64,000 nt of DNA from Sphingobacterium lactis (GTDB taxonomy: Bacteria; Bacteroidota; Bacteroidia; Sphingobacteriales; Sphingobacteriaceae): NCBI RefSeq assembly GCF_011046555.1, contig NZ_CP049246.1, positions 1,798,001 through 1,862,000 of the forward strand, in the 5' to 3' direction. Under the pieces are notes generated by a model. That model was not told the DNA's origin and ran no database searches. It saw only the letters and a list, made by a program, of their open reading frames with translations. The position numbers were made by a program, and so were the translations under genes. Shown piece by piece: positions 1-64,000 of this stretch; the stretch's first letter is position 1, and each line of letters opens with the position of its first letter.

Positions 1-459
1 CTGTCCCACCAAGATTTCCTCATCCTTGCCGATAACGAAATCCGCGTTGTTGCGGGAGAAGAAATGCTCGTCGGTATAGAATTCCTGACGCAACGCATAG
101 TTGACCAGGTCGCCAAAGCTGAACATCCAATCCGGATCCTGTTTGCGTGTGTTCAACGCAACGCCAAAACCGTTCTGAAGCAGGGTCGGTAATTTATCTT
201 TGATGACAAAGGCCTGAAAGTTTTCGCCGGGTTCCACACTGCGTAAATTGAAGTACGGAAAACCATCATTGCTCATGACGATCTCCGGCTCCGATACTGC
301 TAGATTGGCTTCCGCAATATTATCGATGAACTGTGCCACCCATCCGTTGTTCCGCTCTGCCAAAGGCACATCCAGCAAATTGTTGATAACGATTGTTTTC
401 TCTAGATCGCCCAATCTCCCGTTGCCCGCATTCGCGTCAAAAAAATGCAAATTACTCAT
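1..459 (-). CDS. Hypothetical protein, 3' part outside window
   Basis: Open frame on the minus strand from an ATG at 457-459 to the window edge, giving the first 153 residues with no stop. The peptide starts MSNLHFFDANAGNGRL and is acidic and soluble-looking, with no signal peptide or membrane segment. I do not recognise the family. It is divergent from the E1 gene and shares with it a 145-bp AT-rich spacer. The long uninterrupted frame and host-like codon use make a real gene likely; function unknown. Confidence 0.7.
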   Translation of the reverse strand, partial: MSNLHFFDANAGNGRLGDLEKTIVINNLLDVPLAERNNGWVAQFIDNIAEANLAVSEPEIVMSNDGFPYFNLRSVEPGENFQAFVIKDKLPTLLQNGFGVALNTRKQDPDWMFSFGDLVNYALRQEFYTDEHFFSRNNADFVIGKDEEILVGQ

Positions 460-576
460 AGATATTCTGAAAAATTTCGGCTAAATGTAATCAATATTGT
501 CTTAATGTTAAGAGTTTTATTTGAATTTGGTCGTATTAATAAGGGGGAAGGATGGCAAAAAGCTCGTTTATTTTGT

Positions 577-584
577 TATTTTTG
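577..584 (+). promoter_or_regulatory. -7 promoter element (TATTTTTG) for E1 gene
   Basis: TATTTTTG fits the Bacteroidota -7 consensus TAnnTTTG and lies 20 bp before the ATG at 605. No good -33 TTTG is visible. If used, transcription starts near 591, which rules out the longer in-frame start at 521. Confidence 0.45.
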
Positions 585-604
585 TTAAAAAAGAAAACAC
601 TTTA

Positions 605-3022
605 ATGTCAGAATTAAATACGACAAGACCAGTGCACTACAATTCAGCGAAAATAAGCTATGAGGAATTCCGCCAGGTACTCATTGAAGATTATAAACTA
701 GCCGTTCAAAGCCGTTATGTGAGCCTCTTGGGAAGGAAAGAAGTCCTGACCGGAAAGGCGAAGTTTGGAATCTTCGGAGATGGGAAGGAATTGGCCCAAA
801 TTGCGCTTTCGAAGGTTTTTAAACCTGGAGATTGGCGTTCCGGTTACTATAGAGACCAAACGCTAGCCTTTGCACTTGGCATAAGCAGTATCTATAATTT
901 TTTCTCGCAATTATATGCAAACCCCGACCTGGAGGCCGATACATCGTCCGGTGGCCGGCAGATGGTGGCGCACTTTGCCACACCTTTGCTGGATGAACAG
1001 GGCGAATGGCTCGATCAGACCCAACAGGTCAATTGCTTTTCGGATATTTCCACCACAGGTGGGCAGATGGCCCGAATCCTCGGTCTCGGACTCGCTTCCA
1101 AGCTGTACAGGGAAAATCCAAACCTCTCCCACAAAGCGCCATTCTCGAAAGAAGGGCAGGAAGTCGTGTACTGTACAATCGGGAATGCGGCAACATCCGA
1201 AGGTGTATTCTGGGAAACCGTCAATGCGGCAGGGGTAAAACAGATCCCTGTTGTCATCTCCATTTGGGATGACGGCTACGGCATCTCCGTGCCAAATGCG
1301 GTGCAGACCACAAAAGGCGATATCTCCAACCTCCTGCGCGGATTTCAGGAAGATGAATACGGGACGGGATTGGAGATCTTTAAGGTCAAAGGCTGGGATT
1401 ATGCTGGCCTGTGTGAAGTGTATGAGAAAGCGGCAGACTTCGCCAGAAACCATAGCAAACCATGCATCGTCCATGTTGTCGAGGTCACTCAACCGCAGGG
1501 GCACTCCACCTCAGGGTCGCACGAGCGGTATAAATCCGATGATCGCCTGGCTTGGGAAGTAGACTACGACTGCAATAAGAAAATGCGCGATTGGCTGCTG
1601 GAATCCGGAATGGCGGAGGAGCATGAGCTGGAAGCCATCGAGAACGAAGCGAAAGATTTTGTGCGCCAGGAGCAGAAACGCGCCTGGGCAGATTATAGAA
1701 AGACCTTACAGACAGACCTGGAAGGCGCGATAGCAAAGCTGGAAGCCATCAATCACCACGCCGTTGAAATTCCTTTGAAGACCTTACTCTCCATTACGGA
1801 GCCTTCACTGAAGGAGGTCTATGTGAATGTTCGACGCGTAATCCGTGAATTGCGGGGTGAGGATATTGCTGGCAAGGATGAGCTGATCGCTTGGTACAAG
1901 CAACAACGTGAGGTCAACTACGACCGTTTTAACGATAAACTTTTTGTGGATACGGCACATTCACCATTGTCGGTTCCCGTTGTGGCGGCGGCCTACGATG
2001 CCGATGCTGCAGTGGTCGACGGCAGGGAAGTGCTGAATGCCTGTTTCCGGGAGAATTTCCATAACGATGCGCGGCTCTTGGCATTTGGGGAGGACGTGGG
2101 TAAGATCGGTGATGTGAACCAAGGGTTTGCCGGTCTGCAGGAGGAATTCGGCGATCAGCGGGTATTCGATACGGGGATCCGGGAATCAGCGATTATCGGA
2201 AAGGGAATTGGCCTCGCCGTCCGTGGGTTCCGACCGATCGCAGAGATCCAATACCTGGATTACCTGATCTATGCCATGCCGGTATTGAGCGATGATCTGG
2301 CCAGTTTGAGCTACCGCACCAAGGGACGCCAAAAAGCGCCTTTGATCATCCGTACGCGAGGTCACCGATTGGAAGGAATCTGGCATTCCGGATCGCCTAT
2401 GTCGGTGCTATTGGGCGGATTGCGTGGGATACACCTCTGTGTACCGCGGAACATGACCCAGGCAGCAGGGATGTACAATACCCTGTTGAAATCCGACGAA
2501 CCCGCATTGGTTGTGGAATGCCTGAATGGGTATCGCTTGAAGGAAAAGATGCCGAATAATATCGCTGACTTTACCGTGCCAATCGGAAAGGCCGAAAAGC
2601 TGCGTGAAGGTAATGATGTAACCGTGGTATCCTATGGATCTACACTTCGCATCGTTCAGGAAGCAGCGCTCGAATTGGATAAATTGGGGATTACCATCGA
2701 GATTATCGATGCGCAGTGCCTGATGCCGTTCGATAGGGATCACATCTCCGTGGAATCCCTGAAGAAAACCAACCGCTTATTGGTTGTCGATGAAGATTTT
2801 CCGGGAGGCGCCTCAGCGTATATCACCCATGAAATATTGGAAAAACAGGGCGGATACTACCACCTGGATTCCCAACCCAAAACATTAACGGCAAAAGCCC
2901 ACCGTCCGCCTTATGGGTCGGATGGCGATTACTTCACGAAACCAGCGGTGGATGATGTAGTCGAAGCAGTCTATCAGATGATGGCAGATGCCAATCCAAC
3001 AAAATATCCTCCTTTGTACTAA
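605..3022 (+). CDS. Fused alpha/beta 2-oxoacid dehydrogenase E1 component
   Basis: 805-residue thiamine-diphosphate enzyme with the E1 alpha and beta chains in one polypeptide. It probably oxidatively decarboxylates branched-chain 2-oxoacids or pyruvate and passes the acyl group to a lipoyl E2. The alpha half covers about residues 20-400; the transketolase-like beta half begins near 480 and includes FGEDVG, the DTGIRE region and a C-terminal transketolase domain. The frame runs upstream to 521, but the ATG at 605 sits after the -7 element, so I use it. Fusions of this kind are common in Bacteroidota. The usual ThDP/Mg GDG motif reads GNAATSEG (193-200), with a DDGYG about 25 residues later. 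No E2 or E3 gene is nearby, so the substrate is not settled. Confidence 0.9.
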   Translation: MSELNTTRPVHYNSAKISYEEFRQVLIEDYKLAVQSRYVSLLGRKEVLTGKAKFGIFGDGKELAQIALSKVFKPGDWRSGYYRDQTLAFALGISSIYNFFSQLYANPDLEADTSSGGRQMVAHFATPLLDEQGEWLDQTQQVNCFSDISTTGGQMARILGLGLASKLYRENPNLSHKAPFSKEGQEVVYCTIGNAATSEGVFWETVNAAGVKQIPVVISIWDDGYGISVPNAVQTTKGDISNLLRGFQEDEYGTGLEIFKVKGWDYAGLCEVYEKAADFARNHSKPCIVHVVEVTQPQGHSTSGSHERYKSDDRLAWEVDYDCNKKMRDWLLESGMAEEHELEAIENEAKDFVRQEQKRAWADYRKTLQTDLEGAIAKLEAINHHAVEIPLKTLLSITEPSLKEVYVNVRRVIRELRGEDIAGKDELIAWYKQQREVNYDRFNDKLFVDTAHSPLSVPVVAAAYDADAAVVDGREVLNACFRENFHNDARLLAFGEDVGKIGDVNQGFAGLQEEFGDQRVFDTGIRESAIIGKGIGLAVRGFRPIAEIQYLDYLIYAMPVLSDDLASLSYRTKGRQKAPLIIRTRGHRLEGIWHSGSPMSVLLGGLRGIHLCVPRNMTQAAGMYNTLLKSDEPALVVECLNGYRLKEKMPNNIADFTVPIGKAEKLREGNDVTVVSYGSTLRIVQEAALELDKLGITIEIIDAQCLMPFDRDHISVESLKKTNRLLVVDEDFPGGASAYITHEILEKQGGYYHLDSQPKTLTAKAHRPPYGSDGDYFTKPAVDDVVEAVYQMMADANPTKYPPLY

Positions 3023-3033
3023 GGAGGATATTT
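3002..3033. terminator. Bidirectional hairpin between convergent genes
   Basis: AAATATCCTCC (3002-3012) and GGAGGATATTT (3023-3033) form a perfect 11-bp stem with a 10-nt loop. The 5' arm lies inside the last codons of the E1 gene. It separates the convergent E1 and ROK genes; the flanking A and T runs allow use on both strands. Confidence 0.75.
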
Positions 3034-3036
3034 CCT

Positions 3037-3900
3037 CTATTTTGTTTCAGAAAATAATGCTGCCGCACCGATGATGGCGGCCTGTTCCTGATATTTACCT
3101 ATCTGAATCCGATAATCCTGCAATAGGGAAGGGTCTGGGAATATTCTGTCCCAAGCTTTTGCTATATTTCCGCCAATAATAAAGAAGCGGCAATCATATT
3201 TTTGGCTGAAGAAGTGAAGGAAATCCAAGAGGTGTTGCTGATATTCCTGCAGCAGTTGCTGCACTTCTTTGGTGTCGCCATGTTGCTCCAGGATCTCGCG
3301 AAGTCCGCTCTCCTGGTAGCCCGATAATTCCTCAAAGCGACGCACGAACCAACGCGTTACGAGGTGCTCCTCAAAAATAGAGGTCTTGTACGGGGTATCC
3401 CACAGATCGGCATCAAAAGCTTTTTCGCCATTGTTCCATACCGCACTGCCCAATCCTGTACCCAAGGTAATGCCCAAAATGCGCTGTTCCTGCTCCAATC
3501 CGCAACCGAAGATCTCCCCCTGTAAAAATGCGGCGGCGTCGTTGATGTAACGGATGTCCAAGTGGCCCTTGCCGATCCCATCCAGTATCGGTTGGGTTAC
3601 CTGCATCTGGTAAATACTGTCGTACTTGGATTGCCCCTTCATCAAAGCAATTCCTTTTTCGTAGTCAAAAGGACCCGGTGCTGCTATACCTACCTGTAGT
3701 ACAGGTTCCTCTGTTTTTGCCAAACAGGCTTTCATGTTGGAGGTCCAATCAAGAAAAATCGATTTAGCATTTTCCGCGGAATTCACATGCGTCCGCGTAA
3801 CAGTATGTTCGAGGATCTGCCATGTGTTTTTTTCGACAATGGCGGAAGTGATATGGGTTCCGCCGATATCACAAGATAGGATATAGTTGCTAGTGTGCAT
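3037..3900 (-). CDS. ROK-family sugar kinase-like protein
   Basis: 287 residues counted from the ATG at 3898-3900; the frame is open to 3939 but that would extend deep into aroC. The N-terminus has the actin-like phosphate loop [13 protein letters not shown]. The middle has [11 protein letters not shown], matching the ROK catalytic Asp segment, followed by [15 protein letters not shown] proteins are usually hexose kinases or sugar-responsive regulators. There is no DNA-binding domain here, so kinase is favoured, for example of glucose or N-acetylmannosamine. The CxCGxxGC zinc motif of most ROK kinases is absent. The start overlaps the aroC stop by 11 bp, so it is probably the last, coupled gene of the aromatic operon although its role there is unclear. 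Confidence 0.75.
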
Positions 3901-4987
3901 GCGTTGAATAGGCCTTATACTTGAGTAAATGGTCAGCAATTACCAGTGCAGCCATGGCTTCAACGATAATTACCGCTCGGGGTACGACACAAGGGTCATG
4001 ACGTCCCTTTCCTGAAATGGTAGTTTCCTGGCCTTCTTCATTGATGGTATCCTGATCGCGCATAATCGTCGCGACAGGTTTGAAGGCTGTTTTGAAGGTA
4101 ATATCCATCCCATTGGAGATACCGCCCTGGATACCGCCCGAGAAATTGGTGATTGTGCTTATTTTGTCGCCATCCTTGACGAAAATATCATTGTGCTCAG
4201 ATCCTAACATCGTAGAACCATCAAACCCCGATCCATATTCAAAACCGTGTACAGCATTGATGCTCATCATGGCTTTCGCCAGGTCGGCATGTAGTTTGTC
4301 GAAGACGGGTTCGCCAAGGCCTACGGGCACATGGCGTATAATGGTGGATATCCTGCCACCGACCGTATCCCCATTCTTGCGGACTTGGTTGATGAAGGTT
4401 TCCATCTCCGCCGCCGTTGCCGGATCGGCACAGCGGACGATGTTCTGCTCTCTTGTTTCCAATAGGGCAGCCAGGTCCTTTGCATCCAGGTTGGGTGCTT
4501 CGATGGTACCCACGCCGGAAACATGTGCAAAGATCTCAATTCCGTGTTTCTTTAGGAACAATTTAGCCACTGCCCCCGCCGCAACACGCGCTGCTGTTTC
4601 CCGAGCTGATGAACGACCTCCACCGCGGTAATCACGGATACCGTATTTAACCTGATAGGTGTAGTCGGCATGGGAAGGACGGAATTTATCCTGAATGTGG
4701 GAATAGTCCTTGGACCGTTGGTCTTCATTCGGAATGATGATGGCAATGGGCGTTCCTGTCGATTTACCCTCGAAAGTACCAGAAAGAATCTGGGCGGTAT
4801 CACTTTCCTTGCGTTGGGTGGTAATCTTGGATTGACCGGGACGGCGCTTGTCCAATTCCGATTGGATAAACTCCTCGTCAATGTCAACCAAGGATGGACA
4901 ACCATCAATAATTACCCCTATAGCTTTTCCGTGTGATTCGCCGAAAGTACTAATCCTAAATAAATCTCCAAATGAATTTCCTGCCAT
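3890..4987 (-). CDS. aroC: Chorismate synthase
   Basis: 365 residues, a normal length for the family. It converts 5-enolpyruvylshikimate-3-phosphate to chorismate, the last shared step of aromatic biosynthesis, using reduced FMN without net redox change. Signature stretches visible are the N-terminal [14 protein letters not shown], a central [19 protein letters not shown] and a late [11 protein letters not shown]. Fourth gene of the pheA-DAHP synthase-aroA-aroC series; 63 bp separate it from aroA and it overlaps the ROK gene. No separate promoter is evident in the spacer beyond a near-consensus TATATTTA. Confidence 0.97.
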
Positions 4988-5050
4988 AATCGATTATGCC
5001 GTAAATATATAAAAATTGCTACTAAATCCGCTTAGCTTACTAATAATTCT

Positions 5051-6298
5051 CTAATTTGCCTGTTCAAAGCCATGGTTTTCCAAGTGTTCGTAGAACATGG
5101 GGTATGATTTCTCCACCACCATCGGTTCCTCAATGGTCACCTGCTTGAACACCAACGCCAAAGGCGCAAATGCCATCGCCATGCGGTGATCTTCATAGGT
5201 AGCAATGGTGAGGTCTCCCGGATCCTGAACGTTCGCAGTTTTCAGGTGGTAGGTTTCCCCATCGGCAATCAGCTCCGCTCCGAACTTCGCGATTTCCGTC
5301 TGTAGGGCAAGGATTCGGTCGGTTTCCTTGATTTTCAGGGTTTCCAATCCAGTAAAGGATACATCGCGCTGCAGTGCTGCAGCCACAACAACCACCGTCT
5401 GCGCCAGGTCTGGACATTCCTTGAAGTCGAATACTGTTTTCGAACTTTGGTTGCCTGTTTTCCGCAGGTGCAGGCCGTCGGCTTCAAAACTGGATTCCAC
5501 ACCGAAGTGCGTCATGATCTCCACAATGGCCATATCGCCTTGCAGGCTGTGCTGTTTCAATCCCGGTAGGACGAGTTCGCCAGCCTCTGCCAAAGCAACC
5601 ATCGCATACCAATAGGAAGCGGCGCTCCAATCCGGTTCGACATAAATGGTGGTTTCCTTGTACGGTTGTTTCGCAATATGAATGCTGTTTTCCGTGAATT
5701 CGTAGGAAATTCCGCAATCCTGCAACATGGCGAGTGTCATCGTTACATAAGGTCTGGAGGTCAGCTCGCCCACGATATCGATATGCAAGCCTTTCTTCAG
5801 ATTGGCCGCGATCAGCAGGAGGGAGGAGATGTATTGACTGCTCACATTTCCCTGGATAGCAATGCGGTCCTTACCTTGGATCATGCCACCCTCGATCTGC
5901 AGGGGCGGGAAACCACTCTTCTTTTCGTAATGGATATCGGCACCCAAGTCCTTCAGGGCATCCACGAGGATCCCGATTGGGCGCTGTTGCATCCGTTCGG
6001 TACCGGTGAGGATGAAATTTCCCTTTTGCAGGTTGAGGTATGACGCCAGGAAACGCATAGCCGTTCCCGCCGGACCGATATCGATCGTAGTATAGCCTTC
6101 CGTAGGGGATGCCGCTTGCTGCAATGCTGCGGCAAGGGTTACGGTATCTGCGGCTTCGGACAGGTTTTCAACCTGTACGGCACCTTTGCTCAATGCGCTG
6201 ATAATAAGAGCACGGTTGCTCTCTGACTTGGAGCCAGTAAGTTGAACCGTGCCTTTGATTGTTTTTGAGGGATGCGTTAATACTAAGCTTTTCGCCAT
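5051..6298 (-). CDS. aroA: 3-phosphoshikimate 1-carboxyvinyltransferase (EPSP synthase)
   Basis: 415 residues. It transfers the enolpyruvyl group of PEP to shikimate-3-phosphate. Conserved segments are GSKSESNRAL near residue 24, GPAGTAMRFLAS near 75, and the C-terminal EDHRMAMAFA and KSYPMFYEHL. The start lies only 2 bp after the stop of the upstream DAHP synthase-chorismate mutase gene, so translation is probably coupled. Its product feeds the next gene, aroC. Confidence 0.97.
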   Translation of the reverse strand: MAKSLVLTHPSKTIKGTVQLTGSKSESNRALIISALSKGAVQVENLSEAADTVTLAAALQQAASPTEGYTTIDIGPAGTAMRFLASYLNLQKGNFILTGTERMQQRPIGILVDALKDLGADIHYEKKSGFPPLQIEGGMIQGKDRIAIQGNVSSQYISSLLLIAANLKKGLHIDIVGELTSRPYVTMTLAMLQDCGISYEFTENSIHIAKQPYKETTIYVEPDWSAASYWYAMVALAEAGELVLPGLKQHSLQGDMAIVEIMTHFGVESSFEADGLHLRKTGNQSSKTVFDFKECPDLAQTVVVVAAALQRDVSFTGLETLKIKETDRILALQTEIAKFGAELIADGETYHLKTANVQDPGDLTIATYEDHRMAMAFAPLALVFKQVTIEEPMVVEKSYPMFYEHLENHGFEQAN

Positions 6299-6300
6299 TA

Positions 6301-7407
6301 TTACGCCTCCGCTACAGGTTTAGTGTTCATGACCTCGTTCTGTCTGCGAATCGATTCGTTATGAAGTAATTCTAGGTATTTCGAAGTGAATTCTTCGCTC
6401 AGGTTCAACGCCTTACCCAATTGGATACGCTTCTGAACGATTTCATCCCAACGGTTGATCTGTAGGATCGTTACGTTGTTGTCTCTCTTGAATTCGCCGA
6501 TTTTCTCTGCGATCTTCATGCGGTCAGCGATTTGTTTGATGATCTGGTCATCCAACTTGTCGATCTGTCCACGCAATTCTGTCAATTTATCCTCGAAAGC
6601 TGGGTTGTCAGATTCCGGTTTACGGATGGATAGGGTATCCAATAGATCAGCCAGGGCAGCAGGCGTAACCTGTTGTTTTGCATCTGTCCAAGCTACTGAA
6701 GGATCAATATGTGATTCGATGATCAATCCCTGCATATCCATGTCCATCGCTTTTTGCGTTACGTAAGGGATCAATTCACGGTTACCGCAGATATGGCTCG
6801 GGTCGTTGATGATCGGTAATTCTGGTGCGATCGCTTTCAATTGGATGGCGATATCCCACATCGGTTCATTACGGAATGCTGTTTTCTCGAATGAAGAGAA
6901 TCCACGGTGGATAGCTGCCAATTTCTTGATTCCGGCACGGTTCACACGTTCCAAAGCACCGATCCATAAGGATAGGTCAGGGTTAACCGGGTTTTTGATC
7001 AATACAGGAACATCAACACCCTGAAGGGCATCTGCAATTTCCTGAACGGTGAAAGGGTTTGCCGTTGAACGGGCACCGATCCATAGGATATCAACTCCTG
7101 CGGCTAATGCTTCTTCCACATGTTTTGCTGTTGCAACCTCTGTTGCGGTCAATAGACCGGTTTCCTCTTTCGCACGCTTCATCCACTCCAAACCGATGCT
7201 GCCAATCCCTTCGAATTCTCCCGGGCGGGTACGTGGTTTCCAAATACCTGCACGTAGAACATTCACCTTACCTGTGTTGGCTAGTAAATGTGCAGTCGAT
7301 ACCAATTGCTCTTCAGTTTCAGCACTACAAGGTCCGGCAATGATTAATGGCTTATCTCCTGTGTCTAACCAAGATTTTAAAGGGAGAATGTCTAATGAAT
7401 GTTTCAT
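6301..7407 (-). CDS. Bifunctional DAHP synthase (class I beta) / chorismate mutase type II
   Basis: 368 residues. The N-terminal 270 or so form a KDO8P-synthase-like DAHP synthase that joins PEP and erythrose-4-phosphate: IAGPCSAETEEQ, RAGIWKPRTRPG and NDPSHICGNR are visible. A C-terminal AroQ-type chorismate mutase helical domain follows (about 275-365), starting LTELRGQIDKLDDQI. The enzyme thus catalyses the first step of the pathway and the branch step to prephenate, which the upstream pheA product then uses. Fusion to chorismate mutase often brings inhibition by prephenate or chorismate in such enzymes (family knowledge). Commonly named aroG or aroF in annotations. Confidence 0.95.
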   Translation of the reverse strand: MKHSLDILPLKSWLDTGDKPLIIAGPCSAETEEQLVSTAHLLANTGKVNVLRAGIWKPRTRPGEFEGIGSIGLEWMKRAKEETGLLTATEVATAKHVEEALAAGVDILWIGARSTANPFTVQEIADALQGVDVPVLIKNPVNPDLSLWIGALERVNRAGIKKLAAIHRGFSSFEKTAFRNEPMWDIAIQLKAIAPELPIINDPSHICGNRELIPYVTQKAMDMDMQGLIIESHIDPSVAWTDAKQQVTPAALADLLDTLSIRKPESDNPAFEDKLTELRGQIDKLDDQIIKQIADRMKIAEKIGEFKRDNNVTILQINRWDEIVQKRIQLGKALNLSEEFTSKYLELLHNESIRRQNEVMNTKPVAEA

Positions 7408-7444
7408 TTTATTAAAGTTAGATTGTTTACTTATTTATGTTGAT

Positions 7445-8275
7445 TTAGATCTTTTCGTTCTTGATGTATTCACCCATGATACTGAAGTTCACGGTGTGTT
7501 TCAATACTTTGCGGATGGCCGCGTCATAATCGGCCTGTTTCTTCCATTCCACGTCCACGTAGAAATCGTATTCATTCCTGCGGCCAACGACCGGCATGGA
7601 CTGGATCTTGCTGAGGTTGACGTTCTGTTCGGCAAAACATTGCAGCACTGAGGCCAATGCGCCGATGGAATGTGAGGTCTGGAAAGATAGGGACGCTTTG
7701 TTGGCATTCTTCTGCTCTTCCAATTCATTGGATAGGATCAGGAAGCGGGTCGAGTTCTTTTTGTTGGTTTCGATACGCTTTTCAAGAATGGTTAAACCGT
7801 ACAATTGCGCTGCTGCCTCGCTGGCAATGGCTGCGGTGTGGGTCAGCTTATCATCCAGGATCTTCTTCGCACATGCTGCCGTATCCATTCCTTCCTTTAC
7901 GATCCATTCTGGGTGATCACTCAGGAATTCATCACATTGGCGTATCGCGATCGGGTGGGATTCGACAAATTGAATATCCGCTAGTTTTACTCCCGGTAGA
8001 GCCAATAGATGCTGCTGTATGTTCAGGTGCACCTCGCCAATGATATGGAAGCGGTAATCCCGCAATAGGTTGTAATTTGGAAGGATACTCCCCGCAATGG
8101 AGTTTTCGATCGCCATAACCACGTAATCTGCCTTCCCTTGCTTCAACATCTCGCAGGTCTTCTTGAAGGAGTCACATTCAATGGTCTCAATCTCCCGGCC
8201 GAAATATTTATAGGCGGCTTCTTCGTGGAAGGAGGCTTTAACCCCTTGGATGGCAATGCGTACTTGATCGTTCAT
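7445..8275 (-). CDS. pheA: Prephenate dehydratase
   Basis: 276 residues, first structural gene after the attenuator. It turns prephenate into phenylpyruvate for phenylalanine. The catalytic part (about 5-185) ends with the TRF motif at 176-178. A C-terminal ACT domain (about 195-275) contains GALASVL (205-211) where Phe-sensitive enzymes have GALxxxL, but the second Phe-binding motif ESRP reads QSMP (225-228). There is no fused chorismate mutase, because that activity sits on the next gene. No tyrA or aromatic aminotransferase gene is present in the operon. The start codon lies 28 bp beyond the U-run of the attenuator terminator. Confidence 0.96.
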   Translation of the reverse strand: MNDQVRIAIQGVKASFHEEAAYKYFGREIETIECDSFKKTCEMLKQGKADYVVMAIENSIAGSILPNYNLLRDYRFHIIGEVHLNIQQHLLALPGVKLADIQFVESHPIAIRQCDEFLSDHPEWIVKEGMDTAACAKKILDDKLTHTAAIASEAAAQLYGLTILEKRIETNKKNSTRFLILSNELEEQKNANKASLSFQTSHSIGALASVLQCFAEQNVNLSKIQSMPVVGRRNEYDFYVDVEWKKQADYDAAIRKVLKHTVNFSIMGEYIKNEKI

Positions 8276-8303
8276 GTGTTGTGTTATACTGTGATAATGT
8301 CAT

Positions 8304-8373
8304 AAAAAAAGTCCCTAACTTTTCAGCAGGGACCTCTATATTTCTTTCGCAATAAGATATACTAGTCCCTGCT
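8304..8373 (-). promoter_or_regulatory. Transcription attenuator of the aromatic operon
   Basis: Three complementary segments follow the aromatic codons of the leader ORF (minus-strand order). Segment 1 is AGCAGGGAC (8373-8365), segment 2 GTCCCTGCT (8333-8325) and segment 3 AGGGAC (8316-8311), then seven U (8310-8304). Segments 1 and 2 pair perfectly over 9 bp (antiterminator). Segments 2 and 3 pair over 6 bp, extendable by G-U and A-U pairs, directly before the U-run (terminator). A ribosome reaching the leader stop codon, which abuts segment 1, would block 1:2 pairing and allow termination. A ribosome stalled on Phe, Tyr or Trp codons would leave segment 1 free to pair and let RNA polymerase go on to pheA. 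Confidence 0.9.
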
Positions 8374-8427
8374 CTTATTATAAAAATAAAAGAACCAAAA
8401 GTTTGTATATCCGTATTGATTGTTCAT
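8362..8427 (-). CDS. pheL: Aromatic leader peptide (21 aa)
   Basis: ATG at 8427 to TAG at 8362 on the minus strand. The peptide has Tyr at positions 5, 7, 14 and 16, Phe at 10, 12, 13 and 15, and Trp at 11, so 9 of 21 residues are aromatic, with an FWFFYFY run. It begins about 13 nt after the predicted transcription start and ends in segment 1 of the attenuator. Its composition fits a sensor of charged tRNA-Phe and tRNA-Tyr rather than a functional protein. The symbol pheL follows the name used for leader peptides of pheA operons. Confidence 0.9.
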   Translation of the reverse strand: MNNQYGYTNFWFFYFYNKSRD

Positions 8428-8445
8428 TTCCCGTTTATTTGTTGT

Positions 8446-8476
8446 CAAATATAGAGCTTCTTTAAATAAGTGCAAA
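8446..8476 (-). promoter_or_regulatory. Promoter of the pheA-aroC operon
   Basis: On the minus strand TTTG (8476-8473), a 19-bp spacer and TATATTTG (8453-8446) match the Bacteroidota consensus TTTG-N19-21-TAnnTTTG exactly. Predicted start near 8440, leaving a very short leader before the leader-peptide ATG at 8427. Confidence 0.85.
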
Positions 8477-8886
8477 ATGTTTTTTTAAAATAATTCATTT
8501 TTAGTGGTTTTTATGCAATAAAAATGGATAAAAAATTGATTAAAAAATGCATAAAAATATGGTTAAAAAATGATGTTTTATACGTGTTTTTTGAGTTTAA
8601 ATTTTATAAAACATGTGTTTTAATACATTTAAAAGCATTTTTGTTGATTATTTAGTTAAATAAATTGTGTTAATTTTTTGCTCAAAAAATGCTGTAAAAA
8701 TAGCTGTAAAAATAATTGAAAAATATTTTAAAAATCAGGTGTTAATAGCTTGATATTTTGGTGATTTTTACCTGTTTTTAATAAATTGTTTATAATTTCT
8801 AAACATTGGAGAATGTGTTTTTTCCTGTTTTTCGGAAAAATAGGGGTTCAGTGCGTTCCGATTTCGGAGGGTATGTGGTAAAAGGA
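8477..8886. other. AT-rich intergenic region with phased A-tracts
   Basis: About 400 bp without a credible gene, strongly AT-rich. Between 8520 and 8570 five A-tracts (8520-8524, 8530-8535, 8542-8547, 8553-8557, 8565-8570) are spaced about 11 bp centre to centre, close to the helical repeat, so the DNA should be curved. The tract lies 45-100 bp upstream of the -33 element of the aromatic promoter. Confidence 0.6.
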
Positions 8887-8894
8887 TATATTTG
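8887..8894 (+). promoter_or_regulatory. -7 element (TATATTTG) for the transporter operon
   Basis: Exact TAnnTTTG match 40 bp upstream of the first possible start codon of the transporter gene. No clear -33 TTTG at the right distance. A short inverted repeat (GGTATACC, 8900-8907) overlaps the expected start site. Confidence 0.45.
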
Positions 8895-8933
8895 CGTATG
8901 GTATACCATCGGTATTGCTGATGGTTTAAATTA

Positions 8934-9800
8934 TTGCATATTATTATGGTTTTTATCCTGCTTTCTGTCCTCTGCTCTGTCATTGTTTCCATCCTGATCA
9001 AATGGGCTAGGCAGCGGGGAATAAATTATCTGCAGTTATTGGTGTGGAATTATCCGATTGCCCTGCTATTGACCTATGTGGTGTTGAAACCTGAGCTTGT
9101 CCCTTGGACGTCCGATTTACCTTGGCACCTTTACCTCCCTTTGGGCTTCCTTTTGCCTTTTATCTTTATATGTATTGCACTTTCCATTCGGTATGGTGGT
9201 ATCGTGAAAACGGAGGTTGCCCAACGGCTCTCTTTATTCATACCGCTGATTGCTGCCTACCTGTGGATGAATGAGCAGTTCCTGCCGCAGAAATTTGTAG
9301 GCATCGCGGTGGGGCTGGTTGCCATTGTATTCTCCATCGGCTGGCAGAAAGGGGGAAGTGGCCATGAACGTTCCTATTGGGTATTCCCTTTGCTCGTATT
9401 CGTTGGTATGGGCATCATCGATATTATTTTTAAGCAAATTGCCCAACACGATGGTATAACCTATATGTCTTCCCTATGGATCGTATTTGTGCTTGCCCTG
9501 TTCTTTGCCCTATTGTTCCTGCTGTATCTCTTGTTCATACGGAAAGAACGCTTTGATGGAAAGGCTGTGGGTTACGGTGCAATACTTGGTCTGTTCAATT
9601 TCGGAAATATTGTGTTTTACATGAAGGCCCACCGTGCCCTCCCAGATAGTCCTTCGCTGGTCTTTACGGGGATGAATATTGGCGTAATTGCCGTTGGTGC
9701 CCTTGCCGGTGTCCTGTTATTTCGGGAGAAGCTTAGCATTTACAATAAAATTGGGGTATTTTTGGCGATTGTTTCAGTATTATTAATAGCATTTCTGTGA
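8934..9800 (+). CDS. DMT/EamA-family membrane transporter
   Basis: 288 residues, almost entirely hydrophobic, with about ten membrane segments arranged as two EamA-like halves, as in the drug/metabolite transporter superfamily. Substrate cannot be read from sequence; relatives export amino acids, nucleobases or drugs. The start could also be the ATG four codons downstream (8946). The stop overlaps the GTG start of the next gene by 4 bp, indicating translational coupling with the IMPACT-family gene. Confidence 0.85.
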   Translation: MHIIMVFILLSVLCSVIVSILIKWARQRGINYLQLLVWNYPIALLLTYVVLKPELVPWTSDLPWHLYLPLGFLLPFIFICIALSIRYGGIVKTEVAQRLSLFIPLIAAYLWMNEQFLPQKFVGIAVGLVAIVFSIGWQKGGSGHERSYWVFPLLVFVGMGIIDIIFKQIAQHDGITYMSSLWIVFVLALFFALLFLLYLLFIRKERFDGKAVGYGAILGLFNFGNIVFYMKAHRALPDSPSLVFTGMNIGVIAVGALAGVLLFREKLSIYNKIGVFLAIVSVLLIAFL

Positions 9801-10414
9801 GTTTATTTGAAGATACCTACCGTACCATTGACGAACCTTCCGAAGGCATATTCCGGGATAAGGGCAGCAAGTTCATAGCCTATGCCTATCCATTTAAAGA
9901 TGAGAACAGCATCAAGGATATTATTGCCGAACTAAAGTCGCTGCATCCCAAAGCAAGGCACCATTGCTGGGCATACCGCCTAACGCCGGACCGGACCGTA
10001 TTTCGTGTGAATGATGATGGTGAACCTTCCGGAACAGCCGGCCGTCCAATCCTGAATATGCTCCTTTCCATGGATGTCACCAATATCATGGTGGTTGTGG
10101 TCCGTTATTTCGGAGGAACCTTATTGGGGGTGCCAGGCCTGATTAATGCTTACAAGACCGCCACCCAAGAAGCATTAGAAGCCGCAACAATCGTCGAGAA
10201 AACGGTGAATGATGTCTACGAAGTGGCCTTTGATTATATGCAGATGAACGATGTCATGCGCATCGTGAAAGATAGCGACCTACAGGTGCTAAGTCAAGAT
10301 TTTGATACGAATTGTAAAATCACTTTTGAAATCCGTAAATTACAGGTAAATGAAGTTATTGGCCGACTGGAGAAAGTCGACCAGGCCAAAATCAAATACC
10401 TACGGACCATATGA
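9797..10414 (+). CDS. YigZ/IMPACT-family protein
   Basis: 205 residues, usual length for YigZ. Starts with GTG inside the stop of the transporter gene. The N-terminal UPF0029 domain shows KGSKFIAYA, KARHHCWAYR, DDGEPSGTAGRPIL and VRYFGGTLLGVPGLINAY, all characteristic. A C-terminal alpha/beta domain of the EF-G-like type follows. The family is linked to translation and RNA binding, but its biochemical role in bacteria is poorly defined. It overlaps the next ATG by 4 bp. Confidence 0.93.
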   Translation: MSLFEDTYRTIDEPSEGIFRDKGSKFIAYAYPFKDENSIKDIIAELKSLHPKARHHCWAYRLTPDRTVFRVNDDGEPSGTAGRPILNMLLSMDVTNIMVVVVRYFGGTLLGVPGLINAYKTATQEALEAATIVEKTVNDVYEVAFDYMQMNDVMRIVKDSDLQVLSQDFDTNCKITFEIRKLQVNEVIGRLEKVDQAKIKYLRTI

Positions 10415-11265
10415 TTAACGATTCAGAACTGATTATCAATGCAGATGGTAGCATCTACCATCTAAATCTATTACCCGAAGACATTGCCGATACCATCATA
10501 TTTGTCGGTGATCCAGACCGCGTTCCTTTGGTATCCAGATATTTCGATGCAATTGAGGTGAAAAAAGGAAAACGTGAATTCATTACCCATACGGGCACAA
10601 TCAAGGGGAAGCGGCTGACGGTCATCTCAACCGGTATAGGAACCGATAATATCGATATCGTCCTGAACGAATTGGATGCCCTGGTCAATATTGATTTTGC
10701 AACCAAGACCCTTAAACCAGAAATAAAGTCGCTCGATATCATCCGGATCGGCACGTCCGGTTCCATTCAGGGGAACATCTCCATGGGGACGGTATTGGCA
10801 TCGGATTTTGCCATTGGCTTCGATACGCTGATGCAATACTATAAAAAGCCATATACCGAACCGGAAGTGCAATTGCAGGCCGCAGTGATCGATCATTTCG
10901 GAGACCTGACGTTCAAGCCTTATGTCGGGCGGGCTTCCCAGAAGTTGTTGGAACAGTTTGCTTTTGATCTCCCGAAAGGAATCACCATGACCGCGCCAGG
11001 TTTCTATGGTCCGCAGGGACGCATGGTCCGTTCGCAGAATACCTATCCGGACCTTATTAAAAAGGCGAATTCCTTTGAGATCTTCGGCAGGCACCTGACC
11101 AATCTGGAAATGGAAACAGCAGGCATTTATGCCTTGGCGAATATGTTCGGTCACCACGCCATTTCCATCAATGCAATATTGGCCAGCCGTGTCAACGAGA
11201 CATTTAGCACCAATCCGCAAGAAGTGGTGGACAAGGCAATCCGCCTGGTATTGGATCGTTTATAG
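10411..11265 (+). CDS. Nucleoside phosphorylase (uridine phosphorylase-like)
   Basis: 284 residues of the PNP/UDP phosphorylase family, which cleave nucleosides with phosphate to base plus ribose-1-phosphate. Visible are VGDPDRVPLVSRYFD near residue 30 (phosphate site), a TGIGTDNIDIVLNEL segment, RIGTSGSIQ and the late FEIFGRHLTNLEMETAGIYALA segment with the ribose-binding EMET motif. Base specificity is unclear. Third gene of a coupled operon; its stop is 2 bp from the stop of the convergent rodA, with no terminator hairpin between them. Confidence 0.93.
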   Translation: MINDSELIINADGSIYHLNLLPEDIADTIIFVGDPDRVPLVSRYFDAIEVKKGKREFITHTGTIKGKRLTVISTGIGTDNIDIVLNELDALVNIDFATKTLKPEIKSLDIIRIGTSGSIQGNISMGTVLASDFAIGFDTLMQYYKKPYTEPEVQLQAAVIDHFGDLTFKPYVGRASQKLLEQFAFDLPKGITMTAPGFYGPQGRMVRSQNTYPDLIKKANSFEIFGRHLTNLEMETAGIYALANMFGHHAISINAILASRVNETFSTNPQEVVDKAIRLVLDRL

Positions 11266-11267
11266 CC

Positions 11268-12542
11268 TTATATGCCGACAGTTCCTTTTCGGGAGGAGTC
11301 GAAGCGCAAGAGAATAAACAGCAAGATCGTGAATGACCAGAGGGAAGATCCTCCATAGCTGATAAAAGGCAATGGAATACCAATCACCGGAACGATCCCT
11401 ATGGTCATGCCGATGTTGATGAAAAAATGGAAGAATAGGATAGAGGCCACCCCATAGGCATATATCCGCGCAAATGCCGTCCTTTGTCGTTCGGCAATAT
11501 TGACCAACCGAACCAAGAGCGCCACATAGAGCGAAATCAGCACCACCGAACCCACAAATCCCCATTCTTCACCTACGGTACAGAAGATAAAGTCGGTACT
11601 CTGCTCGGGTACGAAGTTGTACTTGGTCTGCGTTCCTTGAAGGTATCCCTTGCCGAAAAGCTGACCCGAACCTATAGCGATCATCGACTGGTTCAGGTTG
11701 TAGCCCTGACCTTTGGGATCGTCCATTTTACCGAGGATAATATCGATACGGTTCCGCTGGTGCGGTTGTAGGATCTGCTCATAGGCAAAATCCACACAGA
11801 GAATATATACGCTGGAAACGGCGAAGAGAATCGCCATATTGATGACATTCTTACGCTTCTTGCGCATCATCCAGGCAAAGAAACCACAGATGAGTGCAAT
11901 ACAGCCGATCAGGATCCATTGATTGATCAATAGCGCCAATACGAACAATAGGATTGCCAGACCCCCAATGATCAAGAAATTGGTGCTGACATAACCTTCT
12001 CTATAGAAGACAAAGATCAGGGAAAAGAAAGCCAACGCCGAACCTGTATCCGGCTGCAACATCACCAAGGCTACAGGAAATAGCACGATGCACGCACCGA
12101 TGAAGAGGTTCTTCATGGATGGGTTCTTATTCGTCTGATTGCTCAGGTAGTAGGCCAATAGTAAACAGGTGGCCAGCTTTCCGAATTCCGAAGGCTGTAA
12201 CCTGAAGCTCCCCAGCGGTATCCAGGCCTGGTTACCACCGACATTTCGCCCCACAACCAATACGGCCACCAACAGCAGGATGACGACGATGTAGATGATG
12301 GGAGCGGAAGATATAAAAAATCGTGAGTCAATGATCAGGATACAGATCCCGATGATCAACGCCGTAAAGATATAGATGGATTGCTTACCATAGTTTGTTG
12401 CCAAGTTGAACAGGCCCGGGTTCTCCGGATCATAAACGGCGGCGTGGATGTTGAACCATCCAATCAAGCATAGGGACAACCACAGACCGATCGTGATCCA
12501 ATCTATCCTACCGAAAAAGCTCTTCTTTTGTAGGTTATTCAT
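11268..12542 (-). CDS. rodA: RodA, SEDS-family peptidoglycan glycosyltransferase
   Basis: 424 residues with about ten membrane segments. SEDS proteins polymerise lipid II glycan strands together with a class B PBP. Characteristic segments are GRNVGGNQAWIPLGSFRLQPSEFGKLA, which includes the family's conserved loop, LQPDTGSALAFFSLIF with the conserved Asp, and the C-terminal IPLPFISYGGSS. It overlaps the stop of mrdA by 8 bp and is the last gene of the shape operon. It belongs to the elongasome rather than the divisome, as shown by its mre neighbours. Confidence 0.95.
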   Translation of the reverse strand: MNNLQKKSFFGRIDWITIGLWLSLCLIGWFNIHAAVYDPENPGLFNLATNYGKQSIYIFTALIIGICILIIDSRFFISSAPIIYIVVILLLVAVLVVGRNVGGNQAWIPLGSFRLQPSEFGKLATCLLLAYYLSNQTNKNPSMKNLFIGACIVLFPVALVMLQPDTGSALAFFSLIFVFYREGYVSTNFLIIGGLAILLFVLALLINQWILIGCIALICGFFAWMMRKKRKNVINMAILFAVSSVYILCVDFAYEQILQPHQRNRIDIILGKMDDPKGQGYNLNQSMIAIGSGQLFGKGYLQGTQTKYNFVPEQSTDFIFCTVGEEWGFVGSVVLISLYVALLVRLVNIAERQRTAFARIYAYGVASILFFHFFINIGMTIGIVPVIGIPLPFISYGGSSLWSFTILLFILLRFDSSRKGTVGI

Positions 12543-14535
12543 GGTTTCTCCTTACTTGGCTATGGTGTACTAATATGGCTGATTCCTTTTGCTGTTTCTT
12601 GGGTTCCGTAGCGGCAGTCCGTAGGGTCTGCTTCTTCGGTGCATTCTTGGTGCTGTCCTTCTTGGTGGAATCCTTCTTTACCGTTTCTTCTTTTTTCTCC
12701 ACTTTCTTCGGTTTCGGCATTAGGTTTCCATTGTAGATCCTATCCTGTATGTATTTCGGCAGGGAGATCGTGTCCTTGAGGTATTTTTCGACCATCATAC
12801 TGGCAATAGGCGCTGCCCAGGTACCACCATATCCGGCGTTTTCCACGAATACGGCAATGGCGATCTTCGGATTGTCACGTGGGGCAAAGGCAAAGAATAC
12901 CGCATGGTTCTCGCCGTGTGGATTCTGTACCGTACCGGTCTTTCCACACATCTCGATTCCTGGAATGCGGGATGCCGCACCTGTTCCTCCCTGGTTCACC
13001 GCTTGGCTCATGCCCTCAATAACGGGTTCATAATGTCGCGCATCCACCCCAGCAAAAATCTTCTCAGTAAATTCTTCTTTCAGGATCTGCTTCTCGCCAA
13101 TGCCCTTGATCAGGTGCGGGCGGTAATAGAACCCTCGGTTGGCGACGATAGCCATGATATTGGCCATCTGTAGTGGGGTAATCCCCAACTCACCCTGACC
13201 GATGGAAAGGGAAATGTTATAGCTGGAACGCCATGAACCATTGCCATAGCGTTTGGTATAGAAATCAGATGTAGGGACCAATCCCGGTTTCTCACCCGGC
13301 AGGTCAATGCCCAATTTATGGCCTAAGCCGAACTTACCCAACGCGTCGCGCCATAGGTCGTAGGCCTTAGGGCCGCTCATGCCACGGGAGTCGATCATCT
13401 TGGCGTAGACATAGCCGTAATACGTATTGCAGGACATCTTAATGGATTTGACCAATCCGGTCGCTCCATCGACGTGCGTACAGCGCATGATCGCGCGTCC
13501 ACCGCCATAGCGGTAACCTCCCGGACAATAGAATATCGTCTGGTCGTTGATGACGCCGGCCTGTTGTGCCGTCAGTGCCGCAACGACCTTAAACACCGAA
13601 CCCGGTGGATAGGAGGCCTGAATAGGGCGGATGAACATCGGCTTGGTCTCGTCATTCAGCAACTTCATGTAGTTGTTGCCGAGCTCCCGACCGACCATCA
13701 TGTTGGGGTTATAGGAGGGACTGCTCACGAAGCTCAGGATCTCACCCGTGGAAGGCTCGATGGCGACCACCGATCCCAATTTGTTCTTCATCAGCTTCTC
13801 CGCCAAGATCTGCAGGTCTTTATCCAATGAGGATACCAAACCATCACCTGTTACGGCGAGGGTATCGTACTTTCCTTCCATGAAACTGCCCTTCGGCCGG
13901 TTCAGTGCGTCGACCATCTGGTTTTCCACACCGCGCTTGCCGCGCAACAGCTCCTCATAGGCACGCTCCACACCCGATGCACCAATATAATCGCCAGGGC
14001 GGTAGAAACCGTTGGACTTTTCGATGTCGCGTTCGTTCACCTCTTGGATATAACCCAGAAACTGCGCGGCGATGCTATCCGGATAACTGCGGACCGTACG
14101 GTTCAAAGGATAGAACCCCCTGAATTTATACAGGTGCTCCTGGAATTTTGCATAGACGGAAGAATTTACCTGCTTCATGAACTGTGAAGCACGGTAAGGA
14201 GAATGGGCTTTCGCCTTTTTCATTCGGATGTTGAAATCGGCCGTGTCGATACCCAATAGGTCGCACAGCAGAAGCGTATCCAGATCTTTCACCTCCCGAG
14301 GGGTGACCATGATATCATAGACAGGTTCATTCTGTACCAAGACCTTTCCGTTCCGATCGAGGATGACCCCACGGGCAGGATAGATGATCTTCTTGCGCAT
14401 GACATTGTTGTTTGCGGAAAGGAGGTATTTGTCATCGATAATCTGAATATAAAATAACCTCGCCACAATAATAAGTGCAATGGCAATGAAAATCCCTTGG
14501 ATAACGAACTTTCGGTTGAAGTAACTATTGTTCAT
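12535..14535 (-). CDS. mrdA: Penicillin-binding protein 2 (transpeptidase)
   Basis: 666 residues. One N-terminal membrane anchor (about 10-28), a dimerisation domain, then the transpeptidase domain with all three active-site motifs: SVFK (serine of SxxK), SCN (SxN) and KTGT. It cross-links peptidoglycan during cell elongation as the partner of RodA. The last 65 residues or so are a lysine-rich low-complexity tail (repeated KKDSTK and similar), presumably periplasmic. Sits between mreD and rodA. Confidence 0.95.
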   Translation of the reverse strand: MNNSYFNRKFVIQGIFIAIALIIVARLFYIQIIDDKYLLSANNNVMRKKIIYPARGVILDRNGKVLVQNEPVYDIMVTPREVKDLDTLLLCDLLGIDTADFNIRMKKAKAHSPYRASQFMKQVNSSVYAKFQEHLYKFRGFYPLNRTVRSYPDSIAAQFLGYIQEVNERDIEKSNGFYRPGDYIGASGVERAYEELLRGKRGVENQMVDALNRPKGSFMEGKYDTLAVTGDGLVSSLDKDLQILAEKLMKNKLGSVVAIEPSTGEILSFVSSPSYNPNMMVGRELGNNYMKLLNDETKPMFIRPIQASYPPGSVFKVVAALTAQQAGVINDQTIFYCPGGYRYGGGRAIMRCTHVDGATGLVKSIKMSCNTYYGYVYAKMIDSRGMSGPKAYDLWRDALGKFGLGHKLGIDLPGEKPGLVPTSDFYTKRYGNGSWRSSYNISLSIGQGELGITPLQMANIMAIVANRGFYYRPHLIKGIGEKQILKEEFTEKIFAGVDARHYEPVIEGMSQAVNQGGTGAASRIPGIEMCGKTGTVQNPHGENHAVFFAFAPRDNPKIAIAVFVENAGYGGTWAAPIASMMVEKYLKDTISLPKYIQDRIYNGNLMPKPKKVEKKEETVKKDSTKKDSTKNAPKKQTLRTAATEPKKQQKESAILVHHSQVRRNHE

Positions 14536-14554
14536 GCGGAACTAATCCTTTTCC

Positions 14555-15082
14555 TTAATTACTCAATAAGCGAGATTTTCTTTTGTAAATCAGGACGCTG
14601 ATCAAGATGATTAACAATATAGTAAATATACTACTCAATAAGATACTCAGCAAGGTGCTCAGGTAATTTTGGAAACTAAAGTATTCCACATGGAAAAGCA
14701 CGAAGTGATGGATCAGGGTGCCGATGGCGATATACGAGAGGTACCATTTCGAGCCCATATTTCCCAATGCGGGGGTTTCGAAGGTGCCCTGGACATCGAC
14801 ATCGAGGGTAATCTGGTGGAAGAATATTCGGTACCAGGCCAAAGCTACACACGCTGCGGCATGCACACCGACGGAATCGTAGAATGCATCAACCGTCAGT
14901 CCGGTCACGAAGGCCAGGATATACAGCATGAAGTTCGGAATGCCAATCGGCAACAGGAAGATGATCAGGATGTACGGAAATGGACTCGCCAAGTTGTAGT
15001 ACCCGATATTCTTGAACAGGACGACCTGTATGGCAATCAGGATAACGAACCGTATGATGTTTGCAATAATCGTCCTACCCAT
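14555..15082 (-). CDS. mreD: Rod shape-determining protein MreD
   Basis: 175-residue hydrophobic protein with about five membrane segments, fitting MreD in size and topology; sequence conservation in this family is weak, so position counts. It overlaps mreC by 8 bp and precedes mrdA by 19 bp. MreD is a membrane scaffold protein of the elongation complex. Confidence 0.88.
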   Translation of the reverse strand: MGRTIIANIIRFVILIAIQVVLFKNIGYYNLASPFPYILIIFLLPIGIPNFMLYILAFVTGLTVDAFYDSVGVHAAACVALAWYRIFFHQITLDVDVQGTFETPALGNMGSKWYLSYIAIGTLIHHFVLFHVEYFSFQNYLSTLLSILLSSIFTILLIILISVLIYKRKSRLLSN

Positions 15083-15911
15083 TGTTATCCTCCGTCATTG
15101 TTTCCAGTTCTACTTTCTCGGCTTCCAGGTTATCTTTCACGATATACACATGATTGAGGTTGGCGAAGTTTGTCCGCAGTTTGATGCGCACGTCCAGGAA
15201 TGATCCCCCGGAGGTTATGCCCGTTTCACTAACTGAACCCACCTCGATTCCTTTCGGGAACAGGGAGAACCCAGAGGTGTAGACCTTCATGCCCTTTTTT
15301 ACCTTAACGTGATTGGGAATGTCCTTGACCAAGGCCGAAGAGGGGTCTACATTATTGCCCCAGACCAACGATCCGAAGACATTGGTGGTATCCAGGGTGA
15401 CCGAGATTCGGGTGTCCGGGTGCAGGAGCGACTGAATAGTACTGAAATGCTTGGAGACATTCAGGACAATGCCGACCACCCCGTTTGACGTTATGACGCC
15501 CAATCCGGTTTCCACCCCATCCAGGGAGCCCTTATTGATGGTAATGAAATTGCTTTTCTGATGTATACTGTTGTTCACGACTTCGGCCATGGTAATCTGG
15601 TAGCGATCCATTTCAATGGAGTCGACAATGCGTACCGAATCCAGGGTATCCGTCAGCATGTAATGCTGGAGTTTCTGGTTGAGCATCGCATTTTCCAAAG
15701 CCAGGTTCTTGTTGGTTTCCTCCAAGGCAAGGTAACTTTTCCAGGAATTCAACTTGCCATAGAACGACCCGACGACAACGTTGGAGGAGTTGATGAAGGT
15801 AGTTCGCTGGAAACGGTTATTTTGGACAACAAGTAGAAGGGAGGCAACAAAAAAAAGAATAAACCAAAAAAAGGCGTTGTATCTAACCAAGAAAAGCCAA
15901 AGGTTCTTCAT
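15075..15911 (-). CDS. mreC: Rod shape-determining protein MreC
   Basis: 278 residues: short cytoplasmic N-terminus, one membrane segment (about 12-28), a coiled-coil stretch (about 50-90, NKNLALENAMLNQKLQ) and the periplasmic beta-domain with INKGSLDGVETGLGVI and GVVGIVLNVSKHFSTIQ. MreC links MreB inside the cell to PBP2 and RodA outside. Follows mreB after a 78-bp spacer that contains a strong hairpin. Confidence 0.93.
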   Translation of the reverse strand: MKNLWLFLVRYNAFFWFILFFVASLLLVVQNNRFQRTTFINSSNVVVGSFYGKLNSWKSYLALEETNKNLALENAMLNQKLQHYMLTDTLDSVRIVDSIEMDRYQITMAEVVNNSIHQKSNFITINKGSLDGVETGLGVITSNGVVGIVLNVSKHFSTIQSLLHPDTRISVTLDTTNVFGSLVWGNNVDPSSALVKDIPNHVKVKKGMKVYTSGFSLFPKGIEVGSVSETGITSGGSFLDVRIKLRTNFANLNHVYIVKDNLEAEKVELETMTEDNNG

Positions 15912-15933
15912 TATTGTTGTCTTTTAATAGCTA

Positions 15934-15965
15934 CGCGATATAACGTTTGAGAACATTATATCGCG
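15934..15965 (-). other. Strong stem-loop between mreB and mreC
   Basis: CGCGATATAACGTT (15934-15947) and AACATTATATCGCG (15952-15965) form a 14-bp stem with one G-U pair in the minus-strand RNA and a 4-nt loop. No U-run follows on the minus strand, so it is not a canonical terminator. It could mark an RNA processing or stability boundary that sets mreB expression apart from mreCD. Confidence 0.75.
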
Positions 15966-15989
15966 CACTTATAATCTTATTCTAATTTA

Positions 15990-17012
15990 TTACTGCATTA
16001 AGAACTTGAAACGGCCGATATTCTTCAGCGCGATACCTGTACCACGTACAACGGCACGAAGAGGATCTTCGGCAACATGTACCGGTAATTTGGTCTTTGC
16101 CTGAATACGTTTGTCCAATCCGCGCAATAATGCACCACCACCGGTCAGGTAAATACCTGTTTGGTAGATGTCCGCCGAAAGTTCTGGCGGCGTAATTTCC
16201 AATGCCTTAAGGATCGCTTCTTCGATTTTGGAGATGGATTTGTCCAAACAGTGCGCAATCTCGGTATAGGATACAGTGATCTGTTTTGGGATACCGGTCA
16301 TCAGGTCACGACCTTGAACGGCGAAATCCTCAGGTGGATCTGTTAATTCAGGAAGGGCAGCACCAACTTCGATCTTGATCTTCTCCGCAGTACGGTCACC
16401 GATCATGATGTTGTGCTGACGACGGATATATTGAACGATATCCGAGTCAAAGTTATCTCCGGCAACACGGATAGACTGGTCACAAACAATTCCCGATAGG
16501 GCAATCACCGCAATCTCTGTGGTACCACCACCGATATCGATGATCATGTTTCCAACAGGCTCTTCCACATCGATTCCGATACCTACAGCTGCTGCCATCG
16601 GCTCATGAATCAAGTACACTTCCTTGGCTCCAGCGATTTCCGCGGAATCACGTACTGCACGTTTCTCAACCTCGGTAATGCCCGAAGGGATACAAACGAC
16701 CATACGTAGGGAAGGGAAAAACCAACTCTTTCCTTTGTTGATCAATTTAACCATCCCACGGATCAGATGCTCAGCAGCCGTAAAGTCTGCGATTACACCG
16801 TCGCGCAATGGTCTTACAGTTTTTATGTTATCGTGAGTTTTACCCTCCATTTGCATAGCCTGACGACCAATGGCGATAACCTTATTTGTCGTGCGGTCAA
16901 ATGCTACGATTGAGGGTTCATCAACTACTACTTTATCATTGTGAATGATTAGGGTGTTAGCTGTGCCCAAGTCTATTGCAACTTCTTGCGTAAACCAATT
17001 AAAAAGCCCCAT
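15990..17012 (-). CDS. mreB: Rod shape-determining protein MreB (bacterial actin)
   Basis: 340 residues. Actin-fold ATPase that forms membrane-associated filaments guiding the elongation machinery. Phosphate-1 motif DLGTANTLI near residue 14, adenosine and phosphate-2 motif IDIGGGTTEIAVIALSG near 163, and the late TGGGALLRGLD segment are visible. First gene of the mreB-mreC-mreD-mrdA-rodA operon and preceded by a plausible promoter. Confidence 0.98.
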   Translation of the reverse strand: MGLFNWFTQEVAIDLGTANTLIIHNDKVVVDEPSIVAFDRTTNKVIAIGRQAMQMEGKTHDNIKTVRPLRDGVIADFTAAEHLIRGMVKLINKGKSWFFPSLRMVVCIPSGITEVEKRAVRDSAEIAGAKEVYLIHEPMAAAVGIGIDVEEPVGNMIIDIGGGTTEIAVIALSGIVCDQSIRVAGDNFDSDIVQYIRRQHNIMIGDRTAEKIKIEVGAALPELTDPPEDFAVQGRDLMTGIPKQITVSYTEIAHCLDKSISKIEEAILKALEITPPELSADIYQTGIYLTGGGALLRGLDKRIQAKTKLPVHVAEDPLRAVVRGTGIALKNIGRFKFLMQ

Positions 17013-17045
17013 TTAGATGTGAAAATGTTATTTGTAATTTAAATG

Positions 17046-17079
17046 CAAAACTAATGAAAAAAAATCGTTTTTATATCAA
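17046..17079 (-). promoter_or_regulatory. Promoter of the mre operon
   Basis: Minus-strand TAGTTTTG (17053-17046) fits TAnnTTTG; a TTG (17079-17077) lies 23 bp upstream, at the long end of known spacings. The -7 element ends 33 bp before the mreB ATG. Confidence 0.5.
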
Positions 17080-17162
17080 GGGCAATTTAGAAAAATCATT
17101 CTTTGTAGCCGAATTTATAACGCAATTTCTGATTCGTTACTGCAAACGAAAATTATCTTGAT

Positions 17163-18824
17163 TTATTGTAAGGACAATCCAATATAATAATTATATGTAT
17201 CCACCTTAAAGTTCGCTTTTGTCAGTCCTTCCAGCCTGTGTATCTTAAATTTTGTTGTAGGCGTAATCAATTTCCGCTTGCCATCTTTGTCAAAGATATG
17301 AACCGGCATCGTGAAGTCCTTAACAGCTGAAATCCAACGGATCATGAACACGCCCGGACTGTTCTCGATTACCTCCAACGTCGGGATGTTATTGGTTTGC
17401 ACGTACTGTTCGAACGTCTTCGTCAGGTCGATCCCCGAATGTGTATTCATATACGTTAAGATGTCGTTGTAGTCAACTGTCTTATGGTAGAAGGTGCTGT
17501 TCAATCCGCGCAGAATTTCCCGCCATTTGTCATCGTCGTCGATCATCGTACGGATCATGTTGTGTAACACACCGCCTTTGTTGTACATATCACCGGAACC
17601 TTCCTTATTGACATTGTACGGACCCTGGATCGGACTGTTATTTTGAATCCCTCGACGGTTCCCGTTGACATATGCTTGGCTGGCTTCTTTACCATAGAAA
17701 TAGTCGATAAATAGCGCCTCCGAATAATTCGTGAAACTTTCATGGATCCACATATCGGCGAGGTCCTTCGCGGTAATGTTGTTCCCGAACCACTCGTGCC
17801 CCGATTCGTGAACCACGATGAAGTCCCATTTCATGCCCCATCCGGTACGTGAGCCATCATTGCCGAGGTAACCATTGATGAATTTGTTCCCGTAGGCGAT
17901 CGCACTTTGGTGCTCCATCCCCAAGTGAGCAGTTTCTACCAATTTGTAACCATCTTCATAGAACGGATATGGCCCAAACCAATGTTCAAATGCTTTTAGG
18001 GTTTCCTGCGCATTTTTCTTGAGGTGCCCAATCTTTTTGGCATTTTCCTTAAGGACATAGTAATCCAGTTTCAACAGGCCCTTTTCTCCGGAATAGGTCT
18101 CCTGGAAATGCGCATAATCGCCGATATTCAGTGCAACGTTGTAATTGTTGATGGGGTTGTCCACCTTCCAGTGGTACTTGGTGTACCCGTCCTTTAACTT
18201 CTCCGTTTTCACCAAGCGGCCGTTGGAGACATTCATGACGCCATTGGGTACTGCCACCGAAATCAACATGCTGCTGACTTCATCCGACTGATGATCCTTA
18301 TTTGGCCACCAAACGCTGGCACCCAAACCTTGACATGCGGTAGCAACCCAAGGTTTCCCTTGGCTATCCTGTTTCCAGTCAAATCCACCATCCCAAGGTG
18401 CACGTGTAGCCTGAATCGGCGTTCCTGAATAATGAACCGTAAAGGAATCTACCTTACCCTTTTCAATGGTGCTGGGGAAATCGACGAAGACAGCATTGAA
18501 TTCCCGACTGAAGGGCAAGGATTTTCCTTGGTATTCCACTTTATCCACCGACAGGTTATCGAACAGGTCAAACTGTAGTTTGTTGAAAGCATCTACCGCC
18601 TTGAATTTGAATAGGTTGGTTCCGGATATGGATTTGTTCTCCACGTCCACGCGGACATCCAAATGGTAGTACTGTATATCGTAACAGGTCCTGAGCGGTG
18701 TAAGTTCACCACGCAGGGAATCGGCCTTGGTGTACAGTTCCTTTGCTTTCATCAATTGTGCGTCTGCTTGCTGTATCCCCGCAGCCAACAGCACTCCAAA
18801 TAGGATAGGTTTTATGTTCATCAT
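17163..18824 (-). CDS. Secreted M1-family metallo-aminopeptidase
   Basis: About 553 residues from the first of two adjacent ATGs (18824, 18821); the frame extends further but then overlaps polX. A signal peptide (MNIKPILFGVLLAAG...ADAQ) predicts export. The M1 beta-sandwich domain is followed by a catalytic domain with GMEHQSAIAYGN and the zinc motif HESGHEWFGN (about 339-348), plus the third ligand Glu in WIHESFTNYSEA. The usual GAMEN exopeptidase motif is GMEHQ, as in many Bacteroidota members. It is shorter than the 850-residue PepN type and lacks a large C-terminal domain. The start is 7 bp after the polX stop, so the two may be cotranscribed. Confidence 0.9.
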   Translation of the reverse strand: MMNIKPILFGVLLAAGIQQADAQLMKAKELYTKADSLRGELTPLRTCYDIQYYHLDVRVDVENKSISGTNLFKFKAVDAFNKLQFDLFDNLSVDKVEYQGKSLPFSREFNAVFVDFPSTIEKGKVDSFTVHYSGTPIQATRAPWDGGFDWKQDSQGKPWVATACQGLGASVWWPNKDHQSDEVSSMLISVAVPNGVMNVSNGRLVKTEKLKDGYTKYHWKVDNPINNYNVALNIGDYAHFQETYSGEKGLLKLDYYVLKENAKKIGHLKKNAQETLKAFEHWFGPYPFYEDGYKLVETAHLGMEHQSAIAYGNKFINGYLGNDGSRTGWGMKWDFIVVHESGHEWFGNNITAKDLADMWIHESFTNYSEALFIDYFYGKEASQAYVNGNRRGIQNNSPIQGPYNVNKEGSGDMYNKGGVLHNMIRTMIDDDDKWREILRGLNSTFYHKTVDYNDILTYMNTHSGIDLTKTFEQYVQTNNIPTLEVIENSPGVFMIRWISAVKDFTMPVHIFDKDGKRKLITPTTKFKIHRLEGLTKANFKVDTYNYYIGLSLQ

Positions 18825-18831
18825 GCTTTCG

Positions 18832-20505
18832 CTAAATAATTGGTTGTTTCTTTTTGTTAAAGTACGCTTCGATTTCGGAAAGACCAAACGCATTGAGGCA
18901 ATTCTCCTTGGTCAATCCGCCCTTCCGCGCTACGTATACCCCATATTCCATGTCCAGATGGCCTTCTTTTCGGTGGGCATCGGGATTGATGGAGAGCAAT
19001 ACGCCCTTCTCCAGTGCATATTGGTGCCATCGCCAATCCAGATCCAAACGCAATGGGTTGGCATTGATTTCAATAACGACCTGGTTTGCGGCACAGGCAT
19101 CGATTACCTTTTTGAAATCCAGGGGATAACCGGCGCGCGATAGCAAAAGTCGTCCCGTTGGGTGACCCAGAATTGTGGTATAGGGGTTTTCAATGGCCTT
19201 GATGATGCGATTTGTTGCTTTCTCCTGATCCATTTTCAGGTTGGCGTGGATCGAGGCCACCACGAAATCAAATTTCGCCAGGATCTCGTCGGGATAATCC
19301 AGGGATCCATCCCCTAGGATATCCGATTCGATACCCTTGAATATCCTGAATGGTGCTAATTCGGCATTCAATTGGTCGATTTCCTGCCATTGTGCTTCTA
19401 CGGTTTCAATGGCAAGCCCTCGGGCGTAAACTGCCGTTCGGGAGTGGTCACAGATTCCTAGGTATTCCAAGCCCAGTTCTTCCTTGCAGTACAGGGCCAT
19501 ATCCTTGAGGGTATGCACGCCATCGCTATAGGTTGAGTGGTTGTGCAGGGAGCCTTTCAGGTCGGCATAGGTAATCAGGTGGGGGAGGTCATTTGTTCTT
19601 GCTTTCTCGATCTCATTTGTGCCCTCGCGCAGCTCCGGTTCGATATAGGCAAGGCCCAATGCTTTATAAATAGCTTCCTCACTGTCAAGTTCCTGAATTT
19701 CGCCTATTTCCTTCAGTGCGGCGATATGCTTTTCTGACCCTGTGGTCAACAAAAGATTCTTGGCATAAGCTACTTCCGGGCTTGCAATAACTTCGACCGC
19801 AAATCCATTTTGCTCCTTAAAGCTGATCTTTCCGTTCGTTGCTTGGACATCAAATTCGAAGTCCAATGCTCGGATGGCCTGTTCCACAGCATCTATATCG
19901 GCAGCTATCAGTATCTCGATTTTTTGCAGCACTTCCATCTTACGGCGGTAATCACCTGTAAAACTTATCGCAGCCATTGGCAGCTGTTCCTGCAGATGGC
20001 CCATGAGCTCCTGTGCTGAAGGCAGTGCCTTCGCATATAAAAACCAACCTTGGCTGGCAATCGAGAATTCGATGGCTTTCTTGATTTCCTCCTGCGTTTT
20101 CAGCCCAAAGCCCTTGGCTTCGACCAAGCGGTTTTCATTACAGGCATAATAAAGCTCCCCAACAGACTCGATCTCCAGATCCTTCCAGATGATCAACACC
20201 TTTTTTGGCCCGAGCCCCTTTATCTTCATCATCTCGATAATTCCTTCCGGTGTTTTTGCCAGGAGATTCTCCAACTCCGGAAATGTCCCGGTCGTAACGA
20301 CCTGCAGGATCTTTTCAGCTGTGCTCTTGCCGATATTCGGTTGTTCACTCAGCGCTTCCAGATCGAGACTGCTTGCCGCAACGGGAAGCTTGTCGATCCG
20401 AAAGGAGGCCGTCGCCATAGCCTTGGTCCGAAAAGGGTTTTCATGGTGAAGTTCCATCAATTGGGAACATAGTTTAAATACTTTGGCTATGTCTTTATTT
20501 GTCAT
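18832..20505 (-). CDS. polX: PolX-type protein: family X polymerase fold fused to PHP nuclease
   Basis: 557 residues. The N-terminal 8-kDa-like region holds helix-hairpin-helix segments (about 57-66, 94-107, 130-141). The polymerase palm is recognisable from GDYRRKMEVLQKIE (184-197), but where active enzymes have GDxD this reads QKIE (Lys195, Glu197). The third carboxylate is Glu238 instead of Asp. The C-terminal PHP domain (about 315-557) keeps its metal ligands: HNH at 321-323, DH at 353-354, HPTGRL, and PDAH near the end. PHP domains of bacterial PolX act as 3'-5' exonuclease or AP endonuclease in base-excision repair. I infer the nuclease is active and polymerisation is lost or weak. Confidence 0.9.
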   Translation of the reverse strand: MTNKDIAKVFKLCSQLMELHHENPFRTKAMATASFRIDKLPVAASSLDLEALSEQPNIGKSTAEKILQVVTTGTFPELENLLAKTPEGIIEMMKIKGLGPKKVLIIWKDLEIESVGELYYACNENRLVEAKGFGLKTQEEIKKAIEFSIASQGWFLYAKALPSAQELMGHLQEQLPMAAISFTGDYRRKMEVLQKIEILIAADIDAVEQAIRALDFEFDVQATNGKISFKEQNGFAVEVIASPEVAYAKNLLLTTGSEKHIAALKEIGEIQELDSEEAIYKALGLAYIEPELREGTNEIEKARTNDLPHLITYADLKGSLHNHSTYSDGVHTLKDMALYCKEELGLEYLGICDHSRTAVYARGLAIETVEAQWQEIDQLNAELAPFRIFKGIESDILGDGSLDYPDEILAKFDFVVASIHANLKMDQEKATNRIIKAIENPYTTILGHPTGRLLLSRAGYPLDFKKVIDACAANQVVIEINANPLRLDLDWRWHQYALEKGVLLSINPDAHRKEGHLDMEYGVYVARKGGLTKENCLNAFGLSEIEAYFNKKKQPII

Positions 20506-20529
20506 CTTAAATTATCAATGTGGGAATAC

Positions 20530-20537
20530 CAAAAGTA
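20530..20537 (-). promoter_or_regulatory. -7 element (TACTTTTG) for polX
   Basis: Minus-strand TACTTTTG fits TAnnTTTG and lies 24 bp upstream of the polX ATG. No convincing -33 partner. Confidence 0.4.
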
Positions 20538-20638
20538 CAAAATAAGTCGGGAGAAAGGGAATGGAATTCCGGGAAAGAGTACAAGAGAAGAAGGAACGGC
20601 AGGGGAGAAAGGTTCAAGCTGTGGCGCAGGGCAAATAA

Positions 20639-20669
20639 AAAATCCTGAGGCGGGGAACCTCAGGATTTT
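20639..20669 (-). terminator. Strong hairpin with T-run on minus strand
   Basis: AAAATCCTGAGG (20639-20650) and CCTCAGGATTTT (20658-20669) form a 12-bp stem with a 7-nt loop. On the minus strand it is followed by TTTTTTATTT and looks like a terminator, but ndh already ends at 20844-20871. The RNA it would end is therefore unknown; it could instead be the 5' hairpin of a plus-strand transcript. Confidence 0.6.
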
Positions 20670-20694
20670 ACCAAACCAATTATTAACCTAAATT

Positions 20695-20816
20695 ATGAAA
20701 TTATATACTCAATTACTCTTTTGCTTTTCTTTGCTATTATAACGCCGACTAGTATGGTTTCTTGTGTTGGCAATTGCAGATTAACATCTTTTAACAATTC
20801 GATTCCCGTTTGCTAA
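20695..20816 (+). pseudogene. Possible remnant of a small exported protein (frameshifted)
   Basis: The ATG at 20695 opens a 15-codon frame (MKLYTQLLFCFSLLL). The overlapping frame, reached if one A were added to ATGAAATTA, would read a Lys-start, a hydrophobic ITLLLFFAII segment and MVSC, which looks like a lipoprotein signal, and then continue to a stop at 20814. The sequence before the ATG (CCAATTATTAACCTAAATT) resembles leaders of exported proteins in this lineage. It may be a decayed gene head or chance; U-rich codons make hydrophobic peptides in any frame. Confidence 0.25.
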
Positions 20817-20843
20817 ACGGATTTATCGAATTGCATTAAAAAC

Positions 20844-20871
20844 AAAAAAGGCCCTTTCTTGCGAAAGGACC
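20844..20871 (-). terminator. Terminator of the NDH-2 gene
   Basis: Minus strand GGTCCTTTC (20871-20863), loop GCAA, GAAAGGGCC (20858-20850), then six T. A 9-bp stem with one G-U pair, 23 bp after the stop codon. Confidence 0.85.
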
Positions 20872-20893
20872 TAGCAGTTTATTTAGTTTGTTT

Positions 20894-22207
20894 TTAATGC
20901 TGTACGTCTTCAGTTTTCTTCGGTTCTGGTTCCGGGCGTTCGTACTTGTGGATGATCAGGCGGATACCTGAGTTCTTCGTCAAGAATTTAATCGACCAGT
21001 TCACGAATGTGACCAATCTGTTCCGGAATCCGAAGATGGATACCAAGTGAACAAACATCCAGGTCATCCAGGCAATGAAGCCTTTCATGTGCAAGCTACC
21101 CATATCTACTACGGCTCTGTTGCGTCCTACGGTAGCCATGGATCCTTTATCGAAGTATTTGAAATTGCTGTTTTCTTGGTTCCCCAATTTGTTGACGATG
21201 TGCTTTGCCACAAAGTTTCCTTGTTGTTGCGCCACAGGTGCTACACCAGGTAACCCTCTAGGGTTGTCTTCGGTTATCATCGCAGAGACGTCACCAATTG
21301 CATATACATCTTCCATTCCTTCTACACGGCATTGCTCATCGATACGGATTCTGTTTCCGCGTTCTATGATTTCCGGGTTGATACCTTCCGGCATCTGCCC
21401 CATAACTCCGGCACCCCAGATTACGGTTTTCGTAGGAATTTTCTCGCCTGAGGAAAGGGTAACCGTGTTGCCATCGTAATCCGTTACGACAGTATTCAAT
21501 ATCGTCTTGACACCCAATTCATGCAGATAGCGCTCGGCATCGCGTGAGGATTTCTCCGATAGGGCACCCAAGATCTTGCCTGTTCCTTCTACCAGATATA
21601 CTTTCATCTCGTAGGTCGAAAGTTCAGGGTAATCTTTCTTCAGCATGTGCTGTTGGTATTCGGCAATCGCTCCGGAAAGCTCCACACCCGTCGGGCCACC
21701 ACCTACAACAACAAAGTTCAAATAACGCTCTCTGTCCTCGGTGTTCTTGCGCAATACGGCTTCTTCTAAGTTCTGCAATAGGTAGCTCCGGATATTCAGG
21801 GCTTCCACGATGCTCTTCATCGGTAGGGCATATTTTTCTACCTGTTTATTACCGAAGAAGTTGGAAGTAGCACCCGTTGCAATGATCAAATAATCGTAAT
21901 CGTAATCGGCAACCGAAGTGTGCACAATCTTTTGGACAGGGTCAATGCGGAAAACTTCAGCCAGACGGAAACGGAAGTTCTTCTGGTTCTTGAACATTTT
22001 ACGCAATGGGAAAGATATCGAATCCGATGCTAAAGTTCCGGTCGCAACCTGGTACATCAGGGGCTGGAAGGTATGGTAATTGTTTCGGTCGATCAGCAGT
22101 ACTTCAACCTCTTTGTTTTTCAACTGCCTAGCGGCTTCTACACCTCCGAATCCTGCTCCTATAATAATTACTCTTGGAAAGTTTCTTTCAGAACGATTTA
22201 GCAACAT
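20894..22207 (-). CDS. ndh: Type II NADH:quinone oxidoreductase-like flavoprotein
   Basis: 437 residues. Two nucleotide-binding folds: FAD site VIIIGAGFGGVEAARQL near residue 12 and NAD(P)H site VVVGGGPTGVELSGAIAEY near 165. A later AIGDVSA segment closes the FAD site. NDHTFQPLMYQVA-like RNNYHTFQPLMYQVATG is typical of NDH-2 enzymes. These pass electrons from NADH to quinone without pumping protons and bind the membrane peripherally; the hydrophobic C-terminal region (about 370-400) fits this. Monocistronic by its own terminator. A sulfide:quinone-type or carotenoid-type relative is less likely. Confidence 0.9.
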   Translation of the reverse strand: MLLNRSERNFPRVIIIGAGFGGVEAARQLKNKEVEVLLIDRNNYHTFQPLMYQVATGTLASDSISFPLRKMFKNQKNFRFRLAEVFRIDPVQKIVHTSVADYDYDYLIIATGATSNFFGNKQVEKYALPMKSIVEALNIRSYLLQNLEEAVLRKNTEDRERYLNFVVVGGGPTGVELSGAIAEYQQHMLKKDYPELSTYEMKVYLVEGTGKILGALSEKSSRDAERYLHELGVKTILNTVVTDYDGNTVTLSSGEKIPTKTVIWGAGVMGQMPEGINPEIIERGNRIRIDEQCRVEGMEDVYAIGDVSAMITEDNPRGLPGVAPVAQQQGNFVAKHIVNKLGNQENSNFKYFDKGSMATVGRNRAVVDMGSLHMKGFIAWMTWMFVHLVSIFGFRNRLVTFVNWSIKFLTKNSGIRLIIHKYERPEPEPKKTEDVQH

Positions 22208-22394
22208 AATACTTTCTTGTTATAAGAATTTTAAAATAAGGCACAAATATCTGACATTTTTCAGTCTTATTCAGCAATAAATTGCATTAATTTTATGTAA
22301 AACTGGATTTATCTGTTTAAACGTGTGCTATCTTCTTTGTTATCAATTACTTATTGCCTACCATCTAAGTGTTATAAGTACACTATTTGTTTAC

Positions 22395-22724
22395 TTATTG
22401 TAAACTGCCTTTGATCTTTATGGATAATCCATTATCCTCATCGGTTAACCGCAGTTGGCAAGCAAGTCTGCTGTTGTCATCCGAATCGGGGAGTGTATCC
22501 AACATATCCAGCTCCTGATCTTCAGGTGCAGGAAGGTTCTCCCCGCCGGATAATACCTCCACATGGCAGGTCGCGCAGAGCGCCATTCCGCCACAGGTAG
22601 CCAGGATGTCATATTCTGATGCTTTCAGGATCTCCATCAAGCTCAGGTTGATATCCGTTGGGACCAACACCTCTTGTGTACTGCCGTCCCTGTCTTCTAC
22701 ATTGATCGTGATCGTGTTTTCCAT
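22395..22724 (-). CDS. 2Fe-2S ferredoxin
   Basis: 109 residues from the ATG at 22724, chosen because it falls directly after the stop of the FNR gene (22726); an upstream ATG would overlap it. Cluster ligands are CGGMALCATC plus a later LACQL Cys, the spacing of adrenodoxin/putidaredoxin-type ferredoxins. Acidic throughout. Likely electron carrier reduced by the upstream reductase. Last gene of the marR-FNR-ferredoxin operon. Confidence 0.93.
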   Translation of the reverse strand: MENTITINVEDRDGSTQEVLVPTDINLSLMEILKASEYDILATCGGMALCATCHVEVLSGGENLPAPEDQELDMLDTLPDSDDNSRLACQLRLTDEDNGLSIKIKGSLQ

Positions 22725-22725
22725 C

Positions 22726-23730
22726 TTAGAATGCATTTACTCCATTTACGGTTGTGTATTTAAAACTCAGCTTTTGCTCCGGATATACATATTTAAAGGC
22801 ACTCTGCGCCATAAGCGCAGCCTCATGGTAACCACAGAGGATCAATTTCAGCTTGCCGGGATAGGTGTTGATATCCCCGATTGCGAATATGCGTTCCACA
22901 TTGGTGGAATAGTCAAAGGTATTCACGGCGATCGCATTTTTATCGATGGTCAATCCCCAGTCGGCAATCGGTCCCAATTTCGGGCTCAAGCCATACAAGG
23001 GGATAAAGTGATCCGTAGGAAGAACAACCTCTTCCTTACTTTTGTTGGTTAAATGTATCGTTTCCAAGTGGCCATTGCCGTTCAACTTGTGCAGGTTGTG
23101 GGATAGCAACAGGTTGATCTTTCCTTGCTGTGCTAGATTGAAGACCTTCTCAGCTGAATCCGGTGCGCCGCGGAAGCTGTCGCTACGGTGTACCAGGGTT
23201 ACTTCCTTGGCAATATCGCTCAGGAAGATGGTCCAGTCGAGGGCAGAATCACCACCGCCAGCAATAACAATGCGCTGATCACGGAATTTTTCCGGATCCT
23301 TCACCATGTAGTGCACATTTTTGCCTTCATAGGTAGTCAGGTTTTCCAACTCTGGTTTGCGTGGTTCGAAACAACCCAAGCCACCAGCGATCACGACTAC
23401 TTGGCAGTGGATCTGTGTGCCTTCGGAACCCACAACAATATAAGACCCATCATCCTGCTTCTGTAGGGCATCTACCCGTTCGCCAAGTGAGAAGGTCGGT
23501 TGGAAAGGCTTGATCTGTTCCAATTGGTTATCGATGAGCTCCTGAGCCGTGATACTCGGGTATCCCGGGATATCGTAGATCGGTTTATGCGGGTAGATTT
23601 CGGAAAGTTGCCCGCCGATCTGAGGCAAGGCATCGATCAAATGGCAGCGCATTTTCAATAATCCTGCTTCAAATACTGCAAATAGACCGACCGGTCCTGC
23701 TCCAATAATGCAAATATCTGTTGTAATCAT
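22726..23730 (-). CDS. Thioredoxin-reductase-like ferredoxin--NADP(+) reductase
   Basis: 334 residues with two Rossmann folds: FAD motif CIIGAGPVGLFAVFEAG near residue 7 and NADPH motif VIAGGGDSALDWTIFLS near 152, and a late FAIGDINTYPGK. There is no CxxC redox pair as in thioredoxin reductases, which marks it as an FNR of the Bacillus YumC/Chlorobium type. It reduces ferredoxin with NADPH. Two base pairs separate it from marR upstream and its stop abuts the ferredoxin start. Confidence 0.92.
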   Translation of the reverse strand: MITTDICIIGAGPVGLFAVFEAGLLKMRCHLIDALPQIGGQLSEIYPHKPIYDIPGYPSITAQELIDNQLEQIKPFQPTFSLGERVDALQKQDDGSYIVVGSEGTQIHCQVVVIAGGLGCFEPRKPELENLTTYEGKNVHYMVKDPEKFRDQRIVIAGGGDSALDWTIFLSDIAKEVTLVHRSDSFRGAPDSAEKVFNLAQQGKINLLLSHNLHKLNGNGHLETIHLTNKSKEEVVLPTDHFIPLYGLSPKLGPIADWGLTIDKNAIAVNTFDYSTNVERIFAIGDINTYPGKLKLILCGYHEAALMAQSAFKYVYPEQKLSFKYTTVNGVNAF

Positions 23731-23732
23731 AT

Positions 23733-24170
23733 CTATACGGTTTCTAAGTTTTTATAAATTGTATTTAATATTCTCGTGAAATGTTCAAAATCCTCCTCGC
23801 TCAGGTTCTCCCAAGCTTTCATCCGGAAATCCTTAACCAAGGGTGCCAAGTTATGCACCTGCTCCTTGCCCAATTCAGTCAGTTGCACATGCAGGCAACG
23901 GCGATCCGTAGGGTGTTCCACACGCATGACCGTTCCTTTCTTGATCAACAGATCGACGATTCGCGTCAGCGTTGGTTGATCTTTGCCACAGCGGTCCGCA
24001 AGGTCTTTATGAGTCAGGTCTTCCTGCTCATATAAGGTTTTCAGGACCGACCATTGGTCCACCGTCAAGTCGATGCCATTTGCGTTGAATGAAGATTGCG
24101 CAAATTGCTTCACCCGTCGGGCCGTACGGTCCAGAACGAAGGAATATTGATTGTACTTTTCTTTTAGCAT
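23733..24170 (-). CDS. MarR-family transcriptional regulator
   Basis: 145 residues, usual size. A winged helix-turn-helix covers about 35-100: LTVDQWSVLKTLYEQEDLTHKDLADRCGKDQPTLTRIVDLL and then the wing with VEHPTDRRCLHVQLTELG. MarR proteins bind as dimers and often respond to phenolics, oxidants or fatty-acid-like ligands. First gene of the operon with FNR and ferredoxin, so it probably regulates its own operon and possibly the desaturase upstream. Confidence 0.93.
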   Translation of the reverse strand: MLKEKYNQYSFVLDRTARRVKQFAQSSFNANGIDLTVDQWSVLKTLYEQEDLTHKDLADRCGKDQPTLTRIVDLLIKKGTVMRVEHPTDRRCLHVQLTELGKEQVHNLAPLVKDFRMKAWENLSEEDFEHFTRILNTIYKNLETV

Positions 24171-24186
24171 AACAATTATTAGTATG

Positions 24187-24229
24187 ACAAGTAAATGTAG
24201 ACAAAGTTTAGCACAAGTAAAAGTTTAGA
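24187..24229. promoter_or_regulatory. Direct repeats upstream of marR, candidate operator
   Basis: ACAAGTAAA occurs at 24187-24195 and 24213-24221, each followed by GTTTAG (24205-24210 and 24223-24228). The repeats lie 15-60 bp before the marR start, where promoter and operator are expected. A run of eight G sits further upstream at 24269-24276. Confidence 0.4.
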
Positions 24230-24327
24230 CAGCTATTTTGATATAAAGATTACGGAATCAGTGCAGAAGGGGGGGGATAGCAACTGTTTTAACGCTGCGG
24301 GGAGATTGATGGGTGGTATATTAATAG

Positions 24328-24352
24328 AAAAGCCGCTTGGTAGCGGCTTTTT
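24328..24352. terminator. Terminator after the desaturase gene
   Basis: AAAAGCCGC (24328-24336), 6-nt loop, GCGGCTTTT (24343-24351). On the minus strand it lies 12 bp after the desaturase stop and is followed by T-rich sequence, separating the desaturase from marR. Confidence 0.85.
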
Positions 24353-24364
24353 GCTATTTTGGGA

Positions 24365-25357
24365 TTAGTAGATCCATTTGAATTGGTATTCCTTTTCAGG
24401 AATTTTGATGCGGTCGGCAAGGCGCAATAACCGGTCTGGCAAGGCCATCAGGTAATCACGTGCCTTTTCACCTTTTTCATTGAGGCCGGTAACTTGGTCA
24501 ATCTTCCAGTCTGCGATCAGGTCTTTCAGGATATCCACGTAATCGACTGCGGTATACACACCCAAACGCTGCGCTGCATCCGAGAAATGAGAGAAAGCTC
24601 CACCTTGAGGACCACCCGATTCCCGAAGGAAGTGAGCAGGCATAACAATCTTCTTGCGCATCATATCCTCGAAAGCCAACATCACCTCACTTGGGTCAAC
24701 TGCCATCGCGTGGGAGATAAAGGACATATACGCTTTTGCATGTCGTGCTTCATCCGCAGCGATCACACCGCACATTTTTGCCAGTAGCTTGTCACCACTC
24801 TTTTTGGAAAGGCCGGATACCCGTCTATGGGATACATTGGTTGCCAATTCCTGGAAAGAGGTGTATATAAAGTTCCGGTATGGATCAGCTCCGGTACCGA
24901 TATCAAAACCATCCTGGATCAGGTATTGCGTAGACATTTCAAATTCACGCATGTTGATCCGTCCGGATAGGTATAAATATTTGTTCAATAGATCACCGTG
25001 GCGGTTCTCTTCAGCGGTCCATGCACGGACCCACTTCATCCAACCTCCCTGTTCATTCTTGTCTACCTCTTCCACCATGGTCAACCACGATTCATAGGTA
25101 GGCAAAGCTTCTTCGGTAACCGTGTCACCGATCAGCACAGCAACCAAATCGTAAGGGAGCTCACGCGCGCTTTCCTGCAGGTCGCGGACTTCTTCGAAAA
25201 AAGTGTCACGGGATGAGTCCGGAAGAAAGTCGGCAGGTTGCCACATGTCCTCAACGGGTTTTAAATACTCGGACATCTCATTCAACATGAACGGTTCCAA
25301 GTAGGTCATGACCTCTTTTCTTGAGCCTTCTGGTATGTTTAAAGGTAATTCTTGCAT
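24365..25357 (-). CDS. Acyl-ACP desaturase
   Basis: About 330 residues from the ATG at 25357; a TTG seven codons upstream is a weaker start. Soluble di-iron desaturase of the plant stearoyl-ACP type. The two metal motifs are visible as EENRHG near residue 120 and DEARHA near 205, preceded by helices with conserved Glu. It introduces a cis double bond into acyl-ACP using O2 and electrons from reduced ferredoxin. The nearby FNR and ferredoxin genes on the same strand are obvious candidate electron donors. TACCTTTG (-7-like) lies just upstream of the ATG, which would give a very short leader. Confidence 0.93.
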   Translation of the reverse strand: MQELPLNIPEGSRKEVMTYLEPFMLNEMSEYLKPVEDMWQPADFLPDSSRDTFFEEVRDLQESARELPYDLVAVLIGDTVTEEALPTYESWLTMVEEVDKNEQGGWMKWVRAWTAEENRHGDLLNKYLYLSGRINMREFEMSTQYLIQDGFDIGTGADPYRNFIYTSFQELATNVSHRRVSGLSKKSGDKLLAKMCGVIAADEARHAKAYMSFISHAMAVDPSEVMLAFEDMMRKKIVMPAHFLRESGGPQGGAFSHFSDAAQRLGVYTAVDYVDILKDLIADWKIDQVTGLNEKGEKARDYLMALPDRLLRLADRIKIPEKEYQFKWIY

Positions 25358-25505
25358 ATTAGAAACAAAGGTAGTCAAACAATATTTAATAAATCTTTAA
25401 TATTCGTTTTATTTTGATGGGAATATTCTCCTACTATTCCGCTCAAATTTCAATGGTTCTCCAGTCGTAGATTCCGTTAATTATTACGTTTAAATAACCA
25501 ATATG

Positions 25506-25538
25506 TTGCCCATTATGTTTTATTTAGTGTTAACTTTG
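25506..25538 (+). promoter_or_regulatory. Promoter of sufS-sufE
   Basis: TTG (25506-25508), 22 bp, TAACTTTG (25531-25538), a full -7 match with a long spacer, 26 bp before the TTG start codon. Confidence 0.5.
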
Positions 25539-25564
25539 TAGTTTGAAATCAAAATAAATATACA

Positions 25565-26788
25565 TTGAGCAATCTAGATATACAAGCCATCCGAGCAGCT
25601 TTCCCGATATTGAAACGTGAGGTGAATGGAAAGCCTTTGGTTTATTTGGATAACGGCGCAACTACCCAGAAACCACAGGTGGTGATCGACGCTATCCTAA
25701 ATTACTACACGGATATGAACAGCAATGTTCACCGTGGGGTACACTATCTGAGCCAGATTTCCACCGATGCCTTCGAAGTGACCCGCCGGAAGGTTCAAGA
25801 ATTTATCCATGCTAAGCATGATTACGAAATCATCATCACTAAAGGGACGACGGACAGCATTAACCTGGTTTCGACCTGTTATGGCGGTGCGTTCATCCAT
25901 GAAGGCGATGAGGTGATCATTTCGGCAATGGAACACCATTCGAATATTGTGCCTTGGCAGATGCTATGCGAGGCGAAGGGTGCAAAATTGCAGGTCATCC
26001 CGATGAAAGAGTCTGGTGAACTGGATATGGACGCCTACCGATCGCTATTGAATGCAAACACCAAACTGGTTTCGGTAAATTATGTGTCCAATGCCTTAGG
26101 GACCATCAATCCTGTTAAGGAGATCATTGATTTGGCTCATGCGGCTGGCGCTGTGGTATTGATCGATGCTGCACAGGCCATTCAGCACATCAAGATCGAT
26201 GTACAGGAACTGGATGTTGATTTCTTGGTATTCTCCGGACACAAGATGTACGGACCGACAGGCGTTGGTGTGCTTTACGGTAAGGAAGAGCTATTGAACA
26301 AGATGCCGCCATATCAGGGCGGTGGCGATATGATCAAGGATGTAACCTTCGAAAAGACCACGTACAACGAACTTCCGTTCAAATTTGAGGCCGGTACACC
26401 GAATATTGAGGCCGGAATTACACTGAATGCGGCAATCGACTTCATCAACGACTTGGGTATTGATAACATCAAGGCCTACGAAGATGAGTTGCTGGCCTAT
26501 GCAACGGAAAAATTGAGCGAGGTCGAAGGGATCCGTTTCATCGGTACAGCGAAAGAGAAATCATCGGTTATCTCCTTTGTTGTGGATGGTACCCATCCCT
26601 ATGACATCGGCGTAATCCTGGATAAACTGGGTATTGCCGTTCGTACGGGACATCACTGTGCACAGCCTGTAATGGATCAATTCCATATTCCGGGAACCGT
26701 CCGTGCAAGTTTGGCAGTTTACAATACGAAAGAGGAAATTGATGCCTTGGTGGCCGGCGTAAAGCGTGCCGTTGCCATGTTGGTATAA
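25565..26788 (+). CDS. sufS: SufS-type cysteine desulfurase
   Basis: 407 residues, PLP enzyme that takes sulfur from cysteine for Fe-S cluster assembly. Starts with TTG; the N-terminus SNLDIQAIRAAFPIL fits the family. The PLP lysine lies in FSGHKMYGPTGVGVLYG, and the active-site loop Cys is in RTGHHCAQPVM, typical of group II (SufS/CsdA) enzymes. It is followed after 14 bp by its activator sufE. The sufBCD scaffold genes are not in this window. Confidence 0.96.
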   Translation: MSNLDIQAIRAAFPILKREVNGKPLVYLDNGATTQKPQVVIDAILNYYTDMNSNVHRGVHYLSQISTDAFEVTRRKVQEFIHAKHDYEIIITKGTTDSINLVSTCYGGAFIHEGDEVIISAMEHHSNIVPWQMLCEAKGAKLQVIPMKESGELDMDAYRSLLNANTKLVSVNYVSNALGTINPVKEIIDLAHAAGAVVLIDAAQAIQHIKIDVQELDVDFLVFSGHKMYGPTGVGVLYGKEELLNKMPPYQGGGDMIKDVTFEKTTYNELPFKFEAGTPNIEAGITLNAAIDFINDLGIDNIKAYEDELLAYATEKLSEVEGIRFIGTAKEKSSVISFVVDGTHPYDIGVILDKLGIAVRTGHHCAQPVMDQFHIPGTVRASLAVYNTKEEIDALVAGVKRAVAMLV

Positions 26789-26802
26789 TTTAAAAATAGA
26801 GC

Positions 26803-27222
26803 ATGACTATAAACGAAATACAGGATGAGTTAATCGAAGATTTCGCCTTCTACCAAGACTGGATGGAGAAATACGAATACATCATCCAACTGGGCAAAGA
26901 ATTGCCCCTGATCGATGAAGCCAATAGGCAAGATCAGTACATTATTAAGGGATGCCAATCCAAGGTATGGTTGTTTCCCGAAATGAAAGATGGCAAGTTG
27001 TTTTTCACAGCAGATTCCGACGCCGTGATCACGAAGGGATTGGTGAGCCTGATGGTAAAGGTCCTATCTGGGCATTCGCCGAAAGAAATCGTTGATGCGG
27101 ACCTGTACTTTATCGATCAGATCGGATTGAAGGAACATCTTTCTCCAACTCGCGCCAATGGCTTATTGGCCATGGTGAAACAGATGAAACTCTATGCACT
27201 TGCCTTACAGCAAAGGGTATAA
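26803..27222 (+). CDS. sufE: SufE-family sulfur acceptor
   Basis: 139 residues, standard size. SufE accepts persulfide sulfur from SufS and raises its activity. The acceptor Cys lies in the conserved IKGCQSKVWL segment near residue 50. Other typical parts are IQLGKELPLIDEA and the C-terminal SPTRANGLLAMV. Cotranscribed with sufS and followed by a terminator. Confidence 0.95.
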   Translation: MTINEIQDELIEDFAFYQDWMEKYEYIIQLGKELPLIDEANRQDQYIIKGCQSKVWLFPEMKDGKLFFTADSDAVITKGLVSLMVKVLSGHSPKEIVDADLYFIDQIGLKEHLSPTRANGLLAMVKQMKLYALALQQRV

Positions 27223-27237
27223 AATGATAAAAGAATG

Positions 27238-27271
27238 AAAAAAAGCTAATCCGATCGGGTTAGCTTTTTTT
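27238..27271. terminator. Bidirectional terminator between sufE and murI
   Basis: AAAAAAAGCTAATCC and GGGTTAGCTTTTTTT form a stem around GATC; A-run and T-run on either side serve both convergent genes. Confidence 0.85.
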
Positions 27272-27285
27272 ATTTTGACTAGCCT

Positions 27286-28116
27286 TTAGGGCTGTACTTT
27301 CAAATGTTTGGAGTTGATCCGTTTTCCAAAGAAGATCTCTGCCTTTTCATTGAAATCCATCGGGTCATCGGTGGTAAAGAACTGGAGCTGCTTTCCTTTG
27401 GAACATATTTCTTCCACTTCGGGATGTCTCTTCAGGTAGTCTTCCAAACTGTCGGCAACCAATGCTCCCTGCGAAATGATTTTGATGTGCTCCGGCACAT
27501 ATTTCCGGATGATCGGCAAAAGGAGGGGGTAATGTGTGCAAGCTAAGAGAATGCTATCGATCTGCGGTGCATCCTGCAATAGCTGCTGGATATCCTGCTG
27601 GATGAAATAATGCGCTCCTTCGCTATCCAGTTCATTATTTTCCACCAAGGGCACCCAGAAAGGGCATGCATGTTGGAAGACCTGGATATCGGGATGGAAT
27701 TTATTGATTTCGATCAGGTAGGATTCCGAGTTCACGGTTCCCTGTGTTGCGAGGATCCCGACCTGTTTGGTTTTCGTGAATTGATCGACGACTTCGGAAG
27801 TCGGTCGGATGACACCAAGGACTTTCTTTCCTTCGGGAAGGTAATGTTGCTGTATGGTACGCAGTGCTTTTGCCGATGCGGTGTTACAGGCAAGGATAAC
27901 GAGGTTGCATCCCAGATCGAACAGCTTGAACACACATTCCTTGGTATACTCGTAAACGGTCTCAAACGATCGGGTGCCGTAAGGCACTCGGGCGTTGTCA
28001 CCCAGATAGATGTAGTCATAATCGGGAAGTTTCTTCAGGATTTCCTGAAATACCGTAAGCCCTCCATATCCGGAGTCGAAGATTCCAATGGGTCCCGCAA
28101 GATGTTGATTCGACAT
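27286..28116 (-). CDS. murI: Glutamate racemase
   Basis: 276 residues. Makes D-glutamate for peptidoglycan. Two catalytic Cys are visible in VILACNTASA near residue 74 and LLACTHYPLL near 190; the N-terminal IGIFDSGYGGLTV is characteristic, as is the LGDNARVPYG segment. Monocistronic, convergent with sufE. Confidence 0.96.
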   Translation of the reverse strand: MSNQHLAGPIGIFDSGYGGLTVFQEILKKLPDYDYIYLGDNARVPYGTRSFETVYEYTKECVFKLFDLGCNLVILACNTASAKALRTIQQHYLPEGKKVLGVIRPTSEVVDQFTKTKQVGILATQGTVNSESYLIEINKFHPDIQVFQHACPFWVPLVENNELDSEGAHYFIQQDIQQLLQDAPQIDSILLACTHYPLLLPIIRKYVPEHIKIISQGALVADSLEDYLKRHPEVEEICSKGKQLQFFTTDDPMDFNEKAEIFFGKRINSKHLKVQP

Positions 28117-28206
28117 ACCCTCTATTCAATTTTTTGTGTTTACAAAGGTTGTTGATTATTGACGAATTTGCAAGTGGAAAATGAAATGGGATACCACCTA
28201 AAAAGG

Positions 28207-28239
28207 CGAGGACGATTACTGATAGCGTAATCGTCCTCG
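28207..28239 (-). terminator. Terminator after the GH125 gene
   Basis: A 13-bp perfect stem (28207-28219 with 28227-28239) and 7-nt loop, followed on the minus strand by CCTTTTTAGG. Lies 9 bp after the stop. Confidence 0.85.
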
Positions 28240-28247
28240 TGCTCTTC

Positions 28248-29669
28248 TTATGCTTTTAGCAACTCAGGTTTCTCTTTGTATAATTTCCACATCAATTCCC
28301 CGAATAAGGTATTCGTCCAAGCGAACCAATGGCGGGTGAATTTCTTGGGATTGTCCTTGTGGAACGACTCATGCATAAAGCCGGTGTCGCCATGGGTTTT
28401 CTTCAACATCTGCACGCATTGTCTGATTTCTTCATCATCGGTAGATGTAAATGCGCGCATGATAATCGACATCGGCCAGATCATATCCCGACCGATATGC
28501 GGTCCACCGATACCTTCGGCAGCCGTTCCCTTAAAGAAGAATGGGTTCTTCTCCGATAGGATAAATGCTCTGGTGCGTTTATAGACTTCATCATTCTTGT
28601 CGATGGCATTCAAGTAAGGCAAAGCCAATAGGGAAGGGACATTGGCGTCGTCCATCATCAGGTAACTGCCAAAACCGTCCACCTCAAAGGCATAGATCCT
28701 ACCATGTTCAGGGTGATCGATGATGCCGTATCTGTTCACGGCGTTTTCCACTTCTGTTGCTAATGCTTCCATCTGCTCGGCCAATGCGGTGTTGTTCTTT
28801 ACCTTGCGCAGGATCTCCGCAGATTCGCGTAGGCTAACAATGGCAAACAGGTTGGAAGGGATCAAAAATCCGAAAATACTACAGTCATCGGATGGGCGGA
28901 AACTCGAAACGATCAGTCCAACAGGGTTGACCGGATAGCCATAGCCGTCGACCTGCAAGGTGTCGGTACCACGAGAGGTCGTCCGTTCGAATTTATAGGG
29001 GCCCAAGCCGTCCTTACGTTGTTGTTCCTTAAAGGTCTGCAAGGTCTTTTCCTGTGCTTTTACCCAGGTATCATCGAATGGCGTGGTGTCATTCGTTTCC
29101 TTCCAATAGTTATACGCCAAGCGGATCGGGTAACAGAGTGAGTCGATTTCCCATTTCCGTTCGTGCATGCCCGGTTTCATGTCGGTATGATCCGAAAACC
29201 ATTCCCCTTTTTTGGTAGGATCGTTATAGAACGCATTGGCATACGGATCGATATTGATACATTCCGATTGCTTATTGATGAGACCTAAGATGAGGTTCTT
29301 TAATTTCTTATCCTTGTTGACGAATTGGATATACGGCCAAACCTGCGCACTGCTGTCACGGAGCCACATCGCGTCGATATCTCCGGTAATCACGTATGTC
29401 AATTGACGGTTGCCTTTGGTTTCATCGAAAACGGTGGTATCCAAGGTATTCGGTAAACAGTTGTTGAATAACCAACCCATTTCCTTATCGGCAACATTTT
29501 TCTGGAATTCTTTGATCATATCCTCCACCAATTTGCTGCTGAAGTGGCGTTTGTCCACCGCTGTGCGTACCGTAGGGAATTGATTGAATGATTCTGCGAA
29601 TGAGAATTTACTAGCGAGCATTCCTGCACCGAATAATGCGGAATTCTGAATGAAAGTTCTGCGCTTCAT
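28248..29669 (-). CDS. GH125 exo-alpha-1,6-mannosidase-like glycoside hydrolase
   Basis: 473 residues with a twin-arginine-like signal (KRRTFIQNSALFGAG), so probably exported folded. GH125 enzymes are inverting exo-alpha-1,6-mannosidases with an (alpha/alpha)6 barrel. Recognisable stretches are YVITGDIDAMWLRDSSAQVWPY, WEIDSLCYPIRLAYNYW, VNPVGLIVSSFRPSDD, the DDANVPSLLALPYL segment and HESFHKDNPKKFTRHWFAWTNTLFGEL near the end. It may trim N-glycans or mannans. No PUL partner sits directly beside it; the SusCD pair is 2.5 kb away on the other strand. Confidence 0.9.
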   Translation of the reverse strand: MKRRTFIQNSALFGAGMLASKFSFAESFNQFPTVRTAVDKRHFSSKLVEDMIKEFQKNVADKEMGWLFNNCLPNTLDTTVFDETKGNRQLTYVITGDIDAMWLRDSSAQVWPYIQFVNKDKKLKNLILGLINKQSECINIDPYANAFYNDPTKKGEWFSDHTDMKPGMHERKWEIDSLCYPIRLAYNYWKETNDTTPFDDTWVKAQEKTLQTFKEQQRKDGLGPYKFERTTSRGTDTLQVDGYGYPVNPVGLIVSSFRPSDDCSIFGFLIPSNLFAIVSLRESAEILRKVKNNTALAEQMEALATEVENAVNRYGIIDHPEHGRIYAFEVDGFGSYLMMDDANVPSLLALPYLNAIDKNDEVYKRTRAFILSEKNPFFFKGTAAEGIGGPHIGRDMIWPMSIIMRAFTSTDDEEIRQCVQMLKKTHGDTGFMHESFHKDNPKKFTRHWFAWTNTLFGELMWKLYKEKPELLKA

Positions 29670-29744
29670 ATATTAAGATCAAGGATTTTACAATTAATTA
29701 TTGCAGCAATATACAAATTGTATCTTATTTTTCCCATCAGGACT

Positions 29745-29752
29745 AAACGTTT
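29745..29752. promoter_or_regulatory. AAACGTTT palindrome between GH125 and RemB-like genes
   Basis: The CG-centred palindrome lies in CTAAACGTTTTAG (29743-29755), in the divergent promoter region. CG-centred palindromes are typical of LacI-family operators. A TATCTTTG -7-like element for the plus-strand gene follows near 29801. Short enough to be chance. Confidence 0.25.
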
Positions 29753-29864
29753 TAGCAATATTTATCCCATTAAATGCCGATGTCGGGGATAATAAAAGTA
29801 TCTTTGATGATTTTTAGGAATAAAATTTGATAGAATAGCGCAAACAGTACGACTCTTAACAATT

Positions 29865-31505
29865 ATGAAGCACACGTTATCATATGCAATCGCCGGAATC
29901 CTGAGTCTCTCAGCATTCGGGAGCTTGCAAGCACAGGTCAAATATCAACCCTACTCGTACCAGCATCACCAAAAGTATGACGAGGAGTTATATTCGCCAA
30001 AAACCCGATACCACACATCGGTAAAACCGACCTTATTCCAAGGGCGTATGTTGGAGAAGTTGGATTCCATCCAAGGGCTCAATCCGACCACATCTGAAAA
30101 TTGGTTCATGCGGAAGATTTTCAATGAACACCTGATCGAGGTGGAGAAAGAAGATCACACTTTTTACCTGGATGTCCTTCCGGACTTCGTAATCGGGACC
30201 GAATTGATCGATTCGGATAAACGGACGACCTGGTTGAATACCCGCGGTGTCCAAGGTGGGGTAACCATTGGTGATAAATTCACGTTCTACGGTAATTTCT
30301 TTGAAAACCAAGGTGTTTACCCGAGATACATGGATGATTATATTCGGGAAAGTATGGTGGTTCCAGGGCAAGCGATGTCGAAGAATCGTTTCGGCAAGAA
30401 AAAAGACTGGATGTATGCTACGGCGAATGCTACCTATGCATTTTCCGATTATTTCCATGCGACCTTAGCCTACGATAAGAACTTCATCGGTGATGGTTAT
30501 CGGTCTGTATTGCTATCGGATTTTTCATCCAACTATGCACACCTGAAATTCAGCGGAAAGATTGGTAATGTTCAATATACTTCCATTTGGGCATACATGA
30601 ACGACCCTCAGAATCCACGGGTAGATTCCCTGAATTCCGGCGGCCGCTTTGGGGACGGGATTAAATGGGGTGCATTCCAATATTTGGACTATAACGTAAC
30701 AAACCGTTTGTCCATTGGTTTCTTCCAATCGGTCATCTGGGCAAATCGCAATCAAGCGGGACATCGCGGGTTTGATTTCAATTATATGAATCCTATCCTG
30801 TTCTTAAGACCAGTAGAAAACAATAACATTTCATCGCCGGACAAGATGTTCCTGGGATTGAATGCGAAATATAAAGTATTGGATAATGCAACGGTGTATG
30901 GCCAATTCCTATTGGGTGAGTTTACCGCCAAGGAATTCTTTGCCAACAACGGTTACCAGCACAACAAATGGGGGGCACAGCTCGGTGCGAAGGCCTTCAA
31001 TATCTTTGGTGTGCAGAACTTGAATATCTTGGGTGAGTACAACCTCGTTCGCCCATATACCTATCAGCACTTTGTCTCCATCTCGAATTATAGTAATCGT
31101 GGCGAGCCTTTGGCACACCCGCGTGGAGCCAACTTTAGAGAGTTGATCGGTATTGCGAATTATTCATGGAACCGCTTTGATTTTTCCGTACAGGGTTTAT
31201 ACAGCCGCTTTGGTACCGATCCATTGGATAACCTGATGCGCCCGATCAATTATGGTGGCGATATCTTCCAGTCCTACAATACCGCACCGAACAGGTACGG
31301 TAATAAAATTGGGCAGGGTGTGCAGAATGATCTGTTCTATGCTGATTTCAAAGCCGCCTATGTATTGAATCCAAAATATAACCTGCGTCTAGAACTTGGC
31401 TATACCCAACGGTACAACAAGATCGAAGGCGAGGCGACCCAGAAATCAGGAGTAATTAATTTCGGATTGCGCTCAAGTTTCAGAAATCTATATTCAGATT
31501 TTTAG
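29865..31505 (+). CDS. RemB-like outer-membrane protein
   Basis: 546 residues with a clear signal peptide (cleavage after SLQAQ, about residue 23). The rest is rich in aromatic and alternating beta-strand segments, ends in an aromatic-terminated strand (NLYSDF), and has no plug or lipobox, so it should be an outer-membrane beta-barrel. It resembles the RemB gliding-motility protein family, which is distantly like Wzi capsule-assembly barrels. Gliding itself is not implied, since homologues occur in non-gliding Sphingobacteriales. Name is by recognition and moderately certain. Confidence 0.7.
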   Translation: MKHTLSYAIAGILSLSAFGSLQAQVKYQPYSYQHHQKYDEELYSPKTRYHTSVKPTLFQGRMLEKLDSIQGLNPTTSENWFMRKIFNEHLIEVEKEDHTFYLDVLPDFVIGTELIDSDKRTTWLNTRGVQGGVTIGDKFTFYGNFFENQGVYPRYMDDYIRESMVVPGQAMSKNRFGKKKDWMYATANATYAFSDYFHATLAYDKNFIGDGYRSVLLSDFSSNYAHLKFSGKIGNVQYTSIWAYMNDPQNPRVDSLNSGGRFGDGIKWGAFQYLDYNVTNRLSIGFFQSVIWANRNQAGHRGFDFNYMNPILFLRPVENNNISSPDKMFLGLNAKYKVLDNATVYGQFLLGEFTAKEFFANNGYQHNKWGAQLGAKAFNIFGVQNLNILGEYNLVRPYTYQHFVSISNYSNRGEPLAHPRGANFRELIGIANYSWNRFDFSVQGLYSRFGTDPLDNLMRPINYGGDIFQSYNTAPNRYGNKIGQGVQNDLFYADFKAAYVLNPKYNLRLELGYTQRYNKIEGEATQKSGVINFGLRSSFRNLYSDF

Positions 31506-31538
31506 GATATTGGTATATTTAGCGGATAAAATCAGTAC

Positions 31539-31958
31539 ATGAAGAAGATATTAATCCTGAACGGGCCAAATTTGAACCTATTGGGTGTTCGCGAAAAGGG
31601 CATCTATGGCGTTCAATCCTTTGACTCCTACTACGAATCGCTGCAATCGGATTTTCCGGAAGTGGAATTACATTATTTCCAGAGCAACAGCGAAGGTGCT
31701 CTGATCGATAAGCTCCATGAAGTCGGTTTTTCCTTTGATGGGGTCGTTATGAATGCCGGTGCATATACGCATACCTCGGTGGCGATCGGAGATGCCATAG
31801 CGGGCATACAAACACCCGTGGTGGAAGTGCATATCTCCAACGTGCACCAACGAGAAGAATTCCGTCACCATTCCTTTTTGTCCAAGAATTGCAAAGGCGT
31901 AATTCTGGGCTTTGGTCTGGACAGTTATCGACTGGGAATACTGAGCTTGATCAAGTAA
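31539..31958 (+). CDS. aroQ: Type II 3-dehydroquinate dehydratase
   Basis: 139 residues. Removes water from 3-dehydroquinate in the shikimate pathway. Type II signatures: ILNGPNLNLLGVRE at the N-terminus with the catalytic Tyr region shortly after (GIYG), QSNSEGALIDKLHE, VMNAGAYTHTSVAI and VEVHISNVHQREEFRHHS. Follows the RemB-like gene by 33 bp and ends at its own terminator; it is outside the attenuated aromatic operon. Confidence 0.97.
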   Translation: MKKILILNGPNLNLLGVREKGIYGVQSFDSYYESLQSDFPEVELHYFQSNSEGALIDKLHEVGFSFDGVVMNAGAYTHTSVAIGDAIAGIQTPVVEVHISNVHQREEFRHHSFLSKNCKGVILGFGLDSYRLGILSLIK

Positions 31959-31994
31959 AAATACATTCTTTACTTCAACGCAAAATAATTATAC

Positions 31995-32022
31995 AGAGCG
32001 AACCTGATGGTTCGCTCTTTTT
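31995..32022 (+). terminator. Terminator after aroQ
   Basis: AGAGCGAACC (31995-32004), TGAT loop, GGTTCGCTCT (32009-32018), then TTTT. Confidence 0.88.
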
Positions 32023-32097
32023 GTTGTTCATTGGTCGGCAGCAAAAAGTGTTATTTCTACACGATTTAACTTAAAATAGAATGTAGTCTATAGTTAT

Positions 32098-32140
32098 ACG
32101 CAATCGGTTGCATTAATTTACGCAATCGTTTTCGTTGCGT
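32098..32140 (+). promoter_or_regulatory. Tandem LacI-like operator candidates upstream of susC
   Basis: ACGCAATCG occurs at 32098-32106 and again at 32120-32128, exactly 22 bp apart (two helical turns). The first copy extends into GCAATCGGTTGC, a CG-centred imperfect palindrome. The second sits within ACGCAA...TTGCGT (32120-32140). They lie 30-75 bp upstream of a weak -7-like TATCTTTC (32171-32178). No regulator gene is adjacent. Confidence 0.5.
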
Positions 32141-32215
32141 CTATGCTCATTTCATTCCATCTTGATTGCCTATCTTTCTCGAAGCTAAATTATGTAACAT
32201 AACTAATTTTTAAGC

Positions 32216-35200
32216 ATGAGGAGAAATTTTACGAATTACTTTCTAATGCGTAATGCTATGCCTATAGCGAGCGCATTAGTCATCAGTTTATCGATGCCAA
32301 CCCAGGGTTTTGCATTGACTAAGCTGGAGCGAATTGCCGCATTTTCGACAGTTCAGCAGGAGCAGGTTACCGGGAAGGTGAGTTCTGCCGAAGGACCGCT
32401 AGCTGGCGTGACCGTTACGGTCAAGGAAAACCCTTCCATTGCCACATCTACGGATGAAAGTGGACAATTCACCATTCAAGCGACCAAAGGACAGACTTTA
32501 ATCTTTAGAAACCTAGGTTTTGAGACCGTAGAAAGACTGGTGGATGGACCGACCGTACAGGTTACACTATCGAGTAGCGATGAGGCCATTGATGAAGTTG
32601 TTGTGGTGGGTTTCGGTACGCAAAAAAAGGCAAACCTTACAGGTGCCGTACAATCGATCAGTGCAAAGGATTTACAGGATCGCCCCGTGACGAACGTGTC
32701 TTCGGCAATCCAGGGTAAATTTGCCGGTGTTACCATCACGCAGAACTCTGGTCAGCCGGGTAAGGACAACGGCTCTATCCGCATCCGTGGTCTCGGTACA
32801 GTTAACAATGCGAATCCATTGGTCATTGTCGATGGCGTTGAAAGTAGCATGAACAACATCAACCCAAATGATATCGAAACAACAACGGTATTAAAGGATG
32901 GTCCGAGTGCTGCGATCTATGGATCGAAGGCTGCGAACGGTGTGATCTTGATTACCACGAAAAAGGGAAAATCCGGTGAGCCACAGTTGAACTATTCAGG
33001 ATATGTAGGTCTTCAGGATCCAACACGCTTACCGAATTACATGCGTTCCTACGACCATGCGGTCATCTTGAACGAGGCTTTGCAGAACGAAGGCAAAACG
33101 GTGCGTTTCTCGGAAAGTGATTTAGCTGCTTTCCAGAACCACAGCAACCTGGACACGCATCCCGATACAGATTGGTTAGGTTTGCTGTATTCCGAAAATG
33201 GTTTGCAACAGGCACATAACGTGCAATTGTTGGGCGGAACGGATAAAATCACTTACATGGGATCCTTAGGTTTCTTGGGACAGAATGGGGTGATCAAAGT
33301 AGCGAATTCCAATCGCTATAACCTTCGTACCAACATCGGTGCGCAGATTTCTTCGAAATTGAGAATGGACCTTGGTCTGGCATACAATTACCAACGGATC
33401 AACGAGCCTGTCAATCCATATACTGGAGATATGGCACAGATCTTCCGTCAGTCCAACCGGATTCCGTCTTTCATTCCGTATAAATACTCATCCGGTGAAT
33501 ATGGATACTATGGTGATGGTAACCCGATCGCATGGTTGGATATGGCATCCACAGATCGCATGATCTACAAGCATACCATGATCAACCTATCCGCGGAATA
33601 CCAAATCGTGGACGGCCTGAAATTTAAACAGGTGGTAGGTTTCCAGCCGATCGATAACATCTCTTCCAAATTTGTGAAGTCCATTTCTTACTACGATGTA
33701 GTGAACAAACGACCTGGTCCGACACAAGGGGTAAATAACCTAACGATTTTAAATTATCAATCGGAACGTTTGACCTTGCAATCCTTATTGACGTATGATA
33801 AAACCTTTGGCGATCATCAATTGAATGTATTGGGAGGTTTTATGGACGAGAAGCTAAGACATGATTTCAGTTCCGGATACCGTGAGGGCTTCTTAACGCA
33901 AGATCTTGAAGAGTTGGATTTAGGAAATCCTAATGGACAGAAATCAAATAGTGGTGCAAAACAATTGATTCTTAGATCCTACTTCGGACGTGTCAACTAT
34001 GCTTTTGCTGGCAAATACCTTCTTGAAGCGAATGTGCGTCATGATGGTACATCCCGTTTCCTAGGAAACAACAGATGGAGTACTTTCCCATCATTCTCTG
34101 CCGGATGGCGCCTTTCTCAGGAAAGTTTCTTCCAGAATTCAAGCCTAGCGAATTCCATTTCAGAGCTTAAGATCCGTGGGGGATGGGGTAAACTCGGAAA
34201 CCAGCAGTTATTGGCCGTTAATGAAAACCAATATCCTACTGACGGGTATTACCCAGGTTACTTCGTGATTGAGCCGGGATACAATGCTGTTCTTGGTAAT
34301 ACCGTGAGCCCAGGTGGTGCGATTGTGACGCAAGCCAATCCGCTATTGGTATGGGAAGAAACCGTGAGTTCGAACATTGGTTTCGACTTGAACCTGAAGA
34401 ATAATTTCTCCATTGTAATGGACTATTTCGACCGCCGTACGAACCAAGTGTTCCTGAGCCTTCCTGTTCCGGTAACATTAGGATTGAATGGCCCGGTTGA
34501 AAATGGCGGTAAGGTGAAAAACAGCGGTGTGGAGTTGCAGTTGAACTACAGAAATACAGCTGGTGATTTCACCTATGACTTCTCCGTAAATGGATCTTAC
34601 ATCAAGAATGAATTGGTTGCCTATCGTTCAGCGACAGCAGAGCCACATAGTTCCTACTATGTGTATCAACCAGGATTGCCAATCCGTTCCTTCTATGGTT
34701 ACGAGAGCAACGGCATTTACCGTTCCGACGAAGAATATAAGAATAGCGGTGTAACGGGAATCAACGGTGGCCAGAATATCGGTGCCGGTGATATTATCTA
34801 CAAGGATCAGAACGGCGACAATAAAATCGACGGTGCTGACCGTGTGTACTTGGGTTCTCCAGATCCGAAATACATCTTCGGTTTAACGGCCAACCTTTCT
34901 TACAAGGACTTTGACCTGAACGTGTTCTTCCAAGGGGCAGCAGACGTGAAAGGTTACCTATGGGGTGAGGCTATCGGTAGCATCTCCGGATCGGATAAAC
35001 CAACGGATATGTATGCAGATCGCTTCCATCCGGTAAACAATCCGAACGGTTCCATGCCGCGCGCATTGACTACATGGGTACAGAACAGCCCGGGTAGCAC
35101 GCCATCGGATTTCTGGATTCAGGATGCCAGCTACCTGCGGATGAAGAACATCACCTTGGGCTACAACATTCCGAAATCGGTATTGTCGAGAATCGGACTT

Positions 35201-35350
35201 AAAGGCGCCAAAGTGTACTACAGTGGGCAGAACCTGTTGACTTTTACAGGCTTTGCAAAAGGATTCGATCCGGAAGCACCTGCTGGAACCCGTGGAAACT
35301 ACTACCCACAGGTGAAGACAAATGTGTTTGGATTAAATGTTAATTTTTAA
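32216..35350 (+). CDS. SusC/RagA-family TonB-linked outer-membrane transporter
   Basis: 1044 residues. Signal sequence, then a carboxypeptidase-regulatory-like beta-sandwich (about 50-115, QVTGKVSSAEGPLAGVTVTVKE), the TonB-box-like DEVVVVGFGTQKK, a plug domain (IRGLGTVNNANPLVIVDGVE, GPSAAIYGSKAANGVILITTK), and a 22-strand barrel ending in GLNVNF. It imports glycans or peptides across the outer membrane together with its SusD partner. The substrate cannot be inferred: no glycanase or sigma/anti-sigma pair is next to it. Confidence 0.96.
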   Translation: MRRNFTNYFLMRNAMPIASALVISLSMPTQGFALTKLERIAAFSTVQQEQVTGKVSSAEGPLAGVTVTVKENPSIATSTDESGQFTIQATKGQTLIFRNLGFETVERLVDGPTVQVTLSSSDEAIDEVVVVGFGTQKKANLTGAVQSISAKDLQDRPVTNVSSAIQGKFAGVTITQNSGQPGKDNGSIRIRGLGTVNNANPLVIVDGVESSMNNINPNDIETTTVLKDGPSAAIYGSKAANGVILITTKKGKSGEPQLNYSGYVGLQDPTRLPNYMRSYDHAVILNEALQNEGKTVRFSESDLAAFQNHSNLDTHPDTDWLGLLYSENGLQQAHNVQLLGGTDKITYMGSLGFLGQNGVIKVANSNRYNLRTNIGAQISSKLRMDLGLAYNYQRINEPVNPYTGDMAQIFRQSNRIPSFIPYKYSSGEYGYYGDGNPIAWLDMASTDRMIYKHTMINLSAEYQIVDGLKFKQVVGFQPIDNISSKFVKSISYYDVVNKRPGPTQGVNNLTILNYQSERLTLQSLLTYDKTFGDHQLNVLGGFMDEKLRHDFSSGYREGFLTQDLEELDLGNPNGQKSNSGAKQLILRSYFGRVNYAFAGKYLLEANVRHDGTSRFLGNNRWSTFPSFSAGWRLSQESFFQNSSLANSISELKIRGGWGKLGNQQLLAVNENQYPTDGYYPGYFVIEPGYNAVLGNTVSPGGAIVTQANPLLVWEETVSSNIGFDLNLKNNFSIVMDYFDRRTNQVFLSLPVPVTLGLNGPVENGGKVKNSGVELQLNYRNTAGDFTYDFSVNGSYIKNELVAYRSATAEPHSSYYVYQPGLPIRSFYGYESNGIYRSDEEYKNSGVTGINGGQNIGAGDIIYKDQNGDNKIDGADRVYLGSPDPKYIFGLTANLSYKDFDLNVFFQGAADVKGYLWGEAIGSISGSDKPTDMYADRFHPVNNPNGSMPRALTTWVQNSPGSTPSDFWIQDASYLRMKNITLGYNIPKSVLSRIGLKGAKVYYSGQNLLTFTGFAKGFDPEAPAGTRGNYYPQVKTNVFGLNVNF

Positions 35351-35360
35351 GGTTACGACG

Positions 35361-36938
35361 ATGTTAAATAGATATAAATTTTTAATCGCATTGGGATTAT
35401 TTGGCTTGGTGTCCTGTGAAACACTGGATCAAGAGCCATTGGATAGGAACAACTCCGAGAATTTCTGGCACTCCCAAGCCGAGGTGGAGTACGCCGTGTC
35501 CGGTTTGTACAATGGATGGGAAGTAGGAACGCAGATTTTTTATATGGACTGTGTATCCGATAACTCCATGAGTGATTTCCCTTGGGAAGGCTTTCAGGCG
35601 TTAGGAAATGGTACAGCCAGCCCAACGAACTCAGGAAATGCAGAATCAAGATACTCCTATACCCTGATCCGTAAAGCGAACTGGATATTGGAGAATATTG
35701 ATAAAGCACCGATTGCCGATGACTTGAAAGATAGATTCAAGGGCGAGGTGCGTACGCTGCGTGCGTATAAATATTTAGACCTTGCCATTTTATTCGGTGG
35801 TGTGCCATTGATCACCAAGACCGTGGATAAAGATGAGGCTTTGGTGGAGGCGAGCACGCGCGAAGCGATCTTCGCATTCGTGGATAAGGAATTGCGTGAG
35901 GCTGCAGCACAGTTGCCACCAAAAAATACAAGCGGACGCATGTCAAAGGCTTCAGCTTTGGGATTCCTAGCACGTAGCTTGGCATTCCAGAAAAAACATC
36001 AGGAAGTAGCCAACGTGACCAAGGAGATCATCGATTTAGGTGCTTACAGTCTGTTCAGTGATTACGCAGGCCTATTCGAGATTGCTAATGAATCCAACTC
36101 GGAGGTTATCTCAGAAATCCAATACATCGCCAAGGAGCAGGGATATACCAGTTTGGGGATTATGATGCCGAACTCAATGGGTGGATGGAGTTCCATCGTG
36201 CCTATCCAAAGTTTGGTGGATGATTATGAGACCAAGAACGGAAAGACCATCAAGGAAGATGCGGCTTATTCGGCAGCGAAACCTTTCGTGGACCGTGACC
36301 CTCGTTTTGCGGCAACCATTGTTTACCCTGGAGCGAAATACAACGGTGTAATCTTCGATCCTTTGGATCCAAAATCGAATAACTTCCCTTCCGGTCCGGA
36401 TAATGCTTCCAGTACAGCTTACAACTACCGCAAGTATCTACAGAATCCATCCAGCTATGATAACGTTTGGAATGTGGGTGTAAATATCATCGTACAACGC
36501 TATGCAGAGATTCTTCTGTTGAATGCGGAGGCGAATATCGAATTGAATAAAATCGATGAATCTGTATATGCGAATATCAATGCCGTTCGTAGACGTGCGA
36601 AAATGCCAGAAGTGGATCGTTCGGTGTATGCAGGTCAGGCGAAGATGCGTGAATTGGTGAGACGTGAGCTTCGCGTAGAGCTTGCAGGTGAAGGCCGTCG
36701 CCACTTCGATATCACCCGTTGGAACATTGCGAAGGATGTGCTGAAAGGTCCTGTATACGGTTCACTATCCAAAGGAACAGTTAATCCGACTACCGGAGAA
36801 GTAACCTTTACATCCTTAACGGATCGTTTCTTTGTAGAGAATAGAGTGTTTCAGGTTGGAAAGAATGAGCTTTGGCCAATTCCTCAGAGTGTGATTGACC
36901 GCTCGAAAGGAACGTTGAAGCCTAATCCTGGTTATTAA
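35361..36938 (+). CDS. SusD/RagB-family outer-membrane lipoprotein
   Basis: About 525 residues from the ATG at 35361, 10 bp after the susC stop; the longer frame would overlap susC and spoil the signal peptide. Lipoprotein signal with lipobox LVSC near residue 19. SusD-like TPR fold: DQEPLDRNNSENFW at the N-terminus, SKASALGFLARSLAF in the middle and the C-terminal RRELRVELAGEGRRHFDITRW and NELWPIPQSVIDR. It forms the lid over SusC and binds the substrate. Followed by a strong terminator. Confidence 0.96.
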   Translation: MLNRYKFLIALGLFGLVSCETLDQEPLDRNNSENFWHSQAEVEYAVSGLYNGWEVGTQIFYMDCVSDNSMSDFPWEGFQALGNGTASPTNSGNAESRYSYTLIRKANWILENIDKAPIADDLKDRFKGEVRTLRAYKYLDLAILFGGVPLITKTVDKDEALVEASTREAIFAFVDKELREAAAQLPPKNTSGRMSKASALGFLARSLAFQKKHQEVANVTKEIIDLGAYSLFSDYAGLFEIANESNSEVISEIQYIAKEQGYTSLGIMMPNSMGGWSSIVPIQSLVDDYETKNGKTIKEDAAYSAAKPFVDRDPRFAATIVYPGAKYNGVIFDPLDPKSNNFPSGPDNASSTAYNYRKYLQNPSSYDNVWNVGVNIIVQRYAEILLLNAEANIELNKIDESVYANINAVRRRAKMPEVDRSVYAGQAKMRELVRRELRVELAGEGRRHFDITRWNIAKDVLKGPVYGSLSKGTVNPTTGEVTFTSLTDRFFVENRVFQVGKNELWPIPQSVIDRSKGTLKPNPGY

Positions 36939-36960
36939 GTAACGCCTAATTATAGTTTGG

Positions 36961-36992
36961 AAGGTGCCGCATCATGCGGCACCTTTTTTTAT
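36961..36992. terminator. Terminator after susD
   Basis: AAGGTGCCGC (36961-36970) pairs with GCGGCACCTT (36976-36985), followed by TTTTTTT. It also serves the convergent exporter gene, whose stop codon overlaps the distal part. Confidence 0.88.
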
Positions 36993-38197
36993 GCTATATC
37001 AGTTTTAACCCGATTCTTAACGACAACGTGAAGGATCAACGAGAGCACCCCACCTGCGGCCATGACACCAAGCATCGGCCAAGGGGTTTCGTTGTGGAGG
37101 GCGCTCACCATTCCGGATGCGAAGGCACCGATGGCCATTTGTATACAGCCCAATAAGGCGGAGGCACTGCCCGCCAATCCCTTGAAAGGGGATAAGGCCA
37201 CAGCCGAGGTGTTCGGGAAGATGAACCCGTGCCCAAAAAGAAAGAAAAAGATCAACATCAAAGCCACAGGGAAGGTCAATAGATCAAAGCTCAGCGCCAG
37301 CACCATTAGGATTCCGATGAATGCCTGCCAGGTATTGGCAAGTCTGCTGATCTGTTCGCTGGAATGTTTCTTCAGGAAGTACCTGTTCAATTGGGTGGCA
37401 ATGATCATGGCCGAGGCCACGAACGCGAATGCCAGTCCATACTGTTGTTTGGTCAATCCGAAATATTGTTGCATGACAAAGGAGGAGCCTGCGAGATATG
37501 CATACGTTCCCGCAGAAGCGATCGAACCGATCAGACAATAGGATAGGAACACCTTGTTCGAAAGGACCTGCCAGAAATTCCCTAGAATGGACTTCGGTGC
37601 CAGCGACATTTCCCGATTTCCGGTATAGCTTTCGGGAAGTAGGAACCAGGTGGCCAGAAAGATGACCAAGGCCATGACCGCCAGGAACAAGAAGATAAAA
37701 TGCCAATCCAGATGGGTCAGCATAAAGGCACCGATGCTGGGTGCCAGAATGGGCGAAACCCCGATCACCAGCATCAACAAGCTGAAGACCTTGGCGGCTT
37801 CCCTGCTGCTGTAGTAGTCCGTTACCATGGCGCGTGCACCAACCATCCCGCCGCAGCTTCCCAGTGCCTGCAGGAAGCGCAGGAAGATCAGGTGGTTGAT
37901 ATCTCTGGTGAAAAGGCACAGCACAGATGCGACAATATAAATCGCTAAACCGACCAACAAGGGTTTCTTGCGGCCGAATTTATCCAGCAGCGGACCATAG
38001 ACCATCTGCCCAAAGGCGATACCGATAAAGTAACTCGTCAGCGAAAGCTGCACCTTATCGACGGAAGTGTTGAAATCTGTGGCAATATTATCGAATGCCG
38101 GTAGGTACAGGTCAATGGAAAATGGACCTATTGCGGACAATAGACCCAAAATCAATAACGTGACTTTCCGGTTGTTTTTTAAGGTTGATGACATCAT
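36989..38197 (-). CDS. Bcr/CflA-family multidrug exporter (MFS)
   Basis: About 402 residues from the first of two adjacent ATGs (38197, 38194); the longer frame would run through the lgt terminator. Twelve predicted membrane segments. Family-typical stretches are GPFSIDLYLPAFDNIA (TM1), YGPLLDKFGRKKPLLVGL (MFS motif A), LQALGSCGGMVGARAMVTDYY and LAPSIGAFML. Members are proton antiporters for bicyclomycin, chloramphenicol, sulfonamides or small dipeptides. The start lies only about 14 bp after the lgt terminator hairpin, so its promoter must be within lgt or it relies on readthrough. Confidence 0.92.
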   Translation of the reverse strand: MMSSTLKNNRKVTLLILGLLSAIGPFSIDLYLPAFDNIATDFNTSVDKVQLSLTSYFIGIAFGQMVYGPLLDKFGRKKPLLVGLAIYIVASVLCLFTRDINHLIFLRFLQALGSCGGMVGARAMVTDYYSSREAAKVFSLLMLVIGVSPILAPSIGAFMLTHLDWHFIFLFLAVMALVIFLATWFLLPESYTGNREMSLAPKSILGNFWQVLSNKVFLSYCLIGSIASAGTYAYLAGSSFVMQQYFGLTKQQYGLAFAFVASAMIIATQLNRYFLKKHSSEQISRLANTWQAFIGILMVLALSFDLLTFPVALMLIFFFLFGHGFIFPNTSAVALSPFKGLAGSASALLGCIQMAIGAFASGMVSALHNETPWPMLGVMAAGGVLSLILHVVVKNRVKTDIA

Positions 38198-38211
38198 GTT
38201 TTTCAATAAAA

Positions 38212-38236
38212 ATGCCCTACCGAAAGGGTAGGGCAT
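38212..38236 (-). terminator. Terminator after lgt, just before the exporter gene
   Basis: ATGCCCTACC (38212-38221) and GGTAGGGCAT (38227-38236) form a 10-bp stem; on the minus strand TTTTTATTG follows. Confidence 0.8.
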
Positions 38237-38241
38237 CGCTG

Positions 38242-39075
38242 TTATGCTGTACGCGTTTCTTTCGGTGTTCTCAATAGCAGGAAGATTCCTACGAGGATAA
38301 ACGGAATACTCAGGATCTGTCCCATATTCAGCAGCATGCCCGCTTCAAAGGCTACCTGATCGATCTTCACGAACTCAATGACGAATCTGGCACCAAACAG
38401 GAGAATCAGGAAGATACCGAAGAATTTGCCCGGTATAGGTTTCATGTTCTTCTGGTACAGTGCCCACATGATGAAAAAGATGATGAGATAGGCCAAGCAT
38501 TCATACATCTGTGCAGGATGGCGTGGGATCTGGTCGATATTCGCGAAAACTACCGCCCAAGGGAGGTCCGTTGGGTTTCCGATCATCTCCGAGTTGAAGA
38601 AGTTCCCCAAGCGGATAAATGCCCCAGCGATCGGTACGACCAAGATCAGTCGATCTACCAGCCACATGAAGTCTGTTTTGGTGTTGCGAGAGAATAGCCA
38701 CGTAGCCACTAAAATCCCCACGGCGCCACCGTGGCTCGCCAGTCCCGTAAATCCGGTCAGTCGCCACTCATTGCCCACTTTTTGAAAAGGGATGAATATC
38801 TCCAGGAAGTGTTCCCGGTAATACGGCCAATCGTAAAAGAAACAATGGCCCAATCGTGCTCCCACCAAGGTACCCACAAAGATGTAAATCGTCAATTTAT
38901 CGAGAAGCTCCTGTGATTTCCCCTCACGCTTGAAAACCTTTAACATCAAGATATAGGAAACCACAAAGGCCAATAGCCAACACAGGGAATAATACCGGAT
39001 GCCAAAGCTGCCAATACTGAATAATTCAGGCTTTGGATCCCAGGTTATAAAACTTAATAATTCGGTCATGCTCAT
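38242..39075 (-). CDS. lgt: Prolipoprotein diacylglyceryl transferase
   Basis: 277 residues, seven membrane segments. It attaches diacylglycerol to the lipobox Cys of prolipoproteins, such as the SusD and other lipoproteins of this window. Key stretches: VGARLGHCFFYDWPYY, LASHGGAVGI, the signature IRLGNFFNSEMIG near residue 160 and PRHPAQMYEC. A second ATG two codons downstream is an alternative start. Confidence 0.95.
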   Translation of the reverse strand: MSMTELLSFITWDPKPELFSIGSFGIRYYSLCWLLAFVVSYILMLKVFKREGKSQELLDKLTIYIFVGTLVGARLGHCFFYDWPYYREHFLEIFIPFQKVGNEWRLTGFTGLASHGGAVGILVATWLFSRNTKTDFMWLVDRLILVVPIAGAFIRLGNFFNSEMIGNPTDLPWAVVFANIDQIPRHPAQMYECLAYLIIFFIMWALYQKNMKPIPGKFFGIFLILLFGARFVIEFVKIDQVAFEAGMLLNMGQILSIPFILVGIFLLLRTPKETRTA

Positions 39076-39163
39076 AATAAAATGTCCCGTAAAGATAAGG
39101 TTTCGGTTTTTATTTTTGCGAAAATTACGGAAATAGTTATTTTGCGATAATTAAGGATAAAGC

Positions 39164-40285
39164 ATGGCGAAGAAAGCATTAAAAACAGAAGAAACAACGA
39201 CTCCGTCGGTGGTAACCCCCAAATCACTGGCATTTTTCGAGCAATATATCAACAATCCATCCCCGACGGGATTTGAGTGGTCAGGTCAGCGGCTGTGGTT
39301 GGATTACCTGAAGCCATATGTGGATGAAACCTATATCGACAATTACGGTACCGCAGTTGGGATCATCAATCCGAAAGCGGCCTATAAAGTGGTGATTGAA
39401 GCCCATGCGGATGAAATCTCCTGGTTCGTGAACTATATTTCCAAGGATGGACTGATCTATGTCATCCGAAATGGGGGTTCCGATCATCAGATTGCCCCTT
39501 CCAAACGGGTGAACATCCATACCGACAAGGGCATTGTGAAAGCCGTATTCGGGTGGCCGGCCATCCATACACGGGCCGGTGAGAAGGAGGAAGGCCCAAA
39601 CATGAAGAACATCTTTTTGGACTGTGGTTGCACTTCCAAGGAGGAGGTTGAGGAATTGGGGATCCATGTCGGATGTGTGATTACCTATGAAGATGAATTC
39701 ATGATCCTGAACAACCGCTATTATGTGGGCCGTGCCATGGACAACCGTGCCGGTGGATTTATGATTGCCGAGGTAGCCCGCCTGTTAAAGGAGAATAAGA
39801 AAAAACTGCCTTTCGGACTTTATATCGTCAATTCCGTGCAGGAAGAAATCGGTCTTCGTGGTGCGGAGATGATCGCCCATTACATCAAACCAAATGTAGC
39901 CATCGTGACCGATGTGACCCACGATACCAACACTCCGATGATCAACAAGATCACCCAGGGCGATCTGGCCTGTGGAAAGGGACCGGTGGTATCCTATGCG
40001 CCTGCAGTTCAGATCAACCTCAACAAGCAGCTTATTGAGGTGGCCAACGCGAATAATATTCCTATCCAACGTCAGGCGAATTCCAGGTTTACCGGAACGG
40101 ATACCGATGCTTTTGCCTATTCCAATGGTGGCGTGCCTTCCGCACTGATCTCTCTGCCATTGCGCTATATGCACACCACGGTAGAGATGATCCACAGAGA
40201 TGATGTGGACAACGTCATCCGCCTGATCTACGAAATGGTGCTGTCCATCAAAGATGGGCAAGATTTTAGAACATTCAATAAATAA
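39164..40285 (+). CDS. M42-family metallopeptidase (glutamyl aminopeptidase/endoglucanase-like)
   Basis: 373 residues. Co-catalytic zinc or cobalt aminopeptidase of the tetrahedral aminopeptidase type, usually a large dodecamer acting on peptides. Ligands are visible as EAHADEI near residue 80, AMDNRAGG near 190, QEEIGLRG near 225 (catalytic Glu), TDVTHD near 248 and RYMHTTVE near 338. A charged 15-residue N-terminal extension precedes the family core. 19 bp separate it from the DUF3467 gene. Confidence 0.93.
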   Translation: MAKKALKTEETTTPSVVTPKSLAFFEQYINNPSPTGFEWSGQRLWLDYLKPYVDETYIDNYGTAVGIINPKAAYKVVIEAHADEISWFVNYISKDGLIYVIRNGGSDHQIAPSKRVNIHTDKGIVKAVFGWPAIHTRAGEKEEGPNMKNIFLDCGCTSKEEVEELGIHVGCVITYEDEFMILNNRYYVGRAMDNRAGGFMIAEVARLLKENKKKLPFGLYIVNSVQEEIGLRGAEMIAHYIKPNVAIVTDVTHDTNTPMINKITQGDLACGKGPVVSYAPAVQINLNKQLIEVANANNIPIQRQANSRFTGTDTDAFAYSNGGVPSALISLPLRYMHTTVEMIHRDDVDNVIRLIYEMVLSIKDGQDFRTFNK

Positions 40286-40304
40286 CAACCAATATTTAAT
40301 TAAC

Positions 40305-40625
40305 ATGGACAACAACAATGTAAATGCGCCAGAAGGGCAAGAGTTAAGCATCGAATTAACAGAAGAAACCGCAGAGGGCGTATACTCCAACCTAGCGATC
40401 ATCACACACTCCAATACCGAATTCGTGGTGGACTTCGTGCGCATCATGCCAGGAGTGCCGAAAGCAAAGGTGAAATCACGTATTATCCTGACTCCGGAAC
40501 ATGCAAAGCAACTCTTGAAAGCATTGCAGGAAAATATCAACCGCTTCGAAGGATTGAATGGCGATATCGTATCCAAAGATATGCCCTATCCGTTGAATTT
40601 TGGCAATGCCAAAGGGGAAGCGTAA
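40305..40625 (+). CDS. DUF3467-family protein
   Basis: About 106 residues from the ATG at 40305, which follows the M42 stop and gives the typical N-terminus; the earlier in-frame start overlaps the peptidase. Conserved core: YSNLAIITHSNTEFVVDFVRIMPG and RIILTPEHAKQLLKALQENI. The function of this widespread small family is unknown to me. Probably cotranscribed with the M42 gene; ends at a terminator. Confidence 0.88.
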   Translation: MDNNNVNAPEGQELSIELTEETAEGVYSNLAIITHSNTEFVVDFVRIMPGVPKAKVKSRIILTPEHAKQLLKALQENINRFEGLNGDIVSKDMPYPLNFGNAKGEA

Positions 40626-40661
40626 ATAGTAGTTAGTAGATAGAATTAAGTATTAAGACCT

Positions 40662-40691
40662 ATGGCGGCCGGCATGGCCGCCATTTTTTTG
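40662..40691 (+). terminator. Terminator after the DUF3467 gene
   Basis: ATGGCGGCC (40662-40670), GGCAT loop, GGCCGCCAT (40676-40684), then TTTTTTTG. Confidence 0.88.
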
Positions 40692-40758
40692 TTTTTTTGA
40701 GGTAATAGCACACATGCCAACCCCGGAGGGGTGTAACTATTTTAGAAGCACCTGCACC

Positions 40759-40880
40759 GACCTTGTCCGAGTTCCGTCCTAGGTGCGAGCGTATTGCAAC
40801 CGTGGTGGAAGCGTGCCTATAGACACGCTCTCACCACGCTCTGACCACGCTCTCACCACGCTCTCAAGTCGGACAAGGTC
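40759..40880. repeat. Long inverted repeat enclosing 11-bp tandem repeats
   Basis: GACCTTGTCCGA (40759-40770) and TCGGACAAGGTC (40869-40880) are perfect 12-bp inverted arms about 100 bp apart. Inside, 40824-40867 is four copies of an 11-bp unit (CACGCTCTCAC with one or two changes). An inner hairpin joins GTGGTG...AGCGTG with CACGCT...CACCAC. The right arm ends exactly at the target duplication of the IS element. No gene is visible here. Confidence 0.8.
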
Positions 40881-40962
40881 TGTCTTGTCCTTATATAGCT
40901 ATACAAATTATTGGATTAATTCTGAATTGATTATACAGGCAAATTTGGTAATACTATATGTA

Positions 40963-41844
40963 CTATACAAACTCTTTCTGCACTATTGGATATTTTTTCG
41001 GTCTCCATCTCTTTCTCAGCGCACCTGACCTCATATGTGCCTGTTCAGGTGTGAGGTAATCACAGCTCGCGTGGGGCCTTAGGTTGTTGTATACCCTGAT
41101 GTTCTCCCTGATCTTTCTTGTGGTCTCCCTCAGGCCACTCTGTGATGCGTAGAGGTCAAACTCCGCCTTCAGTATGCCGTTCACCCGTTCGGCTATCGCA
41201 TTCTCATAGGGATCCCCGTTCTCGGTCATGCTGACCCCGATCCCGTTGGTGCGTAGGATATCCACATAGCCTTTGCTACAGTACTGCGAACCCCGATCGG
41301 AGTGGTGTATGAGTCCCTTTCCCGGATACTGCCTCTGCTGCAGTGCCATCTGCAGGGCATCGATACATCCCTGTGCCGAGAGGTCGCCCCTGAACGCCCA
41401 GCCCACTATCTTTCTGGAATAGGCATCGGTGACCAGGCTCAGATATCCCCAGCGCCGGTTGAGCTGTACATAGGTGATGTCGCTTACCCAGACCTGCTCG
41501 GGGCGCTCGACCGCAAGTTCCTTTATCAGGTTTCTGTACTTCTTCATCCAGTGCCGCGAATCGGTGGTGACCGCCTTCCTCTTCCTGACCCTGATCTGTA
41601 GGGAATGCTCCCTCATCAGGGCGAAGAGATAGTCGCGGCCGATCCTGATCCCATGTTCCTGCAGGGGGCCGGCGAGCATATGGAGCAGCTTCCGGGTACC
41701 GATCCTCTTCTGTTCGCTGCGTATCCGCAGCACGTGCTGCAGGATGATCTCGTCCTTCAGTCCGACATCCTGCACCCGCCACTGGCGGTCATAGTACGCA
41801 TGCCTTGTTTTGCCAAACAGTCCGCAGATCAAACGGATCCCCAT
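40963..41844 (-). CDS. IS3-family transposase OrfB (DDE integrase domain)
   Basis: 293 residues. HTH_21-like N-terminal part (IRSEQKRIGTRKLLHML) and an rve integrase core with the catalytic triad: Asp in WVSDITYV, Asp in HHSDRGSQYCS and Glu in NAIAERVNGILK. Starts 23 bp after the orfA stop in another frame. Unlike many IS3 elements no overlap is seen, so a -1 frameshift fusion is not evident; reinitiation is more likely. Confidence 0.95.
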   Translation of the reverse strand: MGIRLICGLFGKTRHAYYDRQWRVQDVGLKDEIILQHVLRIRSEQKRIGTRKLLHMLAGPLQEHGIRIGRDYLFALMREHSLQIRVRKRKAVTTDSRHWMKKYRNLIKELAVERPEQVWVSDITYVQLNRRWGYLSLVTDAYSRKIVGWAFRGDLSAQGCIDALQMALQQRQYPGKGLIHHSDRGSQYCSKGYVDILRTNGIGVSMTENGDPYENAIAERVNGILKAEFDLYASQSGLRETTRKIRENIRVYNNLRPHASCDYLTPEQAHMRSGALRKRWRPKKYPIVQKEFV

Positions 41845-41867
41845 TGCTGGGGATTCCTGTTTGATCT

Positions 41868-42401
41868 TTACGACCGCTTGGCACCAGACTTTTTTCTGAT
41901 GTCGATCTTGAGCTGTTCCTCGGCAATATCGATCATGGTATCCAATGCCCTGATCTTCAGGTTTGCATATTCCAGGGCCTTCTTCAGGGCCAGGATCTCT
42001 GCCTCTTTGGGGTCTACGGGTTTCTTGTTGGCCATATCATCGGGTTCTGGGGAACTAAGTTCGGTATTTTTCCCCTTATATTCCCTGACCCATCTGGAGA
42101 CCGTACCGCAGGAGATATCAAAGGTGTTCCCCGCCCGGTAGGCGCTCATCCCGTCCTGGACCGCCCTGATCACTGAACGCTTCAGCTCGGTGGTATACCG
42201 CTTTGCCCCAATGGGCTGTCGCCCGAACTTCTTCATCCAGCGGATCAGGCTCACTTCGGAGACACCGTACTGTTCCATCAGGTCCCGGCGGGGGACCCCA
42301 AGTTCGATCTGATCCAGCATGTGGAGGATCAAACGCTTGTCGAATGGCTGCTTCTTACTGGTCCGCTCAGCGAACTCAAACTCTCTTTCTATTGTTTCCA
42401 T
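41868..42401 (-). CDS. IS3-family transposase OrfA (helix-turn-helix)
   Basis: 177 residues from the ATG at 42401; the frame is open further but would pass the IS end at 42440. Helix-turn-helix segments around RRDLMEQYGVSEVSLIRWMKKFG and AYRAGNTFDISCGTVSRWV bind the terminal repeats. A leucine-rich coiled coil (EAEILALKKALEYANLKIRAL) near the C-terminus fits the multimerisation region of IS3 OrfA proteins. Confidence 0.93.
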   Translation of the reverse strand: METIEREFEFAERTSKKQPFDKRLILHMLDQIELGVPRRDLMEQYGVSEVSLIRWMKKFGRQPIGAKRYTTELKRSVIRAVQDGMSAYRAGNTFDISCGTVSRWVREYKGKNTELSSPEPDDMANKKPVDPKEAEILALKKALEYANLKIRALDTMIDIAEEQLKIDIRKKSGAKRS

Positions 42402-42469
42402 ACACTTTGTTTTTGTGTATAGCTTTTTTAGGATTGGACAGTCCAAGAAAATTTCCCTTGAAAATCCGG

Positions 42470-42526
42470 TATCTTTGCCTGATTATCACTTGGAAATCAG
42501 GCTTTACGTGATTGTTCAAACGTAAA
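42470..42526 (+). other. -7-like element followed by two short hairpins
   Basis: TATCTTTG (42470-42477) is a -7 match. GCCTGATT (42477-42484) pairs with AATCAGGC (42495-42502), and TTTACGT (42503-42509) with ACGTAAA (42520-42526). This is host DNA right of the IS. It may be the leader of the small ORF or of the amidohydrolase gene; no family recognised. Confidence 0.35.
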
Positions 42527-42576
42527 CGTCATGCTTAATCCTAAACTGTAGCAAAACCTGCCGTTTTTTTACTGAA

Positions 42577-42741
42577 ATGACGTTATTGCCTTCGATGTTG
42601 GATGGTGCCAAAATCTTACGGAATTCTTCGCCTTTGTGTGGTGCCCTGAAACTAAGTGAATGGCTGGATAGCGAAATCAAAATGGATAAGGAAAAAGCGC
42701 ATCTTGTAGATGCAAAGCGTAAAATCCTTGCTTTTAAGTAA
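42577..42741 (+). CDS. Possible small ORF or gene remnant (54 aa)
   Basis: ATG at 42577 to TAA at 42741. The C-terminal half (KLSEWLDSEIKMDKEKAHLV) looks like a charged helix and the codon use is host-like. Not recognised. It could be the end of a gene cut off by earlier rearrangement, as the IS lies 136 bp upstream. Confidence 0.3.
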   Translation: MTLLPSMLDGAKILRNSSPLCGALKLSEWLDSEIKMDKEKAHLVDAKRKILAFK

Positions 42742-42770
42742 AGTTTGGAATGGGATTTGTTTATTAAGCG

Positions 42771-42786
42771 TAGTCAGTACTGACTA
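42771..42786. promoter_or_regulatory. 16-bp perfect palindrome before the amidohydrolase gene
   Basis: TAGTCAGTACTGACTA is its own reverse complement and ends 19 bp before the start codon at 42806, a position suited to an operator. Confidence 0.45.
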
Positions 42787-42805
42787 AAAAATAGCATCAA
42801 GATAT

Positions 42806-44314
42806 ATGGATATTAAAGTTAGAAATCTTAGTAAGAAAGATTATAAAGATTTGAAGAGCTCTATGGAGGAGGCTTACCATGGATTGGGAGATCCATGGAC
42901 AAAGGAAAATATTACCGATCTGATCGATATTTTCCCGGAGGGACAGATTGCGGTAGAGGTGAATGGGAAAGTTGTGGCATGTGCATTATCCATTATTCTA
43001 AATTCAGCAAAGACCAATGTTTACGATAAATATTATACCATTATCGACGACGGAAAATTTGACAAGCATGATGTAGATGGCGACACTTTATATGGAATCG
43101 AAGTCTTCGTACACCCTGACTTCAGGGCTTTGCGTCTTGGTCGCCGTTTGTACGATCAGCGGAAGGAATTGTGCGAGCAGATGAACCTGCAGCGCATCAT
43201 CGCCGGTGGACGGATCCCGAACTACCACAACTATTCAGATACCATGACGCCGCGGACCTACATTGAAAAGGTGAAACGCAAGGAGATCTACGATCCGACC
43301 CTGACGTTCCAGCTTTCCAATGATTTCCACGTGAAGAAGATCCTGAAGAATTATCTTCCTGAAGACACGGAATCGCTGGAGGTAGCGACCCTGTTGGAGT
43401 GGAACAATATCTACTACGAACCGGATGCGCGATCCAACTCCGCCACTAAGCAGACGATCCGTCTGGGCTTGGTACAGTGGCAGATGCGTCTGTTCAAGGA
43501 CCTGCAGGAATTCTATGATCAGGTGGAGTTCTTCGTCGATACAGTTTCCGATTATGGAACGGATTTCATTATGTTCCCGGAGTTTTTCAATACCCCATTG
43601 ATGAGCCCGTACAACGAGTTGCCGGAGCGTATGGCGATGGAAAAACTTGCCGAGCACACCAAGGAAATTATAGAGAAGATCCAGCAGTTTGCCGTATCGT
43701 ACAATGTGAACATTATTTCCGGATCGATGCCGATCATGGAACGCGGGAAACTGTACAACATCAGTTACCTGTGCCACCGGAACGGTAGTCTGGATTCCTA
43801 CAAAAAAATCCACATCACACCGAACGAGATGCGTTACTACGGCTTGGTCGGTGGTAATGAGGTGAAGGTATTCGATACGGATTGCGGTAAGGTTGGGCTA
43901 TTGATCTGTTACGACGTGGAGTTCCCGGAATTGAGCCGTATCCTGGCAGACCAGGGTATGCAGATTTTGTTCGTCCCTTTCATGACCGATACGCAGAATG
44001 GTTATATCCGTGTGCGGTCCTGTGCACAGGCTAGGGCCATTGAGAATGAATGTTATGTTGCGATCGCGGGATCTGTAGGTAACCTTCCGCGCGTGAACAA
44101 TATGGATATCCAATATTCGCAATCCGCGGTATTTACACCTTCGGACTTTGCATTCCCGAACAATGCCATCAAGGCGGAGGCCACACCGAATACGGAAATG
44201 GTCCTGATTGCCGACGTGGACCTGTACGCCTTGCGCGATCTCCATGAATATGGGACAGTGAAGATCCTTCGCGACAGACGTAAGGACCTCTATGAGGTGA
44301 AGTTATTGAAATAA
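42806..44314 (+). CDS. GNAT acetyltransferase fused to carbon-nitrogen hydrolase
   Basis: 502 residues. The N-terminal part (1-200) is GNAT-like, with the acetyl-CoA-binding stretch VHPDFRALRLGRRLYDQRKELCE. The C-terminal part (about 220-502) is a nitrilase-superfamily amidase with the triad Glu in MFPEFFNTP, Lys in YKKIHITPNEMRYYG and Cys in LLICYDVEFPELSR. Fusions of this architecture are found across bacteria; the substrate is not known to me. Monocistronic with its own terminator; a palindrome precedes it. Confidence 0.92.
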   Translation: MDIKVRNLSKKDYKDLKSSMEEAYHGLGDPWTKENITDLIDIFPEGQIAVEVNGKVVACALSIILNSAKTNVYDKYYTIIDDGKFDKHDVDGDTLYGIEVFVHPDFRALRLGRRLYDQRKELCEQMNLQRIIAGGRIPNYHNYSDTMTPRTYIEKVKRKEIYDPTLTFQLSNDFHVKKILKNYLPEDTESLEVATLLEWNNIYYEPDARSNSATKQTIRLGLVQWQMRLFKDLQEFYDQVEFFVDTVSDYGTDFIMFPEFFNTPLMSPYNELPERMAMEKLAEHTKEIIEKIQQFAVSYNVNIISGSMPIMERGKLYNISYLCHRNGSLDSYKKIHITPNEMRYYGLVGGNEVKVFDTDCGKVGLLICYDVEFPELSRILADQGMQILFVPFMTDTQNGYIRVRSCAQARAIENECYVAIAGSVGNLPRVNNMDIQYSQSAVFTPSDFAFPNNAIKAEATPNTEMVLIADVDLYALRDLHEYGTVKILRDRRKDLYEVKLLK

Positions 44315-44341
44315 ATACCTTGAAAAACATAAAGATCAGCC

Positions 44342-44379
44342 AAAAGCGGTCGTGGATTCAATTTCACGGCCGCTTTTTT
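44342..44379 (+). terminator. Terminator after the GNAT-amidohydrolase gene
   Basis: AAAAGCGGTCGTG and CACGGCCGCTTTTTT form a long stem with one G-T position and a 10-nt loop, followed by T-run. Confidence 0.85.
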
Positions 44380-44484
44380 ATTGATTCGGATTGTATTTCC
44401 GTGCTCCATTGTTTGTAATGGGCATCTATCCGCTACATTGATGGCTCATTTCCATGGAATTCCTTTTCCCTTGCCATACGCATT

Positions 44485-44532
44485 ATAGCTAGATGTAGCT
44501 ATTTTTTCAACCTGATTATAGCGGTAACTTTG
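44485..44532 (+). promoter_or_regulatory. Promoter with inverted repeat before the YwqK-like gene
   Basis: ATAGCTA (44485-44491) and TAGCTAT (44496-44502) are perfect inverted arms with a 4-bp gap. They end at the -33 position of a promoter whose -7 element is TAACTTTG (44525-44532). Predicted start about 30 bp before the ATG at 44572. Confidence 0.5.
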
Positions 44533-44571
44533 TTAAAGGAGTTTACGATTAACCAATTAAAACACCACATT

Positions 44572-45375
44572 ATGAAAACGATAGGAACACTTTTGACCAT
44601 TGTCCTTTTTCTGTTCGGTTATTCAAGTTATGCCCAGAACAAGGAACATAAAGAATATTATGACAGCGGAAAATTAAAGTTCGTAGGCTATATGACACCT
44701 GACGAAAAGCTAGTCGGTGAATGGAAATCGTATTACGAGAGCGGAAAATTGATGGGGATATCCATATTTAAAAATGACAAGCTGGAAGGTGATGTCAAAG
44801 CATATTACGAAAGCGGGAAATTGAGGGCTATTGAGCCCTATAGAAATGATCTTCTTCACGGCGAGGCAAAAATATATTACGAAAGTGGCGGTCTGAAAAT
44901 GGTGGAGAACTTTGTCGATGGTGAATTAACGGGTGAAATCATCTATTACTATAAAAATGGACAGCCGGATAACCGGAGGAAGGAATTGAAAGCGGCATTA
45001 CAGGCGAATTTGGTTAAGGATGAATCGATTGTATCTGTTTCGCAAATAGTGGTTGGAATCCGGGAAATTGACATCTATTATTTGGATGATAGCGAGTTGT
45101 CGGAGAAAATGGTTAAGGTGCCAATGAACCTCCATAGCATTGATCAAGAGGGGATCATGACATTTCGTGCCCATAAGGATGATGTGGGCACTTTTCAAAA
45201 GACGAGAGATTTGAAATTCGATGGAGATAAGGTGGAATATTTTTTCAAAAAGAATGGGGATTATCGATCCTATTTTGTCTCCGGTTCCTTGGATGTTGGA
45301 TTTAAGGTGAAGAAAGAAGGGATAAATAAAATAATGCAATTGATGAAGGGGATTAGCGAAGATTTGGAAAACTGA
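44572..45375 (+). CDS. YwqK/MORN-variant repeat exported protein
   Basis: About 267 residues from the ATG at 44572; this start gives a good signal peptide (MKTIGTLLTIVLFLFGYSSYAQ). The N-terminal half contains four or five repeats of about 20-23 residues with the pattern YYESGKL(K/R), the MORN_2 variant seen in proteins annotated as YwqK-family antitoxins. That toxin-antitoxin label is poorly founded for secreted Bacteroidota members. The C-terminal 130 residues are an unrecognised beta-rich region. Role unknown; possibly an envelope surface protein. Confidence 0.8.
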   Translation: MKTIGTLLTIVLFLFGYSSYAQNKEHKEYYDSGKLKFVGYMTPDEKLVGEWKSYYESGKLMGISIFKNDKLEGDVKAYYESGKLRAIEPYRNDLLHGEAKIYYESGGLKMVENFVDGELTGEIIYYYKNGQPDNRRKELKAALQANLVKDESIVSVSQIVVGIREIDIYYLDDSELSEKMVKVPMNLHSIDQEGIMTFRAHKDDVGTFQKTRDLKFDGDKVEYFFKKNGDYRSYFVSGSLDVGFKVKKEGINKIMQLMKGISEDLEN

Positions 45376-45430
45376 AAATTACGGAACAGAAAAGTCTCAT
45401 ACCATAAGAATATTTTTAATATCAAGCCTT

Positions 45431-45865
45431 ATGCGCGTAATCAATATGTTAAAACAAACGCAAGCGGAAATCTCCAGCAGCTATGAAGTGGGGCAAGAAT
45501 GGCGCTATCATACACGAGGAGGAGAGGAGCAATCCCTGGTTACCATAGTTAAAATCGAAGACGATGAAAAATATGGACCCATAATCCATATTGCGGTATC
45601 GGGGGTACGCATCAAAAACTTGAAGTATCCCAATGGAATATTGGAGGAGATCTTTCATTTACCCCTTGTGGAAGGGGCCCTACGGAATAGCACGACGAAA
45701 TTGAATAGGAGCAATGTCCACTTACCAGATTATGAATTCGGTTACGTCCGTTGGAAAACTGCGTTCGATCGAGAGGAAGCAGGTTGTTTTGCGATTCCTT
45801 TGCGTGAAATCGTTCAATGGTTGGAGGACGGTACTTATGAAATAAAGGACGTGAATGAAAATTAG
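45431..45865 (+). CDS. Hypothetical protein
   Basis: 144 residues (or 139 from the ATG at 45446). No signal peptide or membrane segment. Beta-rich and soluble, with VGQEWRYHTRGGEEQSLVTIVKIED near the N-terminus and LREIVQWLEDGTYEI near the C-terminus. I do not recognise a named family. It follows the YwqK-like gene by 55 bp on the same strand and might be cotranscribed with it. Confidence 0.7.
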   Translation: MRVINMLKQTQAEISSSYEVGQEWRYHTRGGEEQSLVTIVKIEDDEKYGPIIHIAVSGVRIKNLKYPNGILEEIFHLPLVEGALRNSTTKLNRSNVHLPDYEFGYVRWKTAFDREEAGCFAIPLREIVQWLEDGTYEIKDVNEN

Positions 45866-45899
45866 CGGAGCATCAATTTTACCAAACCAAATGATGTTT

Positions 45900-45924
45900 A
45901 TGGGCTGCAGGATCTGCAGCCCAT
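45900..45924. terminator. Bidirectional hairpin between hypothetical gene and DUF1080 gene
   Basis: ATGGGCTGCAG (45900-45910), GAT, CTGCAGCCCAT (45914-45924). An 11-bp stem between convergent genes, followed on the plus strand by the U-rich GTTGTTTATTT. Confidence 0.65.
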
Positions 45925-45929
45925 GTTGT

Positions 45930-46667
45930 TTATTTGAGTTCGCGAATCCAGATATTGCGGAAGCTCACCAGATCGCCATGATCCTGGATGGCAATAGGGC
46001 CGGCGCCGTGTGCTACCATCTTGGGTAGGCCGATGTATTCCGTAGTACCCTGCAATTCTGAATTGTACTGTACCAATACGCCGTTATGGATGACGGTGAC
46101 CATTCCTCGTTTGATCAGGATCCCGTTGCTGTTGAATCGGGGAGCCGTATACAAGATGTCGTAGGTATGCCAGCCGTCTTCCTGTTTTCTGGCTTCCGCA
46201 AGCGGTGGCTGCTGTTTGTAGATACTGCCTGCCTGTCCGTTTGTATAGGTCTTGTTATCGTCGTTATCAAGGACTTGAATCTCATATTTTCCCTGCAAGA
46301 ATATTCCAGAGTTGCCACGTCCCTGGCCTTCGCCTTTGATGACTTCTGGGCTCTTCCATTCGACGTGCAGCTGGAAGTCCTCAAAATTCTTCTTCGTGAC
46401 AATTCCTCCCGTACCAGGTTTTACCGTTAGTACCTGCCCCTGTACGGTCCATGCTGCAGGGCTCTTTCCGTCCTTCTCGCTGACCCATTCGTTGAGGTTG
46501 CTGCCATCAAAGAGGACGATGGCATCCGATGGGGCTGCGGTTCTGCTGGTTTTCACAACAGGAGGGACTGGTTCGTAAAATTCGGTGTCCTGGGGCTGGA
46601 ATTTGGTCTGTGCTCCGGCATAGGAGATCCCAGCAAAAAGCGCGATCAATAAGGTTTGTTTCAACAT
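45930..46667 (-). CDS. DUF1080 (3-keto-disaccharide hydrolase-like) secreted protein
   Basis: 245 residues. Signal peptide ending near AGAQ. The rest is one concanavalin-like jelly-roll domain of the DUF1080 family: IVLFDGSNLNEWVSEKDG, the HVEWKSPE strand, GRGNSGIFLQGKYEIQVLDN, WHTYDILYTAPRF and a C-terminal GPIAIQDHGDLVSFRNIWIREL. Some members hydrolyse 3-keto-glycosides, and most are periplasmic. It borders the AT-rich island on the left. Confidence 0.9.
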   Translation of the reverse strand: MLKQTLLIALFAGISYAGAQTKFQPQDTEFYEPVPPVVKTSRTAAPSDAIVLFDGSNLNEWVSEKDGKSPAAWTVQGQVLTVKPGTGGIVTKKNFEDFQLHVEWKSPEVIKGEGQGRGNSGIFLQGKYEIQVLDNDDNKTYTNGQAGSIYKQQPPLAEARKQEDGWHTYDILYTAPRFNSNGILIKRGMVTVIHNGVLVQYNSELQGTTEYIGLPKMVAHGAGPIAIQDHGDLVSFRNIWIRELK

Positions 46668-46912
46668 AGGTTTACGTTTTATTTTATGTTAATATAAGAA
46701 AAAACATGGAATTTCATTTATTGGTGCAGCTCAAACAATAGAAAATGTAAATAAAAAAATTGGTAAGCAAACATGGAATAATGCGCTAGGAAATTGAAGC
46801 CTGAAGGAAATGAAAATCATAAAAATATTTTCTATACATCCATATATAGAACATTTTAATGTTATATAAATAATTAATTAAATAGTTTCGTAATATAAAA
46901 AAATTAAGTTTA
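46668..46912. other. AT-rich intergenic stretch, left edge of island
   Basis: About 245 bp of strongly AT-rich DNA without a credible gene. Base composition shifts near 46680, just beyond the DUF1080 start codon. No terminal repeats, integrase or tRNA end were found. Confidence 0.5.
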
Positions 46913-46942
46913 TTGTAAACTTAAAGTAAAATTGTATATTTG
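46913..46942 (+). promoter_or_regulatory. Promoter of the LLM monooxygenase pair
   Basis: TTG (46913-46915), 19 bp, TATATTTG (46935-46942): consensus elements at consensus spacing. Predicted start near 46949 gives an AT-rich leader of about 100 nt. Confidence 0.7.
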
Positions 46943-47048
46943 GTATAGTAATTATCCGAATAAATAAATTGCTTATTTCTCAAAAAGTAATTTTTAATCA
47001 AAGTATTCCATAACGCCTATTAAATTTAATTTTAGCATATATTAACGA

Positions 47049-48062
47049 ATGAAATTATCTATCCTAGATCAGTCCTTGTTAATTGAGGGCAAAACAGGTG
47101 CGGATGCAGTCAGAGATACAGTATCTTTAGCTATTGCAGCAGATGAGTTGGGTTTTCACCGCATTTGGCTATCAGAACATCACAATCTGTCATTTTTACA
47201 AGGGTCATCCCCAATTGTTCTCTTATCAGCTATTGGAGCCCAGACTAAACAGATTCGTATTGGTTCTGGGGGAGTAATGTTACCCAATCACAGTGCTTTT
47301 CATATTGCCGAAAACTTCAGAATGTTAGAATCATTATATCCAAATCGAGTAGATTGCGGTATTGGAAGGGCTAGTGGAGGGGATGCGTTTTCGCGTTCTT
47401 TACTAAATGGAAATGACCGTATAACCAACCAAGATTTTGAACAGCAAGTAAGCGCACTAGATATGTATTTACATGATGAATGTAAAAGAGCTAAAGCGAA
47501 CCCTTCAACTCTTAAAGCCCCTCCAATTTGGATGCTTTCGGGTGGAGGACACCGAAACAGTGGAATTTACCCTGCGGAAAATGGTTTGGGTTTGGCTATT
47601 GCAGCATTCATAAATCCTAATCCAACTCCCGAAGCGGCAGTTGAATATATTAGAAGATTTAAACCGTCAGAAGAATTGCCCGAGCCAAAAATCATATTGG
47701 CATATAATTGCATTTGTGCAGAAGATCCGAAACGTTTGGCCCAACTTAAAAAGTTATCTGATTTGTTTCGACTTACTCGTGATTCAGGTAATTATATGCA
47801 ATATGTTCCTTCCGCCGATAAATTAGATGGCATTCATTTCTCGAAGCAACAAAAAGAATATTTAGAAAGTATTTCTGGCAGAGAATTGGTCGGAAATGCA
47901 AAACAAATATTTGAACAAGCCAAAAAAATAGGAGCTGATTTTTATTCAGATGAAATTATGCTGTCCATGATTTCATATACTTTGGAAGACAGGATTTCTG
48001 CTATAAAAGCACTTTCGGAAACCTTTCAATTAAATAAGAAAATAGATAAAAATGAAAAATAA
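47049..48062 (+). CDS. LLM-class flavin-dependent oxidoreductase (first of pair)
   Basis: 337 residues, bacterial-luciferase-like TIM barrel. Typical parts are DELGFHRIWLSEHHN near residue 33, RIGSGGVMLPNHSAFHIAENFRML near 75, the LYPNRVDCGIGRASG segment and a PPIWMLSGGG strand. Most like the group often annotated MsnO8. Such enzymes use reduced flavin and O2 to oxygenate small molecules; substrate unknown. Codons are markedly A/T-ending compared with genes on both sides, suggesting transfer. The stop overlaps the next gene by 11 bp. Confidence 0.9.
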   Translation: MKLSILDQSLLIEGKTGADAVRDTVSLAIAADELGFHRIWLSEHHNLSFLQGSSPIVLLSAIGAQTKQIRIGSGGVMLPNHSAFHIAENFRMLESLYPNRVDCGIGRASGGDAFSRSLLNGNDRITNQDFEQQVSALDMYLHDECKRAKANPSTLKAPPIWMLSGGGHRNSGIYPAENGLGLAIAAFINPNPTPEAAVEYIRRFKPSEELPEPKIILAYNCICAEDPKRLAQLKKLSDLFRLTRDSGNYMQYVPSADKLDGIHFSKQQKEYLESISGRELVGNAKQIFEQAKKIGADFYSDEIMLSMISYTLEDRISAIKALSETFQLNKKIDKNEK

Positions 48063-49098
48063 CATCGTTTTATCGGTTCTGGATATTGGGCCAATTCGTG
48101 AAAATCAAACTTCAAGTCAAGCATTTTCATCAATGACAGATTTAGCTCAACATGCAGAAGAGCTTGGTTATAATAGATTCTGGGTAGCAGAGCACCATAA
48201 TGCATCTGCTTGTGTAGCTGGATCCACATCAGTAATTGCTGGGGCAATTGCCGGAAAAATTAAAGCCATGAATACTGGAGGATATGTACTGCTCCCACAC
48301 TATACACCATTCTTGGTAGCAGAGCAAAGCGCAACACTCGAAGCTTTTTATCCTGGTCGAATTGATTTATGTATTGGTGGCGCAACAGGTACAGATTCTC
48401 TAACAACTGCATTAATTCGTGGTGGACGTATGAATGCCAATCAAGACTATGCAGAAATGATTCAACAAACCCTATTGTTGTTGCAGGAAGGTGGGGCAGA
48501 TTTTTATGCTGAAAATAAAAAATATCATTTTTCAGTAATGAATGGCGCAAATTCAAAACCATCAGTTTGGTTAATGGGCGCATCAGAGCAAGAGGCAATA
48601 ATTGCAGCAGAATTAGGGATTGGATTTGCACTTCCGTTTCATGTCACTGCTGATTACCGTGGTGCCGAAGTTATTCAGGTTTATAGAGATAATTTTAAAG
48701 CAAGTACATTTTTCCAAGAACCTAAAGCAAGTGCTACAGCAATTGCTGTAGTTGGAGAATCTCAACAAGAAGCGGAAAGATTGGCTATTGCACATTTGCA
48801 AACTCTGGGGGCTTTCCGTTCTGGTGAATTAAAAGGTTTACAGCCATTGTCAGAAAATATATCTGCTGAAATGTTTTCAAGTAAATATAGAGCAATGACC
48901 GAACATATGCGATTAACATGGGCTATCGGGAATGCAGAAAAAGTTGTTCAAAAATTAAATGAAATAATTGATGTTCTAAAGCCTGATGAACTAATGATTT
49001 CTCCAATGAATCCAAGCTCTAAATTTGATGACCCAAATCTTTCCCAAGCAAGGGTTGGAGCTTTGGAAGCTATTGCAAAGGGTTTCGGAATGGTATAA
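48052..49098 (+). CDS. LLM-class flavin-dependent oxidoreductase (second of pair)
   Basis: 348 residues, same fold but clearly diverged from its neighbour: EELGYNRFWVAEHHN near residue 38, GGYVLLPHYTPFLVAEQSATLEA near 75, YPGRIDLCIGGATGTD and a KPSVWLMGAS strand. Starts 11 bp inside the first gene, so translation is coupled and expression probably balanced. This arrangement recalls luxA-luxB, where two related subunits form a heterodimer. A heterodimer is an inference; there are no luxCDE genes or flavin reductase nearby. Confidence 0.9.
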   Translation: MKNNIVLSVLDIGPIRENQTSSQAFSSMTDLAQHAEELGYNRFWVAEHHNASACVAGSTSVIAGAIAGKIKAMNTGGYVLLPHYTPFLVAEQSATLEAFYPGRIDLCIGGATGTDSLTTALIRGGRMNANQDYAEMIQQTLLLLQEGGADFYAENKKYHFSVMNGANSKPSVWLMGASEQEAIIAAELGIGFALPFHVTADYRGAEVIQVYRDNFKASTFFQEPKASATAIAVVGESQQEAERLAIAHLQTLGAFRSGELKGLQPLSENISAEMFSSKYRAMTEHMRLTWAIGNAEKVVQKLNEIIDVLKPDELMISPMNPSSKFDDPNLSQARVGALEAIAKGFGMV

Positions 49099-49135
49099 CA
49101 AATTAATGATTCGTCCTTAAAAACCCTAACCCAAT

Positions 49136-49276
49136 TTAATTCTTGTTAAATTTCTGATTATTGCCCCAACGCCCCGGTTTTTTGGATTGATTGGTACTTT
49201 CACCAACCAGCAGAATGTTCAAAAACCACCAATCTGATATTGATATCACTAAATGAGGGTTTGAATGTGTCTTTTG
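49136..49276 (-). other. Non-coding gap with a reading-frame relic
   Basis: Part of the 264-bp gap after the LLM pair. On the minus strand a 46-codon frame without start codon contains STNQSKKPGRWGNNQKFNKN before its stop. It looks like the tail of a lost gene or a passenger of a mobile element. No current gene is supported. Confidence 0.35.
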
Positions 49277-49362
49277 TTAAACAAACTTCAAGTCTGATTA
49301 CAAATATTAAATGCAATTTGACCAAGATTTGCACTTAATGTGACTAGGAATAAATAAAATAT

Positions 49363-49902
49363 ATGATATTATTTGATAAAGTATTGAAAATTGTGGTTTT
49401 GATGACTCCATTTGTTTTTTTGTCATCAAGTTTAAGTTGTATTAGTAGCCGTGGAACAAATGTTATGGGACCTAATGGTCAACAAACAAATGTTATTGAT
49501 ACGATTTCTGGAGGTTATTATGAAATTTCAAAAAATCCAAAACAATGGATCAAATTGACCTTGACTCCAGACACTTTTCATTTAAATAAACTTCAAGATG
49601 GAATAGTAAAATTAACACTATCAGAAAACCATCCATGGGCAAGTACTGGTCGTTATGTGACAGTCCAAAGATGGGAAAATAAAAAATGGATAGAAGTCAA
49701 AGCTCCTGAAAGGGAAGTCAGGAATAGTATTTTGAAGATATTTAATGGATCATCTCAATTCGAACATCCGTTTTCAATTCCGGTTTACTTCAGAGAAGGT
49801 GAACTCGTTCCTGGAAGGTATCGGATAATTAAAAGTATTAATCTATACGAGGTCAGAGGTAAAGAGATTCTCTTGGTTTATGAATTTCAAATGGTCAAAT
49901 AG
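49363..49902 (+). CDS. Putative lipoprotein with Ig-like domain
   Basis: 179 residues. Hydrophobic N-terminus ending in a lipobox-like LSSSLSC (Cys about residue 27), so probably a lipoprotein. The mature part contains GIVKLTLSENHPWASTG, a VQRWENKKWIEV strand and ELVPGRYRIIKSI. That pattern matches small bacterial Ig-like domains described as Big_14-type; assignment is by eye. AT-rich like the LLM genes. It stands alone between two gaps that both contain frame relics. Confidence 0.7.
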   Translation: MILFDKVLKIVVLMTPFVFLSSSLSCISSRGTNVMGPNGQQTNVIDTISGGYYEISKNPKQWIKLTLTPDTFHLNKLQDGIVKLTLSENHPWASTGRYVTVQRWENKKWIEVKAPEREVRNSILKIFNGSSQFEHPFSIPVYFREGELVPGRYRIIKSINLYEVRGKEILLVYEFQMVK

Positions 49903-49952
49903 ATGGCTGAAACGATCAGAGAATAGGAGGAATATTAACACTAACCCTTTTT

Positions 49953-50123
49953 TTAAATAAACTCTTTACCCGACCTAAAACCTGAATTAGTTTCGGCTTT
50001 TCCTTCTCTTTCTTCTTCGTTCCCATCGCCCTCGATTGCTACCACATGTATAAGTCTTGGCTTCGCTGGAAAGTAGAATAAAATAGACTCGTTTTTGTTT
50101 TCGGAAATGATGGCATCAAATTT
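49953..50123 (-). other. Non-coding gap with a second reading-frame relic
   Basis: In the 310-bp gap before mazE, a 56-codon minus-strand frame without ATG reads through FPAKPRLIHVVAIEGDG and EGKAETNSGFRSG to a stop. It is uninterrupted, less AT-rich than its surroundings and resembles sequence I associate with mobile-element junctions in Bacteroidota. A 36-codon ATG frame (50026 to 49916) overlaps it. I regard both as relics rather than genes. Confidence 0.35.
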
Positions 50124-50163
50124 TTATTTAAATAGCCCCCGTTGGATGGAAGTTATAAAACAA

Positions 50164-50202
50164 TTTGAGTTTGCATTTTAATTTGTTATAATTTTGTTAT
50201 AA
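50164..50202 (+). promoter_or_regulatory. mazEF promoter with direct-repeat operator
   Basis: TTTG (50164-50167), 21 bp, TAATTTTG (50189-50196). TTTGTTATAA occurs at 50182-50191 and 50193-50202, 11 bp apart, covering the -7 element: a likely autoregulatory site for the antitoxin. Confidence 0.6.
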
Positions 50203-50212
50203 CTTTAGTGTT

Positions 50213-50461
50213 ATGAAAACTAAAGTTAGAAAAATAGGTAATTCATATGGAATTATAATAGGAAAGCATATTCTTGACCAACTTCAAGTTACGGATGAAG
50301 TTTCTTTATCTGTCCAGGATTCTAAGATCATTATCGAAGCAGTTAAAACAAAACATCGTGAAAATTGGGAAGAAATGTTATTAAAAGCTAATTCTTTAAA
50401 AGATGAAGAGGTTTTAGAATACCTTGATAATGATTTCGACAAAACAGAATGGACATGGTAA
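50213..50461 (+). CDS. mazE: MazE/AbrB-type antitoxin
   Basis: 82 residues. The N-terminal swapped-hairpin DNA-binding domain reads KVRKIGNSYGIIIGKHILDQLQV. An acidic C-terminal tail (EVLEYLDNDFDKTEWTW) would wrap around and inhibit the toxin. It overlaps mazF by 13 bp, the usual coupling of toxin-antitoxin genes. Confidence 0.9.
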   Translation: MKTKVRKIGNSYGIIIGKHILDQLQVTDEVSLSVQDSKIIIEAVKTKHRENWEEMLLKANSLKDEEVLEYLDNDFDKTEWTW

Positions 50462-50772
50462 AAAGATTTGAAGTTTATCTTGTTGACCTAAGTCCTACCA
50501 TTGGTAGCGAAATTAATAAAATTAGACCTGCTGTAATAGTTTCACCAAATGAAATGAATAATGCTTTAAACACCGTAATTATTGCGCCTTTAACATCTAC
50601 TCTAAAACCCTATCCTATGCGTGTAAATTGTAAGGTAGATGGAAAGCAAGGTCAGATTGCTTTAGACCATATAAGATCTGTTGATAAAAAAAGATTAAAG
50701 GTTAAACTTGCAGAAATTAATAATGCTACACAAAAAGAAGTGATTAATGTTTTATTAGAAATGTTCTCTTAA
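50449..50772 (+). CDS. mazF: MazF/PemK-type mRNA interferase toxin
   Basis: 107 residues (105 if the second ATG at 50455 is used). PemK fold: FEVYLVDLSPTIGSEINKIRPAVIVSPNEMN, then NTVIIAPLTST and GQIALDHIRSVDKKRL with the conserved catalytic Arg and Thr positions. It cleaves RNA at short specific sequences when free of MazE. No truncation; the pair is presumably functional and may stabilise the island. Confidence 0.92.
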   Translation: MDMVKRFEVYLVDLSPTIGSEINKIRPAVIVSPNEMNNALNTVIIAPLTSTLKPYPMRVNCKVDGKQGQIALDHIRSVDKKRLKVKLAEINNATQKEVINVLLEMFS

Positions 50773-50808
50773 ATAAATTATAAATAACAATCCTTAAACT
50801 AATATAAA

Positions 50809-51180
50809 ATGGCACGAATAACCCAAGAAATAGCATTGACCGATGTTCGGTTCTATTCACCTATCGGATTCTATGAAGAAGAGCAGGTTTTGGGCAATGA
50901 ATTCTACGTGAGTGTATCGGTACGTTTTCCTTTTGAGAACCCTGATGCCGAAGTGTTGGACAATACCGTGAATTACGAGGAATTGTATGGAATTCTGGTG
51001 GAGGTGATGAGCCCGAAGCGGAAATTGTTGGAGTCTGCAGCGGAAGATATCCTGAACCGCGTGGTTGAGGAATATGCCCATGTACAGGAAATCAGTGTAT
51101 CCATCAAGAAGGCCAATCCACCCTTTGGCGGAGATCTGGCAAATTCGGTGGTATCCCTGTTTTATGTCCGTGAAAAATAG
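50809..51180 (+). CDS. folB: Dihydroneopterin aldolase
   Basis: 123 residues. Cleaves dihydroneopterin to 6-hydroxymethyl-dihydropterin in folate synthesis. Family features: ITQEIALTDVRFYSPIGFYEEEQVLGNEFYVSVSV, DNTVNYEELYGILVEVM and the C-terminal SVSIKKANPPFGGDLANSVV with the catalytic Lys. GC-richer than the mazEF genes just upstream, so it marks the right edge of the island. Confidence 0.95.
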   Translation: MARITQEIALTDVRFYSPIGFYEEEQVLGNEFYVSVSVRFPFENPDAEVLDNTVNYEELYGILVEVMSPKRKLLESAAEDILNRVVEEYAHVQEISVSIKKANPPFGGDLANSVVSLFYVREK

Positions 51181-51189
51181 GGCAGGGAG

Positions 51190-51417
51190 GCCAGCGGGAA
51201 TTAGTAAGGTCCCATCAAAGGCACAAGTGACCCCACGCGCAATCCCCGCACACAACACTTGCGCCAGCGGGAATTAGTAAGGTCTGTCATGAGGCACAAG
51301 TGACCCAACCCATCATCCCCACACACAACACTTGCGCCAGCGAGAATTAGTAAGGTCTGTCATGAGGCACAAGTGACCCAACCCATCATCCCCGCACACA
51401 ATACTTGCGCCAGCGAG
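51190..51417. repeat. Three 73-bp tandem repeats plus a partial fourth
   Basis: Units start with GCCAGCG at 51190, 51263 and 51336, a strict 73-bp period; a partial copy begins at 51409. Copies 2 and 3 are nearly identical, copy 1 more diverged. Each unit contains GGCACAAGTG and, about 30 nt later, CACTTGCGCC, a near-perfect inverted repeat, so each unit can fold into one hairpin. Located 10 bp after the folB stop. No spacer-type variation. Confidence 0.9.
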
Positions 51418-51429
51418 CCCATTAAAGCC

Positions 51430-51483
51430 ATTCTATCTCACATCTCAAATCTCACATCTCATATCTAACTCTCATATCTAAAA
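51430..51483. repeat. Degenerate TCTCACA/TCTCATA-type low-complexity repeat
   Basis: A run of imperfect units such as CATCTCA, AATCTCA and TATCTAA between the 73-bp repeats and the hsp20 promoter region. The remaining sequence to 51626 shows no gene. Confidence 0.5.
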
Positions 51484-51626
51484 GAGACATTCTGTCTACC
51501 TAACACCCTCTAAATCTGACAAATTGTCCTTTGAATATGAAAATTATGGGATGGTACGTTACTTGATTATAGGATACTACAATTAGCATTTAAAAATTAG
51601 AAAAACATAATTAGGAGGAATAAAAC

Positions 51627-52070
51627 ATGGCATTAATAAAATTACCAGGAAAATCGTACAACACAGATGCAGTGAATCCATTTGTAAACAATGTATTTGA
51701 TAATTTATTCAACGATTCATTTATTTCCGATCGTTTGGTAACACGCGTTCCTGCGGTTAACATTACGGAAACCCCTGAAGCTTTCACCATTGAATTGGCA
51801 GCTCCAGGATTACAGAAATCTGATTTCAAGATCAATGTAGATAAGAATATCATGACGATTTCTGTTGAAAAACAAGACGAGAAAGTAGAAGACGGCAAAG
51901 TATATAGCAAAAAAGAATTTAGCTACACTTCTTTCTCCAGATCATTCACTTTACCAGAGGTAGTGGATTATGCAAATATTGACGCAGCATATACCGATGG
52001 TGTATTGCATATCAAGATTGGCAAGAAAGAGGAAGCGATCGTAGCAAAACGATTAATTGAAGTGAAATAG
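51627..52070 (+). CDS. Hsp20/alpha-crystallin small heat-shock protein
   Basis: 147 residues. ATP-independent holdase chaperone. The alpha-crystallin domain (about 45-145) shows VPAVNITETPEAFTIELAAPGLQKSDFKINVDKN, the FSYTSFSRSFTLPEVVDY segment and the A-x-x-x-G-V-L motif as AYTDGVLHIKIGKKEE. An unusually strong Shine-Dalgarno AGGAGG (51613-51618) stands 8 bp before the ATG, which is rare in Bacteroidota. Monocistronic with its own terminator. Confidence 0.96.
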   Translation: MALIKLPGKSYNTDAVNPFVNNVFDNLFNDSFISDRLVTRVPAVNITETPEAFTIELAAPGLQKSDFKINVDKNIMTISVEKQDEKVEDGKVYSKKEFSYTSFSRSFTLPEVVDYANIDAAYTDGVLHIKIGKKEEAIVAKRLIEVK

Positions 52071-52097
52071 TTTAAGTTTAGTTGTGGTTAGTTGAGG

Positions 52098-52127
52098 AAG
52101 GCAGCACGTTTGTGCTGCCTTTTTTTA
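52098..52127 (+). terminator. Terminator after hsp20
   Basis: AAGGCAGCAC (52098-52107), GTTT, GTGCTGCCTT (52112-52121), then a T-run. Confidence 0.88.
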
Positions 52128-52189
52128 TGAATACGACCTATGGTAGTCTTGAATTGTCATAGAAATGTCTTCATTTAAAAATTTGTTTT

Positions 52190-52217
52190 AACTACTTAAC
52201 ACTGTTAAGTAGTTTTG
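52190..52217. promoter_or_regulatory. TetR operator 1 overlapping the tetR promoter
   Basis: AACTACTTAAC (52190-52200), ACT, GTTAAGTAGTT (52204-52214): a perfect 11-bp inverted repeat around 3 bp. It overlaps the -7 element TAGTTTTG (52210-52217) of the tetR gene. Its core TTAACACTGTTAA recurs before the efflux genes. Confidence 0.85.
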
Positions 52218-52238
52218 TTTTTGTAAAAGTTAAAGAAA

Positions 52239-52868
52239 TTGACAAAGCAGGTAAAACATAAAGAAGATTTACGGACCGTTATCTTGGAAGCTGCCAAGCA
52301 GCTGTTCGTACAGGAAGGATTTGAAGCGACCTCCATTCGGAAGATCGCGAAGGTGATCGGCTTCAGTCCAACTACCATCTATTTGTATTATAAGGATAAG
52401 AGTGATATTGTCTATGCGCTGCATCAGGTCGGGTTTGGTATGTTGCGGGACCGTTTGGAGCCATTGATGGCTGTGGAAGATCCCTTTGAACGGTTGAAGG
52501 CCTGTGGTCGGAATTATATCCGATTGGCGTTTGAGCACCCTGAATATTATCAGGTCATGTTTATGTTGAAGGAACCCATTACCTTTTTGCAGGATGAAAA
52601 GGCTGTTAATAAATGGCCGGAAGGAGAGCAGGTTTTAGCTTTCCTGAAGATGACCATAGAAGAGTGCCAAGCACTGGGTTATTTCAAAGGGCAAAACCCT
52701 TTCTATACAACGATACAATGCTGGGCGACTGTCCACGGTTTGGTTGCCTTGAACATTACCGACCACCTGTCGTGCATCCAGGAAATCTTTGGTATGCAGG
52801 AAAGTGTAGAGGAACTTATTTACGAGTCTTTTAAAACGTTAATCACTTTGGTCAGTACGGCTAAGTGA
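52239..52868 (+). CDS. TetR/AcrR-family repressor of the efflux operon
   Basis: 209 residues from a TTG start. The N-terminal HTH is ILEAAKQLFVQEGFEATSIRKIAKVIGFSPTTIYLYYKDKSDI, and the C-terminal WHG-type ligand domain includes FEHPEYYQVMFMLK. It most likely represses its own gene and the RND operon 34 bp downstream by binding the two matching inverted repeats, and is released by an efflux substrate. Ligand unknown. Confidence 0.93.
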   Translation: MTKQVKHKEDLRTVILEAAKQLFVQEGFEATSIRKIAKVIGFSPTTIYLYYKDKSDIVYALHQVGFGMLRDRLEPLMAVEDPFERLKACGRNYIRLAFEHPEYYQVMFMLKEPITFLQDEKAVNKWPEGEQVLAFLKMTIEECQALGYFKGQNPFYTTIQCWATVHGLVALNITDHLSCIQEIFGMQESVEELIYESFKTLITLVSTAK

Positions 52869-52887
52869 TATTTTTTTGAATATTAAG

Positions 52888-52900
52888 TTAACACTGTTAA
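52888..52900. promoter_or_regulatory. TetR operator 2 in front of the TolC-like gene
   Basis: TTAACACTGTTAA, identical over 13 bp to the core of operator 1, ends 2 bp before the ATG at 52903. Repressor bound here would block a transcript entering the efflux genes. Confidence 0.75.
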
Positions 52901-52902
52901 TA

Positions 52903-54264
52903 ATGAAAATTGCTATTCCCATCTTAGTCGCCATACTTATGGTATGGAACACCGGACAGCAACTGTACGGACAGGAAAAACCCTTGGACAGCTACATTAA
53001 ACAGGGACTTGATTCCAATCTGGTGCTTATCGAGAAGGATCTTTCCATGAAAAAAGCCCTGAACGGACTGGAAGTTGCACGCAGCATGTACCTGCCGAGT
53101 GTTAGTTTTGATGTGACCTATTCCCATGCGGAAGGTGGTCGTTCCATCAACCTGCCCGTCGGTGATATGTTAAATCCGGTGTACACTACCCTCAATCAAT
53201 TGACCCAGAGCCAGAATTTTCCGCAGATCGCGAACGAAGAGATCAATTTTTTGCCTCGTCATTATTATGATGCGAAGGTGCGGACAACTGTCCCTTTGAT
53301 CAATACGGATATCAAGCACAATAAAGTGGTACGTGAGAAGATGGTGGAATTGAGCAAGGTGGAGGTAGAGACCTATAAACGGGAACTGGTAAAAGATATA
53401 AAAATTGCCTATTTCAATTACCTGAGTGCCGTTCAGGCACGTGATATTTACGAGAATGCACGGAAGTTGGCTTTAGAAGGGAAGCGCGTAAATGAGAAGT
53501 TGCTGGAAGCCGGGAAGGGATTGCCCGCCTATGTTGTCCGCTCGAATGCTGAAGTCGCTGAGCAGGATGCGAAAATTGCCGAGGCCGAGCAGCAGATTAA
53601 GAATGCAAAATATTATTTCAATGCCTTACTGAATCGACCGGCAGAGAGCGAAATAGCCTTTGAAGCGGCTTCACCCGCTGCTGTAGAATCGCAGATCAAT
53701 GGACTGTCGGTGGATATCGAGGGACGTGAGGAGTTGAAATCTCTTGCTACCAATATCGCCATCCAGGAATCGATGGTCGACATGAGCAAACAGGTTTTCA
53801 TACCGAAGTTATCGGCATTCCTGGATTTGGGTTCTCAGGCGGAGGGAATGAAGATCAATGGCAATTCTCAATACTTCATGGTCGGTGCGCAGTTGAGTTT
53901 TCCCATTTTCGAGGGAAACCGAAATAGGTTAAAGATCAAAGAAAGTCAGATTGCGGTTGCGGAAGCGCAAAATCGTCTGGATCAGGCTCACCAGCAATTG
54001 GAACTGTCTGCAATGGTTGCCCGGAATGAACTGATTGCCATGCAACGGAACTACTCCAGTGCCAAGGTGCAATTGGAGGCCGCAGCAACCTACCAACGCT
54101 TGATTTTGCGTGGATTCAATGAAGGCGTAAATACCTATATCGAAACCATTGACGCGCGATCTCAATATACCAATGCACAGTTGGCATCCAATATTGCGGC
54201 TTTCAAGCTGCTTGCTGCCTCAGCGAAATTAGAACGTGAAAATGCATCTTACCCATTAAACTAA
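52903..54264 (+). CDS. TolC-family outer-membrane efflux protein
   Basis: 453 residues from the ATG at 52903, which directly follows operator 2 and gives a proper signal peptide (MKIAIPILVAILMVWNTG...YGQ); a TTG nine codons upstream is rejected. Two long outer-membrane-efflux repeats with heptad-like helices; LINTDIKHNKVVREKMVELSKVEVETYKRELVKDIKIAYFNYLSA lies in the first, and the C-terminal half mirrors it. It forms the trimeric exit duct for the RND pump below. Confidence 0.93.
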   Translation: MKIAIPILVAILMVWNTGQQLYGQEKPLDSYIKQGLDSNLVLIEKDLSMKKALNGLEVARSMYLPSVSFDVTYSHAEGGRSINLPVGDMLNPVYTTLNQLTQSQNFPQIANEEINFLPRHYYDAKVRTTVPLINTDIKHNKVVREKMVELSKVEVETYKRELVKDIKIAYFNYLSAVQARDIYENARKLALEGKRVNEKLLEAGKGLPAYVVRSNAEVAEQDAKIAEAEQQIKNAKYYFNALLNRPAESEIAFEAASPAAVESQINGLSVDIEGREELKSLATNIAIQESMVDMSKQVFIPKLSAFLDLGSQAEGMKINGNSQYFMVGAQLSFPIFEGNRNRLKIKESQIAVAEAQNRLDQAHQQLELSAMVARNELIAMQRNYSSAKVQLEAAATYQRLILRGFNEGVNTYIETIDARSQYTNAQLASNIAAFKLLAASAKLERENASYPLN

Positions 54265-54269
54265 AGACT

Positions 54270-55325
54270 ATGAAACTTGCAAAATATTCTTTCCTGTTGG
54301 CTTGTCCTTTCCTGATGCTTGGGGCATGTCATCAATCCGACCGAAAAACTGAACTTGTTATCCAAGATACCATTCCCGTAAAACTGATGTCGATCAATGC
54401 CGGGGCAGGGTCGGGGGCTATTGATGCGACCGGTGTCTTTACCACTGATGATGAAACCATCCTCAGCTTTAAGAACGGCGGGGTTATTTCCAGGATCCAT
54501 GTGAAGGAAGGCGATGCGGTTCGTAAAGGGCAGGTATTGGCTTCTGTTTTGAGCTCCGAAGTTGACGCCCAAGCAGGGCAGGCTCGATTGGCGGTGGAGA
54601 AGGCACGTCGCGATTACGATCGGGCAAGTAAATTATACCGCGATAGCGTGGCGACATTGGAACAGATGCAGAATGCACGCACCGCTTTGGAAGTTGCGCA
54701 GCAGGACGTGAAATCGGTACAGTTCAACCAACAATATTCCAATATCTATGCACCAGTTTCAGGATATGTCCTTGCCAGGCTCGCAAATGAAGGCCAGGTT
54801 GTCGGTCCGGGAACTCCAGTACTGCAGGTGAATGGTGCCAATCAGGCACGATGGACCTTGAAGGTTGGCGTCAGTGATCAGCAATGGACCCAGATCCAGG
54901 TCGGCGATCCGGCACGGGTGAGTACCGATGCGATGCCGACCGATACCCTGCAGGCTGCTGTTTTCAAGAAATCCGAGGGGATAGATCCCCAGTCGGGAAC
55001 ATTTGCCATCTTTCTGGAACTGAAACAGAAACCTTCCTATAAATTGGCGTCGGGTATCTTCGGGAGGTCGCAGATCATGACTTCCGTCAATCAGCAACAA
55101 AATAACTGGCAGATTCCATTCTCGGCCTTGTTGGATGGCAATGGCCGTGAAGGGTATGTATTTATTACGGAAGACGGTAAGAAAGCAAAAAGACAGAAGG
55201 TGAAGATTGCTTCCATCGGTGACCACGTGGTTACCGTGAGTGCGGGTCTGGAAAATGCACAGGCATTGATCGTTTCCGGAAGTCCTTACCTAGTGGATGG
55301 ATCACCCATAGTCGTTCAGAAATAA
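54270..55325 (+). CDS. RND efflux periplasmic adaptor (membrane fusion) lipoprotein
   Basis: 351 residues. Lipoprotein signal with lipobox LGAC near residue 20. HlyD-type architecture: lipoyl-like half GGVISRIHVKEGDAVRKGQVLASV, a helical hairpin (about 95-140), second half YAPVSGYVLARLANEGQVVGPGTPVLQV, then beta-barrel and membrane-proximal domains. It joins the inner-membrane pump to the TolC-like duct. 5 bp after tolC and 18 bp before the pump gene. Confidence 0.95.
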   Translation: MKLAKYSFLLACPFLMLGACHQSDRKTELVIQDTIPVKLMSINAGAGSGAIDATGVFTTDDETILSFKNGGVISRIHVKEGDAVRKGQVLASVLSSEVDAQAGQARLAVEKARRDYDRASKLYRDSVATLEQMQNARTALEVAQQDVKSVQFNQQYSNIYAPVSGYVLARLANEGQVVGPGTPVLQVNGANQARWTLKVGVSDQQWTQIQVGDPARVSTDAMPTDTLQAAVFKKSEGIDPQSGTFAIFLELKQKPSYKLASGIFGRSQIMTSVNQQQNNWQIPFSALLDGNGREGYVFITEDGKKAKRQKVKIASIGDHVVTVSAGLENAQALIVSGSPYLVDGSPIVVQK

Positions 55326-55343
55326 TCTCCAAAACGCAGTATC

Positions 55344-58300
55344 ATGAGTTTAATAAAATATCCCATTAAAAACTACCAATTCACGATGATCATGGTGTTG
55401 TTGATCATGGTGGTTGCGGTTACCTCGATGCTCACTATGCCTAGGGCGGAGGATCCCGATATGAAGGGGGTGAGCTTCCCGGTATTGGTCATCCATCCCG
55501 GTACCAGCCCGAAGGACATGGAACAGCTAATCGTAAAGCCTTTGGAGGCGCGTTTCTATGCTTTGGATCACATCAAGACCATCAAAACCACGATCAACAA
55601 TAGTGTTGCCTCTTTCTTCGTCGAATTTGAATACGGTCAGGATTATGATAATAAATACCAGGAGTTGGTTCGTGAGCTGAATGCTGCACGCTCGGAATTG
55701 CCGGATAATATTTATCAGATGGAGGTACTGAAGATAGACCCCACGAATGTAAGTGTTATCCAGTTGGCGATGATCTCGGAGAATGCTTCCCAAGCCAGCA
55801 TGAAGAAATATGCGGATCAGCTGAAACAGGACTTGGAGAAGGTGAAGGCTTTAAAGGAAGTGGAGATCTCGGGGCTTCCGGACCAGCAGGTCCGCATCGA
55901 CCTGAACCAAGCAAAATTGGCAGAGCTGGGTATTCCCATGAATAGGATCATTCAGGCTGTTCAGAGTGAGAATCAGAATATACCTGCGGGAAGTGTCAAT
56001 GCAGGCACACAATCTTTCAGTGTGAAAAGTTCCGGTAACTACCAGAGCATTACAGATATTCAAAATACCATAGTGGGAAGTGGGGAAGGCAAGAATATCC
56101 TGCTCAAGGATGTAGCTGACGTATACCCCGCATTTGGGGTGCCATCGCATATTACGCGTTTGAATGGCTTTAAATCCGTGATTATCAATGCTGCCCAGAA
56201 GCAGGGTATGAATATATCGGACACGCAGGAAGAATACTTGAAGGTCATCGAGCATTTCAAATCGGGTTTACCCGAGAATATCAGTTTGATTACCAACTTT
56301 GACCAGGCCGAGAATGTCAATAAACGATTGGGTGGCTTAGCAATTGATTTTGGTATTGCCATTGTCCTGGTGCTGTTCACCCTGTTGCCATTGGGGATCC
56401 GTGCATCGGTGGTGGTGATGATTGCCATCCCACTGTCGCTGGGCTTGGGGATTATCGCTATGGATTCGTTTGGCTATTCCCTGAATCAGCTCAGTATCGT
56501 AGGTTTTGTGGTCGCCTTGGGTTTGGTTGTGGATGATAGTATTGTGGTCGTGGAAAATATCGAACGCTGGATGCGGGAGGGCTATAGCAGACATGAGGCG
56601 GCCATTAAAGGGACTGAGCAGATCGCCCTTGCTGTGCTGGGATGTACCGTGACCTTGGTTATCGCCTTTATGCCTTTGGTATTTATGCCCGAGATGGCGG
56701 GGGAATTTATCCGCAGTATGCCCATTGCGGTGATTTCATCGGTCATAGGATCCATGTTGATTGCCTTAATGGTTGTTCCCTTCTTGGCAAGCCGACTGCT
56801 GAAGCCGCACGAACATGAAGGTGGGAATGCGATCTTGCGCGGTATGCAAAGCATCATCCATAAGAGCTACGGCGTATTCTTGGATAAAGCCCTGAAACAT
56901 CCGGGCAGAACTACACTGATTGCATTGGCCATATTCTTGGGTTCGCTAGCCTTGATACCCGTTGTCGGATTCAGTTTGTTCCCACCATCTGAGAAGCCCC
57001 AATTCATGATCCATATCAATTCCTCGCTTCAATCCAATCTGGAGACAACTGATAGCATTACCAAGCAGATTGAAAGGGAATTGAAGCAATTGCCCGATGT
57101 TAAGTATTTCACCAGCAACGTAGGAAAGGGAAATCCGAGGGTGTACTACAATATGCAACAGGAACGTGAAGATGTTTCCTATGCGGACATATTCGTGCAA
57201 TTGCATGAAGATGTGAAGTCCAAGCAGAAGATTGAATTGATTGAACAGTTGCGTAAGAAGTGGACGCCATATTTGGGCGCAAAGGTGGAGGTTCGCGACT
57301 TTGAACAGGGTGTTCCTGTCATCTCTCCAGTGGAAGTACGTATTATGGGTGAAAACCTGGATACACTTCAAGCTCTTTCCTATAAGATTGAGGAATTGCT
57401 GAAACATACCGAAGGATCGGAATACGTGAATAACCCGATCAAGAACAACAAGACCGACATTAAGGTCAATATCAACCGGGATAAAGCCATGGCCTTAGGG
57501 GTACCGACCTCATCGATTGACCAGACCATCCGTGTGGCCTTGGCGGGGTATAGTGTGGGAACTTATACGGACCCGGATGTGGATGATAATGACTACGATA
57601 TTTTGGTGACTGTTCCGAAGGAGCGCGAAGCCAGCATAGCCACATTAGCGGGGATTTTCGTCGACAATGCCGCTGGAACGGCAATTCCATTAAACCAGTT
57701 GGCAAGCCTGGAATTTGAGGAATCCCCGGCCAATATCTATCATCAGGATAAAGTCCGGACGGTATCCGTAAATTCATTCGTAAAGAAAGGGTATGGGAAT
57801 GATGAAGTCATCAATGCTGTTATCAAGCAGATGGATGAATTTCCGCTTCCTGCAGGTTATACCTATGAGATGGGCGGGGAGGTAGAGAGTCGCGAAATGG
57901 CTTTCGGCGGTTTTGGGACGATCATCCTGATTACGGTCTTTATGTTCATTGCTGTCCTTATCCTGGAATTCAAGACCTTTAAAAGCACGTTGATCGTACT
58001 CTCTGTAATCCCATTGGGTATCGTCGGGGCAGTGATTGCCTTGTTGCTAACAGGCAATACGTTATCTTTTGTGGCAACCATTGGTATTGTAGCGCTGGCG
58101 GGCATTGAGGTGAAGAATACCATTCTATTGGTCGATTTCACCAATCAACTGCGGCGAGAGGGCATGCCGTTGAACGAAGCCATCGAAAAAGCGGGTGAAA
58201 TTCGTTTCCTACCGATCATCCTTACTTCCCTTACCGCCATCGGCGGGTTGATGCCGATTGCTTGGTCGTCCAACCCATTGATATCGCCTTTGGCAATTGT

Positions 58301-58406
58301 CATGATCGGGGGATTGATCAGCTCGACACTTTTATCCCGGATCGTTACGCCGGTTGTATATAAACTAATACCGCCAAAGATTGACGAAGAAGAACAAGTG
58401 GCATAA
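55344..58406 (+). CDS. RND-family efflux transporter permease
   Basis: 1020 residues, standard AcrB-like length, twelve membrane segments and two large periplasmic loops. The proton-relay pair Asp397-Asp398 is present in GLVVDDSIVVVENIERW (TM4). The N-terminal PRAEDPDMKG motif places it in the group of HAE-type pumps common in Bacteroidota. Substrates are likely hydrophobic or cationic drugs, but this cannot be read from the sequence. Last gene of the tetR-controlled operon, closed by a terminator. Confidence 0.95.
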   Translation: MSLIKYPIKNYQFTMIMVLLIMVVAVTSMLTMPRAEDPDMKGVSFPVLVIHPGTSPKDMEQLIVKPLEARFYALDHIKTIKTTINNSVASFFVEFEYGQDYDNKYQELVRELNAARSELPDNIYQMEVLKIDPTNVSVIQLAMISENASQASMKKYADQLKQDLEKVKALKEVEISGLPDQQVRIDLNQAKLAELGIPMNRIIQAVQSENQNIPAGSVNAGTQSFSVKSSGNYQSITDIQNTIVGSGEGKNILLKDVADVYPAFGVPSHITRLNGFKSVIINAAQKQGMNISDTQEEYLKVIEHFKSGLPENISLITNFDQAENVNKRLGGLAIDFGIAIVLVLFTLLPLGIRASVVVMIAIPLSLGLGIIAMDSFGYSLNQLSIVGFVVALGLVVDDSIVVVENIERWMREGYSRHEAAIKGTEQIALAVLGCTVTLVIAFMPLVFMPEMAGEFIRSMPIAVISSVIGSMLIALMVVPFLASRLLKPHEHEGGNAILRGMQSIIHKSYGVFLDKALKHPGRTTLIALAIFLGSLALIPVVGFSLFPPSEKPQFMIHINSSLQSNLETTDSITKQIERELKQLPDVKYFTSNVGKGNPRVYYNMQQEREDVSYADIFVQLHEDVKSKQKIELIEQLRKKWTPYLGAKVEVRDFEQGVPVISPVEVRIMGENLDTLQALSYKIEELLKHTEGSEYVNNPIKNNKTDIKVNINRDKAMALGVPTSSIDQTIRVALAGYSVGTYTDPDVDDNDYDILVTVPKEREASIATLAGIFVDNAAGTAIPLNQLASLEFEESPANIYHQDKVRTVSVNSFVKKGYGNDEVINAVIKQMDEFPLPAGYTYEMGGEVESREMAFGGFGTIILITVFMFIAVLILEFKTFKSTLIVLSVIPLGIVGAVIALLLTGNTLSFVATIGIVALAGIEVKNTILLVDFTNQLRREGMPLNEAIEKAGEIRFLPIILTSLTAIGGLMPIAWSSNPLISPLAIVMIGGLISSTLLSRIVTPVVYKLIPPKIDEEEQVA

Positions 58407-58420
58407 AAACAGTAACATAA

Positions 58421-58457
58421 AAAATGGGTGGACACGAGAAGTGTCCACCCATTTTTT
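58421..58457. terminator. Terminator after the RND operon
   Basis: A 15-bp stem, AAAATGGGTGGACAC (58421-58435) with GTGTCCACCCATTTT (58441-58455), loop GAGAA, then TT. Also placed to serve the convergent HdeD-like gene. Confidence 0.9.
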
Positions 58458-58469
58458 ATGTCTTTTTTA

Positions 58470-59111
58470 TTATTGCTGGCCAGATTTATAGCGGTGATAT
58501 TCTTCCTTTAATTCATCATATCTTCTTTTCCAATCTTCCGGCGTTCTGGAAGCAAGGTTCTTGAGGTTTTTCAATTGCGTGGAGAGTACACAGGAGGCGA
58601 ATCCTGCAGTGATGATGGCCATTCCAGTCCAGATCACTATGGTAAGCCCGGCAAATATAGGATTCCACAACAGCATAAAACTGAATAGGATACCTAGGAT
58701 TCCGAAAAACAAAGTCCAACCCCAGCTTCTAACGCCATAGCTTTTGAGATCCAGGGCGAAGGAAACATACTGAATGGATCTGAATAGAGCGAAAAACCCG
58801 ATAATAAAAGGAAGGGTGGTCATGGATATCGCTGGATTATTCAGTAAGAGCACACCGAAAAGGGTATTCAAAATCCCTCCCGCCAAGTACCAGCCCCAAC
58901 CATCCAACTCACGCTTATTGCTTAAGGAAAAGATGATCTCCATGATTCCTGCGAAAAGGAAGGAATAGCTGAACATAATGGAGAGGGTTACATAGGATGC
59001 AACAGGTGTGGAAAGCACGTATATGCCCAAGAGGATCAATAAAATCCCAATAAGTAACGGAATGTACCAGTGCTTGATTGCATTTCGGATCGTTTTTAGA
59101 AAATTTTCCAT
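58470..59111 (-). CDS. HdeD/DUF308-family membrane protein
   Basis: 213 residues with six predicted membrane helices in the repeated-hairpin pattern of DUF308: PLLIGILLILLGIYVLSTP, SFLFAGIMEIIFSLSN, GGILNTLFGVLLLNNP, FALFRSIQYVSFALDLK and later helices. E. coli HdeD is linked to acid resistance at high cell density; a role in acid stress here is only by name. A charged, probably helical C-terminal tail (EDWKRRYDELKEEYHRY) follows the last helix. Confidence 0.88.
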   Translation of the reverse strand: MENFLKTIRNAIKHWYIPLLIGILLILLGIYVLSTPVASYVTLSIMFSYSFLFAGIMEIIFSLSNKRELDGWGWYLAGGILNTLFGVLLLNNPAISMTTLPFIIGFFALFRSIQYVSFALDLKSYGVRSWGWTLFFGILGILFSFMLLWNPIFAGLTIVIWTGMAIITAGFASCVLSTQLKNLKNLASRTPEDWKRRYDELKEEYHRYKSGQQ

Positions 59112-59288
59112 AATTGAATTATTTAGTAGCGGTTGTTTAAGTAAATAAATGTAAGGAATTCAGGTGAATACATTTGTTTTATAGTTACATAAAATAATGA
59201 TAAGGCTTATTAATTTTTGGCTTGGATGTGAAATGACAGAAAATCAAACAATAGCCATGTAAAATTGTTAATCAGTAAAAGAAAAGTT

Positions 59289-59801
59289 ATGAAGAAATTA
59301 TTGATACTAGGTTCTGCAGCACTGATGATGGTCGCATGTAACAACCAGAACAAAACCAACGATACGGGTGTTGCAACCGGTACGGACGCTCCACCACCAA
59401 GTACGGAAAATTCAACGATTGCGCCGAATAATCCTGCGGATGTATTGCCGCATGCGGCCAAGGAATTTATTTCTACCCATTTTCCGAATACCACTATTCT
59501 GCATGTAGAGAATAAGCAGAATCCAACAACGGATGGAACTGTATTCGAAGTTGAACTCTCTGATAAAACAGATATTGATTTCGATAAGGACGGAGAATGG
59601 CGTGAAATCAGTGCCGAAGATGGGGTGAACATTCCAATGGCTGTACTTGCTGATAATGTGCAGAGCCACCTGAAATCAAAATATCCAAACTTGACGGTTC
59701 GTTCCATCGATAAGGATATCGATGTGATGGCCGTAGAGATGTCGAATGATGTGGATGTTATTTTCGACTTGGCAGGAAAATTCCTTCGTGAAGAACGCTA
59801 A
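59289..59801 (+). CDS. PepSY-like domain lipoprotein
   Basis: About 170 residues from the ATG at 59289, which gives a lipoprotein signal with lipobox MVAC (Cys about residue 17); the earlier in-frame start lacks one. After a low-complexity Thr/Pro/Asn linker come two PepSY-like repeats: AKEFISTHFPNTTILHVENK...FEVELSDKTDIDFDKDGEW and VQSHLKSKYPNLTVRSIDKD...VEMSNDVDVIFDLAGKF. Such periplasmic proteins are thought to inhibit proteases or sense stress; role unproven. Closed by a terminator shared with valS. Confidence 0.85.
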   Translation: MKKLLILGSAALMMVACNNQNKTNDTGVATGTDAPPPSTENSTIAPNNPADVLPHAAKEFISTHFPNTTILHVENKQNPTTDGTVFEVELSDKTDIDFDKDGEWREISAEDGVNIPMAVLADNVQSHLKSKYPNLTVRSIDKDIDVMAVEMSNDVDVIFDLAGKFLREER

Positions 59802-59823
59802 TTTATTTATGCTTGTTATATTG

Positions 59824-59859
59824 GAAAAGCCCAGTAGACCTCGGTCCACTGGGCTTTTC
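59824..59859. terminator. Bidirectional terminator between PepSY-like gene and valS
   Basis: GAAAAGCCCAGT (59824-59835) pairs with ACTGGGCTTTTC (59848-59859); the inside can pair further around TCGG. Confidence 0.88.
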
Positions 59860-59881
59860 TTCGCTTTGCTCAGGAATTGAA

Positions 59882-62494
59882 TTACCCCAAGCTTGCCAGG
59901 CTTTCTTCCAAGATTTGGATCTTCGCCTCGGCATCTGCTTTTTTATTCTTTTCGTTTTCAACGATCTCCGGTTTTGCATTCTGCACAAAACGCTCGTTCG
60001 AAAGCTTCTTATCTACCGATGTCAGGAAGCCTTTAAGGTATTCGATTTCCTTACCGATACGTTCTTTCTCGGCATCTACATCGATGTTGTTCTCAAGCGC
60101 CACATAACACTCGTCCTTGCCCGCTAAGAAACTAACCGCTCCGGAAACTTTTTCCTTTACGAACGTCAGCTCTTCAATATTCGCTAGCTTGATGATGCTA
60201 TCCTGATATTTACTGTAGTCGATATTGGTTGCATTGATGGCTAACGGCAAGGCTACTTTTGGTGAAATACCCTTTGAGTTGCGGATGTTACGAACCTCGG
60301 AGATAACCTGCTGCACAATTGTGAATTCCTTGATGCACTTTTCATCGTATGGCTGCACCGTAGGGAAATCTGCAACGATGATACAGTCGTTTTCTTCACG
60401 TCCGAACAGCTCATCGTGCCACAACTCTTCCGTTAGGAAAGGCATGAATGGATGTGCGAGTTTCAAAACTTTCTGGAATAATCCTTTTACGGTTTCCAAC
60501 GTTTCCTTCTCGATAGGGGTCTGATAGGCTGGTTTAACCAGTTCCAAATACCAAGAACAGAAGTCATCCCAGATCAACTTATAGGTTGCCATCAGGGCAT
60601 CCGAAAGCCTATAGTTTGCGAAGTGCTCATCGATTTCTGCTACGGCTTGGTTGAAACGGTTTTCAAACCATTCCGCGGACATTTTTTGCGCATCCGTTGC
60701 CGGTGCATTGCTAGTTTCCCATCCTTTTACCAAGCGGAACGCATTCCAGATCTTATTTGCAAAATTTCGACCCTGTTCGCAGTAGGAAACATCGAACATC
60801 AGGTCATTTCCTGCAGGGGAGGATAGGAGCATACCAACGCGTACACCATCCGTTCCGTACTGTTCCATCAGTTCGATAGGATCCGGGGAGTTCCCCAATG
60901 ATTTTGACATCTTGCGACCCAACTTATCACGAACGATCCCCGTTAGGTACACGTTGCGGAAAGGAGGTTTTTGTGTATAATCATGACCCATGATGATCAT
61001 GCGTGCCACCCAGAAGAATAAAATTTCTGGAGCGGTCACCAAATCATTGGTTGGGTAATAGTATTGGAAATCTGGGTTTTCAGGGTTGCGGACTCCATCA
61101 AAAACCGACATCGGCCATAAACCGGAGGAGAACCAAGTATCCAATACGTCGTCCTCTTGGCGGATTCCTGCTGTGGATTTGCCCTGTTGTTCAAAATCAG
61201 CAACCGCTTCGCTTTCCGTTTTGGCAACTACCCACTCATTCTTGTCGTTGAACCACGCTGGAATACGCTGTCCCCACCATAACTGACGGGAAATACACCA
61301 ATCCTTCACATTTTCCATCCAATGTTTATAGGATGCGAAGAACTTCTCAGGAATAAGTTTAATGGTGCCATCTTCTACATATTCCAATGCTGGCTTCGCT
61401 AGGGTGTCCATTTTCAGGAACCATTGCATAGAGAGTTTGGGCTCGATAGCGGCATTTGTTCTTTCGGAAAATCCGACCTGAGATTTGTAGTCCTCGATTT
61501 TTTCGATCTGGCCAGCCTCCTCCAGAAGAACAGCGATTTTCTTGCGTGCTGCAAAACGATCTTCTCCAATGAGGATCTGTGCCTTTTCGTTCAAGGAACC
61601 GTCATCGTTTAGGATGTCGATTACTTCGAGGTTATGTTTTTGTCCGAGTTCGTAGTCATTTAGATCGTGTGCCGGTGTCACCTTTAAACAGCCCGTTCCA
61701 AATTCCATTTCTACATATTCATCTTGGATAATCGGAATCTCCCGATTGATCAAAGGTACGAGTACTGTTTTTCCCTGAAGATGCTTGTAGCGTTCGTCCA
61801 ACGGATTGATACAGATGGCGGAGTCCGCCATGATGGTTTCCGGACGTGTAGTCGCTATGATGACATGCTCATCGCTATCCTTGATCTTGTAACGGATATA
61901 GTATAGCTTCTGGTTCACTTCCTTACGGATTACCTCCTCATCGGAAAGGGCTGTTTTTCCCTGTGGGTCCCAGTTCACCATACGGATACCCCGGTAGATG
62001 TATCCATCTTTATAGAACTTGATAAATGTATCGATCACGGCTTCGGAAAGATCTGGGTCCATGGTGAACTTCGTTCTATCCCAATCGCAGGAAGCACCCA
62101 GTTTTTCAAGTTGCTTCAGGATGATACCACCGTATTTTTCCTTCCATTCCCAAGCATAGGTCAGGAATTCCTCACGTGTGATGGACGATTTCTCGATACC
62201 TTTTTCTTTAAGCATAGCGACGACTTTGGCTTCGGTAGCGATGGATGCGTGGTCTGTACCCGGAACCCAGCATGCGTTTTTACCCTGCATACGGGCACGG
62301 CGGATCAAGACATCCTGAATCGTGTTGTTCAACATGTGTCCCATGTGCAATACCCCTGTCACGTTCGGTGGAGGCATTACAATGGTGTATGGCTCACGCT
62401 CATCTGGTGTGGAACGGAAGAAACCCTGCTCCATCCAGTAGGAATACCATTTCTCTTCAGCTTCTTTTGGATTGTAAGTTTTTGCTATGCTCAT
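59882..62494 (-). CDS. valS: Valyl-tRNA synthetase
   Basis: 870 residues from the ATG at 62494 (MSIAKTYNPKEAE); a start four codons upstream is possible but closer to the promoter. Class I synthetase: HIGH-type HMGH at 50-53 following PPPNVTGVLH, an editing CP1 domain (about 200-400), KMSKS near residue 530, the anticodon-binding helical domain, and a C-terminal coiled-coil tRNA-binding arm (last 65 residues). No leader-peptide or T-box-like structure is seen upstream. Confidence 0.97.
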   Translation of the reverse strand: MSIAKTYNPKEAEEKWYSYWMEQGFFRSTPDEREPYTIVMPPPNVTGVLHMGHMLNNTIQDVLIRRARMQGKNACWVPGTDHASIATEAKVVAMLKEKGIEKSSITREEFLTYAWEWKEKYGGIILKQLEKLGASCDWDRTKFTMDPDLSEAVIDTFIKFYKDGYIYRGIRMVNWDPQGKTALSDEEVIRKEVNQKLYYIRYKIKDSDEHVIIATTRPETIMADSAICINPLDERYKHLQGKTVLVPLINREIPIIQDEYVEMEFGTGCLKVTPAHDLNDYELGQKHNLEVIDILNDDGSLNEKAQILIGEDRFAARKKIAVLLEEAGQIEKIEDYKSQVGFSERTNAAIEPKLSMQWFLKMDTLAKPALEYVEDGTIKLIPEKFFASYKHWMENVKDWCISRQLWWGQRIPAWFNDKNEWVVAKTESEAVADFEQQGKSTAGIRQEDDVLDTWFSSGLWPMSVFDGVRNPENPDFQYYYPTNDLVTAPEILFFWVARMIIMGHDYTQKPPFRNVYLTGIVRDKLGRKMSKSLGNSPDPIELMEQYGTDGVRVGMLLSSPAGNDLMFDVSYCEQGRNFANKIWNAFRLVKGWETSNAPATDAQKMSAEWFENRFNQAVAEIDEHFANYRLSDALMATYKLIWDDFCSWYLELVKPAYQTPIEKETLETVKGLFQKVLKLAHPFMPFLTEELWHDELFGREENDCIIVADFPTVQPYDEKCIKEFTIVQQVISEVRNIRNSKGISPKVALPLAINATNIDYSKYQDSIIKLANIEELTFVKEKVSGAVSFLAGKDECYVALENNIDVDAEKERIGKEIEYLKGFLTSVDKKLSNERFVQNAKPEIVENEKNKKADAEAKIQILEESLASLG

Positions 62495-62520
62495 TGTATA
62501 AATCAATTCTAAAAGGAGTA

Positions 62521-62528
62521 CAAAAATA
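62521..62528 (-). promoter_or_regulatory. -7 element (TATTTTTG) for valS
   Basis: Minus-strand TATTTTTG fits TAnnTTTG, 26 bp before the valS ATG at 62494. No clear -33 TTTG. Confidence 0.45.
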
Positions 62529-62634
62529 CGGATTTATAGGCTTAAATCCCATTGGTCGAACCTAAATAAAATGGCAATAGTTAAAACAATGCTAAATATT
62601 GGTTAAGAAGCTGTTAACAATGTCGAATTAACCG

Positions 62635-62642
62635 TAAATTTG
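62635..62642 (+). promoter_or_regulatory. -7 element (TAAATTTG) for the LTA-synthase-family gene
   Basis: TAAATTTG fits TAnnTTTG, 23 bp before the ATG at 62666. No good -33 element at 19-21 bp. Confidence 0.45.
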
Positions 62643-62665
62643 CCGGATTAAACGAATAGAATAGT

Positions 62666-64000
62666 ATGCGGGCTGCACTAAAGGACCTGAGAGGCTTTAT
62701 TTATTACTTTTGCTTCTGGTTGGTTCCGAGTCTTTTGGATCGGATAATTTTTTTAATTTCCTATGTGGAGAAGGTTCAAGATGCGTCATTCAGCGATATC
62801 TTCCGAATCTTTTTTGCCGGTTTTGCCTTGGATCTTTCCATGGCCTCGTATATCTGTGTGCTTCCTTTTCTAGCCTATTGCATTTTGGGGCTATTGCCAA
62901 AAACGGATTTTAAACGAAAAGCACTCAATTGGTATACCCTGATTTTTATAATTGTATTTTTCATCGTCAGCTTCGCCAATGTCAATATCTATCGGGAATG
63001 GGGCGATAAGATTTCCAAACGTGCATTGGAGCCTCTCGGACAAGACCCATTGGGGGCCTTTTCTACGGTTGGTTCAACACCGGTCATTGTTCCGATTTTG
63101 GGGGTACTGCTATTTTCTGCAGCTACGTATTGGCTATATCTTAAATTATTTAGGAAGGTATCCTTTCCCCAACAAAGGTCGAAAATATGGTTCATATCCC
63201 TTTTTCTACTAGGTGGAGTGATCCTGTTCAGTTTTATCCGTGGGGGATATGGCAGGGCACCATTGAATCCGAGTCGGGCTTATTTTTCGGCAAATTCCTT
63301 TTTTAACCATGCCGCTGTGAATACCCACTACGCCTTGCTTCGCGAATTCTTTACCCGCAATCAGCGGCAGCGGTCTCCATATCATTATTTTAATGATAAG
63401 AAAGCAATCAGTGAGTTGATGGACCCTATTTTTGAACATCGTCCAGAAGCTACCGTCAATGTGCTGACTACCCCAAGACCCAATGTGGTCCTGATCGTTG
63501 TCGAAAGTTTCGTCGCGCAATTGATTGAATCGATGGGTGGAGATAAAGGAATAGCGCCCCATTTTGAATCGTTGATTCAAGAAGGCGTGTTTTTCAATCA
63601 GATTTATGCTGCATCGGACCGGTCGGATAAAGGTATTGTCGGCATTTTCAGTGCTTTCCCTGCGCAAGGCCCGGAAAGTATCATCAAGTATATCGATAAG
63701 CACGAGAAAATGCCCGGTATTGGTCAGGAATTTAAAGCCGCGGGCTACCATACCTCATTCTATCACGGTGGGCAGAGTGAATTTTACAACATGAAGTCCT
63801 ATATGCTAACTCATGGTGTGGAAAGGGTAGTGGACAACATCGACTTCAATCCTCTGGAACCCCGCACGTCCTGGGGTGTTTATGATCATATCGTATTCAA
63901 TCGGATGATTAAGGATCTGCAAAAAGAAAAGCAACCTTTCTTCACCAGTATGTTTACCTTGGTTAACCATGAACCCTTTGAGTTAAAGGATAACTATCAA
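62666..64000 (+). CDS. LTA synthase family (sulfatase-fold) protein, 3' part outside window
   Basis: ATG at 62666, open to the window end: 445 residues seen, no stop. About five N-terminal membrane segments (residues 10-190), then an extracytoplasmic alkaline-phosphatase/sulfatase-fold domain starting at PRPNVVLIVVESF near 270. The nucleophile region is in AASDRSDKGIVGIFSAFPAQG, and FYHGGQSEFYNMKSYM matches the GGxxxFxNM stretch of LtaS-like enzymes. Gram-negative members transfer phosphoglycerol or phosphoethanolamine to envelope glycans. Exact substrate unknown. Confidence 0.9.
   Translation, partial: MRAALKDLRGFIYYFCFWLVPSLLDRIIFLISYVEKVQDASFSDIFRIFFAGFALDLSMASYICVLPFLAYCILGLLPKTDFKRKALNWYTLIFIIVFFIVSFANVNIYREWGDKISKRALEPLGQDPLGAFSTVGSTPVIVPILGVLLFSAATYWLYLKLFRKVSFPQQRSKIWFISLFLLGGVILFSFIRGGYGRAPLNPSRAYFSANSFFNHAAVNTHYALLREFFTRNQRQRSPYHYFNDKKAISELMDPIFEHRPEATVNVLTTPRPNVVLIVVESFVAQLIESMGGDKGIAPHFESLIQEGVFFNQIYAASDRSDKGIVGIFSAFPAQGPESIIKYIDKHEKMPGIGQEFKAAGYHTSFYHGGQSEFYNMKSYMLTHGVERVVDNIDFNPLEPRTSWGVYDHIVFNRMIKDLQKEKQPFFTSMFTLVNHEPFELKDNYQ

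Follow-up and report, generated by a model that had tools for sequence, protein, structure and literature searches.

The leader region of the pheA operon

The question raised by this locus is whether the short region preceding pheA in the Sphingobacterium window (the whole stretch of DNA analysed, 64 kb in length) controls the aromatic amino acid operon through translation of a leader peptide, and which amino acids such a leader would sense. Our analysis revealed an element that is real and functionally constrained; the best explanation of it, and a well-supported one, is a leader-peptide attenuator of three segments responding to Phe and Tyr, a kind of system already known. The operon in question consists of four genes:

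7445–8275, minus strand: pheA, prephenate dehydratase, with its ATG at 8275 (PF00800, E 6.5e-57)
6301–7407, minus strand: DAHP synthase-chorismate mutase fusion, DAHPS-CM (PF00793 and PF01817)
5051–6298, minus strand: aroA, EPSP synthase (PF00275, TIGR01356)
3890–4987, minus strand: aroC, chorismate synthase (PF01264, TIGR00033)

The gaps between these genes, read from pheA to aroC, amount to 37, 2 and 63 nt, and over 100 loci of the family show the same gene order. This spacing and the conserved order suggest that pheA, DAHPS-CM, aroA and aroC are co-transcribed. A ROK-family gene (3037–3939, minus strand), which scores under all NCBIfam cut-offs, shares 50 nt with the end of aroC in the window; a gene of this family is located 3' of aroC in about 50 Sphingobacterium loci.

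The putative attenuator region spans positions 8477 to 8304 of the minus strand, and all of its parts were verified base by base:

8473–8477, minus strand: -33 promoter element TTTTG (TTG at 8475–8473), 19 nt from the -7 box
8446–8453, minus strand: -7 promoter element TATATTTG (TAnnTTTG)
8362–8427, minus strand: leader peptide ORF MNNQYGYTNFWFFYFYNKSRD, 21 codons, stop codon TAG
8380–8400, minus strand: core regulatory run Phe-Trp-Phe-Phe-Tyr-Phe-Tyr, codons 10–16, in which codons 13–15 form the F-Y-[FY] core
8365–8373, minus strand: segment 1, AGCAGGGAC, the 5' arm of the antiterminator, overlapping the last leader codons
8325–8333, minus strand: segment 2, GTCCCTGCT, the arm common to both hairpins
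8311–8316, minus strand: segment 3, AGGGAC, the 3' arm of the terminator
8304–8310, minus strand: U7 tract of the intrinsic terminator, the predicted end of an attenuated RNA of about 138 nt

The leader MNNQYGYTNFWFFYFYNKSRD is thus a short frame rich in codons for end products, situated 5' of a biosynthetic operon, and its 21 codons include 4 Phe, 4 Tyr and 1 Trp, exactly as the earlier note had read them. Segment 2 is shared by an antiterminator, in which it forms 9 Watson-Crick pairs with segment 1, and by an intrinsic terminator; the two structures are mutually exclusive. This arrangement of three segments, likewise proposed previously as a 9-bp antiterminator with an alternative terminator ending in U7, was confirmed at every base, and both helices covary among relatives. 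The leader RNA folds more stably than all 200 of 200 dinucleotide shuffles (z -3.5). Just 5' of the leader ATG, a GAGAC stretch recurs in many relatives (e.g., L006, L010, L050), and CGGGA is found at this place in the window; the stretch may act as a signal for translation initiation, classical Shine-Dalgarno sites being absent from this phylum.

A fitting promoter for the leader is provided by TTG-N19-TATATTTG, the -33 half of which falls beyond the interval 8304–8453 to which the element had been assigned in the earlier note. We take TTG/TAnnTTTG to be the -33/-7 promoter pattern of Bacteroidota. Counting both strands, the 64 kb window contains only three sites of the form TTG-N18-20-TAnnTTTG, one of them exactly at the leader. 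Among distinct family leaders, 105 of 109 carry the TAnnTTTG motif within 60 nt 5' of the leader ATG, and nearly all of these have TTG at a spacing of 18–20 nt. Transcription is predicted from this arrangement to start near 8441. The consensus promoter described earlier is hence present but is of the Bacteroidota type, not of the E. coli-like TTGACA type. A sigma-70-type pair TTGACA/AACAAT, delivered by a promoter scan, was rejected, since AACAAT (8424–8419) sits inside the leader ORF and the pair cannot serve the leader.

Conservation of the leader and its link to DAHP synthase

A pheA gene like the query was detected in 43 of the 60 nearest genomes. An aromatic leader was present 5' of pheA in all 110 loci inspected (110/110), which comprise 30 loci from the nearest genomes and 80 named loci of Sphingobacterium, Parapedobacter, Olivibacter, Daejeonella, Albibacterium and others, the two sets partly overlapping. 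A further 95 loci were found via Pfam PF00800, 40 of them in the family and 55 in other families of the class. All 40 of the former, from 21 other genera, possessed the leader, as did 36 of the 55 from other families. An automated rule recognized the terminator in 30 of these 36 leaders, and in several of the remaining six it was plain by eye (L166, L170, L188, L205). The leaders total 181, of which 140 are distinct.

A blind scan of 1.65 Mb on both strands, searching for ATG-initiated ORFs of 10–45 codons that contain a stretch of 9 residues with 6 or more aromatic ones and have a hairpin and U-tract nearby, returned 147 matches. Since 145 of these leader-plus-terminator matches precede pheA and only 2 lie elsewhere, a chance arrangement is excluded. 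The check that had been suggested for this locus, an alignment of pheA upstream regions, thus bore the proposal out: the leader ORF, its aromatic codons and the three segments are retained throughout the genus and the family and in a large part of the class, with substitutions that compensate one another.

In other families of the class, pheA is usually followed by an aminotransferase, a TyrA-like dehydrogenase and DAHPS-CM, the names of the two middle genes being read off the sequences with no database search behind them. Outside the family, DAHPS-CM was located within about 6 kb in 35 of the 36 loci with a leader, as compared to 3 of the 19 without one; this co-occurrence has a P of 5e-10 when counted by locus and 2.5e-4 by family, and contig ends may hide some copies of DAHPS-CM. 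The leader thus accompanies DAHPS-CM in the operon, as would suit a sensor of the two products that share this entry step. Operons of pheA lacking both a nearby DAHPS-CM and a leader (L155, L156, L159, L160, L168, L169, L173, L174, L180, L192) belong mostly to one family (f12); operons with this gene order may have lost the leader or never acquired it.

Predicted amino acid specificity of the leader

The F-Y-[FY] core is nearly invariant: among 108 distinct family leaders its first position is Phe in 107, the second is Tyr in 107 and the third is Phe or Tyr in all 108. Of the 764 codons at core positions -6 to +2 that begin with TT or TA, none ends in a purine, while T and C endings both occur (at position +1, 55 TAT and 52 TAC). 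Such a pattern is expected from selection on Phe and Tyr and not from a conserved DNA motif; selection acts on the encoded residues, beyond the DNA alone.

The place of Trp is different. A Trp codon lies inside the run of the window leader and likewise in 31 of the 108 distinct family leaders, which would suit a leader-peptide attenuator sensing Phe, Tyr and Trp equally. However, the run of the other 77 family leaders contains no Trp, it occurs in only 5 of 32 leaders from elsewhere, and the trpE gene in this genome carries a Trp-Trp leader of its own, so that Trp supply seems to have a separate sensor. Trp is consequently optional, and equal sensing of the three amino acids is very unlikely. 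Judged by its codons, the sensor is one of Phe and Tyr, with Trp a minor and unconserved part; the earlier description of the leader as sensing Phe, Tyr and Trp together holds for the first two and fails for Trp as an equal signal.

Covariation, geometry and predicted switching

Pairing of the segments was assessed in a MAFFT alignment that comprised 115 distinct sequences and was built blind to pairing. The pairs of the window were kept in 89% of alignment cells for segments 1 and 2 and in 99% for segments 2 and 3; in a control in which one partner was slid by 1–3 columns, pairing reached at most 57% and 64%, respectively. At the most variable core position, the triples formed by segments 1, 2 and 3 were C-G-C, U-A-U, A-U-A and G-U-A, the window species carrying the three-way variant A-U-A where most have C-G-C. 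Anchoring of the segments for these triples, as for the geometry and the masked folding described below, relied on complementarity, of which the MAFFT pairing test is independent.

The distance between the aromatic run and the antiterminator is steady: in 113 of 115 leaders, 11–17 nt (mostly 13–14 nt) separate the beginning of the last core aromatic codon from that of segment 1 downstream. The leading edge of a ribosome lies about 12 nt beyond the first base of its A site, which accounts for this steady distance, as a ribosome stalled on the run would only just clear segment 1. The stop codon is found anywhere from 8 nt before to 25 nt after the start of segment 1, a range of 33 nt; given the same edge, a ribosome at any of the observed stops covers segment 1 or the adjacent loop. 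The stop lies before segment 1 in several clades and about 25 nt past its start in others, with the distance of the aromatic run steady throughout (L009, L010, L012, L038, L051 and L100 versus L006, L014 and L020).

Masked folding was applied to the RNA lying between the ribosome edge and segment 3. With the ribosome stalled on the last core aromatic codon, the pairing probability of segments 1 and 2 exceeded 0.5 in 114 of 115 leaders; with the ribosome at the stop, it did so in none of the 115. This outcome was stable for assumed edges of 11–14 nt. In silico, the codons are accordingly placed such that a stalled ribosome frees the antiterminator arm and a finished one covers it. These models agree with the original proposal that stalling on the aromatic run would favour readthrough and arrival at the stop would favour termination.

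Full equilibrium folding of the whole leader gave the window species a terminator probability of 0.0 in the stalled state and 0.89 at the stop. Only a few species besides that of the window switched in this way; for the majority of relatives, the terminator beats the antiterminator in both states, even with segment 1 free. Dominance of the terminator at equilibrium is what would be expected of a constitutive intrinsic terminator in the 5' UTR that acts independently of translation and to which the leader ORF is incidental. This explanation is nevertheless highly improbable: constraint on the aromatic residues is visible at the level of their codons, segment 1 shows both conservation and covariation with segment 2, and no upstream gene runs into the terminator, the neighbour at 8934 being divergent. 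The victory of the terminator at equilibrium in most relatives indicates instead that the switch must rely on the order of synthesis, as in classical attenuators. Whole-leader equilibrium folding, which ignores this order, was set aside as a test of the switch, being uninformative for most relatives.

A riboswitch sensing Phe or Tyr directly, through binding of a metabolite or protein, would similarly present itself as a structured 5' RNA with an expression platform. We regard it as extremely improbable, given that no conserved aptamer-like sequence exists beyond the leader ORF and the three segments, that the spacer between segments 1 and 2 varies in length and sequence, and that no Rfam riboswitch matches the element.

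Proposed mechanism

The element is very probably a three-segment, ribosome-mediated transcription attenuator sensing the supply of Phe-tRNA and Tyr-tRNA. This reading is based on the sequence, conservation, coding constraint, covariation, geometry and in silico folding; ribosome stalling, termination in vivo and a response to starvation are what we infer from them. RNA polymerase would start near 8441 and a ribosome would load onto the leader ORF. When charged tRNAs for Phe and Tyr abound, the ribosome would reach the stop and cover segment 1, segment 2 would pair with segment 3, and transcription would end at 8304. When Phe or Tyr is short (perhaps also Trp in some species), the ribosome would stall on the F-Y-[FY] run, the last codon of which is predicted to lie far enough 5' to leave segment 1 free. 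Segments 1 and 2 could then pair before segment 3 is synthesized, pre-empting the terminator, and pheA, DAHPS-CM, aroA and aroC would be transcribed. The scheme assumes that the leader is translated without a classical Shine-Dalgarno site and that transcription and translation are coupled in Bacteroidota. The switch can work only if a ribosome trails RNA polymerase closely, and the leader could thus serve as a direct reporter for this coupling.

On a broader scale, we consider it rather likely that Bacteroidia possess a class-wide family of three-segment Phe and Tyr attenuators which tracks DAHPS-CM operons, with a conserved distance from run to antiterminator and a mobile stop codon. Such a family would imply close translation behind RNA polymerase in Bacteroidota despite the lack of a classical Shine-Dalgarno site.

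Relation to known systems

The enterobacterial pheA leader is Phe-only and comprises four segments. E. coli pheL-pheA (RF01859) likewise attenuates pheA in a ribosome-mediated manner via a Phe-rich leader peptide, whereas the Sphingobacterium leader uses three segments and both Phe and Tyr, and its promoter and operon differ. An Rfam search (release 15) with the window leader and eight other loci found no family above cut-off. For RF01859 (Phe_leader), the window scored 22.1 bits against a gathering cut-off of 55, and the best match among the eight other loci was 39.3 bits (L182). Bacteroid-trp RNA (RF01692, PMC2864571) is a candidate cis-regulatory RNA of Bacteroidota tied by its name to trp genes; it gave no match at E≤10 for the window or at E≤1 for the other loci tested, and the trpE leader of the same genome does not match it either.

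According to a 2010 survey, leader-peptide systems had not been shown beyond Proteobacteria and Actinobacteria (PMC2965389). A putative attenuator was, however, predicted in 2005 for the pheA>hisHb>DAHPS-CM>tyrA operon of Bacteroides thetaiotaomicron (Merino database; PMC1173090, Table 7). This operon of the same phylum shares the first gene and contains DAHPS-CM, and its table entry gives a putative attenuator only, naming neither a leader peptide nor the amino acids sensed. Small ORFs resembling leader peptides have been described in the B. thetaiotaomicron transcriptome (PMC7366714). The transcriptome of Flavobacterium psychrophilum (2021) was reported to offer strong clues that amino acid operons are attenuated through leader peptides, along with an unclassified structured 5' element that lies before pheA, is transcribed and is conserved in Flavobacteriaceae (PMC9723704). 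The latter is likewise a structured leader but belongs to another family, and the main-text section describing it presents no segment model or codon analysis. The kind of element is known, and the reports on these two species foreshadow the pheA case in Bacteroidota. The earlier remark that such control is little described in Bacteroidota is about right, while "undescribed" would be wrong given the B. thetaiotaomicron prediction. The anatomy of the leader, its spread across the class and the link to DAHPS-CM were not found described in the main texts of open-licence papers. In a large phylum for which reports after the 2010 survey had given only hints (PMC7366714, PMC9723704), our comparative data constitute strong evidence of attenuation mediated by the ribosome, and they supply an RNA family with no above-threshold match in Rfam release 15.

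Other leaders in the same genome

Further biosynthetic operons of the 4.03 Mb host genome were also inspected. The ilvD gene is internal to an operon and has no leader, and no evident leader, terminator or attenuator accompanies the tyrA and aminotransferase pair (G000:C1:3120494, L210) about 1.3 Mb from the pheA operon. Upstream of hisG (G000:C1 near 3181250, L206), a His-rich leader ORF MKITCTHLYVMHHRHCGDRY lies 3' of a TACTTTTG box, and no clear intrinsic terminator was seen in this region. The trpE gene (G000:C1:1167722) is preceded on the reverse strand, near 1169000, by the leader MTTTNQYTNRWWLLTK (L207), with the segments AGTCGGG, CCCGACG and CGTCGGGC-U7 in the same layout as in the pheA leader.
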